A DNA stretch of 64,000 nucleotides, from the NCBI GenBank assembly GCA_032622095.1, contig CP136061.1:132562087-132626086 (forward strand), written 5' to 3'. The first letter of the stretch is position 1; every line of letters begins with the position of its first letter. The notes below the pieces were generated by a model, which made no database searches, had not been told where the DNA came from, and saw only the letters and a list, made by a program, of their open reading frames with translations. Made by a program: the position numbers and the translations under genes. This stretch comes from Siphonodentalium dalli. Lineage: Eukaryota > Mollusca > Scaphopoda > Gadilida > Siphonodentaliidae. This document shows, piece by piece, positions 1 to 64,000 of this stretch.

Positions 1-180
1 TCGTGCCAGTGTCTTTTTGTCCTATGATGATACGGAAGCACGTGTAGTCAATGGCGTCTATCTGTCCACATTGCGCGCTCCAAACATCGAAGCTCAGAGT
101 AGGAGCTGACTGGAATTAATTATATACCGCCAACTTTAAGATCAAACCAGGGACATGGCGACAGGAGAGACGCATGTCTA

Positions 181-203
181 CCCCCCCCCCCCCCCCCCCC
201 CCC
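181..203. repeat. Poly-C tract of 23 bases
   Basis: Uninterrupted C run followed by a sequence (CAACTTTGGCCAAC, then AGTTGGAAATTTCAT) that reappears next to a G-rich run at 14774-14840. It belongs to the dispersed repeat seen at 14.8-15.7 kb. Confidence 0.9.
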
Positions 204-258
204 TCAACTTTGGCCAACATTTTCAAAAGTTGGAAATTTCATGACACCGCATTAGTTG

Positions 259-512
259 CAAGCCTTAAAATAGTGTGTCTGTCTTTTCAGAATGAGGTCC
301 CCAGAGGGTGAATTTAGTAATGCTACCCCGCATAGCAGGCTAGCATCACCAAATTCACCCTCTGGCGACCTCATTCTGCTTACACCTTAGCAGAATGAGG
401 TTCCCAGAGGGTGAATTTAGTGACGCTAGCCCGCTATGCGGGGTAGCATCACTAAATTAACCCTCTGGGGACCTCATTCTGCAAATGACAGACACACTAT
501 TTCAAGGCTTGG
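259..512. mobile_element. Double-hairpin MITE, family A (short form)
   Basis: The ends are inverted repeats of the type CAAGCCTT-A-ATAGTGTGTCTGTC. Inside are two consecutive palindromes with arms GCAGAATGAGGTCCCCAGAG and reverse complement around a GCTAGC-rich core. TTAGTTG occurs at 252-258 and 513-519, a possible 7-bp target duplication. Non-autonomous; no coding sequence. Confidence 0.8.
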
Positions 513-649
513 TTAGTTGGTAAATTTCAGACCAAATTACAGATGGAAAAATGGTTCTGATATTTGATTTTCCAACCAGTATATAGTGTGAAATATGTTG
601 TTTTTAGAGCAAAAGTCGCATAAATATATTAAAGATGCATTATCTGAAT

Positions 650-1080
650 TAACGCTCCTAAATTAATATTTCTTTGGCTTCGGGGGTAAACAAATATTTC
701 AAGTCGAGGAACCCACCCATCAAATCACCATGATCAGATATCGATTTTTGAAGTTTGTTATTTCTCAAGATGTTCAATTATTTGTGGCCCATAAACACAT
801 CGTCAAACAGACAGTCTCGGACAAAATTTCAGATGAAGATGGATAACTCTAAAAACAAGTGGTAATACGGCCAAATTTCGTGAATACTCAAGTGATAATT
901 ATACGGCCATATTATGTTGAACAAAATGTTGATAAATAAGATGTTTTGGGAAATTTGATACCATAAGTGGTTAGTATTATTTTGCTGCAATTAATAGATT
1001 CTGATAAATAAAGCGTATTTTGAAGAAATGTTGTATCTTGATGATAAGGGGACCCTCTGATCGGATTGAGTACCTTTAAC
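650..1080. mobile_element. Family B element (TTAA-type end), decayed copy
   Basis: Contains TTTGGCTTCGGGGGT and TCGAGGAACCCACCCATCAA, and ends GATCGGATTGAGTACCTTTAA, as in the complete copy at 9789-10276. The 5' terminus is not preserved. Two short overlapping open frames here are non-coding by composition. Confidence 0.65.
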
Positions 1081-2039
1081 TTCTTTCCGTTAATTTTTGT
1101 ACTAAAATTATAATCGCTTGGAAAAGTTTCAACCCAATTTGGGCAAATTGAATTTTCCAAACTTTGAATTTCGGTCTGATTCAAGTGAGGTGCACTTGGA
1201 TATACCAATGTGGACACCCCACCCCAATGGAAATAATCTAGTCACGTTGATTTTACACCATAAAACTAGCATTGTTACCTTTTCTATAATTATACCTGAA
1301 AATAATTAGATCGAAACATCGAACCATTAGTAGGAAGTTTTGATGGTCAGTTCCCAACTTCCAAAACGAGGATATTTTAGCGCGTTTTGAATTTTTGTGA
1401 AAACTCCCAACAATATTCTCTATTAAAGAGCTTCAATTATTTGTTTTCCACAAAAGGGCAGACAATAACGAGCGTTCTGTGGACTTTCAGAATGCCGGTA
1501 TGTGCATGTATACTGATAGACGCGTATCCGTGATGGTGATTATATGTATTTTTCTGCTCCCTTTAATAAAACAATCTGTAATAAAAGTCAACTGTAATGG
1601 AAGTATGTATATATATGTATATATCAACTATACGCCTAGCATCGGGCCTTGCAGACACAATAACATCTATTCATACCAAATGCATGTGAGCTAATGCTAT
1701 GATTTATGAAAGTTTTACAATTTTGAACATCCACCGAGTATGTATACGGGAAATAATTCAATGTTTGTTGAGATATCGACCCACAAAGGTCAAACAGATA
1801 ATGCAATCTGTGGCTGGGATCACCCCCTACTGTGAAATAGTTGATTAAGGAACACGTATATTCCTTGTGTTGTTTGTTCAAATAAATGTTATAATATTAC
1901 CATCAGAACATTAAATAGTTCACATGTTCTGAACGGTGGAATATGGTCTACGGGACTAACCAAAGTAGAGATTCCTGACATGATATTTATTCCGCAATAC
2001 TCACCTTTTCCAACTCACGTCGAAGGGCCAGACCCCGTT

Positions 2040-3145
2040 TACCGTGACATGTACTCCACCAACTGCAAGATTGAGACTGAGAGTCTGTATGATGTATACA
2101 GCACAACACGACAAGCAACAGTACACCAGCCGTCTTAGTCAACATTTTCTCTGACTGTTATAACAAGACAATATAAATAATCTTCTACTATATAATTTGA
2201 GACTTCCGTATATAAATATATATGTGGGTACTTCATAGAATCGAAAACGGCTGCTCTGATCGAGCTCAAATTTCGTATATAAGGGTAAAAACCCACGGGG
2301 ATCATAAACGTCGCGTTTTTGGACAAGCTCTGAGCACTCATTCTCCACTCCCAATCATCAAAATCACCGCAAACGGCACTTCGGGAGTTAAGGCATCAGC
2401 GATCTTTATATTGACCATATTTGGAGTTGTTAACCGACAAACGCTCTTTATTGCCATCGACGTTGCTAAACGGTTACCCATGCATACGAAACTACGGATG
2501 CAAAACGCGAAATGCATTTATCTCGATTAAAAAGGCAGAATTAACGTGTTGTGTGATTCTTATGTCTGTCGTTCCTAGGAACTGGGGAAATTTTCAATCA
2601 TACCTCTTTTAGGGACGGGTACTGCGTGTTGTGTGAAAACAAAAAATCGTGTTGTGTGATTCTTATGTCTGTCGTTCCTAGGCACGGGGGAAATTAGGGA
2701 CGGTACTGCGTGTTGTGTGATTATTATGTCTTCTTCGCTTTAATCGGGTAAAATAAGGTCTAATCGGGTAAAATATTGAAAAACAAAAAATTAATCAAAA
2801 AAATTTATTCAAAAATCCAGTAAATTACAAATGCACATTTAACTCATGTTATAAAAAAAATAAAATATTAACTCATTGAAAAAAAAAATTAATTTAAAAA
2901 TTAATTCAAAAAATTAAAAATTGTGTCATGTTTCTGACGAACGCCGCCTGTGGCGGGCTAACCTGCTAGTATAATATATACCTGAGAGTGTACATGATGT
3001 ACACAGCACAACACGACAAGCAACAGTACACAGACGTCTTGGCCAATATCTTCTCCGACTTTGTTATAACAAGACCTTCTACACTGAGGAGGTGCATGAT
3101 GTTCACAACACGACAAGCAACACCCGTCTTAGTCAATCCTTTTCA
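2040..3145. repeat. Dispersed repeats and short tandem motifs
   Basis: ACAGCACAACACGACAAGCA occurs at about 2099 and 3003, with a shorter copy at 3105; flanking sequence (GTCTTAGTCAA...TATAACAAGAC) is also shared. 2222-2530 is an inverted copy of 10437-10745. GTGTTGTGTGATTCTTATGT with GTCGTTCCTAGG recurs at 2545-2725, 9560-9770 and 10320-10360. No coding sequence is convincing. Confidence 0.7.
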
Positions 3146-3199
3146 CGTGGCTTTTTACCAGAGTATATCATTGTTTATTTACCATAATAGAGCCTGGTA

Positions 3200-4700
3200 A
3201 ACCATGGTTTATACCTGGCTCTTACCAGAGTTATTTTACAAGGGCATGTTTGAGATTTCCGCCGATGTTTGTAGAATGCTAAATTCCTACAATCAGCATA
3301 GCGCATCAATACTAACTTAATAGTTTCACACACCCGAATAAGTCCTTAATATGTCTTTAAGCTCGCCAAATGTAAATGGCATGGGAAGTGTGGAACCAAT
3401 TCATATAATGATCTAGGAAAGGTCTCGGCTGTCCCTGTGTCAATTGCACAAATCCTGGGAAAACACAGAATCCCCCAGTGTATATGTGGGATAGACTCCG
3501 ATGACAACGATGGAGTCAATGACTATGAATGACTAACATCTAATTGTGTATCTGTGACATTACAGCCCGTTAAGACAAACAATGTGGCTGCAAACACTAG
3601 TATGAATATGTATGTGTATACTTTTATCTAATAAATCATCATACATTCGGCGCATCCACTCACATTCGTACATCGAGTGACAGAACGCATGTTAATGTTT
3701 GTCCGAATCTCCAGCGCTTCGCTGTGAAATTAATTATTTTTAGAACAGATGGCCAATGCGTACAAACGCTATTGACAACAAGTATGAATAAAACAATAAT
3801 GTAATATGTAGCCACATCGTGAAACTGCAGTCTTGTTGAGAATGTTTTCATTAGACTCAAGACTGCATATTACGATTCGACACAAACTTTTGCCAATTAC
3901 TGTATCTCGAGTCATAACTATATTGTATCTATTAAATTACTGATAGCTACAGTGGGTCAAACGCGAGTGTTTGTCTTCATATAAATAGCAGCACATATTG
4001 GCCAATATAAGTGATATTACTGCCAACATTCGAGCAAAATAAGAAATTCTCCACTGGGTTCAGTGTTAAATTTTGATCGAAACTATAGTTAGCGGGAATC
4101 GTCTAATCATATCAAAATTTTCTACGCAAAACGGCGCCATAAATTGTATTCAAAATACTAGAATCACCATAGGGTTTAATGTTAAATTTTGATCGCAACT
4201 ACATGTAGCCACCACGAAGCAGCTGATCACATCAACAATTTCAAAACTTCCTCTACGCTCATACCTAGTAGTTTTTTTTAAATCACATCGCACCGATCAC
4301 CATACGCCAGAATCGGATGGCACGCTCTTATCATTTTCTGTAAATACGAATTAACGCTCTCTAATTGATCGTGACGCCGATGCAGGCCGACCCGCCAAAG
4401 TTCACGAATGGAAACAAGTCAATCCTGATAAGTGAAAACACACCTACTAGGCATACAAAATCCGTTTTCAGATCGCGTTTAGCAAACCAAAAATTCAAAA
4501 TTACACGAGGAAACCGACTACCATCTATACTAATAAAACTCAATTGTGTTTGTTTGTGCGTATGTATATGTTTGTTTGTCCGCTTGTGTGCGACCAAACG
4601 GCTCTACCATCGTTTAGCTGAAAATTTGACCCATGTTATATTATTAGATATGTCGTGCACCTGGACATCAGATGTCTTAAACGGGCATTATTATTAATTT
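3200..4700. other. No gene seen; AT-rich intergenic sequence
   Basis: About 1.5 kb with only short incoherent open frames. A weak internal duplication (GTTTAATGTTAAATTTTGATCG) occurs at about 4060 and 4172. Confidence 0.5.
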
Positions 4701-4794
4701 AATTAAATAATTAGCTCAACTTTACTTTGTAAAGTTTGAGCTATTGCCATGGCTTGTCGTCCGTGTGTTGGTGCGCGTGTGCGTGATTCGTTAA

Positions 4795-5605
4795 CAATTT
4801 CCTTTAGCACGGGCTACAGGTCGTACCTTTGGTCGGATCATTGTGAAATTTGTCATGGCTGTTGACATTGACATGTAGATGGGAACGAGTCATTTTGGGG
4901 TCATTCGGCAAAAAAACATGGCCGCCAGCGGCCATATTCGATTTCAAAATTCAATTCATTAGCACGGGCTACATGTCGTACTGTTTGTCTGATCATCATG
5001 AAATTTGGCATGGATGTTAATATTTACATTTAGATGGGAACGAGTCATTTTGGGATCGTTCGGCCAAAAAACATGGCCGCCGGCAGCCATCTTGGATTTT
5101 ACTCTTTGCATGACTAAATCCTTTGGCACGGGTTACAGGTCCTTCCTTTGGTCGGATCATTATGAAATTTATCACGGCTGTTGACATTGACATGTAGATG
5201 GGAACGAGTCATTTTGGGGTCATTCGTCAAAAAAAACATGGCCACCAGTGGCCATCTTGGATTTCAAAATTCAATCCATAGCACGGGCTGCAGTTCATAC
5301 TGTTCGTCTGATCATCATGCAATTTGTCATGAATGTTAATATTGACGTATGTAGATGGGAACGAGTAATTTTGGGGTCGTTCGGCCAAAAAACATATCTG
5401 CCAGCAGCCATCTAGGATTATTACTCTTTACATGACTAAATCCTTTGGCACGGGCTACAGGTCGTAACTTTGGTCGGATCATCTTGAATTTGTCATGGAT
5501 GTTAACCATGACGTGTAGATGGGAACGAGTCATTTTGGGGTCATTCGGCCAAAAAACATGGCTGCCAGCAGCCATCTTGGATTTTACTCTTTGCATAACT
5601 AGGCC
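4795..5605. repeat. Dimeric satellite, five monomers of 155-164 bp
   Basis: GTAGATGGGAACGAGT recurs near 4877, 5032, 5196, 5353 and 5517, with spacings of about 155, 164, 157 and 164. Monomers alternate between an A type (ending ATTTCAAAATTCAATTCA) and a B type (ending TTTTACTCTTTGCATGAC), so the true period is about 320 bp. Preceded at 4705-4790 by AACTTTACTTTGTAAAGTTT and a GT-rich stretch. Confidence 0.9.
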
Positions 5606-5789
5606 CCTTCATCTTTCCACATTCCTAATCACTCCATTGACAGTAAAACATGAAATTATTCCATTTCCAAGTTGAGCTACAGTGTCATTGACACTTTCAT
5701 TAATTATATACCCAAAATGGTTGCAATCTGGTCGGTGAAAACACGGGGATAAATTGAACCATATATAGTGTCATGAGATATATGCTTTT

Positions 5790-6170
5790 ACTAGAAGAGC
5801 GTTAATTATCAGCTTATATAATAGGTAGGAAATTTGGTACAGATGGGTGACATGACAAGGGATATGTGCATTCGACCTTTGATGACTTAAAGGAGACTAA
5901 TAAATTATATGATAAATAAAGAGCGTTTATTTTCAGCCCAGATGATATGTGAAAAAAATGGTGCACAAAAGTAAAATGACGCGTGGAATATGTCACGGGA
6001 TAGGTGCTGTTGACATCAAATTACTTAAAGAGTCACTAATACTTAACAATAAAGAGTGTTTATTATGAACTTAAAAGATAGATATGACTTTTTCCGGAGA
6101 TGCTATTTACCCCAGAGGAATACTGATTATTTCAAATGACTTGCAGGGCCACTAATAAAATTACACATTC
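5790..6170. repeat. Degenerate tandem repeat of about 130 bp
   Basis: AATAAAGAGCGTTTATT and GACTTAAAG-GAGACTAATAA recur in diverged copies at about 5800, 5915 and 6045. Confidence 0.6.
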
Positions 6171-6684
6171 TTCACCCGAGCAACGCAGCGTACCACAGCT
6201 GGTGTTATATAAAAACTATCCCAATATACCAATTTGACTTTTCACTGCCAAATTACGACAAAAAGGATCATAGATCTGACAATGAACATACCAAAGGAAT
6301 TGGTAAATTATGTCAGTCAGAACAGTGTATGCAGCAGCTATTAACAGTGAAGTGTTATGCTTCAATGTGCTGGGTTTCGTTGTTGATATGCTTTCCCTAC
6401 CCCATTTTCCGCGGTTAAAATATGCATTAAGTTTCTCAATAGATCAGTCAAATTCAGTGACATTCATTTGTATATAACCATTAAAATGCTATTTTCTTAT
6501 TGTCTGGACAAAGGATTCATAGGGCCATAACTTAATTTACTTCACCACTGTATTAGGAAAGTCTTTCCCAATTTGTTTGCACTATATTTAAGTCCAGTAT
6601 ATACAAAACGTATGAGAAAAATAAATTGGGCCAAGTCCATACAATGGAACACATATTTTGTTTGAGGATATCTTTGTCTTCTTA

Positions 6685-6980
6685 AAGGTACGGTTGGCCT
6701 TGGCGGTGGGTATCCTGTGAAAATATTTCCACCCGTCAAAAACCGCCACAAACAGAAAGAACATCAAAATGTAGACAGACTTTGTCCGTATACAAATAGG
6801 AAATATCGCATAAACAGTATGTTATTGTCATATTTTTTACCATTGTTATGTAAACAAAGGCATAAAAAGTTACTTTTCTGGTGTTTGTTTATATTATGAT
6901 GGTAAACATAAAGAGCGTTCTTTGTGGGTGAATTCCTGATATGGAACGAATAAAGAGCGTTTATGCCATTTGTGTGTGAT
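6685..6980. repeat. Dispersed repeat, inverted copy at 30960-31265
   Basis: Shares TTGGCGGTGGGTATCCTGTG, GTCAAAAACCGCCA...AACAGAAAGAA, TAAACAGTATGTTATTGTCA and ATAAAGAGCGTT with the reverse complement of 30960-31265. A partial direct copy is at 30725-30900. It is probably a non-autonomous element; ends are undefined. Confidence 0.7.
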
Positions 6981-7758
6981 TAGCCAGCAGCATTGTGTTG
7001 TATTCTGTAACACAATCGGGCTCTTGCTTAGGTAAAATATAGTAAATCTTTATGATAACATGCTGTTTACGAGATGGTCATGGTATATATGAACGAAACT
7101 GAATGCGTTTTAATGTTTTTCTGTTTACGGTGATTGGAACAAATATGAATATTTTCGACAACTAAGGCCGCACGTGCCTTTAATCATAGATGCATAAATT
7201 AATATTTTGTTTGTATAATATAGTGAGAAAATTAATAAAACAACGAAAAAGATTTTAAAATACTTGACCATAAAATATTGAATTTGGCTAATTAATACAT
7301 GTTGTGTTTATAATTGTTACATAGCCTATATCTTGGATTTTAAAGTCTCCAGTAAAACATTTACGGGAGGGTATAAAATATGTGGGGTTTTTTTTTTTTG
7401 CAGTTTCGATGACTCACCCACCCCGGCATACCTTCATGTAAAAAAAAAAGTATACCCCTCCCCCGTTTGAAAAACAAAAGTGTCATTATTTTTTTTCTCG
7501 GCGTCACCTCAATAGTTTTAGCGTTCTACATTGTTGCACATTCAAGTGATTACAAATGAGCAATTCTTGTCCCTCCAACAGATTATCATGATTTAAAAAT
7601 AAACAATTTATACGGAAAAGAAAAGAATAAAAACAACAACTACAAAATATGAAAAGAAACAGTATAACAAACACCAACCAAATCACTTACCTAAGTTCAG
7701 CGCGAACAAAATGTTTTCTTGTTGGACGGAAATTTTTCAGAACTAGTATGATTGAGCG

Positions 7759-8358
7759 TTAAAGGGGTACTGTACCCAAGATGTTGTTGTTGGTTTCTAT
7801 AATCCCCGAGTCGGAGAATAATGTAACAACTTTTCCATTTTTTGAAAGTTTGTTGAGTACGAAGTATTGTTACGGATGGCAAATTTACCGGAATGCAAAA
7901 ATACAAATTGTCGTTGTCGAGTAATTTTTGTAAAGTTTTCAACCAAATGAATCAAATAAACATTATATTATATGGTTAGTAGTCCCATATACTCATTTAA
8001 GTTAGTGTACCGTCACTAGTCAATGAGTGGCTTGGGTTTTCTCCCCGTATAAGCATAATGTTTCAAACGATCGTGTGTGCAATTGTTTTCCTAATCCAAT
8101 ATCCCTCAATTATAATTTGATTACGTTTTGTACACGGAAATTCGAATTTTAAGAGACGCCATTTTATGGCTGGAGCCATAAAATCAATTTATATTAAATT
8201 ATTAACTTTTAAATTATTAAATTTTAAGATAGCCTATTAACCTGAGCGTTTACAGAATACATCTTCGACTCAAATTACTTATATTTCTATATAGTATCGA
8301 TAATAGATCGTTGTTATCACCGGGAATTTATTGAAAATGGCGTACAGTACCCCTTTAA
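7759..8358. mobile_element. TTAA-bounded MITE of 600 bp
   Basis: TTAAAGGGGTACTGTACCC at the left and GTACAGTACCCCTTTAA at the right. AT-rich and non-coding inside. The terminal TTAA is consistent with a piggyBac-like target duplication. It shares only the TTAAAGG prefix with family B. Confidence 0.75.
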
Positions 8359-8359
8359 C

Positions 8360-9390
8360 CCCCGAAGCATATTTATAGCATCTATTGGAGTGTTCTCTTC
8401 CTGCGAAATTCTAAATGTTAACCATTTGTTACCAACTTTGTTTAATACCATTCCTAAACATGCATTGCACTATAAAGTCGTATAGAATGCAATAGATTAC
8501 TCAGACTACATTCACACAATCAGCGCTCGTGACAATCAGTACATTTCGCCATCCGGTTTACATGAAAGTTTCCGATTTTCCTAAACCATGCAATAACTGA
8601 AGTGGACACTTGACACTTCAGTTATAGTCTAGACGGCGCTGGGGGTTGACCGTCGAACATGCATCGTGGGAATTTGTGCGACCATCATTCTCTTCAATCT
8701 GCACCAGATCGCACCAGTTATGCAATGGCAGCATGTTGCTCTGCTCGCTTAGTATATATTATCTTAATATCGCGAAAGTCCACCAAATTTGGGTAAAATA
8801 TCGCCGGTAGCAGTGGTCTTGCCGAGTCATCAGAGGGGGTAAACCATGCATGGAGTTTGCATTTCTCTCTAGTTTTCAAATTCATGCAGACGGCACCGAG
8901 CCGAAACAGATGACAAAATAACGATTTTCGCTATGTTTCACAGGGTACTCTATATACCAATAAAATCGCTCTTTAAAAACACTTCTTCGAATATTTCCGT
9001 TATTTCGTCAAAAACTCTTCTTCAAATATCTCCGTTATTTCGTCAAAAACACTTCTTCTCATACAAATCGCCGTTATTTAGTAAATTAACATTCTTTATA
9101 GAGTTATTGCCCTTCATATTAAATATGAAGCTAACATGCAGGATTAGCTATACATGTCGTCATTTAGTGGACATTCCCAAGCACGCGTGGTCGGAATGTC
9201 CATTAATTAACGAACATTTTAGGTAAGGATTGTCCGTTTATAAATGGCCAATCCTTGAAGAATTGCCTGAGAATGTAACATGAAGCGTCAAAAGTGCATG
9301 GCGATTTAGATAAAGTGACGTGCGTCAACTATTTACAAATATAGCATACTAGCATGTTAGCCCGCCACTGGCGTGGTTGGTCAGAAACAT
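8360..9390. other. No gene seen; unique-looking sequence with a short internal repeat
   Basis: TTATTTCGTCAAAAAC(T/A)CTTCTTC is repeated at 8980-9060. The 97-codon frame across it is repeat-driven and not considered coding. A palindrome near 8602-8625 (ACTGAAGTG...CACTTCAGT) is short. Confidence 0.5.
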
Positions 9391-9459
9391 GACATTTAAT
9401 AAAAAAAAAAAAAAAAAAAAAATTAATTCTGCCTTTTAAATTTTTTTTTCAATGAGATA

Positions 9460-9788
9460 ATTCTGCCTTTTTAATCAAGAGAAATGGTGGTACCCGTCCC
9501 TAAAAGAGGTATGATTTACGGTACATCGGGCGGAAAAACTGACCCGATGAAAATCTCCCCCCCCTCCTTGGAACGACAGACATAAGAATCACACAACACG
9601 CATTTTTTGTTTTAATTCTGCCCTTTTAATCAAGAGAAATGATGATACCCGTCCCTGGGGCGGAAAAACTGACCCGATGAAATTCTCCCCCGTCCCTAAA
9701 AGAGGTATGATTCGATGAAAATCTCCCCCGTTCCTAGGAACGACAGACATAAGAATCACACGACACGCATTTGTTGTTTTCCAATGAG
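9460..9788. repeat. Short tandem CACACAACACGCATTT / TCCTAGGAACGACAGACATA motif cluster
   Basis: Repeats of GACCCGATGAAAATCTCCCC, GAACGACAGACATAAGAATC and TTCTGCCTTTTTAATCAAGA, continuing at 10277-10440. It is the reverse complement of the 2.53-2.73 kb cluster. Confidence 0.75.
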
Positions 9789-10276
9789 TTAAAGGTACTC
9801 AATCCGATAAAACTCATCTCAATTACTATTTCAATGGCTTCGGGGGTCAAAAATATTTGATTCGAGTCGAGGAAGTCGCCCATCAAAGCTCAGATTTGTT
9901 AGATATCGATTTTAGAAATCTATTATTTTTCATTATCGGGAATTCTTTCTGGCCCAGTACGTAGTCAAAATTGCGTGATTATTACCACTTGATTTTAGAG
10001 TTATCCATCCTTGTCTGTTTTAATAGAGTTTTGGTGTAATCATCTCGAGCAGGTTTCAAAATTGACGGCAATTATTAGTACTCATCTCGAGAAATTAACA
10101 AATTTCAAAAATCAATATATAATAACTCTGAGGTTTGTTTGATGGGTTCCTCGACTCGAATCAAATATTTTTTACCCCCAAAGCCAAAGAAATAGTAATA
10201 TAGGACCCTCTGATCGGATTGTTGTTGTTGGAATCTGTTGAGATGGGGACCCTCTTTACGGATTGAGTACCTTTAA
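9789..10276. mobile_element. Family B element, 488 bp, TTAA-bounded
   Basis: Terminal inverted repeats TTAAAGGTACTCAATCCG and reverse complement. Inside is a second inverted pair (GGCTTCGGGGGTCAAAAATA and TATTTTTTACCCCCAAAGCC). TTAA ends suggest piggyBac-type mobilisation; no transposase is present. Confidence 0.75.
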
Positions 10277-10436
10277 TCACACGACACGCATTTGTTGTTT
10301 TCCAATGAGTTAATTCTGTCTCCCCCGTTCCTAGGAACGACAGACATAAGAATCACACGACACGCATTTGTTATTTTCCAATGAGTTCATCACACGACAC
10401 GCATTTGTTGTTTTCCAATGAGTTAATTCTGCCTTT

Positions 10437-10745
10437 TTAATCAAGATAAATGCATTCCGGTCCCGGTGCGTTTTGCATCCGTAGTTTCGTACGCATAGGT
10501 GACCGTTTAGCAACGCCGATGGCAATAAAGAGCGTTACTCGGTTAACAACGCCAAATTTGGTCAATATAATGAGCGTGACCGCCTTACCCCCCCCGCATT
10601 GCCGAGGACGGTTATTTTGATGATTGGGAGTGGAGAATGAGTGCTCAGAGCTTCTCCAAAAACGCCGCGACGACGATTCCCGTGGGATTTTACCATTAGA
10701 TGGGAAGTTTGAGCTCAATCGAGCCAGCCGTTTTCGATTCTATAT
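10437..10745. repeat. Inverted copy of 2222-2530
   Basis: Shares in reverse complement CATCCGTAGTTTCGTA, GGCAATAAAGAGCGTTA, GAGTGGAGAATGAGTGCTCA and GCCGTTTTCGATTCTAT. A repeat, probably part of a transposon with ends in the flanking CACAACACG motifs. Confidence 0.75.
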
Positions 10746-10844
10746 AGAGGACAAATATACACATATATTTACGTAGTTCTCAAAATATATAGTAGATTAG
10801 CCGATGAGCCCGACGTTGTCCGGGCTATTCAAAAACCAAAATAT

Positions 10845-11440
10845 CAAGTCGATAGCTCCACCCGTTTCCGAGATCTGGTCTGCGCATGCGCGAAGCTGGC
10901 GTCGCACGTGCTCGGCGACCCGATAAAATTCGTATCCGGGGCAAGATACATTCACATACCAAATTTCAAGGCGATAGCTCCACCCGTTTCCGAGATCGCG
11001 TCTGCGCATGTGCGAAGCTGGCGTCGCACGGGCTCGGCGACCCGATAAAATCCGTATCCGGGGCAAGATACATTCACATACCAAATTTCAAGTCGATAGC
11101 TCCACCCGTTTCCGAGATCTGGTCTGCGCATGCGCGAAGCTGGCGTCGCATGGGCTCGGCGACCCGATAAAATTCGTATCCGGGGCAAGATACATTCACA
11201 TACCAAATTTCAAGTCGATAGCTCCACCCGTTTCAGAGATCTGGTCTGCGCATGCGCGAAGCTGGCGTCGCACGGGCTCGGTGACCCGATAAAATTCGTA
11301 TCCGGGTCAAGATACATTCACATAGCAAATTTCAAGTCGATAGCTCCACCCGTTTCCGAGATCTCGTCTGCGCATTCGCGAAGCGGGCGCCACACGGGCT
11401 CGCCAATACGACAACGTCGACCGCCTGGTCAAACTACACA
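10845..11440. repeat. GC-rich tandem satellite, five units of 122 bp
   Basis: CTCCACCCGTTTCCGAGATC begins at 10856, 10978, 11100, 11222 (one change) and 11344, exactly 122 bp apart. The unit contains CTGCGCATGCGCGAAGCTGG and CGACCCGATAAAATTCGTAT. Because 122 is not divisible by three, open frames of about 90 codons arise in several frames; they are not genes. A (CAGA)n run follows at 11497-11520. Confidence 0.95.
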
Positions 11441-11529
11441 CACGTACCAAGTTTCGTCCCGATCGGTCGAGAATCGTAGATTTGTATAAATGACATACAG
11501 ACAGACAGACAGACAAACAGAGGTCTTCA

Positions 11530-13265
11530 AAAATATATATGAGATGTGCCAAGTTCTTCCATGGTTATATATATTTTGGAAATGGTAGGATACTTCTAAC
11601 ATAATGATATTACCAAGTCGAGAACTAATAGACAAACATTTAACCCTTCCCCAAATTTCACAAATATCCACATATATGTCACGGAATTTTAGTGCATATT
11701 CTGTATCTTATAATATTTAAGGCCATTATTATGGTTACGCAAAATCTACGATGGAGACCAAAATGGCGGCACAAATAAAAACAAATGTTCCGATAAAACG
11801 ACCAGCTTATGAATTTCAAGATAATCTGCATGTTTTGTAACTGTTCTTAGTGCATATATGTATCTGCTGCTAATGTGGCCGTATCACAAGAAATTATTGG
11901 CATTAAGATGGTAAATGCTCATTAATGTTTCGAAAAAGATACATTGTGAAATGTCAAATTGCCCAAATAGGACCGAGTTTCAACCTGACATCCATGCATT
12001 CGGCGGTATAGAAGTCAGCGTTCTGCTGCACGATGTAATTGTTGACAAGAATTGAAGCCACAATGCCGATTAAATATATATTAATAGTTAGTTATTCAAC
12101 CCTCAATAGCTAAATCGGGTGTCCCGTGGTAATAGACCCGCATGGCCACTTAATTTTCGAACCCCCAATTCACGTTATGTAAAATATATGCCATATTATA
12201 TACCATTCGAAAGAGTAAGCTCCAAAATATTGTATTTTAAACTTATTCGATGTAATAAACTGTGAACATGTTGTTTTTATTGAGAAACTGGTGTCTATTC
12301 TGTGATCAAGTTTATGCACAAAGTGGTAGGGGAATAACTCTATATATTTAGATATAGAGTTATTCCACTTCCATGAAAAACATCTATAGTTAGAATTCTG
12401 TTGCATTCTGGGAGTCAAATGGGGGGATGATTTTATTATTTCAGCTATTTTCTATTACTCTATGGCCACCTTACGAGACACAGACATTCCAAATGGTGAT
12501 AAATTATAGTATTTTAATCATATTTTTGGGCATAGATTTATTAAAACCGTATATTTAATCACTTTGAGCTTTGATGGGTAGGTTCCTCGACTCGAATCTA
12601 TTTTTTTTTTTTACCCCCGAAGCCAAACAAATAGTAATTTAAGAGCATCTGATCGGATTGAGTACCTTTAATCCTCATTACTTTTGTATCACATTTGGTT
12701 GATAGTGCATGCACTACAATGAGTGCCCTTTGTTATCCTTTAAGCTTATACATTAGTAGATGCTGATAATATATAAATATGATTCTCATGTCGCTCCGGT
12801 TACAAATTAAATTTGGGTTTTTGAATTACATTTCCGATTTTTGGGTGAAATTAAGTTCGGCCAAAAGTTTGGCTAAATTAATTTGCCATTTTCTAAAAAA
12901 AAAAAATGGTCAATTTGGCCTATGCCAGCGTGAAGGCTGCTTATTTGCTTAAGCAGTTCATTTATGTATTTGTTTAGCCGTGCATGCTTTATTTTGATAT
13001 TTGTCTTGGAAGAAACTTCATTCATAACAGAAGACTTTGATAATCCTTCAAATTTGTTGCAAAATTGCCTTCAATTTCAATTGGTCTTACCTGAAGGAAC
13101 ACTTTAGATTCCGAATATTAAAGGAATTTCGGGAAACTACACACCTCAGAAAGATGACACATTGTCATTGACTGAGATTTGTTTTGTTTGTTTTGTATTT
13201 TGTTTCCTCCCGTATATTTATCCATCCTGTTATTTTCTGTTGATAATTAGTTATAAATAGCATAA
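11530..13265. other. No gene seen; AT-rich intergenic DNA
   Basis: Contains the family B fragment at 12555-12674 and a GAATAACTCTATATATTTAG palindrome near 12331-12367. Otherwise there is only non-coding composition on both strands. Confidence 0.5.
12555..12674. mobile_element. Family B element, right-end fragment
   Basis: GAGCTTTGATGGGTAGGTTC, then ACCCCCGAAGCC, then GATCGGATTGAGTACCTTTAA. It matches the right third of the 9789-10276 copy. Confidence 0.7.
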
Positions 13266-13706
13266 ATCCTGCAAATAGTGTGTCTATGATTTGCAGAATG
13301 AGGTCCATAGAGGGTGAATTTAGTTAATCTATCCAACAAGGCGGACTAGCGTCACCAAATTCACCCTCTGTGGACCTCATTCTGTTTAGGCCTCAACTGC
13401 TATGGGAGATCAAGGATCATGCAGATTGAAGTTCCTTTGTTGAAGTAGGCGATGTCAGCCAATTATTCACCTCGATTATTCATTTTATCTCCTGCAAATT
13501 AGGGGATATAGTAACTTCCCAGAAGGGAAGACGTATATATAACTAAAACAATGTTAATTTTAGACTATAGATAGTTCCAGAAGATGATGCGTAACCAGAA
13601 TGAGGTTCTCAGAGGGTAAACGTGGTGATGCTAGCCCACTGTGTGGGATTATATCACTGAATTCACCCTAAGTGGGAACTCATTCTGCAAATGACACACA
13701 TAATGT
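13266..13706. mobile_element. Family A MITE, long form
   Basis: Hairpin 1 at about 13293-13386 and hairpin 2 at about 13598-13695 flank a roughly 210-bp spacer (CTGCTATGGGA... then ATTAGGGGATATAG). The spacer is also present in the 18.77-19.19 kb copy. The second hairpin is more decayed. Confidence 0.75.
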
Positions 13707-13880
13707 TTGCTATTCTCAACGACCCGGCCATTTCCGTTTCGCTGAGGAAATAACCTCTTCCATAAATAGAAACCATATTCGCGCAATGCTACATTATACA
13801 GCCCTGATAATAAGGCGATGAACTTGACTCGTTGACTCATAGATGTGAATGAAGCAGAATCTAGCTATTCACTGTATGCC
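13707..13880. repeat. Dispersed repeat, copy at 42040-42195
   Basis: Shares GGAAATAACCTCTTCCATAA, GAAACCATATTCGCG and TGACTCGTTGACTCATAG-like sequence. Not coding. Confidence 0.65.
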
Positions 13881-14773
13881 AGTACCAGACTTGCATGATT
13901 ATGAATTAAATAGTGATAAATAGTAATACATAGCAGTAATTACTTCAAGTTTAATAGACGCGTCTCCGATCCAACAGGCGTATTTAGCGGGGGTTCGTGA
14001 AGTTGGATCGAAGTTTCCGTAAGAGAATCCAGCAAACTAACGCTCAGCTTCGAGAAATTAATCGATCTATAGCTTTGAATATCAATCTGAGTTTCAATCT
14101 GGGCGAATTTCGATCTGGATTGAAGTTCGAAATTCGGTGGAGATTCGCGTGAAGTTAGATTGAAGTTCGAGGTTCGAAATTCAGATTCAGATTCACCACC
14201 ATGCCATGGTAAACCCTATTCGAATATAACTACGCAATACTACAGCGTTATAGCTGTTGGGTCGGTGTTTTAACCAGAACTGCTCCATTGATATAACAAG
14301 AAAACCATAGTAAGAAATTGTAACGCGCTCAAGATCATATACCCATGATTGTAATTATAGAATATAAAATATATTGGTTTCAGTAAATTGAAGGCGTAAT
14401 ATGTATCCAGTAGAAGATATGCAACGTCAGACATTGTTAAACAATTACACATTTTACCGGACTCGGCCTCCGGCTCGCAGTTCGACTTTTAATCCGTCCA
14501 AAAAATTCCCATTTCTTTTAATAAAACGCCCATGCGCCCACTGAATACCAAGAATCAGCGACACATTATACACGCGGAGCGCGAAATAAAGCTTCAAATC
14601 ATAATACTTCCGTAGATTGGCAAGAATTCTCTTTTCATCTGATGTTACAGTACTCGTACAATTTGCTACTTGACAAATGTTTGGTCGAGTGGAACAAGGG
14701 CCCTGACTCACATAATAATGGATAGAAGTAGTATGATATGAGAATCTTTTCCTCCAAGCAGAGACGTGGCGAC

Positions 14774-15690
14774 ATGGGGGGGGGGGTTGGTGTTGTCTCA
14801 CCCCTCCCCAACTTTGGTCAACAGTTGGAAATTTCATACCTGCCAAAACATTAGTTGGAAATTCCACACCAACAATAGGTTGATAATGTTCTTGTAGTTT
14901 GATTTTCAAACAATTTATTGGGGGGAATTAATTGTTTTTGGACCAATATTTGCATATTTTCCTATTTTTTGTCCAAATTTTGGACTGAAATGGTCATCCG
15001 TTGGAAATGTTCCAACCTGAAAGGGGGTGACAGGTTGGAAATTTCCAACACTTGGAAAGATTGTGTCGTGGTTCCTCCCCCGTGGCCAGTCAAAAACTGC
15101 TAGTTAATTTAAGAAAACAATATTGTTATACATTTGTTCAACATTGTCATTGGAATTGTCATAAGTTGGAAATTTTCCAACCTAAGTCGGGGTGTCAGGT
15201 TTGAAATTTCCAACTCTAGGAAGACTTAAGGCTAGTCTAGATGCTAGGATTTTGCGACTTTCTTGTTCAGATTAAAAAAAATTCGCACACCGGGCCGAAC
15301 CATGCTCGACCCGGTGTGTCATGGTCCCTCCCCCGTGGCCAATACAAAACTGATAATTAGTTTAACAAAACAATATTTTACTACATTTGGTCAAACTTTT
15401 GGACTGAAATGGTCATCAGTTGGAGAATTTTCCAACCTGATGGAGAGTATGAGGTTTGAAATTTCCAACACTATGTAAGCTTCAGTTGAGGCCAGTCTAC
15501 ATGCGATAGGATTTGCGATTTTCTTGTATAGTATTCAAAATTTTCTCACAACGGGCCGAACAACCATGGTGGGCCCGGTGTGTCCTGGTCTCTTGTCCGG
15601 AGCCGTTTGTATTTGTCTGGAGTTAGACCACTATAGATGTTAGGATTTATGCAATTTTCAGGTTAAATCTCTGAATATTCTCATACCTGG
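14774..15690. repeat. Tandem repeat of about 250 bp, three decayed units, with G/C homopolymer runs
   Basis: Each unit has TTGGAAATTTTCCAACCTGA, CAGGTTGGAAATTTCCAACA, then CTCCCCCGTGGCCA (15076 and 15330) and ATGCTAGGATTTTGCGA. GGAAATTTCC cores form short hairpins. Possible relation to the 181-250 segment. Confidence 0.75.
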
Positions 15691-16640
15691 AATATAGTAC
15701 CATGGTTTATGAATATATAGGATATTACAAGGTAGGCCTGAGCACTGAGGTGCAAGGGGGATGGATGCAAATGGAATTATGCAAAACTTGTGTTTGGTCT
15801 GATTCTGATTCAAGGGGGGTGCAGTTGTGGGGGGGGGGTGCAGTTGGAATTTCCCAAGGTGGACACCCCCAACGGAGACCCTCGATCTAGCCACGTTCCT
15901 GCCTCCAATTCCTACCAATCGACAAACAATTCTGATGACATATACGCGAATTCCAAAGTGAAATGTTCAGATGGACGGAGCCCTTAATTATATGATTCGG
16001 AGATTGGGTTATCAAATTTGGTTGTCATTGGGTATGGTGGTCTCTTTTAGTCTGTTGAGACATGTTTGTCCCAAGGCGAAGTATTCAGTTGGTGGTGAAT
16101 TATTAAATACAAACAAGAATATCTTATATCAGCAATACTTTTAATCCTTTTCAGACAAATCCCATATAGTAATACATGTACAATAATTATACTATTACAT
16201 AGATGGATTTCAGCAGCAATCACCAGGATATGTTTTAAATAGGTCATATAGATGCATTAGTTCATTCTAGTTCTATGCAATTTATATCATGGATTTTACT
16301 CGGACTAACCTGGTTACATGTGAGCACACAGTTAACTTTGACGAATGAATGCCTTATTGCATAAGCTACCGTTTATAATAAGGTAGAATAATGCAGAACA
16401 TGTATTCAATTCATATTTACAATATAGGCCAGTATAGGCCAGTGTGTTTGCCCCATGGTGGACCATTGATAACACCAAGGTAAGCAGCTCGGGTATATAA
16501 TTTACCTTTTCTGCAAAATCTACTGGGAATGATAAATTTGATGTTCAGATAATAAGTTTGACAAAATGGGAATGTCCATTTAGTAATTTTAGTATAAAAA
16601 AGATTATAGGACATCTTGAATTTTGTGTCTAAACTTAACA
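15690..16640. other. No gene seen
   Basis: Short G-rich runs at 15828-15838 and non-coding sequence. A single arm of the ATGTTCAGATAATAAG hairpin family is at about 16541-16556. Confidence 0.5.
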
Positions 16641-16765
16641 CTTCCATGACTGGAGCTTCCTGAATTTTTGCGAAAACCAATAAGGAGCATCGCATATATA
16701 ATAGAATGCACTGGCACACTATATTTAATGCTGCACCAGCGCGGCTCCCGTCATGAAAGGGTTAA
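16640..16765. mobile_element. Family C-like MITE fragment with internal deletion
   Basis: ATGACTGGAGCTTCCTGAA, then GCATATATAATAGAATGCAC, ending CGTCATGAAAGGGTTAA. One hairpin has lost an arm. Confidence 0.6.
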
Positions 16766-17000
16766 CATTGACAAGTCAGCTTACTGAATAGAATATCAAC
16801 TGGAAAAAAACTAGTGCATCTTGGGACATTACAAAAATAGAGCTTGAGCTTGGACATATTCAAATGTGTTTACAATGTTGAAAGACACAGTATAAATGTT
16901 TCTCACTATACATTTTACAATTATGAAAATAGAATTATTCTGATTTATACGAGACAACCACCCCCCCCCCCCCCTACCCCTTGGAATCTGGATTCCGGCT

Positions 17001-17400
17001 TTAACCCATTACCCAACAAACCGGCCAAAAACGGCCAAATAAAGCTGCAACAGCCTAAATTATCTTGGGTCTGTCTCAATAAAACCATACAAATATGGAT
17101 ATCATTGGAACCGGCTCATTGACCACATTGTGATGATTACAGTTATGCCCTGTGCCAATGCATTCTCTTATATATGCGAGTCGACCATAGGTCGCCTCGC
17201 ATATATAAGAGAATGCATTGGCCTAAAAAAAAAAAAATTAACACTTTTTACCATTTTTTCTTACATTCTTTAACAATTTTATAATTTTTAATGTGTTAAG
17301 CCAATGCATTCTCTTATATATATGCGAGGCGACCTATGGTCGACTCGCATATATAAGAGAATGCATTGGCACAGGGCCGTTCTGTTGGGTAAAGGGTTAA
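17001..17400. mobile_element. TTAA-bounded MITE, family C, with two internal 70-bp palindromes
   Basis: Ends TTAACCCATTACCCAACA and TGTTGGGTAAAGGGTTAA. Inside are two near-perfect hairpins built on GCCAATGCATTCTCTTATAT with a GTCGACC core, separated by a poly-A spacer. The copy at 31435-31832 is the same element in opposite orientation. Confidence 0.85.
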
Positions 17401-17884
17401 AAGAGATGTGATGCTGTTTAAGATTCTAACAATAAGGAATGCCAGTATATGAATTATTTTTGGAGAAAAAGAATATTGTATGCTTTTAATTTAAACCAAT
17501 AACTGGGATATTTTTCTTGTATTTTTCAAATATTTAGTGAATTCACAGAGCGCGTTGGTTATTTGCCTGATCGTCATCCAATAGTTTCGGAGATAATATA
17601 GGCCCAAGTTGGTTAATGTATGGTGTACGGGAACGAATTACGTCACTTAAACGATCTTTATAGTGAGCTTATATTAATATCTATGCATTTACTCGATTTG
17701 GAAAAGCCAAGAGTGATGGATATGAAAAAATATGACTGAATTTGAATTTTGCTGTAAACAGGATCCAGTTATGCAGCGGAAATCCGGCGTACGATACAGA
17801 TGGAATCAGGCATAGAGTTCGAAAACCCCCGGAATCCAGACTACGAAAAAAAGGGTGATAGCCTCTTATATGAGTGACATGAAT

Positions 17885-17967
17885 TTACACTGTGGTGTCG
17901 GGTTGAGACATGGTTGTGGTTTCTTCCTCCTCTTCATCTTGTCCCTCCACTGACTCAGATGATTTAT
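17885..17967 (-). CDS. Exon 4: acidic C-terminal tail and stop
   Basis: Acceptor is CTTCCTTCCAG/ATAAATC (exon starts 17967). Phase 1 entry gives 26 further residues rich in Glu (a run of five), Thr and Ser, ending in TAA at 17887-17885. It lies 10.5 kb from exon 3. Assignment rests on the strong polypyrimidine acceptor, the correct phase, an open frame to a stop and acidic composition continuous with exon 3. No AATAAA is obvious just downstream. An ATTAAA on the minus strand near 17484-17489 is a weak polyadenylation candidate. Confidence 0.75.
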
Positions 17968-20900
17968 CTGGAAGGAAGGTATTGACATTTCAATAATCAA
18001 AGTGATTATTAACACTCCTTATCAGTAGATAATAAAGTCATACTAAGTAGTAACCCTTTCATGACCGGAGCTTCGCTGGTGCAGAATTAAATATCCTGTG
18101 CCAGTGCATTCTTTTATATATGCGAGTTTCCCCATAGGGTCCCTCGAATATATGAGATAATGCACTGGCTTACAATGTCAAGTAAATAATGCATTCTCTT
18201 ATATATGTTCGGGGATCCGTATAGGAGACTCGCATATATAATAGAATGCATTGGCACAGGGTTTTTGTAAAATTTTGGGAAGCTCCAGTCATGAAAGGGT
18301 TAAATAGAATGTATCTCTTCCTAGTAAGTTTTACATATAGGCCCTGGAGTATAAAATAATAAATACGAATTGAGGACACCTGTTCGAAAAAGTTTCTATC
18401 TATTAGTATAAATTTTCATTAGAATTTCTTATAACATTCTCGAGGCTAGTGTTTAGGGCAGAAATCACGAAAACATTCAGAGGGTACCTTGAGCGAACCA
18501 AGGGGGAGAACTCTATCTTGTTAGCGCTAGGACCCTCAATCTGGGCAAATTTCATTTCAACTGGTAGATTTCACTGCGAATTACTCTCAGCTGCTTCAAA
18601 AATAAAACTACTTTATTATTCCTTTAAAGACAAATAATATACCCAAATCCTCGATTTTATTCACAAAAAAAAGCTACTCTTGAAATCAGATTTTATAAAA
18701 AAAAATGTTGCAATTGTGTCCGGAAGAAATACACTATCTTTTATTGGGCATTTGAATTTCACCAAACAATTCAAGATAGTGTGTCTGTCATTTGCAGAAT
18801 GAGGTCCCCAGAGGGTGAATTTAGTGATGATATCCCACACAGCAGGCTAAGGTCACCAAATTCACCCTCTGTGGACCTCATTCTGCTTAGGCCGCAACTG
18901 CTATGGGAAATCTAGGATGAGATTGAAGTTGGTGTTGTTCACCAATTAGTCATCACGATTATGCAATTTATCTTCTGCAGATTAGGGGATATAGAAACTG
19001 AACAGAAGGGGGAAGTAACTAAAACAATGTTAATATGATACTAGATACTTCCCTGAAGATGTGGCCTGAGCAGAATAAGGTCCACAGAGAAGGAATTTAG
19101 TGACTCTAACCCGCTGTGTAGAGTAGCGTCACCAGACTCACCCTCTGGCGACCTCATGCTGCAAATGTCAGACACACTATTTCAAGGCTTGATACAATCG
19201 ATGGAAAAAATATGATACATAAAAAATAAGCCAGAAAGAACTACCCGATTCTGAGAAGACCCATAACCTACTAAGTTATATTTCTTTCATTCGTCCCGAA
19301 AGTTGAAGAGCTAACAAGCCTTGAAATAGTGTGTCTGTCATTTGCAGAATGAGGTCCACAGAGGGCGAATTTAGTGATACTTCCCCACTAGAGGCTTATA
19401 ACGGGGAATATGTAGAAAATATAGGAACATCCATTCATTGTGGAACTCATAAAATGAATGAGCAGTTTTAGCATTACGGGCAGGCACCGGGCGCGGTTTT
19501 AGTATAGGTAATAGTGTAAATCAAAGGTGAGAACTCGGTTTGAATAGCCGGAGAATTAGGAGAAAGTGTTATGAGGTATGGAAGCTGGTGTCAGCAATTA
19601 GGAATAAACCTGGCATGTTCCAATGTTTTGGCAACTGTTGCCCAAACCAAATCCCTGGGGATAACCCAGATCTAAATATAAGCTTTCCAAAAAATATTCT
19701 AAGTTCTAACATCGGAAATTCATAGTTATTACAGCCTATATGGAATTGTTCATTTCATTGATATAAGGTCATGTGTGTATGAAAGCAATCAGAACCCCAA
19801 TCTATGTTCCTGCTTACCATGATATAAGGTCATGTGTGTATGAAAGCAATCTAAACCCCAATATATGTTCCTGCTTACCATGATATAAGGTAATGTGTGT
19901 GAAAGCAATATAAACCCCAATCTATGTTCCTGCTTACCATGATATAAGGTCACGTGTGTATGAAAGCAATCTAAACCCCAATATATGTTCCTGATTACCA
20001 TGATATAAGGTCATGTGTGTGTGAAAGCAATCTAAACCCCAATCTATGTTCCTGCTTACCATGATATAAGGTCATGTGTGTGTGAAAGCAATCTAAACCC
20101 CAATATATTATGTTCCTGCTTACCATGATATAAGGTAATGTGTGTGAAAGCAATATAAACCCCAATCTATGTTCCTGCTTACCATGATATAAGGTCACGT
20201 GTGTATGAAAGCAATCTAAACCCCAATATATGTTCCTGCTTACCATGATATAAGGTCACGTGTGTATGAAAGCAATCTAAACCCCAATCTATGTGTTTGC
20301 TTACCATGATATAAGGTCATGTGTGTGTGAAAGCAATCTAAACCCCAATATATTATGTTCCTGCTTACCATGATATAAGGTCATGTGTGTATGAACGCAA
20401 TCTAAACCCCAATATATTATGTTCCTGCTTACCATGATATAAGGTCATGTGTGTGAAAGCAATCTAAACCCCAATATATGTTCCTGCTTACCATGATATA
20501 AGGTCATGTGTGTATGAAAGCAATCTAAACCCCAATATATGTTCCTACTTACCATGATATAAGGTCATGTGTGTGAAAGCAATCTAAACCCCAATATATG
20601 TTCCTGCTTACCATGATATAAGGTAATGTGTATGAAAGCAATCTAAACCCCAATCTATGTTCCTGCTTACCATGATATAAGGTCATGTGTGTGTATGAAA
20701 GCAATATAAACCCCAATATATTATGTTCCTGCTTACCATGATATAAGGTCATGTGTGTGAAAGCAATCTAAACCCCAATATATGTTCCTGCTTACCATGA
20801 TATAAGGTAATGTGTATGAAAGCAATCTAAACCCCAATCTATGTTCCTGCTTACCATGATATAAGGTCATGTGTGTGAAAGCAATCTAAACCCCAATCTA

Positions 20901-23900
20901 TGTTCCTGCTTACCATGATATAAGGTAATGTGTATGAAAGCAATCTAAACCCCAATCTATGTTCCTGCTTACCATGATATAAGGTCATGTGTGTGTATGA
21001 AAGCAATCTAAACCCCAATATATTATGTTCCTGCTTACCATGATATAAGGTCATGTGTGTGAAAGCAATCTAAACCCCAATATATGTTCCTGCTTACCAT
21101 GATATAAGGTAATGCGTATGAAAGCAATCTAAACCCCAATCTATGTTCCTGCTTACCATGATATAAGGTCATGTGTGTGAAAGCAATCTAAACCCCAATA
21201 TATGTTCCTGCTTACCATGATATAAGGTAATGTGTATGAAAGCAATCTAAACCCCAATCTATGTTCCTGCTTACCATGATATAAGGTCATGTGTGTGAAA
21301 GCAATCTAAACCCCAATATATGTTCCTGCTTACCATGATATAAGGTAATGTGTATGAAAGCAATCTAAACCCCAATCTATGTTCCTGCTTACCATGATAT
21401 AAGGTCATGTGTGTGAAAGCAATCTAAACCCCAATATATGTTCCTGCTTACCATGATATAAGGTAATGTGTATGAAAGCAATCTAAACCCCAATCTATGT
21501 TCCTGCTTACCATGATATAAGGTCATGTGTGTGTATGAAAGCAATATAAACCCCAATATATTATGTTCCTGCTTACCATGATATAAGGTCATGTGTGTGA
21601 AAGCAATCTAAACCCCAATATATGTTCCTGCTTACCATGATATAAGGTAATGTGTATGAAAGCAATCTAAACCCCAATATATTATGTTCCTGCTTACCAT
21701 GATATAAGGTCATGTGTGTGTATGAAAGCAATATAAACCCCAATATATTATGTTCCTGCTTACCATGATATAAGGTCATGTGTGTGTGAAAGCAATCTAA
21801 ACCCCAATCTATTATGTTCCTGCTTACCATGATATAAGGTCATGTGTGTGTATGAAAGCAATATAAACCCCAATATATTATGTTCCTGCTTACCATGATA
21901 TAAGGTCATGTGTGTGTGAAAGCAATCTAAACCCCAATCTATTATGTTCCTGCTTACCATGATATAAGGTCATGTGTGTGAAAGCAATCTAAACCCCAAT
22001 CTATTATGTTCCTGCTTACCATGTTATAAGGTCATGTGTGTGAAAGCAATCTAAACCCCAATCTATTATGTTCCTGCTTACCATGATATAAGGTCATGTG
22101 TGTGTGAAAGCAATCTAAACCCCAATATATTATGTTCCTGCTTACCATGATATAAGGTCATGTGTGTGTGAAAGCAATCTAAACCCCAATATATGTTCCT
22201 GCTTACCATGATATAAGGTCATGTGTGTGAAAGCAATATAAACCCCAATCTATTATGTTCCTGCTTACCATGATATAAGGTCATGTGTGTGAAAGCAATC
22301 TAAACCCCAATATATGTTCCTGCTTACCATGATATAAGGTAATGTGTATGAAAGCAATCTAAACCCCAATCTATGTTCCTGCTTACCATGATATAAGGTC
22401 ATGTGTGTGTATGAAAGCAATCTAAACCCCAATCTATTATGTTCCTGCTTACCATGTTATAAGGTCATGTGTGTGAAAGCAATCTAAACCCCAATCTATG
22501 TTCCTGCTTACCATGATATAAGGTCATGTGTGTGTATGAAAGCAATCTAAACCCCAATATATTATGTTCCTGCTTACCATGATATAAGGTCATGTGTGTG
22601 TGAAAGCAATCTAAACCCCAATCTATTATGTTCCTGCTTACCATGATATAAGGTCATGTGTGTGAAAGCAATCTAAACCCCAATCTATTATGTTCCTGCT
22701 TACCATGTTATAAGGTCATATGTGTGAAAGCAATCTAAACCCCAATCTATTATGTTCCTGCTTACCATGTTATAAGGTCATGTGTGTGAAAGCAATATAA
22801 ACCCCAATCTATGTTCCTGCTTACCATGATATAAGGTCATGTGTGTGTGAAAGCAATCTAAACCCCAATCTATTATGTTCCTGCTTACCATGATATAAGG
22901 TCATGTGTGTGTGAAAGCAATCTAAACCCCAATATATTATGTTCCTGCTTACCATGATATAAGGTCATGTGTGTGAAAGCAATCTAAACCCCAATATATG
23001 TTCCTGCTTACCATGATATAAGGTCATGTGTGTGAAAGCAATATAAACCCCAATCTATTATGTTACTGCTTACCATGATATAAGGTCATGTGTGTGTGAA
23101 AGCAATCTAAACCCCAATCTATGTTCCTGCTTACCATGATATAAGGTCATGTGTGTGAAAGCAATATAAACCCCAATATATGTTCCTGCTTACCATGATA
23201 TAAGGTCATGTGTGTGAAAGCAATCTAAACCCCAATATATTATGTTCCTGCTTACCATGATATAAGGTCATGTGTGTGAAAGCAATCTAAACCCCAATAT
23301 ATGTTCCTGCTTACCATGATATAAGGTCACGTGTGTATGAAAGCAATCTAAACCCCAATATATTATGTTCCTGCTTACCATGATATAAGGTCATGTGTGT
23401 GAAAGCAATCTAAACCCCAATCTATGTTCCTGCTTACCATGATATAAGGTCATGTGTGTGAAAGCAATATAAACCCCAATCTATGTTCCTGCTTACCATG
23501 ATATAAGGTCATGTGTGTGAAAGCAATCTAAACCCCAATCTATGTTCCTGCTTACCATGATATAAGGTCATGTGTGTGAAAGCAATCTAAACCCCAATCT
23601 ATGTTCCTGCTTACCATGTTATAAGGTCATGTGTGTGAAAGCAATCTAAACCCCAATCTATGTTCCTGCTTACCATGTTATAAGGTCATGTGTGTGAAAG
23701 CAATCTAAACCCCAATATATTATGTTCCTGCTTACCATGATATAAGGTCATGTGTGTATGAAAGCAATATAAACCCCAATCTATTATGTTCCTGCTTACC
23801 ATGATATAAGGTCATGTGTGTGAAAGCAATCTAAACCCCAATCTATGTTCCTGCTTACCATGATATAAGGTCATGTGTATGAAAGCAATCTAAACCCCAA

Positions 23901-26900
23901 TCTATTATGTTCCTGCTTACCATGTTATAAGGTCATGTGTGTGAAAGCAATCTAAACCCCAATATATGTTCCTGCTTACCATGATATAAGGTCATGTGTA
24001 TGAAAGCAATCTAAACCCCAATCTATTATGTTCCTGCTTACCATGATATAAGGTCATGTGTGTGAAAGCAATCTAAACCCCAATATATGTTCCTGCTTAC
24101 CATGATATAAGGTCATGTGTGTGAAAGCAATCTAAACCCCAATCTATGTTCCTGCTTACCATGATATAAGGTCATGTGTGTGTGAAAGCAATCTAAACCC
24201 CAATATATGTTCCTGCTTACCATGATATAAGGTCATGTGTGTGTGAAAGCAATCTAAACCCCAATATATTATGTTCCTGCTTACCATGATATAAGGTCAT
24301 GTGTGTGTGAAAGCAATCTAAACCCCAATCTATTATGTTCCTGCTTACCATGATATAAGGTCATGTGTGTGTATGAAAGCAATATAAACCCCAATATATT
24401 ATGTTCCTGCTTACCATGATATAAGGTCATGTGTGTGTGAAAGCAATCTAAACCCCAATCTATTATGTTACTGCTTACCATGATATAAGGTCATGTGTGT
24501 GAAAGCAATCTAAACCCCAATCTATTATGTTCCTGCTTACCATGTTATAAGGTCATGTGTGTGAAAGCAATCTAAACCCCAATCTATTATGTTCCTGCTT
24601 ACCATGATATAAGGTCATGTGTGTGTGAAAGCAATCTAAACCCCAATATATTATGTTCCTGCTTACCATGATATAAGGTCATGTGTGTGTGAAAGCAATC
24701 TAAACCCCAATATATGTTCCTGCTTACCATGATATAAGGTCATGTGTGTGAAAGCAATATAAACCCCAATCTATTATGTTCCTGCTTACCATGATATAAG
24801 GTCATGTGTGTGAAAGCAATCTAAACCCCAATATATGTTCCTGCTTACCATGATATAAGGTAATGTGTATGAAAGCAATCTAAACCCCAATCTATGTTCC
24901 TGCTTACCATGATATAAGGTCATGTGTGTGTATGAAAGCAATCTAAACCCCAATCTATTATGTTCCTGCTTACCATGATATAAGGTCATGTGTGTGAAAG
25001 CAATCTAAACCCCAATCTATGTTCCTGCTTACCATGATATAAGGTCATGTGTGTGTATGAAAGCAATCTAAACCCCAATATATTATGTTCCTGCTTACCA
25101 TGATATAAGGTCATGTGTGTGAAAGCAATCTAAACCCCAATCTATTATGTTCCTGCTTACCATGTTATAAGGTCATGTGTGTGAAAGCAATCTAAACCCC
25201 AATCAATTATGTTCCTGCTTACCATGATATAAGGTCATGTGTGTGTGAAAGCAATCTAAACCCCAATCTATGTTCCTGCTTACCATGATATAAGGTCATG
25301 TGTGTGAGTGAAAGCAATCTAAACCCCAATCTATTATGTTCCTGCTTACCATGATATAAGGTCATGTGTGTGAAAGCAATCTAAACCCCAATCTATTATG
25401 TTCCTGCTTACCATGTTATAAGGTCATGTGTGTGAAAGCAATCTAAACCCCAATCTATTATGTTCCTGCTTACCATGATATAAGGTCATGTGTGTGTGAA
25501 AGCAATCTAAACCCCAATCTATGTTCCTGCTTACCATGATATAAGGTCATGTGTGTGTGTGAAAGCAATCTAAACCCCAATCTATTATGTTCCTGCTTAC
25601 CATGATATAAGGTCATGTGTGTGAAAGCAATCTAAACCCCAATCTATTATGTTCCTGCTTACCATGTTATAAGGTCATGTGTGTGAAAGCAATCTAAACC
25701 CCAATCTATTATGTTCCTGCTTACCATGATATAAGGTGATGTGTGTGTGAAAGCAATCTAAACCCCAATCTATGTTCCTGCTTACCATGATATAAGGTCA
25801 TGTGTGTGAGTGAAAGCAATCTAAACCCCAATCTATTATGTTCCTGCTTACCATGATATAAGGTCATGTGTGTGAAAGCAATCTAAACCCCAATCTATTA
25901 TGTTCCTGCTTACCATGTTATAAGGTCATGTGTGTGAAAGCAATCTAAACCCCAATCTATTATGTTCCTGCTTACCATGATATAAGGTCATGTGTGTGTG
26001 AAAGCAATCTAAACCCCAATCTATTATGTTCCTGCTTACCATGATATAAGGTCATGTGTGTGTGAAAGCAATCTAAACCCCAATCTATGTTCCTGCTTAC
26101 CATGATATAAGGTCACATGTGTATGAAAGCAATCTAAACCCCAATATATTATGTTCCTGCTTACCATGATATAATGTCATGTCTGTGAAAGCAATCTAAA
26201 CCCCAATCTATGTTCCTGCTTACCATCATATAAGGTCATGTGTGTGAAAGCAATATAAACCCCAATATATTATGTTCCTGCTTACCATGATATAAGGTCA
26301 TGTGTGTGAAAGCAATCTAAACCCCAATATATGTTCCTGCTTACCATGATATAAGGTCACGTGTGTATGAAAGCAATCTAAACCCCAATATATTATGTTC
26401 CTGCTTACCATGATATAAGGTCATGTGTGTGAAAGCAATCTAAACCCCAATCTATGTTCCTGCTTACCATGATATAAGGTCATGTGTGTGAAAGCAATAT
26501 AAACCCCAATCTATGTTCCTGCTTACAATGATATAAGGTGATGTGTGTGTGAAAGCAATCTAAACCTCAATATATGTTCCTGCTTACCATGATATAAGGT
26601 CATGTGTGTGTATGAAAGCAATCTAAACCCCAATATATTATGTTCCTGCTTACCATGATATAAGGTCATGTGTGTGTGAAAGCAATCTAAACCCCAATAT
26701 ATTATGTTCCTGCTTACCATGTTATAAGGTCATGTGTGTGAAAGCAATATAAACCCCAATCTATGTTCCTGCTTACCATGATATAAGGTCATGTGTGTGT
26801 GAAAGCAATCTAAACCCCAATCTATTATGTTCCTGCTTACCATGATATAAGGTCATGTGTGTGTGAAAGCAATCTAAACCCCAATATATGTTCCTGCTTA

Positions 26901-29900
26901 CCATGATATAAGGTCACGTGTGTATGAAAGCAATCTAAACCCCAATATATTATGTTCCTGCTTACCATGATATAATGTCATGTCTGTGAAAGCAATCTAA
27001 ACCCCAATCTATGTTCCTGCTTACCATGATATAAGGTCATGTGTGTGAAAGCAATATAAACCCCAATATATTATGTTCCTGCTTACCATGATATAAGGTC
27101 ATGTGTGTGAAAGCAATCTAAACCCCAATATATGTTCCTGCTTACCATGATATAAGGTCACGTGTGTATGAAAGCAATCTAAACCCCAATATATTATGTT
27201 CCTGCTTACCATGATATAAGGTCATGTGTGTGAAAGCAATCTAAACCCCAATCTATGTTCCTGCTTACCATGATATAAGGTCATGTGTGTGAAAGCAATA
27301 TAAACCCCAATCTATGTTCCTGCTTACAATGATATAAGGTCATGTGTGTGAAAGCAATCTAAACCCCAATCTATGTTCCTGCTTACCATGATATAAGGTC
27401 ATGTGTGTGAAAGCAATATAAACCCCAATCTATGTTCCTGCTTACCATGATATAAGGTCATGTGTGTGAAAGCAATCTAAACCCCAATCTATGTTCCTGC
27501 TTACCATGTTATAAGGTCATGTGTGTGAAAGCAATCTAAACCCCAATCTATGTTCCTGCTTACCATGTTATAAGGTCATGTGTGTGAAAGCAATCTAAAC
27601 CCCAATATATTATGTTCCTGCTTACCATGATATAAGGTCATGTGTGTATGAAAGCAATATAAACCCCAATCTATTATGTTCCTGCTTACCATGATATAAG
27701 GTCATGTGTGTGAAAGCAATCTAAACCCCAATCTATGTTCCTGCTCACCATGATATAAGGTCATGTGTATGAAAGCAATCTAAACCCCAATCTATTATGT
27801 TCCTGCTTACCATGTTATAAGGTCATGTGTGTGAAAGCAATCTAAACCCCAATATATGTTCCTGCTTACCATGATATAAGGTCATGTGTATGAAAGCAAT
27901 CTAAACCCCAATCTATTATGTTCCTGCTTACCATGATATAAGGTCATGTGTGTGAAAGCAATCTAAACCCCAATATATGTTCCTGCTTACCATGATATAA
28001 GGTCATGTGTGTGAAAGCAATCTAAACCCCAATCTATGTTCCTGCTTACCATGATATAAGGTCATGTGTGTATGAAAGCAATCTAAACCCCAATCTATGT
28101 TCCTGCTTACCATGATATAAGGTCATGTGTGTGTGAAAGCAATCTAAACCCCAATCTATGTTCCTGCTTACCATGATATAAGGTCATGTGTGTGTGAAAG
28201 CAATCTAAACCCCAATATATTATGTTCCTGCTTACCATGTTATAAGGTCATGTGTGTATGAAAGCAATCTAAACCCCAATCTATTATGTTCCTGCTTACC
28301 ATGTTATAAGGTCATGTGTGTGTGAAAGCAATCTAAACCCCAATCTATTATGTTCCTGCTTACCATGTTATAAGGTCATGTGTGTATGAAAGCAATCTAA
28401 ACCCCAATCTATTATGTTCCTGCTTACCATGATATAAGGTCATGTGTGTGTGAAAGCAATCTAAACCCCAATCTATTATGTTCCTGCTTACCATGTTTGC
28501 ATGGCTCATCCTCGGTCTCCTCAAACACGAATGGTCCGTAATAAAACTCATCTTTGCTCAGCCGATCATCTCCTGCAATTCATAGTTGTTTGAATTGAAA
28601 ATTGAGTCATATAAATTCGAATGTGCATTATGATTAACTATGGTGGTTTAACTACACCACAACATTTTAATTTTCAAATTGAATTAAAAAAATTGTAAGC
28701 TCAGAGCTTAAGCAGAAATATTATACTATCTCTGCATTAAGTGTTACCATATCATCAGGTTATTATACAAATTACCCAGTTGTAGCTAGGATTTCAAATT
28801 TCTAAATACATCCACCCACTTTTTGGCTTACCAAATTTCCAAGTCAGGTCAATTGCATTTTCAGTACAACCCTTGGATATTCCAATCTTTCATCAGATAC
28901 TTATGCTAAAAAAAATCGAAAGCTGGTGGTGTTGTGTGTCTAAAATTGATAAAATGTATGACAACCTATTTATCACTGAATTTTAAACTTTAAAATAGCA
29001 TATGTTCTCGGGGAAAAATTCTAACTTTGATTTGTATATGAAAGTTTATTGCATATATGGTGATGGTGGTTATTGTGCCTATAAAACTCACCGTCAACAT
29101 CAGCCTCCTTATAAGCTTCTGTTACATCTTCGATTTTCTCACCCAAAGTACCAAGGAATTCATCAATGGAGATGAATTCGTCCTCGTCAATGTCGTAGAA
29201 ATCAAAACCCTGAGGTAATGGAGTCAGATGTCCAACTTCGTTCTGAAATTGGAGATGCTTGTTATGTACAGACCTCAAAATATGGTGCTGGTCATTTGCA
29301 GAATGAGGTCACCAGAGGGTGAATTTAGAATGTATATATATAAATAAGATCAGATTTAATGCAAAATAAACCCAATGGGCAGTTGCACATATAATTAATA
29401 CAATATATCAACATAAAGAATAATTTAACATGAGTAATCACGTACTATATGCATATACGTTCTCGTGAATTTACTTTAAAAAAATCTCACGTGTATTTGC
29501 TAACTTTTGTTAGATATATGTATATTGTCTCGAATGGTGAAACAGTAGTTATCCCTTAGGAAATTTTCAGATAATAAGTTCAACAAACAACCGGAACTTA
29601 TTATCTGAACATTTCCAACCATTTATAGATAGGATTATTTTTGCCTATCGTCTGTTCATATATCACTGAATATCCCTCCATATGTACAATATATCAATCC
29701 AATATATTCTTTTACAACTCAATGATGGGAGAATCCATTAGTAAAGCAAGGGTTAAGCTGCGCGGAAAGCTTTGTTGTGGTAACACTTACATTCATAGCG
29801 TCCCTCCTCTTGCGCCCACAGAGCTTCTTGCACGGGAATTTGCACACCAGTTTCCCGATACCTCCAGTGATAACCCTTTCACATACTCTGGGACAAACCG

Positions 29901-30051
29901 TCTTGCAAACTGGTTTCAAAACTCTGCCGACTACTCGCAAAATCTTCCGTCCTCTAATTCTTATCCTGATCCGTGGCCAGCCTTCTGTGTCTTCGGGAAA
30001 CAAGATCGCAACCAAAAGTGTGCAAATAATAACGGAAGCCCCGAGTTTCAT
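17885..30051 (-). CDS. Secreted cationic cysteine-rich peptide precursor with EF-hand propiece (mytimycin-like architecture), four coding exons
   Basis: CDS is 30051-29791, 29242-29092, 28572-28492 and 17967-17885: 261+151+81+83 = 576 nt, 191 codons plus stop, with phases 0, 1 and 1 matching at every junction. Residues 1-23/24 form a signal peptide (hydrophobic core at 7-18). Residues 24-79 are basic (16 Arg/Lys, one Glu): an alternating Arg-Ile run at 27-33, then six Cys (49, 53, 57, 70, 74, 78) spaced x3, x3, x12, x3, x3. Gly79 then R80-K-R-R83 is a furin-like site that could also leave a C-terminal amide. Residues 104-115 and 135-146 are EF-hand loops with Asp at positions 1, 3 and 5 and Glu at 12. 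The tail (147-191) is acidic. Signal, cationic Cys-rich peptide, then an acidic EF-hand extension is the known layout of mussel mytimycin, but the Cys pattern differs, so the mature peptide is a different type. Antimicrobial or cytolytic activity is inferred. Cys162 is unpaired. Confidence 0.85.
18050..18303. mobile_element. Family C-like MITE (CATGAC variant), in intron 3
   Basis: Ends GTAACCCTTTCATGACCGGA and TCCAGTCATGAAAGGGTTAA. Two hairpins of the CATATATAAGAGAATGCA type are inside. The first T of the left TTAA is mutated. Confidence 0.75.
18766..19186. mobile_element. Family A MITE, long form, within intron 3
   Basis: Begins CAAGATAGTGTGTCTGTCATT and ends AGACACACTATTTCAAGGCTT. Hairpins lie at about 18796-18893 and 19072-19165, with the same spacer as the 13.3 kb copy. 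Confidence 0.8.
19316..19385. mobile_element. Family A MITE, left-end fragment
   Basis: AGCCTTGAAATAGTGTGTCTG followed by the first hairpin arm, then unrelated sequence. A still shorter fragment (GCAGAATGAGGTCACCAGAG) is at 29298-29325, next to exon 2 of the peptide gene. Confidence 0.7.
19760..28492. repeat. Large minisatellite array, about 140 units of 59-65 bp, filling most of intron 3 of the peptide gene
   Basis: Plus-strand unit: a GATATAAGGTCATGTGTG segment, then AAAGCAATCTAAACCCC, then AATCTATGTTCCTGC and TTACCAT. Variation is mostly in the TG dinucleotide run (2-4 repeats), an ATT insertion before ATGTTCC, CTA/ATA in the middle, GTCATG/GTAATG/GTCACG, and CATGATAT/CATGTTAT. The array starts without transition at 19760 and ends exactly at the exon 3 donor. 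On the minus strand each unit reads CATG/GTAAGCAGGAAC, identical to the real donor. Blocks of units recur as larger duplications. Confidence 0.97.
28491..28499 (-). promoter_or_regulatory. Functional 5' splice site of exon 3 (template of the array motif)
   Basis: ATG/GTAAGCAGG on the minus strand. The same string occurs in nearly every unit of the array. In units of the CATGTTAT variant, the three upstream bases (AAC) also match the true donor. Confidence 0.7.
28492..28572 (-). CDS. Exon 3: second EF-hand completed, acidic linker; donor abuts the minisatellite
   Basis: Acceptor is ATTGCAG/GAGATG (exon starts 28572); donor is ACATG/GTAAGC (exon ends 28492), phase 1 at both ends. It completes the loop at residues 135-146 (Asp 1, 3 and 5; Leu 8; Ser 9; Glu 12) and adds an acidic stretch containing Cys162. 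The donor is the first of the roughly 140 near-identical copies in the downstream array. The 3' end of this exon (CATG) is itself part of the repeat unit. Confidence 0.85.
29092..29242 (-). CDS. Exon 2: first EF-hand loop and first part of the second
   Basis: Acceptor is TTTCAG/AACG (exon starts 29242); donor is GACG/GTGAGT (exon ends 29092), phase 1. It encodes 50 residues plus one base. The loop at residues 104-115 has Asp at 1, 3 and 5, Ile at 8, Ser at 9 and Glu at 12, a canonical calcium-binding loop. Sixteen acidic residues against two Lys make it a plausible neutraliser of the basic peptide. Intron 1 is 548 bp and intron 2 is 519 bp. Confidence 0.85.
29566..29609. repeat. 16-bp perfect hairpin in intron 1 of the peptide gene
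   Basis: Arms TTCAGATAATAAGTTC and its reverse complement enclose a 12-nt loop. A related, less perfect hairpin lies at 30228-30295 upstream of the start codon, and a single arm lies near 16545-16560. It appears to be a small dispersed foldback sequence. Confidence 0.75.
29791..30051 (-). CDS. Exon 1 of the peptide precursor: signal peptide and complete mature peptide
   Basis: Codes for residues 1-87. The chosen ATG (30051-30049) is followed directly by a signal-peptide core. In-frame ATGs upstream at 30120 and 30078 would bury that signal behind a polar leader. A good acceptor-like sequence (pyrimidine-rich, ending CAG at 30060) lies 8 nt upstream of the ATG, so a 5' UTR intron is possible and would exclude the upstream ATGs. 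The donor is AAT/GTAAGT at 29791/29790, phase 0. The whole mature peptide and its RKRR processing site sit in this exon, and the propiece is in exons 2-4. Confidence 0.85.
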
Positions 30052-30300
30052 CTTGCGTTCTGAAAGCGAAAGATACATGTATGTTATTAATCCCTTTGTA
30101 TACGAAATGTATTCTCCCATTTAGTCATAAAAAGTATTCAAAGGAAGCGTCTATAATTATTCTGGAGGAGAAAAATAAGAAGAAGACGATACAATACAAG
30201 TGCTGAAGAAGTCCTATTCATTGGTGGGAAATGTTCAGATAATAAAGGTCAACATAATGGTCGTTTGTTGAACTTATATTTTATCTGAGCATTCCCCAAG
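30052..30300 (-). promoter_or_regulatory. 5' flank of the peptide gene with a possible 5' UTR splice acceptor
   Basis: On the minus strand the sequence just before the ATG reads CTTTCGCTTTCAG/AACGCAAG, an acceptor-like site. Further upstream, 30176-30245 resembles 35846-35925, where a TATATA-like string is present. This suggests that the core promoter and first exon lie around 30130-30250. The transcription start cannot be placed from sequence alone. Confidence 0.4.
30228..30295. repeat. Imperfect hairpin upstream of the peptide gene, same family as 29566-29609
   Basis: Contains GTTCAGATAATAAAGGTCAA and, in inverted form, TTGAACTTATATTTTATCTG. The two copies bracket exon 1. Confidence 0.55.
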
Positions 30301-30724
30301 GGGTAATTATTTGCCAATGAGTATTTAGCATAGAAAGGGTTAAAGATGAATTTATGGTTTCATACCCCAGTTACAACAACAACGACATGCATAACCTAAT
30401 GTAACACTTATTTAATTTAACGACTAACCGAAATGATATTTTCCTATACTATAACGTTGTTAAATGTTAAAATGGTTACAAATGGTCAGGTTGAAAATGG
30501 TCGGGTTGGTGTCTATGGGCTCTTGGATGCTTTCGATGTCTTCATTGTCACGTATTCCAATCCAGAATAACAGTCCAGATCGGGACTCCTCCGTTCCTCT
30601 AAAAACGTGTAGTGAATGAAGATCTTGTCTGAAGGCCACTATTCACCCGATCCGTACGATGTTACAGGCTACCACGGGAAATCTGTTTTAAAAGTTAGGT
30701 CCGGGCAGCGCTGTAACAAGATCT

Positions 30725-31300
30725 GATCTTTCTAGCTTTAAAGGCACGGGCGGCGTTCGTTGCAGAAATATTCATATTTGTTCAAATCGCCACCAACAGA
30801 AGAATATTAAAATATATATAGTTTTGTTCATATGTCAAACATAATCAACGCGTAAATAGTATATTGTCGTCAAGACGTACGATGGTATACACAAACAAGA
30901 GCCTGCTCGTGTTACAGAAGTTTTACTTCTGTATAAAAAACTCAGCGCAATTCTATTGGTCAATCGCACACAAATGATATAAACGCTCTTTATTATTTCC
31001 ATATCAAGAAACCAGTAACAAAATAACGCTCTTTATGTTTACCATATCCGGATCTAAACAAAAGCCAGGAAACGTAACTTGTTTTGCTTTTGTGTACATA
31101 ACAAAGGGAAAAAAATTGATAATAACATACAGTTTATGCCATATTTCTGATTGGTATAAGAACACAGTATGTCTATATTTTACTATTCTTTCTGTTTATG
31201 GCGGTTTTTGACGGAGTTGAATATTTTAACAGCATACCCACCGCCAACGCCGCCCATATCTTTAAAATCATTTCTTCAGAAGAAAAAAACGCTCTTTAAA
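30725..31300. repeat. Two copies of the 6.7 kb repeat in opposite orientation
   Basis: 30725-30900 is direct and 30960-31265 is inverted relative to 6685-6980, forming a large imperfect foldback. Both sit upstream of the peptide gene (in its transcriptional sense). Confidence 0.65.
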
Positions 31301-31434
31301 ATCACTTCTTCGGGGGGGGGACGCTTTTAATAATCACTTTAAAATGTTAACAATATTAGTGTTGCCAGCAGACGGATATCGGATCTCAAGCTATGAAGGT
31401 CAGACTCGTGTTAGTGCTGTCAGGGCCTAACATT

Positions 31435-31832
31435 TTAACCCTTTACTCAACAGAACGGCCCTGTGCCAATGCATTCTCTTATATATGCGAGTCGACCATA
31501 GGTCGCCTCGCATATATAAGAGAATGCATTGGCTTAACACATTAAAAATTATAAAATTGTTAAAGAATGTAAGAAAAAATTGTAAAAAGTGTTAAAAAAA
31601 GATTTGTTTTAGGCCAATGCATTCTCTTATATATGCGAGGCGACCTATGGTCGACTCGCATATAAGAGAATGCATTGGCACAGAGCATAACTGTAACTAT
31701 CACAATGTGGTCAAGGAGCCGGTTCCAATGATATCCATATTTGTATGGTTCTATTGAGACAGACCGAAGATATTTTAGGCTGTTGAAGCTTTATTTGGCC
31801 GGTTTTGGCCGGTTTGTTGGGTAAAGGGTTAA
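31435..31832. mobile_element. TTAA-bounded MITE, family C, inverted relative to 17001-17400
   Basis: 398 bp, TTAACCCTTTACTCAACAG to TGTTGGGTAAAGGGTTAA, with the same two palindromes and spacer in reverse complement. High similarity over the full length suggests recent mobility. Confidence 0.85.
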
Positions 31833-31849
31833 ACAGGTTTACGCTGGTA

Positions 31850-32540
31850 TAGCGCATATTATTAGGAACAGTGTGCACTGTCGGTACGAACTGCGTGATG
31901 GTATTCACATTTTTATAATAATTCTAAGCTAAAAGCGTGTTATTTTATACAACATACACTGGAATCTTAAAGATGGGCTATCCCTTCATGACAACACTTT
32001 CTGCAACAACAACACCACCACCAACAACAACAGATATAGGAAACTCGTTTGGAAGTTACATTAACACTGATCATCATCATCATCATCAATCTACAGGACA
32101 AGTCATTTGACTGTTCGTCCCGGTAACAATTACATAATATTTAGTGACAATTTAACAAATAGCAGCTCGTCTGATCACCAGATAATTAAGAGTCTTTAAA
32201 TTGTTTGATGTTCTCAAACAAACTCAAGAGAAACATATTTGGTGTTACAAATATATCACATACAAGTGTTTTAAAAGATAAATTTTCAATCAAAATGTAG
32301 TAATGTTAAAAAAAAATAGCTTCGTAACCTGTCCTGATTCACAAAATACAATTCAGTTAAAAATTAATTTCTTAGTGACAGAAGCTCCAATTGACTGGTT
32401 TCTCCGATCGACTCTTAATTATTATTTTACACCCCCGAATCTATACAAACAGTTCAGGGAAGAGATACAGCATCTTTAGCAATGGAAGCGGACATTCTAA
32501 TGGAGGATTTTACGGCAGCTGAGAGAATGCAGGGCGGTCT
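31850..32540. other. No gene seen; low-complexity triplets
   Basis: ACAACAACAACACCACCACC at about 32002-32030 and a CAT repeat at 32073-32087. Probably flank or lead-in of the chimeric relic. Confidence 0.5.
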
Positions 32541-32994
32541 TTTGGCGATGAATACATGAAGAAATCGAAACATATAGCAAAAGCGACAATCTATCGAAAA
32601 AAGAAAGAATATAAAGTGCGGAGATGGAAGAGAAAGATCCAGACAGCGAAGAATAACATGACAAAGAAAGCCCGGCTTGAGTATGGTCCCGATGCAACCG
32701 AGGAGACGAGTGACATAGTTCCTGAACAGCTTGAAGAGAAGGTCAAATATTTTTTATGAAAAGGAAGTGAATGTATCAGAAACAATCTTGAAGCATATCG
32801 AAAATAATACCAAGGATCAGTCTCTCAGTGGGTACTGGATAGATGAAAGAAAAAAAGGATAACAGCTTCAAACTTTGCTGCAGTGTTGAAAAGAAGACCA
32901 ACAACAAAAGTGGTAAAATTAGTAGAAAGGCTCCTGTATTCAACCTTCACTGGGACACGCCTCACCAGAAGAGATCTGAAACCCTCAACGCCCA
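32540..32994 (+). pseudogene. YqaJ-type viral recombinase/exonuclease domain protein, broken N-terminal fragment
   Basis: A Lys/Arg-rich stretch starting near 32556 leads to a YGPDA motif, then (after a frameshift near 32750) to a QSLSGYW-DER segment and (after a second shift in an A run near 32855) to RITASNF and a KRRP...KLVERLLY segment. This order matches the start of YqaJ-family proteins that are abundant in bivalve genomes. The catalytic core is missing because the sequence switches to LINE sequence near 32995. Two frameshifts make it non-functional. The family call is from remembered motif patterns. Confidence 0.6.
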
Positions 32995-33715
32995 GTTATA
33001 TGGTGTATGGGGAATTGGGAAGACAACCATTACATGTGAAAATCAAATTTCGAATAGTGAAATTCTGGATTAAATTATTAACAGGTAAATGTAATCGATT
33101 GAGCAGTCAATTATACGATTTAATGTATTCACTTTCAGATGAAAAAATACATGAATTTTCATGGCTTAAATCGCTCCGAGCAATTTTAGATAATACTGGT
33201 TTATCATATGTCTGGTTATACCAAAGAAACGGTTTAGACGATAAACACGTAGAATCCACGTTAAAGCGAAAGCTGAGCGACCAATTTAGACAAGAATGGT
33301 ACGCCTCGATGGAATCATCGTCAAATGGTCGTGCCTATAAACTTATAAAAGATAAATTTACAATGGAAAATTATCTAGGCTCATTGAACCACAAAGATAT
33401 TTATACATTAGCAAGGTTTAGAACCGCGAATCATTTCCTGCCAGTGGAAATTGGTCGTTGGAACAACACATCGTATGTTAATCGGAAATGCACTTTTGTA
33501 CGAAGAAAGTCACTGGGAATGAATACCATGTTATTTTTGAATGCGAGTTTTTTGCCCGTGAAAGACATCTTTATTTACCAAAATCATATGTCAGAAATCA
33601 CAATGAAAAGAAATTCAAAATTCTGTTAGCTAATAGTAAGACACATATTATGAGAAAGTTATGCAAGTTTATCCGACTTATTAATGAAACTGCAAACTGC
33701 TCTCCTGGATAACTT
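32995..33715 (+). pseudogene. Non-LTR retrotransposon (LINE) ORF2 C-terminal fragment, frameshifted
   Basis: From a VYGELGR segment onward the translation resembles the region after the reverse transcriptase in metazoan LINEs: RIVKFW, WLKSLRAIL, then RFRTANHFLPVE-GRW and a closing CTFC...NEYHVIFEC knuckle. The reading frame moves between about 33480 and 33510, so the knuckle is in another frame (33488-33712). The reverse transcriptase itself is absent. The 3' end lies near 33860 after GAATAAAGACTTACTTTAAG. Confidence 0.75.
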
Positions 33716-33869
33716 ATTGCACTCCACGTCACTTTCTTTTCTATTTCAAAACTATTGTTGCGTACTGACCGTTATACTTATGATTATATATATTCTAATA
33801 CCATTACATGTATATATCACTTACGTATGTACAATGGTGAATGAATAAAGACTTACTTTAAGAAGTTGG

Positions 33870-35480
33870 AAAGTAAAGAAGTAAAAAATGAGCCGGAGGA
33901 TTGACTACCTCGCTACCTGTCTCTACTCAAAACATACTATAGAGATGATTTGATTTGATTTGACTATATATAGTATAGAACGTTTCTTGTTTCATTGACA
34001 ACGTTACTAATGGAAAAGTTTACGAAATTTCTGATTTATGTTGCACGAATTTCGTTTGGAAATAGAACATCTGCCTAACTATATACTGCATACTATTTTC
34101 TCGCTTCGAGCACAGAATTATAGTATTTTAGGTATGATAATGTTTATGCTTAAAGTGATGATCATAGTCTTTTTATTTTATATTCATTTATAATATTAGT
34201 AGTTCTCCGATAGCGAACTTTCTCGTGTTGAACCCGTTGTTATTTTAAATAAAACTGTTACAGTGATTTTTAACAACGAACGTCCCTACAATAATTTAGT
34301 AACTTAAAATATTTTAAGTCTAAATATGATTTTGAGAATATTTGTTCAATGCTTTGACCTTTTCACATGTTAACGTCAAGTTTTGATTTAATTGGAGTTT
34401 TGTCGATAAGTCCACTGCAACAGTAATGTTCACATGCATCCATAACAATGGTTTTTGATATGCGAAATCTCGTTATTTGATGTAGATGTTTTTTTTGCGC
34501 AATAAAAATTACAATATCATAATAATGCATATAAAATAATTCAAAAGTACAGTCCTATGTTTTGTGCGAGAGTGATCGACATAGCCAGGTTAGACTGTCT
34601 TCCGGTCACCCCCTTATTAGCTTCACATATAATTCCTCAGTGGCGCAATTAAAATATTTGATATTTAGTATTTTAATATTTAACAAAGATGTTTTCTATA
34701 GTGTTTACACGTTCGCGTATGCATGGCATGTTGGGGAGTTATTAATGATGACAACAAGAATGAAATCAGTTCAGGTTTGCCTGTATTTGTTTGTTATATC
34801 GTGTTATAAACTTTTTTGTACATACTTTTATAACATTTGTATTATGTCACATGAACCCACTTCGAAGGCATTGCGTCCCTTTAAAGTAAAACTCACACTG
34901 ATTAGAAAAGCTGTCCGATTTCTTTTCTCTTTCAAATCTGTTTATTTCATTCATATTATTTTGTTCTTCTTATTTTTGTTTTCCAAACTCAAAGTTATCA
35001 CACTATACTAGCAACTTACCTTGTGATTGTGAAGTCTAATTGGCTGGTCCAAGTCAAAACTGTTGTCTTCTTAGTCTTGATCATGGTTGTTTTATACCTC
35101 TAATCACGGATGTTTATCAACAGGTATTGTGGTATCTGGTACACGGATGTTTGTATTCTCCACAAACATGGCTGTTTTTTCCTTAACCGAATGACGAACA
35201 TTCTAGGAAAATCCTAGTTGTAAATCATTAGATGCCGTCACATGTCCCCTTACCTGACAGCTGACATGATGATTTCTGTACATTTTCTCACGTGCATGGT
35301 CAAGCCACAGGTAGGTGAGCTTCCCGACAGAAAAATTACGGAGCGGGAGTGACGAATGGGATTGGGTTTGTCTGTGTCGTTGAATAATTTAAGAACATAA
35401 AATGTGACATTTATTTACTTTAGGGAAACAAATAATTCCGCCGTCGAGAATCTTAATTGGAATCTGCGTCGTCGTTTGCC
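33870..35480. other. No gene seen; AT-rich intergenic DNA
   Basis: A 149-codon frame at 34562-35011 has hydrophobic, T-rich composition without recognisable domains and is treated as chance. Confidence 0.5.
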
Positions 35481-35485
35481 GGTCT

Positions 35486-35750
35486 TTAACCCTTTGATGA
35501 CTGGAGTTTCATGAAATTTTGCGAAAACCCTGTGCCAAAGATTCTCTTATATATGCGAGTCTCCCACAGTGAGAATCGCATTTTTATAAGAGAATACATT
35601 GGCCTTACACTATTTACCGTTAAGCTTGTAAGCCTGTGCATTATTTTATATATGCGAGGCTCCCTATGTGAGACTCGCATATATAAGACTATGCACTAGT
35701 TCATAATATTTATTGCTGCACCAGCGCAGTTCCCGTCATGAAAGGGTTAA
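35486..35750. mobile_element. Family C-like MITE (CATGAC variant)
   Basis: TTAACCCTTTGATGACTGGA to CCGTCATGAAAGGGTTAA, with two decayed hairpins inside. The right TTAA is immediately followed by CCCTTTCTTGAC, as if a second element shares the target site. Confidence 0.8.
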
Positions 35751-35829
35751 CCCTTTCTTGACTAAATGGATTCTCAAATCAGTTGTAAAAGTATATACAC
35801 TGGAATTGTCCATTTTTCATCTGCATGGA

Positions 35830-36180
35830 TGGAAGTTCAGGAAATATAAGCAGACGATAACTAATAGAAAGTGTAGAAGAAACATATTCATTGGGCTGTG
35901 GGAAATGATCAGGTATATAATAGGCTGGTTCAGCCACACGTACCTGTAAGTTGCAACGTGTGTTGTCATTGCCAACAACAGGAACTTGACCATTCCGCAG
36001 ACACGTACACATATCATACCGTTCAGAAGTTTTTTGTGAAACTTGTAGCATTACGAAACTTGTAGCAAAGAGGAATAATTCGATCTATTACATAATGAGC
36101 TAATATGACCATACCCCAGCGTAATTAACAAACCACAACTAAAACACACGCATAAGCTAGGATATATATGTGTCTTTTAA
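35830..36180. repeat. Diverged copy of the upstream region of the peptide gene plus a dispersed module
   Basis: 35846-35925 aligns with 30176-30245 (shared AGACGATA, AGAAG, TATTCATTGG, GTGGGAAATG, CAG). 36105-36160 aligns with 30352-30410 and with 59953-59998 (ATACCCCAG / GCGTAATTAAC). 35945-36070 matches the reverse complement of 47960-48140. A minus-strand open frame with CxC and Cys residues crosses it (35779-36051), but no complete gene is visible. Confidence 0.5.
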
Positions 36181-37080
36181 TCCTATAAAATAACTTCATA
36201 GATGCGTATTCCCATCAATTAAGATTAACTTAGGCCTTATATCGTGGTGTGATTACGGTATACTAAATTCCAGACATGCACAAGGGTTCATCGACAGAGT
36301 GGGTTCTATAGCAATTTCGTGTATACATTAGGTCAATCATATCATACATCAAGGCATGTGAGAAATCAGAGATTCACAATGTAAACAGACTACGCGAGCT
36401 CACCGACTCAGACTTAAAACCTAAATAAAAAACGTTTAAAAGCCATTCCTTTTGAAAAATTATTGTAGAATATAAACTACCAACATAAAACTGAAGGTAT
36501 TCAAAAGTCAAGACTGTTGGTTGTTGTCTGGACGGGAGTATTTTACTGAAATTAACCATTATATTATTGACGCTGTGTGTGCAATCCGATTAAGATGTGT
36601 ACTAATATACGAAGAAGCTTGTCGATTTCATCATGTTCATTTCATTCATAACATGTCATCATGTCGATTTCAACGAAACTGGACGAGCAACGTCATCATG
36701 TAGCTTTCACCATCGACCGAATTTGCGATAACCGGAATGTATCTTCTGCTTTGTTCATAAGTATGTGTTTCTTGTCGATTCATGAAAATAGAAGGATATC
36801 TGAGGATTATCAGATTCACGTATGTACTATGTAATATTAGGATAATTTAAACGCGATATAATAACGTTTGCTTGCATCACGAATTTCGATTTAGATTCCA
36901 GTATTGTTCCCAGCCCAGCCAGAGTGATTGAGATTTTCCCATTGCACGCGACATTTATATTTTAGGCCACTCCATTGCACATATTTGACAATCCATAATA
37001 TGTTTTGTTATCCTTCATCCCATTTTCCTCTCTTCTGATTGGCTGAGAGTGCGTCACATGGCGGGCCGTAAATCACCTTA
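36180..37080. repeat. Intergenic sequence with a segment shared with 62 kb
   Basis: About 36595-36840 resembles 62145-62345: GTTCATTTCATTCATAACA, GTATCTTCTGCTTTGTTCAT and AAGTATGTG in the same order. No coding sequence. Confidence 0.55.
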
Positions 37081-37085
37081 TTACC

Positions 37086-38975
37086 GTGGAGGGTAACATT
37101 ATACAGTTGTCGCCCGCTGTCGAGGGAGACATCGAGATTTGTCACCCGCTCGAGAACGGAATGTCTCCCTCGGAGCGCAAAAGGGCAACAACTGTTTTGT
37201 TATCCGATTATATCCTTGCCATCCACACGCACGATGTTGCACTGAGTCACGAGTGCTATTTTTCCCGATTATGTATATTTTCAGTAACTACTTATCGTCG
37301 TATAGGATTCTGTTCCATAAACGATAGTCAAGCCGTTAAGCGTTTGATAATCAGTGTTTATTTACGATCATTTTGGTGGTAAAATCGTCAATATCGGTCC
37401 ATGCAATGTAAGACAATAAGCCATAAGCTATGTTATCGCCTTCTGCAATGTGGCATATTCAATTCGCGACAAACGTATGCATTACGTTGTCCACCAGCAA
37501 ACATTTATAACCAACCAACCTCAAGGGATCCACTCATTCAATCTTGCACTATAATGTCGACATGAACATATTGAATCACCGAGATGTTTCGATGTAAAAA
37601 GTACATAATAACTCTTGTCCGATAAAAGTATCAACTTAAAAGTTCGAATATTAGTTTTCATTAAATATATGCAAATTAGCAAACACCACAACTGGTGTGT
37701 TTTGCGAATCCGTGGGGTATATAAGAACTATGATTTTAGTACGTCGTAGTGATGTGAAATAGCTGAGTTACTGCATAAGGACTGTGTGTTTGGAGATATT
37801 CTTGCAATATAACATCAAGCGGGCGACAAAAACAATGTCTCCCGGCTCAGCGGGCGACAGTGTGATTTGTCGCCCGGCACGTGACAGGACATGGGCCAAT
37901 CAGAAGGGTGGAAAATATGGAGGAGGGTAACAATATACAGTTGTCGCCCGTTGTCAAGGGAGACATTGAGAAGCTCCTAGGGAGACATTCCGTTCTCGAG
38001 CGGGTGACAAATCTCAATGTCTCCCGAGAAGAAGGGCAACAACTGTTTTGTTATCCGATTATACCACAGAAAATATCCTTGCCATCCACACGCACGATGT
38101 TGCACTGAGTCACGAGTGCTTTCTTTCCCGATTATGTATATTTTCAGTAACTTCTTATCGTCCGATAGAATTTCTGTTCCATAAACGATAGTCAAGCTGT
38201 TAAGCGTTTGGTAATCCGCGTTTATTTACGATCATTTTGGTGGTCAAATCGTCAATATCGGTCCATGCATTGTAAACCAATAAGCCAAATAGGTATGTTC
38301 TCGTCTTCTGCAATGTGGCATATTCAATGTCGTCTTGTGTGCGCAATTTACTCGCGATGTTCATTTCATAACGGTCTTCCCAGAAAGCTATTGGGAAGTT
38401 GTCAATTTCATTAATGTACATTCATACGTGTCAGTGCTCATGGCGATCCTCACATAAAATAATTCTATGATCACATTGCAGCCATCGCGGAGGATAAGCG
38501 TGCAGTACCATTCATTCGCGACAAACGTATGCATTACGTTATTTCTACCAGCGAACATTTATAACCAACCAACCTCAAGGGATCCTCTCTTTCAATCTTG
38601 CATCATAATGTCGACATGAACAAATTGAATCACCGAGATGTTTCGATGTAAAAAGTAAATAATAACGCTTGTCCGATAAAAGTATCAACTTAAAAGTTCG
38701 AATATTAGTGTTCACTAAATATATGCAAATTAGCAAACACCACAACTGGTGTGTTTGCGAATCCGTGGGGTATATAAGATCTATGATTTTTTAGTACGCT
38801 GTAGTGATGTGAAATAGGTGAGTTACTGCAGTGTGTGTTTGGAGATATTCTTGCAATATAACACCAGGCGGGCGACAAAAACAATGTCTCCCGGGTCAGC
38901 GGGCGACAGTGTGATTTGTCGCCCGGCACGTGACAGCACATGGGCCAATCAGAAGGATGGAAAATAGGGAGGAGG
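37086..38975. repeat. Tandem duplication, two units (about 0.83 and 1.05 kb), GC-rich palindromes and TATA-like box in each
   Basis: Unit 1 is 37086-37918 and unit 2 is 37919 to about 38975; a third starts and stops near 38976-39000. Each begins AGGGTAACA-TATACAGTTG and contains CGCCCG/GGGAGACAT palindromic blocks, TTGCCATCCACACGCACGAT, AATATATGCAAATTAGCAAA and GGGGTATATAAGA (about 37713 and 38768). It ends CGGGCGACA...CAATCAGAAGG. The second unit has an extra roughly 190 bp (about 38330-38515). A related CGGGCGACAA block is at 59640-59700. Confidence 0.8.
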
Positions 38976-38999
38976 ATAACAATGTCTCAGTTATTGACC

Positions 39000-39840
39000 G
39001 CTCAGCTGTTACCAGTAAACATAGAACTACGAAGAACTCAACGTGCAGAGACACTCTCACAGCTCTCTAATTTTCGAAAACACTGTTTTTATAAACCACA
39101 CTGTTTCATAACAACCGCGAACTGTGGTGTTTGCTAATTTGCATAATTGTGTGTTTTTTATTTGCAATTAAAGCACGCTATGTACAAATGGTGTTATTGC
39201 GGAAACAAATCCGTTATAAGGTGTAATGTTCCTATTGGACATTTTTATATCAATAATAAAAACCGTGGGACAAATAGATTATCCTTATTATGCAGTTGGT
39301 ATGTGCTGCAGACAATCGCACATACGATGTACATACGTTACAAATACGTTTATGTATTAGATCAAATAGCCACTCTTTACTTTTTATCAATTGACTATTT
39401 CTTTTCGGCAATACATTCCTCAGACTCCAGAAGAATACCTGTATGTTGCGTAACAATCTGTGCCATTATGTCAATTTCTGTTTGCACTACTACAATGTGT
39501 TAGTTTCACATTTTAGCATTCTGGAAATGAACACGTCATTTGAAACGAAACCGAACAATTCGCTGCATGGCTACTCAACTTCGAAACTGCTTTACTCCTC
39601 TTTCCGTGAATCGATTTCCACCATGCAACCAGCAAACTGACCGGAGAATAGCTGCGCAAATGACGGGTCTGTTAATTGATCCAGATTATGAATGTTTTAT
39701 TTTCTAAATAGCGATGATTCCAACATAACATTTACTTTTCGAACTGGATTAAAGAATACATGCGCGCATTTATGCCTGCTATTAAGAAGGTTCGTGCACT
39801 GCAAAATGTTTTGGTTTCTAGTGGTCCCATATTGTATCAA
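39000..39840. other. No gene seen
   Basis: TGGTGTTTGCTAATTTGCAT (39122-39141) is the inverted form of a motif in the 37-39 kb units, perhaps the far end of that element. The open frames have no recognisable domains. Confidence 0.4.
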
Positions 39841-39842
39841 TT

Positions 39843-39979
39843 TTTTTCATTTTGGTTCAGTATGGGACCAAGCACATATGTTGGTACCGTTTGGTTTCAA
39901 TATGGCTATTCAATAGCCATATTGAAACCAAACGGTACCAAAATATGTGCTTGGTCCCATACTGAACCAAAATGAAAAA
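39843..39979. repeat. Long near-perfect hairpin, arms about 68 bp, one-base loop
   Basis: Centred on 39911 (GGCTATT C AATAGCC). Arms contain TTCATTTTGGTTCAGTATGG and GTACCGTTTGGTTTCAATA with only a few mismatches. GGACCAA/GGTACC/GGTTTC words are shared with the 59 kb minisatellite. It would fold into a long RNA stem if transcribed. Confidence 0.9.
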
Positions 39980-40828
39980 TTTAGTCAACTTGACAATGAA
40001 AACAAAAATAAGTATAAGTAGATATATATAGCTACTGAACATAAGCTACGTTTTATAACTCATACCGTATCGCATTTAACTGTTCCAAAACTATATAACG
40101 TTATCATTTAAGCGGCATAATTTTTTTACCCCTGCACTTATGGTACGAGCTTTATAGTACGAAAATAAAAATATTCTTCCGATATGATCGAACCATGTGC
40201 GAATTGTTTTCGTGTTTACAAACTTCTCTTGTTTAGATTGTTTTAGCAAATAATTGGACCTAACTTGCTTCTTAATAACATGGAATATTGTTAGCACTGT
40301 CTGGATTATGTTGGTATATGAAAGGGACAAGAGGTTATAACCTCCGAGAACAGGCGAAGTCAATGAATTCAGACAATTACACAAGTTTGACAATGACATG
40401 CACGACAATGTTGTGAATTTCAAAAGACAGATACTTAAGTTTCACAAAATTATAAACCGTCCAATTACCTAACAAGTCTGGCAAGAGTCAACCACTGGTG
40501 ACTAGGATTACGAGACATACAATTATGTAGAAATTAGTCGGAATTATGACGTCACAGATCAGTCATGACTCGAGTCAGTCACAAGTTCTTCTTCTTCTTC
40601 TTCCAATAAAATGCAACTCCCTGCAGAAGGCTTCTGAAGGAATATTATCGCATTTGTGCGCACAGGCGGATGAGGATGTCGTTAAAATCCAATATTGGTG
40701 AATTTAAAATAAGGATTGTGTATATTACAAATAAAATCATCATGAGTGGAGTTAAAAAAGAAGAAAGTTTGATGCATGTTCAAGGCTACAACGTACGAGT
40801 ACCTGTAGAAAGGAAGATGGATCATATA

Positions 40829-41285
40829 CTTCAATTTTCATCGAAGCGTGATTTCAGAACCATGTCGCCATGACATATCGCCCAGTTACAACTTACATGT
40901 ATGGAGTCGGCTATTCTTTTGATCGAAATGCCGGTGACGGTGTGATATTGTTGTGAAATATTTATGAAATGACGGATAATCTCGGAGATACGGATCCAAT
41001 TCTGGGACACACATTATCACTGAATCCATCGCAAGCTTTTAGTAACGTACTACAGCTATTCTTCAATTTTCATCGAAAAGTGATTTGAGAACCATGTCAC
41101 CATGACATATTGCCCAGTTACGGAGTGTGTTATTCTTTTAATTGAAACGCCAGTGACGTTGTGATATTGTAGTTATGAAATGACGGATAATCTCGGAGAT
41201 ACGGATCCAATTATTGGACACACATTATCACTGAATCCACCACAAGCTTTTACATGTACATGTAGTAACGTACTACAGCTATGCT
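40829..41285. repeat. Tandem duplication, period about 233 bp
   Basis: TTCAATTTTCATCGAA, AGAACCATGTC-CCATGACAT, ATGACGGATAATCTCGGAGA and TAACGTACTACAGCTAT occur once in each half. Non-coding. Confidence 0.8.
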
Positions 41286-41361
41286 CTAATGAATCGTTCC
41301 CTTTAAAAAGGTTGTAGGGCGTTAATGACACTGGTTATACCATACCGCCGTTCAACCATAT

Positions 41362-41710
41362 TATTAATAGTACTGTAGAAAGATTTTTCTACAGTTACTA
41401 TTAATATTTTGCGACTCCTGTATTCCGCATTAATTTTTCACATGGCCACCTTACATGTACACCCAGCCCAGCCTTTCGTGAGCGCCATGCACTGTGTTAA
41501 CTACCTTGGTGGACAAAACAAGTGTCCACTTAACCTCAGTGTGGTTAGCGTTGCCACCGTGGCCGAAATGAAACAACACTGCAGCTCCACTGGCAACTAC
41601 AGTTGGGCCGCAGTGTACTTGCCTTCGACCGCAGTGTACAAACGCTGACACTGCGGCCGAACGGCAAATACACCGCGGTGTCAATGGACACTTGTTTTGT
41701 CGAGCGGGGT
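41362..41710. repeat. Small hairpin and a GC-richer foldback element
   Basis: AATAGTACTGTAGAAA...TTTCTACAGTTACTATT at about 41368-41407. 41510-41527 (GGACAAAACAAGTGTCCA) recurs inverted at 41684-41700, enclosing about 190 bp with GCAGTGT words in both orientations. The 79- and 90-codon frames over it are on opposite strands of the same repeat. Confidence 0.65.
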
Positions 41711-42039
41711 ATACACAAAACAATATTTCAATTAATAATTTGTTTACGGTTTAATCAACATTCGAAGTTGGTCACTGACCGACATTCGCCATGCCAGAAA
41801 TATACACTCTGTGGTGGTTATAATGCTGACTTTAAAAAGGTACGAAGGTCGGCCATGGTAGGATTGATCATGGTTAGTACCATCATCGACAATGCGGTAA
41901 TATCGGTGTCAACGTCGTTAGGGGGGGAGGGGGCGTCAATTAGAGCTTAGCTGTATATATATACAGGTACATGAACATGTAGACCATTCCAATGTCCAGA
42001 TGCATCATGTTCTTATCAAAACGTGTGGCTATCATTCAG

Positions 42040-42195
42040 AACGATTCGGACATGTCCGCTTTGCTGGGAAATAACCTCTTCCATAATTGGAAACCATATT
42101 CGCGAAAATTCTACATTATATGGCTCTGGTGATCAGGCAATGCCATTGACTCGATGACGCATAGCTGCGAATGGAGAATAATTTATTCACTATGG
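42040..42195. repeat. Dispersed repeat, copy of 13707-13880
   Basis: GGAAATAACCTCTTCCATAA and GAAACCATATTCGCG are shared, same orientation. Confidence 0.65.
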
Positions 42196-42289
42196 CTGTA
42201 CCAAAATGGATCATATATTAAATACATTAAACTCTCTTTGTGTGAGGTTTGTTTGTTTGTTCATATACCGATACAGCACATCGGACGTG

Positions 42290-42484
42290 TACGATAAGCA
42301 AAACACTCAACAATGTGGCAATTGTTTTGGGAGAGTGACTCCGGTGACCCATTCAACACCAACATCTTGTGGCGAGGACTAGTGAGCGCTACAACAGTAT
42401 TTTGCAAACAACATAGTGCCAGTTTTAATTAACCACAGTTCATTAGTGTGGTCTCCCCATTGTTGAGTATTTTGCTTATCGCAT
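42290..42484. mobile_element. Foldback element of about 190 bp
   Basis: CGATAAGCAAAACACTCAAC AATG at the left and its imperfect reverse complement (CATTGTTGAGTATTTTGCTT ATCG) at the right. No coding content. Confidence 0.7.
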
Positions 42485-42624
42485 GCTATTTACATACGTT
42501 ACAACAGGTTCTCGAACTGAATTTGGCTTTGTTCACATAATGCAGTGTAGGAACCACAACAATTACATACTATTTTATAACACGCGATATTTATTATGGT
42601 ATCCCGTACAAAAACTCCACTTGT

Positions 42625-43085
42625 GATCACAGTAGTTCTCAGGAGGAATCACAGTAGTTTCTCAGGAGAAATGTATTCAAATTAGACTGCTGGGTGAGAA
42701 ATAAGGTAGTTCTCCTGAGAAATAAATTTTTACCCTAAATCTAACATGAGAAATATTTCTCAGGAGAAATTTCACACATGAGTTTATGGTAGAATATGGT
42801 AGAAATCTGACTTAGAGTATTCTGGCTGCATTTTTATCAGAATATCTCACAAATAATTCTAAGTCAGATTTCTCACATGAGAATATGGTAGAATAGGGTA
42901 GAAATCTGACTTAGAGTATTCTGGCTGCATTTTTATCAGAATATCTCACAAATAATTCTAAGTCAGATTTCTCACATAAGAATATGGTAGAATACAGGTA
43001 GGGTAGAATAGGGTAGAAAATGACTTAGAGGATTCTGGTCAGAATAAATCTCAAGAATATAAAGTCTGAGTCAGATTTCATGGTA
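42625..43085. repeat. Tandem and inverted repeats of GGTAGAAATCTGAC / CTCAGGAGAAA
   Basis: A unit of about 105 bp occurs twice (about 42785-42888, 42889-42995). Each has AAATCTGACTTAGAGTATTC and the inverse CTAAGTCAGATTTCTCACAT. The left part has TTTCTCAGGAGAAAT in both orientations. Related words in opposite orientation are at 57025-57300. Confidence 0.8.
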
Positions 43086-43089
43086 TTGG

Positions 43090-44390
43090 CCATATGGTAG
43101 AAATGACATACAGCACTGGCATAATAATGGATTAATCCCTATATTAAACATATTAATGCAAAATATAAACACATTTAAACCTTCTAGTGCTAAATTGACA
43201 TTTTTGCATGACTAAATCTAAATCCAGAGAGAATTTATCAAGTAGAAATTGTCATTTTGTATCCCTGTATTCTATATTCTTCATTGTATTGGACCATTCA
43301 AATTTATTTACCATATACATACACATGTAGATGTATACATGTATATGAACTGAATGAATGCTGTAGATATTATAATGTTTTGTCACATAATTAGCCCATA
43401 AATCCTGCCTCATATTTTTTAGTAAGACGCACGTTTATTAATGGCATGCACGCATCTACATAGAGCTTAGCGCAATGATATCGATGTCAATGCCAAATCT
43501 TTGTTATTATGTTAATCAGAATATAATTATGATATTCAATTTGTGTTGAGTTATGTACTGTACTGACTTTGAGATAAACATGGGCGGCAAGGGTGGTTTT
43601 TGTCAACATGAATAAGACAATTTAATATGGAACTATTTTTTCTTGAAGGTATCTTTACTTACTCTTTGGTTTTGATAAGGAAATCAATATAATTTTTTTT
43701 AACCCCAGCCATTTCGAGATAATTTTCCTTGCTAAAAATGTGATTATGTGACAACATGGATCTCAAATTCGTCTCAATTCTATAAAGAATTTGTTAACCT
43801 CATCCACTAAATTTGATTAGAGCCATCGAATCCCTAAAGCTTGGCTCGCATCAAATTTTTTGAACTCTGGTTAATAAATTTCTTATAGAATTGTGACTCA
43901 TTAGAGAGATCCTCTATATATTATTATATACAATGTAAACGTAATGCAATTTGCATTATGCAAACAATTAGAAAAAAGTAAGATAAATTGTAATATATAT
44001 GCTTGGCCATTGATTTGAATCATCATTAATAAAGTTCTAAACTTAACTAACATAACATGGTGCCTTCTGTCATAATTAGTCAGGCACCAGCTATTTTCTA
44101 TGAGAGTTTAATGACTTTTATTTCTCTTTTGTACACATTTTATGATGTACAACAGTGTCAGTGACCTGCCAGTGTGGCCATATGTGCCAAGCTAAATATA
44201 TATCAGGATTGTTGCTGGATCACAGACAGTATAGGAGAGATAAAAACACTCAGCTCTAAAGTAAAACTGTATAAATTGCCTCCACAGATACATGATACCA
44301 TATGATAGGATATTGTTTATTTTCAATTAAGAGGCCTTGTTAGTAGAGCAGACAAACTCAAAAAGCTCACTGGAAGTAGGAATTTTCATT
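43090..44390. other. No gene seen; AT-rich
   Basis: A loose inverted pair around 43780-43900 (TCAATTCTATAAAGAATTTG and AAATTTCTTATAGAATTGTG). Nothing coding. Confidence 0.5.
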
Positions 44391-45450
44391 TTGTTTTGGC
44401 CCACTTAATCAGCAATAGTTCAATATTGTTTTGACCTGCGATCTTCAATATAGTGTAGAAAACTGCGGAGATTTATTTCGCATGTGACAACATGTTGATT
44501 ATGTCAACCTATTCAATAAGTGATGTGTTATGTGAGATTGTTTCACCCCTCACCCCAAAATTCAGCAAAAAGTCACTGTTTTGGGGAAATTCGGCAGAAC
44601 GAAATAAAAAATCAGAGAATTTGGGATATCTTTCTGCTAAGATATAGCAGTCTACATACCTATAGATACCAAGTATGGTAACACCATGATTTCGTTGATA
44701 GATGGCAACATGTCTGAGATTTATTGTGAAAATAGACAAAAACAAATGTTAATTTTCAATTGTTTTGCCCTCTTAATGGGTGAAATTCAATATTGTTTTG
44801 ACGAGGGATCTCAGAAATACCCTGGAAATTTGTGGAAATGTTCACGGCATATGTTCATAGGCCAATTATGTCAATCTTTGTCATAGGTGCTGTATTGTGT
44901 AAGATTGTGTCACCCCTCACCAAAAAAATCAGCAAAAAAGTCAGGTTTTAGAACATTCGACAGGACGGAAGAACTGGGATTATTCTGTGCTATGATATAG
45001 TATTGTATACACTCATACTCCTAGATATATACCCAATTTGAAGATTTTGTTGATACAGATTTCTGAGATTCATGGTGAAAGTAGACCGAAAAATCGTGCA
45101 TTTTAAACGTTTTTGCCCCTCTGCTCTATATATATATATGGGTGATAATTTAATTTTGTTTTTGAACAAGGATCTAGGGAAAGATTTCAACAGTTGTCAA
45201 GACATATTGTATATATGACTGTTGGTGTGTATTATCATCCACTGTCGTAGTTGCTGTGTTTGGTTACATTTACGTATCCCATACCTCATGCAATAATACA
45301 GTATATCGCAAGATGAGACAAATAGACGGAATATGACTATATATATACATCCAAGCAGTATACATATATACCTTCTCAATGTGAGACGATGAAAAGTTAT
45401 TTGAGTTGAAGAAAATGTAGCATTGCATATGTTACCTTCGTATGATAGCT
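44390..45450. repeat. Left arm of a large inverted repeat: three units of about 360 bp
   Basis: Units with CAATATTGTTTTGAC, GTCACCCCTCACC-AAAA-TCAGCAAAAA, and GTGCTATGATATAG start near 44410, 44770 and 45130. The same sequence appears in reverse complement at 48190-49400, including ACTTGAGTTGAAGAAA next to the inner edge. The 208-codon minus-strand frame at 45197-45823 overlaps this repeat. Confidence 0.8.
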
Positions 45451-46029
45451 TCACATGTATAGGATTATACATGTAAAGAGAGTTTATAAACGCGTATGTA
45501 GCTGCCATCAAAACAAATTGAAATATATCGATGGTTAGTATGTGTAAAGTTATCAAACGTGCAGTGAAATATAAATACGGACAATGGAGTCGTATGTGTA
45601 TCGTATGGTCTAAACACATTTTCACAGAAGTAACGACTGCGAGCCCATTTGGGAGAAAATAGTGCCGTTCATTGCGTTCAATCTTCTTGCCACATGCACA
45701 AAGTATTGAGATACATGTATAGTAATGTTTGGATTTAATTGAGTGGTTTACATGCCAATATACTTGCTTTCTCGAATCCGTAATACAGATATTGAAAATT
45801 GACAACTGATAGAAAGAACACATATTCTAGTGATGTTCCCGTAGCACCCTATTCGTAATTCATATATGTGCAGTAGGTTATTATGTGTAAGCTGTCAAGT
45901 GCCAACACAGCTAATGATAACTTACGGTAGGCATGCATGGTAATGCATTGCGCTAAATACCACCCGAACCGAAATGTTCCTAGAAAATCCGGTGAAAAAC
46001 GGAAACAATTTGTAACACAAGATAGCTAT

Positions 46030-46635
46030 GATGGCACAGGATCATGGTTAGATTACCGAGCACACTTTGAAATTTGTGCCAAAAGAAATGGATGACAAGG
46101 GACTTTATCTAGGCGCATCCTTGAGAGGATTGGCTCAAGGAATACTCAGACCTACTCCCAGGACGAGAACAAGACTACAATGTTCTTGTTGCTGCGATAG
46201 AAGGCCGATTTGCTGCCTTATGGTACAATTGCGTGAACTACGATAAAGGGCAGGAGAGAGCCTCCCTGAAATGGGACAGAGCATCCGACGTCTGGCCAAT
46301 ATGGCATATCATACTGCATCACACGAATTGGTGGGTTGTATGATCCAAATATACGGCTCAGTGTAAAGCAAGCACGATCGGGCTCTCTTGATGAGAGCAT
46401 AAGACATGCAGTTGAATTAGAGGCTTTTTCCAAGTCTGAAAAACATAGGGCTAAAGACTATGCTAGGGCAGTAAATGAAGCAGACCAAACACAAAGCAAA
46501 AATATAGAGTTTGAAGAACTCAAAAAGATAATATATGAACTGAAGCCCCAAACTGGTCCTAATGGGAAAACTCAGGATAGCTCACAACCGTCCCAGACAT
46601 CACAGTCCATCATTGAGATGAAAGAGAAAAGATAA
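46030..46635 (+). pseudogene. Ty3/gypsy-like gag relic
   Basis: Scattered frames at 46030-46330 encode segments resembling capsid of invertebrate gypsy elements (ESLPEMGQSIRRLA then an AYHTASHEL-like segment). An open frame continues at 46336-46635 with RLSVKQARSGSLDESIRHAV and VELEAF, matching the usual end of the capsid helix bundle. Several frameshifts and a stop split it. No LTRs were recognised. Confidence 0.6.
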
Positions 46636-46739
46636 AACTGATGTGAAGATGAGTAATGGGGAGATTAAATAAAGAATGACAAACTTGGAGAACAAAACAA
46701 GGAGAAAAAGAGTAACACAATGGAGACAGAATTATAATG

Positions 46740-47175
46740 ATAGTCCTGAGACCAGCAGAACACAAGTGGATATCATAACTCTAAGGAGTTTGTTAGATAC
46801 AGCTCTTCTGAAGAGGGAGGCCTGTATTTAGATTGCAATCTCTATGGTCAGCCAGTGAGGTTTTTGATTGATACTAGAGCAACAGTTTCCATGCTCTCAA
46901 AGAAACTGTATGACAACTTATCGGAAGTTAAACCCAAACTGGATACCCATCCATATGGTGATTTGGAGACAATAAATGGAATCAAAATAGATTACCATGC
47001 ATGGTGCAGCAGAATGTGAGATAGTGGTCGAAGATGATACTATCAAACAGTGCATGATAGTGGTTGACATAAGCCTAGATGGAGTTCTTGGCCTAGATGC
47101 TATAAGAAAGCATCATATTATTGTGGACGCCCCATATGCTATATGTTACATAAATGATGTAGCACACGAGCTGTA
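46740..47175 (+). pseudogene. Retropepsin (retroviral-type aspartic protease) relic of the same element
   Basis: After a glycine/leucine-rich lead the frame reads GQPVRFLIDTRATVSMLSKK: the DTGA catalytic motif has become DTRA, so it would be inactive. A downstream hydrophobic-glycine segment (VVDISLDGVLGLDA, about 47060-47100) fits the flap/second ILG region in a shifted frame. Confidence 0.6.
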
Positions 47176-47179
47176 GATC

Positions 47180-47930
47180 ATGGAGTCCAACGAAACGAAT
47201 AAGGCATACCGAGTTGTATCTTCTGACTCATCGGAAACTCTGTCAGAGATAGAGAATCTTCTCGTCACTTGTCAGAGCACATCAACACAAATTCCCCAGA
47301 AGGAATTGGAACTGTTGAAACTGATGATCACGAGCCCACTTATACCGCGATAGGCAGCACGGATAAGGCACCAGCTATGGGTGAGAACACAGATATTGGC
47401 AGAATATACAATGTGACTCCTGGAAGTTCTGGAAATTCACAAATGCTCAGAAAGCTTACCGTACCTAATATGGGTCTCCATGATCACATGGCAATACAGC
47501 AGTAGTTTCTACTACCATAAACAATGGGGGATGAGTTCCAAAGAGCTGAACCAAAACCACCCTATCTTGAAGGGCAACCAAATGCACAGGAGAAATATAT
47601 TCTTCCTGACACATTGACAGAAATACATGGTCAAAGAAATTTGACATGTAATGAGCAAGGCCTTGGATATATTACGGCATCTGTTCCTCATCATATTCCA
47701 ATAGGCACCGCAAGCGGCGGAAACGGAAATGAACAAGAAAACACGGTGGTAAACCCAAGAAATATGGTCCAACCCAGAAACGGCGCCATGGGTAGGCTAT
47801 GCGCCCGCATTGGAGAACATTTCTGGACCCAGATACAAACAAAAGTTGGCTTCCACCGGTTCCAGGGTGCAGACGACCTACGATTTGTAAAGGAAGTTGT
47901 ACCAACAACCCTTTGGGAAAAGTAACGGCG
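47180..47930 (+). pseudogene. Remainder of the gypsy-like relic, spacer between protease and reverse transcriptase
   Basis: Open pieces at 47269-47505 and 47524-47925 have polar, Asn/Pro/Thr-rich composition. No reverse transcriptase motif (YxDD) follows, so the element is truncated at about 47.93 kb, shortly before the right inverted arm. Identity is inferred from position only. Confidence 0.35.
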
Positions 47931-48189
47931 TGGTCACCGCTGCTGAAGAATTTAACAAAAGTTCACTAAGCACAGGTTCGTCGATTGACACAAAGATTGG
48001 ACACCTCTCTGATACACATTTCGCAATGCTGCACATTTGACACAAAACGTCTAAACGGTTGTTTGACGGTGTACGTGTAGGCGGAATGGTCATGTGAGTC
48101 AGGTGATTTCGTTGGCAATGACAACACACGTTACAAGTTACATGGCTATTAACAATCACTAAACCTCACAATACGCGTAATCTTATACA

Positions 48190-49400
48190 ACTGTGAAGCT
48201 ATATTATGCAAAGCAAACATATACAATGATGTAATTTCTTCAACTCAAGTAACTATCAAATGCCTCAGCTTGATAAGGTATGTGTATAATGCATATACCC
48301 ACGTGTTTGTCTCATCTTGCAATGTATTGTATTATTGGGGTGCAATAACGGAACCAAACAAATTCGACAGAAGATGATACAATCCGATAGCATCCATATA
48401 CATTATGTGTCTCGTCAACTCTTGAGAGTTTGTCCTAGATCATTGTTTAAAATGAAATTGAATTATCACCCATGTTGAGGGGCAAAACAAGTTTAAATTC
48501 ATGATTTTCGGTCTACTTTCACCAGAACACTCCGAACTGTTGCCATTTGCCATCTCTAAATGATACCATGGCGTTATCACAATGTATATCTCGAAGTGGG
48601 TAGAGTCGCCGGTAGACTGCAATATAATAGCACAAAACAATCGGAGTTGTTGTGCTTTTGTATTCTGCCATACAGAAATTTCTAAAACTATCCTACAATC
48701 ATAAGCGGTATATATTTCCACAAGTTTCTAGATTATATACAGGATCTCCATTCAATACAATATTGAATAATCGCCTATTAAGAGGGGCGAAACAACTGAA
48801 ACTGAATTATTTGTTGTCTAATTTCTAAGTAAATTTAAGAATTTTTTACATCTATCACCGAAATCATGGCATTTCAATATTTTGTATTTATAAGTATGTA
48901 ACCTGCTATATCGTAGCACAAAAATATCCCGAATACCTGTTCTTTTGTATTCATTTGTGCCGAATTTCCCTAAAACAGTGACTTTTTGCTGAATTTTGGG
49001 GTGAGGTTTGAAATGATCTTATATAACACAGCACGTGTTAAATATAATGACATATTCAGCATATTATCGTATGCGGTATATATATCCGCACTTTGCTAGA
49101 CTATAAACGATATCCCTGGTCAAAAAAATATTGATCTATTGCCCATTAAGTGAGGCAAAAAAATTGAAAAATTGCGCTGTTTTGTCTATTTTTACAATAA
49201 ATCTAAACAAAATCTTCGTTATATCAGGGAAATCGTAACACTATCATAGTATATATCTACATGTATGTAGACTACAATATTTTAGCGCAAAATGTTCGCG
49301 TTTCTATACTTTTATTTCTCATTTTGCCGCATTTTACAAAAACAGGGATTTTTGCTGAATTTTGGCACTTAATCCTCTAAAAATCATCTTTTGCATCATT
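48190..49400. repeat. Right arm of the large inverted repeat
   Basis: Reverse complement of the left arm: TTTCTTCAACTCAAGTAACT at 48236, TTTGTCTCATCTTGCAATGT at 48307, ACAGTGACTTTTTGCTGAAT at 48976. Three diverged units, as on the left. Together the arms enclose 45450-48190. Confidence 0.8.
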
Positions 49401-52400
49401 TGTATATTTCACACCGGGTCCTACCCGCTGCGGAATGTCATAATCTTCAAAATGATGTATTACAAGCTTGTGTGTGGTCCCGATGGACTAAACTTTCTGA
49501 AATCGATTCAGTCTGCTCCACTATGTAGGGCAGATCAATTTGCAATAATTAAAACATAGTAGAAAATAAAGTTTAATAACATGATCGAGTTTGATTTGCA
49601 CAAAATATAAGTTAGTAAAATTTAATCCCCATCCTTTCTCCTTACACAATGCATAATTATGTGTTAATTATCTCAATGAATTCATAAAAAATATCAAATG
49701 TAGGAATATATCCATTGGTTTAGTAGATTTTTTAAATAAAATGATATGTGCTATTAGTTTATTGGATGTATATATAAAAATTGTTATCATTTGGAATATG
49801 TGTTGTTTAAATCAAACTGTCACATACTCTATACTATATACAGGTGTTTCAGGTGCCATCCCAGTTTTTATGCTGTTTCCCTGGTAAAAGTCTATTTCTC
49901 TCCAATACATGGATACCGCAAGTGATTTATCTGAACTTTAAACTGCTAGGCTGGCACCTGACTGCTCTCCAAATGAGAGCGTCCCTATGTGAATTAAGAC
50001 AACATACTATTTCTGAATTGGCACAGTCAAAGGCTTTACCATACATGTAAAATGGTTAGTTTGATTAAGTTAGGATGTTATATGTTCTGTTGGTAAGGAG
50101 GGAAGAATGAGGAGTCACATGCACCAGAAACTAAAATATAATAAAACATAAATACATTTAAGTTTTGAGGTCTTTCTACGAACTTAAAATTAATGCAATA
50201 CATGTATATCAATGTGAACATATAAATGTTGCTATCTGGTCAAGGTTAGCAAACACAATTATTATTTTTGAATCAATCAAAGTTCCTCAAGTAGTTTTAG
50301 TCTGGATCGTGTATGTAAATTGTAAATAAATGACAGCAGCCATTCCAATGAGCTATTGAGTCAAGCTAAATTGAAACTGGGGTATATTTTTCAATTTCCC
50401 TCAAGAACTTGTCTCTCAGGCCATGCTATAATGAGTACATTCTTGTAAAAAGTGTAATTCAGATTCTGTATCTACCTTGCCAAGCTTACACATATATATA
50501 TATATCCTTTTCATCCAAATTTATTGCCTCACTCAATCATCTAAATTATGGGGACTTATTCCTAGTTTAATCATGAGAGTTGTTGCCTTGTGGGGGTGGG
50601 GGGGGGGGGGGGGCAATGTTTACCTATGGTTCAAATTTCATATAGTTCTTAAACAGCCATGTTTTTTTTATTTGTTCTATCATCTTACATGAGAGGGTTA
50701 GAGCTCTGGGTCTCTAATGAACTTGCATTGGAAAACTCTCCCTACATTATTTTGAATGATGATTAAGTTTCAATAAGCAACAAGAATCCTGTTACAGGAT
50801 TGAAACAATTTGACATGCATAAAATTGAGGAAACATAGCACTTCTTCTTGTCCTAGCCCTCAAAATAACTGGTCAAATCTGAGAGAGCTACCATGATCTC
50901 TTATCTGACATTTGTCCATTGAAACCCTGTTAGCTGTTAAATTAATTTTTATTACAACATGGGAGCTGTCTATTTCATCCAGTACAGCTACTACCATAAT
51001 AAATCTGCCACAGCCAGATGTCTGTGATCCTAAATAAAACTTTGCCATATACAACTCTGCCAAAGTGTGGTGTGTTGGACATATTTCAATCTTGCAATAC
51101 AGCGAATAAATCAACTCTTGTGATCATCTTTTTAACATTTATGTTTTCTGATACATGGTTACACATCAGTACATGTGCAGGAATATTTTTCCAAGATAAA
51201 TCATGGAGTTGGCCAGAAATATCATGAAGTTTGCAAGAAGAATGAAAATGTAAGTAATATATATATATTGTTTTGAAGCAGCTAAAACACAAACTTTCTG
51301 GGGCATTTTGCATATCAGCGAGCTTTGCGTAGACTACATCAATAACACAATACAGTAATGTTAAGAATCGCCCTCGTTTTAGACTTCCATTTTCACAAGA
51401 AATGAATATTGAACAATAAATCAAACCAAATTGTATAACAGTGAGCCATGGTGGCTAGGGCGGCACTACAACAATTATAAATTTATATACATGTATTTTT
51501 CCGAATCAGATTTGTTATTTGAATACTCGACAAAATGCTGTTGGGTGGAATATCCTTCTATTAATGATTATGATCAAGTTAAAGAAGTTATCTCAGATAA
51601 GTCATATCCGTCAAATGTTCTTTAGAGTTGAGCCTATGAGGATTTCAATTGTAATTTGAGGTTTCTCTGGATATAATGCAAACAATTCATTCCATGAACC
51701 AGGGCAACAACTTATTATGTTGTTTGTCACTTTATATTCGCCATTTCAGGAATGAAGGCAGCAACATACCAGAGAAGATTCAGAGCCACGATACAAGGCT
51801 AGGCTAAAGAAAGAGCAGAATACATCAACCATTTTGACCACAGATAAATTCTTAATGTGAGTTCAATTAAAAACATTGGTTTCATGTGACCATGCAGCAT
51901 CTTGAATAAATGTTTATGACGTTGAATAACCCAATAAATTTCCATTTAAGACAAGTAACTTGTTTGGAAAAATAGCTTGATTCGATGGAAATATGGAACA
52001 TTTTAACTATTCCCTTGCACTCAACTAAATGATGTCAAGCTGAGCCATAGTGTCAACAGCAGTCTTTCTCTCCGCAGTCTTCTAGAGATGTGACTATATG
52101 AAATTTTGCTTGATTTCATCAAATAAATATGGCCCCCACATGTGACCATAATATATTTCAACTTTTAAAGCTGGATGCCATTCATGCATGAATCTAAACC
52201 ATGGAAACACATTTAACGGTGATATTTCCATAAATGGGAATTGAAAAAGCGACTATTATGTATCCCTCCAGAGAAAATGGGTTTATTAGCTCAACTTGAC
52301 AAAGTCAAGTTGAACATAGAAATATCACCGCAAAATCAAGTCACAATGCGTCATCCGCCCAGTCATACATTGCACCTACGGGCGATAGTTATGTTCCCAT

Positions 52401-53000
52401 CTCCCATGAAATTTATTGTGTGGGGGTTCTTCCCAATTTGGGTGTGGACTGCTGTCAATAAATAGATCGGAACATCCTCTTTTGACATTGACCTCATAAA
52501 AACATGGACGCTGGTAGCCATCTTGTATTTTCTAAAAAATTCCATGTAGTATGGTCTAGAGGCTCTATTTATGTACCGATTTTCATGAAATTTGTGTTGC
52601 TGTTGATATGTAGACTGGAACGTCTCCTTTATACCTTGACCTCATGAAAAACAACTTCTGGCGGCCATATCAGGCTTCCCCAAAATATGCTTTTGCACGA
52701 CCATAAGTCATTCAGTTATTTATGCACAGATCATTCAGATATTCACCATTAATTAGAACATTTAGTGACTAAAATCCTCATCACAAAGACAACCTCTGAA
52801 CAGGTACACAACCAAAACCAATTTTGGGGCATCCACAGCAACTATCTTTGGAACGAATGTTTTCCCATACAACACATAAATCATGCTACATTATAATACA
52901 TGACCTGAAACTCATGATAACACACATCCTGGACTATTCTGTGGTCAGTTACTATAATATGGTCAGTGGTCACATTGTCAAATCTGAAATAAATTAGCCC
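49400..53000. other. AT-rich region, no recognisable gene; possible small exons
   Basis: Candidate exon-like pieces: 49844-50050 plus (68 codons, preceded by TATACAG) and 50860-51080 minus (frame with internal GCGRF and DEIDSSHVV segments). Neither matches a family I know. A G run is at 50592-50615. 52275-52690 contains decayed copies of the GGAACGTCTCCTTT / CATGGACGCTGGTAGCCATC repeat, distantly like the 4.8 kb satellite. Confidence 0.4.
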
Positions 53001-53003
53001 AAG

Positions 53004-53990
53004 ATGAGATTCAGTGTCACTGACGCCATCGTTATTATTTCCTTCCAGAAAATGGGATCAAGACTCAAGTCTGTTCCAGATTTGGAGTACCACAGCATTG
53101 CATGGGAGCACCTATTTTCAATGGACGACTTCGTCAAATACTTGAACAGCAAGCAAAACAAATCGGGCGATTCTGACAAATTAATTCGTCCTGGTAATGT
53201 GACCAGAGAACTCAGAAGATATATATGAACTATGCAAAATTGACGACATTTTAATGTGCCATTCTGTTCCATGTGCCATTCCTGCGATTTATCATCCATC
53301 ATTATGAAGATTTTGAAATCTGCAAGCATGTTTGTTTTGAAATAGAAACAAAGCTATGTGACTCTGGATCAACGGGATCTTCGGAAAAAGGTTCTATTGG
53401 ACAAGCATATGGTTCTAACTTTGAACTGTATAGAAAGCTTGTGAGGACAAAGTGTTTTCCTGAATCTGTTGAGAATCACATCTTTAATAAGGTTGAGTTG
53501 CCAATGGATAATTACACCATACCATCTCTCCAGAAAGAACATGTAATTCATTTCACAGAAGATGAATGGAATAAAGTTAAATTCTCTGAGTGGCATTTCT
53601 CGAACGATTAAAATCATTATCGTTTGACATTGGATTTGATCAAATACTGAGAGAGAAATGTATCTTCCTCTCAGATTTGGATAACTTTTCTAAACTTTCT
53701 GCAAAGGTGCAAGGCGACTGTGATGATGCAATTAAGAAAAACACTTTGCGTCAAAAGTTAGCAGCAGCACAAGAAGGAATTACAATAGGGATCAGACATT
53801 GCATATCCCTTCAATTGTTGAAAATGATGTCACAGAATATATAAATGGTATTTTTAAAAGCTGTAATGTTTCAGTGTTTTGTTTGCCTTGCCATACAACG
53901 TGCAAACAATCGTCGATGGTCCATCTGTATATAGAGTGTGCCCATAACCAACCGGCAGACATTTTCACTGACATTGGATTGATTGCATGA
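53004..53990 (+). pseudogene. Frameshifted coding relic of unknown family
   Basis: Four consecutive plus-strand open frames (53004-53228, 53273-53611, 53590-53844, 53799-53990) shift frame at each junction but have balanced amino-acid composition unlike the AT-rich surroundings. Features: a WEHLFSMDDFVKYL helix-like segment, a DNYTIPSLQKEHVIHF segment, and a Cys/His cluster near the end (CLPCHTTC...CAHNQPADIF). The first frame may start after a TTTCCTTCCAG acceptor. It could be a decayed transposon or viral-like protein, or an old gene. I do not recognise it. Confidence 0.45.
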
Positions 53991-53999
53991 TCAAACACT

Positions 54000-55580
54000 T
54001 TAAACAGAATGCATGGTTTGTGCGTGCATGAAATCATCTTTCTATCATGTGGAACCATAAGAAATTTCAAGTCATCTAATAACATGGAGCAGCGATTCAA
54101 ACTGAGGGATATGGTTCTCAGAAAGATGTGACTGGGAGTTATCCATTCTGTACTGACAAAACAAAATGATTTAATCACTCTTTTTTTAATCTAAAGCTAT
54201 TTCAAGTCAGGTCAGATGTCAAAAGTAAACAATGCCATTCCAACAGCACTGTAGATTATTAATGTATCATGCCATAACACATCAGTAATAAATAGTTAAT
54301 TATATTATTATAAGTAAAAAAAGCTATGCAGGGGGATAACTCGGAAAAATTCTTATTGTAGCGGACAAACTCTCATTGTAACGCTTTAAACTGCCAAGAG
54401 GGCTTACAGTGGATAATGTGCTTAAATTGAGTACTGGAATGCAATGCATAGTTATAGTGCCATGCAATTAATACTGGAAGCAGGTAAACTTAAATTGATA
54501 TTTAAAGAAAGTCATAATATTGTTTAATAGTTGAGCCACTGACATAGTTAACATATAAATAACATTTGATGTTGGAGGAAAAGATAGCCTGCATGAGCTA
54601 CATAAACAATACAGTATTATCAAGCTAGGATTCTTAAGATCATTTCTAAATAAAACTAACTAAATAATTAACTTTGACATCTAACCTAACCCACAATGGT
54701 GGATATGGATGTAGCAAAAGGGGTTAAAAATAGACAGTGCACCGAAAACAGTTCTTCAAAATAGTTCAGTCAAAGAGGTTACAGATAATCAAATATTCTG
54801 TAGAACACATATATTTATATTTTAACTGCTTTTAACAAGGTGGTAATATTGCAGTAACTGCTGTTCTGCATTTTAATTTTGAATTTTGCATATTTTTTTA
54901 CTTATGCATACATAGAGCTGTAAAAGTATGATGTGGTAATTGAATGCAACACAATGTTATTGGCCATATTTCAGTTGTGAATGTATTTCCCAACATACAA
55001 ATTAATAACTTTAAAGGTGCCAGATTGATTTTAAAGGTACCAGGAGATTTTGTGTACAGTACCATAATATTTGAACAAAGGTTATGCATTGCTTGTGAAA
55101 AATTGACAGACATGCTCCTTGCATTAAATATGAAGATCTTGTTTTAAAATGCAGGAACCAAATCTATAATGCAGCAACAAATTAAATATTGTCATATGAT
55201 TCACTGTTTTGAAAAATAAATAACATGTTGTCTGTAAATGTTTTACAGTATGTAGGCCTTTTAAATGTTGCCTTTGCTATCTTCTTAAAAGGGCACTATG
55301 CATGGCCTTGTAACTAACTGTTTTAATAATTATGTAGATAGCTGTACTGGTTTCAGCATATTCTGGCTTAATCAATAGCTTATCCTGAATTGTGGAGATA
55401 TTGTCTCATTTGGTGTCTGTACCAAAGAAGCAATCAAGTTTATTGTCTACTAAATCAAGTAATGACATTTAGACAACATTAATTAACATATGTACATAAC
55501 ATTTACAGATTACACATGTGCCTAGCAATATTTTCATCTAGAGTAGCAGGCATCTGGGAGCAAACTACAGCTAATACATT
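54000..55580. other. No gene seen; AT-rich
   Basis: Only short frames with low-complexity composition. Confidence 0.5.
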
Positions 55581-55589
55581 ACTTGGAGA

Positions 55590-56015
55590 GGTTATGGTAA
55601 ATCACTAGATAATTAAATTAAATTATATGAGCCTCATAAAATTAAATTGTTTTGGCTTTGACAGCAAATGTGGGCAGACATGTGTTTGTAATGGAGCACG
55701 TATCATCGAACAATAGAACATTAGGGTTACTTCATTCCAGTTTTATACCATTTAACCATTTAATCTGTTGATGTGTTTCTGGCTGTAATTCTGAATGGTG
55801 AGATATGGTCTCATCTTCCTGTCTGTACCAAAAAGAGGCTATGGTAAATCATTAGATAATTAAATTAAATTACATGAGGGACATCATTAAATTAGCTTGG
55901 TTTGACATGTGTTTCTAATGGCGATTGTATCATTAAACACTAAAACATTGTGGTTATTTTATTCCAGTTTTGTACTATTTAATCTGTTGATGTGTTTCTG
56001 GCTGCCATTGGGTTT
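55590..56015. repeat. Tandem duplication, about 250 bp period
   Basis: ATGGTAAATCA-TAGATAATT, AAATTAAATTA-ATGAG, and TAATCTGTTGATGTGTTTCT GGCTG each occur twice (about 55596/55847 and 55760/55980). Non-coding. Confidence 0.75.
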
Positions 56016-57024
56016 TAATTTAATTTTTATGTGGCTTGTATATCAATGAACACCAAAAAATGACAACATTATACCAGATGCATGGGTATTTTCATTATAT
56101 GTTGTGAATTACATAACAATTACCATGTGATGACATGGTCAACAAAAGGTGAGAACTTGGGAATAAATCTGAAGTATGTAAATTATAAGGTTTGTTTAAG
56201 ATGAATGCATATAACTATGGCCGTGTTATTGTCGATTGAGTGAGAATTTAAACTGGTTTATGAAATGCTGTTCTTTCACATGTCTTAAATATTAATTTCT
56301 TTAAAGTTGCATGAGCATAAGCTCATAGATGAAAATATAATTTAATTATCAAGTGATCTACCATGACCAAGATCAGTCCATCACCATTGACAATAAGCTA
56401 TGGAAAGGCCAGGATGTGCCAAAACGTATATAGCTATGTACATAATTGTGTAATAAATATTAAATCATGCAACCATGAACTAATAGCTTTTTTTCATTTA
56501 ATTTTTAAACTGGATCTATTTCGACCTAATTTGAGCTGCAATAACTGGATAAACTGATATATTGAGATTGTATTTCATGGTTAACCTAAATATGTCTTTT
56601 GAGCATAAGAATGTAAATTGAAAAATTAAGTTTATACAAGATCATATTTCCCCTATATGTAGGCATATCTTCTATCAGGGCCACTAGTCTGTGCCTCATC
56701 ATACTACACTCTCATATAACATGTTCATGGACAATCTTAAGTATAATACTATCCTGGTTATGTTTTTGACAACTATTTTATGTTCTGCTTATTATTTATG
56801 AGAATGGAATGAATATTACTTGCATTACATATTCCCTTCATATTGTCATCATTTCTTCGAGGATTATGAGTATCACATAAGCAGTGTTGCGTACACCAAT
56901 CCGGGTATATTCTCAAATATAAGACGAAAAGTAAGCTAGAAATTTGTGATAAATACAGGTCACTCCAGTTACCAGTAACAGTGTATTAAAAACATGATCA
57001 GATGATGTCTAATTATGTGCAACA

Positions 57025-57300
57025 ATTTCTACCCTATTCTCAGGTGAGAAACATTTCTACCCTATTCTCAGGAGGAATATTTCTACCCTATTCTCAGGAG
57101 GAATATTTTTCAGGAGGAATATTTCTACCCTATTCTCAGGAGAAATATTTCTACCCTATTCTCATGAGAAATCTTAATTTTTCACAGTAGAACTCATGTG
57201 AAAACATGAGAAATCATGTTAGTTTTAAAGCTCCACCCACCTCATTTGCATCTTAAAAAACTACTGAGAAATTCATGTGAGAAACTAGGGTAGGGAAATT
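57025..57300. repeat. Short tandem TTTCTACCCTATTCTCAGGA repeats
   Basis: Five to six units of about 27 bp (period varies) between 57025 and 57175, followed by CATGAGAAAT palindromes. It is the reverse complement in wording of the 42.6-43.1 kb repeats. The LPYSQ-containing open frame across it is repeat-derived. Confidence 0.85.
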
Positions 57301-57309
57301 TGGTAAGGG

Positions 57310-58880
57310 ATAAAGAAAGGTCTGAGCGAACCACAGATTAACTATAATAGGCTGATCGGGCTACAATAGACCGATCGCTCTTCCTGACACAGTGCTCACT
57401 GTTGTAAGAGAGGGAACTCTAAATTTATTGAAAATTTGAATCTGTTTGTTTTAATATCTGTATACATGTATGTTTATTTTGAATATTCTTAGTATACAGT
57501 AATCATTATTTGGTGTCTTGCAAAAGAAATCAGAATTAATTTTGTTTTTGTATTGGTTGAGAGATAACAATAAAACAGTTTAGAGTGACTCCCCTTATCA
57601 CGGATGCATGCTGGCTGTGAAAGACCGATCGGTTTATTTTAGTTTATTTTAGTCTATTATAGATCGGTACTAGTAAGTGGTTCACCCAGACCTGTTTAAG
57701 ATATCTGATTGATAACGGTTATATGGGGCAATCCCATTAGTGCCCACATATAACAATATAATTCAATCATTGCGATTAATCGCAAACCTTTGTGATAAAT
57801 CGCCAAGTACGATAGTTGGAGATTTATCAGAAATATGATTTTGATTTATCGCAAAGTTGTTTTAACTTTGAATGTTCTCAGTGAATAATTATATGTTGTC
57901 TTGATAAAAAAAATCTGATCTAATTTTGTTTTTGAAGTATAGGTTGATCGATAATAATAGAACCGCTTAGAGTTACTCCCCTTATCCCAGATACATGATA
58001 CAAGGTACATGCTGGCTGTGAAAGAATGATTGGTCTATTTTAACCTGATCGGCTATTGTGATAAATCTCAAACATCTTTGCGATAAATCGCAAAGTATAA
58101 TCACCAATTAGTTAATTGAGAGTTATCGTAAAGATGTTTGAGATTTATCGCAAAGGTTTGGGAGTTATCGTAAAGGTGTTTGTGATTTTTTGCAAAGTTG
58201 TTTTGCGATTTATCGCAAAGTTGTTTTAATTTTGAATATTCTCAGTAAAAAATCTCCAAACGAGATCAGAATTAATTTTTTTTTTAATTATTGGTTTGCT
58301 TCCCTTGTACATGTATGTTGGCTGTGAAAGACCGATCAGTCTATTTTAGCCCGACCATGCTATTATAGATCGATTTGTGGTTCACTCAGACCTGTTTAAG
58401 ATGTCTTATTTATTATGTTTATACGGTTCAAGCCCATTATTGCCAACATGAACACATAACAATATATCTGCAATAAATCACAAACCTTTGTGATAAATCT
58501 CAAACATGTTTATGATAAATCGTAAAGTATAATCACCAAGTAGTTTGAGAGTTATCGTAAAGATGCTTGAAATTTATTGCAAAGGTTTGCGAGTTATCGC
58601 AAAGGTCTGCGAGGTATTGCAAAGGTGTTTGTGATTTTTCACAAAGTCGTTTTGTGATTTATCACTAAGATTTGCTCCCCTCATCACACATGCATTCTGG
58701 CTGTGAATGACCAATCGGTCTGTCTATTTTAGTCTGACCGTGCTATTATAGAGCTATTGGAGCTAGTTCACCCAGACCTGTCTGATTTATGTTTATACGG
58801 TTAAAGCAAATTGATTTGATTAATTCCAAACATTTGTTATAAATCGAAAACCTTTGCACTAAATCGCATACATGTATATT
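57310..58880. repeat. Degenerate repeat region of TTGCGATAAATCGCAAA palindromes and GACCGATCGGTCTATTTTAG motifs
   Basis: Four diverged copies of a roughly 350-400 bp unit (about 57340, 57610, 58010, 58320, 58690 as anchors). Each has a GATCGGTCTATTTTAG block, CACCCAGACCTGTTTAAGAT and clusters of GCGATTTATCGCAAAG in both orientations. Foldback character; no coding sequence. Confidence 0.75.
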
Positions 58881-59029
58881 TATTGTATAGAAGTTTGCGA
58901 TTTATCGCAAATTAGTTTTTTTCATATTATTACACACAAATTAATAATTACGGCCCATTATTTGAGACATTCAGACACATTTTACTCCACGTGCAGGGAA
59001 CAGGCCATTTCGGTTTGCTTCCCGTGCAT

Positions 59030-59565
59030 TTTGGTTTCTAGTTTGGTTATGATATGGTCCCAAAACGAATGGAACCAGTTCCATTGGTTTCAATGTTGGT
59101 TTCTAATTTGGATCCATAATTGTACCAAAAAGAGGACCCCTTTAAATAATGGACCAAATTTGGTTTCTAATTTGGTTCAACTATTGTACCAAAAATAGGA
59201 CCACTTTAAATTGGTTCTAAATTTGGTCCCTAATTTGGTACTCCCACAGCGACGATGGTCAGGACCAATTTTGGTACCATATGGGACCAATTCCGGTTTC
59301 TAATTTGGTTCACCATTGTACCAAAAATAGGACCACTTTAAATTGGTTCTAAATATGGTTCCTATTTTGGTACTCCCACAACGACAAGGGTCCGGACCAA
59401 TATTGGTACCATATGGGACCAATTTTGGTTTCTAATTTGGTTCACTATTGTACAAAAAATAGGACCACTTTAAATTGGTTCTAAATTTGGTCCCTATTTT
59501 GGTACTCCCACAACGACAAGGGTCCGGACCAATATTGGTACCATATGGTACCAAAACTTTTTGCA
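59030..59565. repeat. Minisatellite of about 130 bp units built from GGACCAA / GGTACC / GGTTTCTAATTTGG
   Basis: TTGGTTTCTAATTTGGTTCA recurs near 59164, 59295 and 59427. AGGACCACTTTAAATTGGTT is near 59199, 59331 and 59462. CCAATATTGGTACCATATGG, itself nearly palindromic, recurs. Three full units plus partial copies at the left. Confidence 0.9.

Positions 59566-64000: not shown

Follow-up and report, generated by a model that had tools for sequence, protein, structure and literature searches.

An intronic minisatellite carrying copies of a predicted splice donor in a mollusc gene resembling antimicrobial-peptide genes

A long intron of a predicted gene is occupied, over most of its length, by tandem copies of a sequence that contains the 5' splice site of the exon it adjoins. 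How such an array could arise, and which of its donors would be used, was considered by analysing the window, that is, the whole stretch of 64,000 nucleotides in which the gene lies. Tandem Repeats Finder reported a minisatellite of 142.0 copies with 91% matches. When split at the donor, it yields 142 head-to-tail units of 59, 61, 62, 64 or 66 nt, and on the minus strand the GT at positions +1/+2 is intact in every one of them. The array of donor copies described in the first-pass annotation is thus real. However, the 16-mer CATG/GTAAGCAGGAAC (minus strand), which had been ascribed to all units, is exact in 133 of 142, and the edges are at 19759 and 28495, not at 19760 and 28499. Positions -3 to +8 of the donor read ATG/GTAAGCAG in 136 units. 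The donor predicted for the third coding exon (28492/28491) is contained in unit 1, and the 5' boundary of the array is 4 nt within that exon, which bears out the statement that the exon's own donor is the first member of the array (Table 1).

Table 1. Positions in the window of the array and of features of the predicted host gene
Feature	Position	Strand	Remarks
First coding exon	29791..30059	-	Start codon at 30050; open frame and splice signals
Second coding exon	29092..29242	-	Beginning of the EF-hand-like region; predicted from reading frame and splice signals
Third coding exon, 81 nt, CATG end at 28492	28492..28572	-	Counterpart in paralog loci L030 and L031 also has a GT donor
Last coding exon, encoding an acidic tail and ending the frame with a stop codon	17885..17967	-	Splice acceptor and frame
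Intron, 10,524 nt	17968..28491	-	Array makes up 83% of the intron
Three AATAAA hexamers (18745, 18661, 18617)	18612..18745	-	In the intron, downstream of the array; putative polyadenylation signals
Donor minisatellite	19759..28495	-	142 units (59-66 nt), all bearing a GT donor; takes in the last 4 exon nt
Unit 1, 64 nt	28432..28495	-	Contains the predicted real donor 28492/28491
Unit 142 (last)	19759..19821	-	One of the most divergent units; abuts unique intron sequence at a sharp edge

The coding exons join into an open frame of 191 aa on the minus strand. The exon end at 28492, the start of the next exon at 17967 and the intron of about 10.5 kb proposed earlier all agree with this model. Allowing for a 5' untranslated exon, we number the first, second and third coding exons as exons 2, 3 and 4; the third is the exon 3 of the first-pass annotation. 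The first coding exon encodes a predicted signal peptide, a cationic peptide with six cysteines and an RKRR site. The EF-hand pair profile matches the predicted protein with E 1e-05 (26.2 bits, below the Pfam cut-off of 30), and calmodulins in PDB match it at E 4.4e-05. Of 63 candidate protein relatives outside the host genome, none matched at E <= 0.001. The best tblastn match to the gene within 210 kb of flanking sequence had E 0.045 and contained a stop. The host gene looks like an antimicrobial-peptide gene.

The donor at 28492 is backed by two paralogs, in which a GT donor likewise follows the homologous exon. The 28 residues of the last exon have no paralog match and, among the 58 genome matches, were found in the window only; the exon at 17967 is predicted from splice signals and the reading frame alone. 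The missing match speaks for an error, either a wrong gene model in which the third coding exon does not end at 28492 or an array length inflated in the assembly, but we give this reading only a very slight chance. The exon and its donor are conserved in both paralogs, and the array consists of 50 unit types in irregular order with distinct blocks (units 58-65 are repeated as 99-106), unlike simple one-unit stutter.

The structure of the array suggests how it formed. The initial duplication would have taken in the exon-intron junction. Its left breakpoint would have fallen within the exon, 4 nt from the end, and therefore every copy has the exonic bases needed by the donor; the array would then have grown by slippage and unequal exchange. 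The sequence of unit 1 is identical to that of units 28, 41, 68, 92, 96, 107 and 109, and thus the real donor takes part in homogenisation. Neither of the two paralogs in which the exon was reached has an array at the homologous donor. On neither side of the array do the adjoining 70 nt align to the unit better than shuffled sequence (498 of 500 shuffles scored as high on each side), and both exonic repeat homology and a hidden extra unit at an edge were rejected. A dispersed satellite was also considered and rejected, since all 63 DNA matches to the minisatellite in the host genome fall inside the window array (one candidate region was scored). Growth from the exon-intron junction, which had been asserted as evident, is better described as likely. 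Rare variants show no clean gradient along the array: ten were observed in units 127-142, one in units 1-14, and seven each in units 29-42 and 43-56.

Are the downstream copies equal to the real donor? According to a human weight matrix, 139 sense-strand sites in the 8.7-kb array reach or exceed the score of the real donor, and none do on its antisense strand. The other 55.3 kb of the window contain 17 such sites on the sense and 12 on the antisense strand, so that the sense-strand density is about 16 sites per kb in the array but 0.3 per kb elsewhere in the window. Pairing with U1 is the same as that of the real donor (-8.0 kcal/mol) in 136 of the 142 units, and one downstream copy (GTAAGT) pairs more strongly (-10.7). 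A hidden RNA structure freeing donor 1 alone was not seen; 51 of the 141 downstream donors are predicted to be more open than donor 1.

This density of sites makes it conceivable that the array is a regulator. Many bound U1 snRNPs might delay the splicing of the 10.5-kb intron or block early polyadenylation, and array length would then tune output. U1 shields introns from early polyadenylation, and the intron contains three AATAAA hexamers past the array. In the human ABCA7 gene, longer alleles of the intron-18 VNTR are associated with reduced expression, and the following exon is skipped more often (PMC5954066). On the other hand, the authors of that study did not ascribe the expression change to the extra donors, retention of a repeat unit being independent of array length (PMC5954066). 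The donor columns of the window array contain six rare changes in 10 columns, compared with 17 in 43 other non-polymorphic columns (Fisher p 0.42). There is thus no deficit of rare changes that would point to donor-specific conservation, and selection on the extra donors is unsupported. In the paralog arrays on C9, GT has been lost in 11 of 57 downstream copies. A regulatory array therefore seems unlikely. Weak selection on the donor copies may nevertheless act, because, with common variants counted, the donor falls within a stretch that is among the best conserved of the unit (5 of 66 ten-column windows vary as little).

We consider it most likely that the extra donors are passengers. Splicing is predicted to proceed mostly from the first donor, because exon-defined minigenes described earlier, in which two equal donors were placed 52 nt apart, were spliced exclusively from the upstream one (PMC9225289). 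Exon definition, with an exon of 81 nt and donors 59-66 nt apart, would favour donor 1, and the downstream donors would act as occasional decoys. The same source reports that intron-defined events favour the downstream donor and that, in human alternative donor events overall, the downstream site is preferred in about 60% (PMC9225289). Among the outcomes listed in the first-pass annotation, the one in which the first donor wins has the best outside support.

What leakage would produce can be computed. Splicing from any of the 141 downstream donors would replace the acidic tail DKSSESVEGQDEEEEETTTMSQPDTTV with GKQEHNRLGFRLLSHTHDLIS, or with GKQEHNRLGFRLLSHTHDLIS and W, followed by a stop. Leakage to donor 2 is predicted to give a 185-residue protein with the stop codon spanning the junction. 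Donors 3-142 would give a 186-residue frame whose stop precedes the last junction by at least 60 nt, which makes these transcripts likely targets of nonsense-mediated decay. The near-identity of the tail from all 141 donors could indicate a deliberate alternative C-terminus, in which some tissue would splice from donor 2 or a later one and exchange the acidic propeptide tail for a basic His-rich one; human IFI6 does employ two downstream repeat units as donors (PMC4526556). However, decay is predicted for 140 of the 141, and no second donor is present at the homologous exon of the two paralogs in which that exon could be read. We regard such a purpose as very unlikely. The reading of the layout given above, with origin by slippage and unequal exchange from a duplicated junction and with use mainly of the first donor, the others being occasional decoys, is in our view quite probable. 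On this reading a long array could do no more than reduce output, an effect reported for ABCA7.

The host genome contains a family of relatives (58 matches including the window), with 28 exon-2-like matches at E up to 1 and 23 exon-3-like matches elsewhere in the genome. Other repeats that contain a donor were observed as copies downstream of 11 of the 23 exon-3 donors examined and of none of the 13 exon-2 donors examined; exon-4 donors were found in two paralogs only. The survey left out 16 of the 28 exon-2-like matches, three weak EF-hand matches and a second exon-3-like match (C9:77442141) inside locus L037. Copy numbers of the exon-3 duplications are two, several and at least 18. The unit of the window array and that of C9 are located at different exons. 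Since the paralogs are related, the 11 donors do not represent 11 events.

As a control, 144 donor-like sites were taken with the human matrix from both strands of the window outside the array and of the 210 kb of flanks. For 31 of them, a copy agreeing in at least 18 of 24 bases was found no more than 1.1 kb away; 20 of these are in one repeat with a period of about 0.9 kb (L023-L024), and in three the best copy lies within 120 nt. Five short loci with chaperonin exons (PF00118) and guessed donor positions showed no donor copy, apart from a TA run at one of them that matched in 16 of 24 bases. Going by the first control, donor-like sites in this genome commonly have repeats nearby, and the enrichment of donor repeats in the family is suggestive only. 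The pattern recurs in the gene family, and of the arrays seen there that of the window is the longest. It is a long shot that junctions of this family repeatedly become donor arrays, and that array length is a heritable, fast-changing brake on the splicing of host-defence peptides; this reading covers exon 4 in the window, exon 3 in the C9 and C6 relatives and, separately, exon 3 in a C3 pair.

The first-pass annotation knew of no described case of this kind, but two human genes precede it. The ABCA7 VNTR directly flanks its exon and its first GT is the canonical exon 18 donor; it comprises about 12-427 units of 25 bp (298-10,678 bp), and a transcript retaining one unit, that is, spliced from the second donor, occurs beside the canonical one (PMC5954066). 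The window array likewise adjoins the exon, as predicted, with the presumed canonical donor in unit 1 and further donors downstream. ABCA7 was studied in RNA and across people, whereas the window array is known from the sequence of one assembly. The next exon, skipped more often with length in ABCA7, is here the predicted last coding exon. The window unit is longer than that of ABCA7 and includes the last four exon bases, and the relatives of the gene bear other donor repeats. In IFI6 (6-16, G1P3), the earlier of the two, a minisatellite provides multiple splice donors and three mRNA species are made (Turri et al. 1995, NAR 23:1854, via PMC4526556). The window layout is compatible with use of downstream units as donors, as described there. 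The IFI6 minisatellite has a much shorter unit (12 nt) in fewer copies (about 26) and belongs to an interferon-induced gene.

The encoded protein resembles, in its predicted precursor layout, the mytimycins, antimicrobial peptides of mussels whose C-terminal extension carries an EF-hand: both have a cysteine-containing peptide, a basic cleavage site and an anionic C-terminal region, which in the window protein has an EF-hand-like match below the Pfam cut-off. The window peptide has six cysteines, and the mytimycin description mentions no donor arrays (PMC8004829). Donor capture by a repeat, as in ABCA7, appears to occur also outside the best-known vertebrate cases, and at 142 copies. What is new is a family of relatives with recurrent donor duplications at another exon. 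The series of two, several, at least 18 and 142 copies offers a natural test of how many equal donors an exon tolerates, whether the first donor always wins and whether array length alters output.

The intron after the third coding exon of the host gene begins with a tandem array: 142 units, each with the sequence CATG|GTAAGCAGGAAC...TTATAT on the minus strand. The spacing from donor to donor is 59 nt (n=54), 61 nt (18), 62 nt (27), 64 nt (28) or 66 nt (14). Unit 1 starts 4 nt within the exon, and its donor is the predicted donor of that exon. This confirms the first-pass annotation, which had described about 140 donor copies in a row from the predicted exon end, the exon's predicted donor being the first of them. 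Its claim that the donor 16-mer is present in every unit holds for the GT dinucleotide (142/142), but exact CATGGTAAGCAGGAAC was found in only 133/142 units; ATG|GTAAGCAG occurs in 136/142.

Positions of the array and of other features (window coordinates unless a contig or locus is named)
Feature	Position	Strand	Remarks
Donor array	19759-28495	-	142 units
Array-bearing intron			10,524 nt
Following coding exon	begins 17967	-	predicted
Palindromic element with CATATATAAGAGAATGCATTGGC	17000-17402; 31433-31833	opposite	94% identical
Same element, intron of a relative	L030, ~2250-2500
Element with GCAGAATGAGGTC near both ends	18782-19193; 13262-13708	inverted	diverged copies; also occurs within the array-bearing intron
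Repeat with ~0.9 kb period	C1:132666087-132686086		L023-L024; ~104-124 kb past the window's start of flank
Second exon-3-like copy	L037, C9:77441930-77443500		with stop codon, ~300 nt past the relative's exon 3

The four coding exons, joined in silico, give a frame of 191 residues. In the precursor a predicted signal peptide is followed by a six-cysteine cationic peptide, RKRR, an EF-hand-like region and an acidic tail, in this order. The EF-hand-like region matches the Pfam EF-hand pair (E 1e-05, under the curated cut-off) and calmodulins in PDB. From this layout we infer a possible antimicrobial role. In mussel mytimycins, according to passages of PMC8004829, an EF-hand lies within the anionic C-terminal extension. 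Protein searches outside the host genome gave no match with an E value of 0.001 or lower. Relatives are present in the host genome (2.2 Gb, nine contigs), with 58 exon matches at E up to 1: four in the window gene, 28 exon-2-like, 23 exon-3-like and three weak EF-hand matches.

For the donors of the relatives, the 1.1 kb downstream was searched for a copy of 24 bases, with 200 shuffles per donor; two family loci were tested with 9 exon bases and no shuffles. Exon numbers allow for a 5' untranslated exon, so that the second and third coding exons are exons 3 and 4. Downstream copies were found for 11 of the 23 exon-3 donors (22 paralog loci, here L numbers, and the window gene): L030-L037 on contig C9, L041 on C6, L049 and L050 on C3. 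Matches at 16/24 bases were observed at L038 (one borderline copy, equalled by 11/200 shuffles) and L047 (reached by 5/200). No exon-3 copy within 1.1 kb was found at L039, L040, L042-L046, L048, L051 or in the window gene, and none after 13 exon-2 donors (12 of the 28 paralog matches and the window gene). Exon-4 donors have copies in the window gene; none was found within 1.1 kb at L031 or at L030 (best 15/24 bases, 18/200 shuffles).

The C9 loci have a minisatellite directly after exon 3, with a unit of mostly ~78 nt containing ACA|GTAAGC and different from that of the window. L036 contains at least 18 downstream copies in a 1.5 kb stretch, reaching its end, and GT is kept in 46/57 downstream copies from nine loci. 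The first 146 and 140 bases of L049 and L050 form a 73-nt tandem duplication (65/71 and 58/65 identical bases) of the exon-3 end, the donor and the first intron bases. This is a donor array at the stage of two copies. Donor repeats of the family involve at least two exons and at least three units. We assume that they arose separately two or three times, as the C6 copy may have a common origin with the C9 repeat.

Good copies within 1.1 kb accompany 31/144 donor-like sites in the window outside the array and 210 kb of flanks, and thus repeats near such sites are common in this genome. Twenty of the 31 belong to one repeat of ~0.9 kb period, and three have the best copy within 120 nt. Chaperonin exon ends (five of 20 wanted) showed no donor copy except a 16/24 match in a TA run. 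The enrichment in the gene family is suggestive only.

The array edges are sharp, and 70 nt on either side align with the unit no better than shuffles. Unit 1 is identical to seven further units, and so the real donor is part of the homogenised array. The units fall into 50 types, and some blocks of them recur (the longest: units 58-65, identical to 99-106), a pattern expected from unequal exchange. Divergence is highest in the last 16 units, whose mean distance to their nearest other unit is 0.88 columns (0.00-0.29 elsewhere). Rare variants number one in units 1-14, seven in 29-42, seven in 43-56 and ten in 127-142, with no clean gradient along the array. The simplest reading is an initial duplication whose left breakpoint lay 4 nt within the exon, whereby every copy would have carried exonic bases of the donor. 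All 63 matches to the array in the host genome fall within the array itself (one candidate region scored).

Six rare changes in 10 donor columns, compared to 17 across the 43 remaining non-polymorphic columns (p 0.42), mean no deficit at the donor. With common polymorphisms counted too, few windows vary as little as the donor stretch (5/66). We read the extra donors as probable passengers, possibly under weak constraint.

U1 pairing equals that of the real donor (-8.0 kcal/mol) in 136/142 units; one decoy is stronger (-10.7) and three are clearly weaker (-4.3, -4.3, -5.1 kcal/mol). Donor 1 does not stand out in predicted accessibility, as 51/141 downstream donors are more open. With all downstream donors joined in silico to the following coding exon, donor 1 yields the 191-residue protein, donor 2 yields 185 residues with a stop spanning the junction, and donors 3-142 yield an identical 186-residue frame whose stop precedes the last junction by 60 nt or more. 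Thus the choice of decoy would be nearly irrelevant to the protein.

Passages of PMC9225289 report that, where exon-defined minigenes carried two identical donors separated by 52 nt, splicing used the upstream one exclusively; the downstream site is preferred in ~60% of human alternative-donor events overall, and in intron-defined events too. As the third coding exon is 81 nt long, between introns of 519 nt and 10.5 kb, we assume exon definition. Donor 1 is predicted to be the donor used.

A literature search of abstract openings and passages revealed no published array of this kind, either in an invertebrate gene or in an antimicrobial one. The first-pass remark that no described case was known does not hold, as ABCA7 (PMC5954066) and, via citation, IFI6 are precedents. 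For ABCA7, passages of PMC5954066 describe transcripts spliced canonically and others that retain one unit; retention is independent of array length, and longer arrays go with more skipping of the next exon and lower expression. We file the array type as already known, the fresh element being its recurrence within one gene family.
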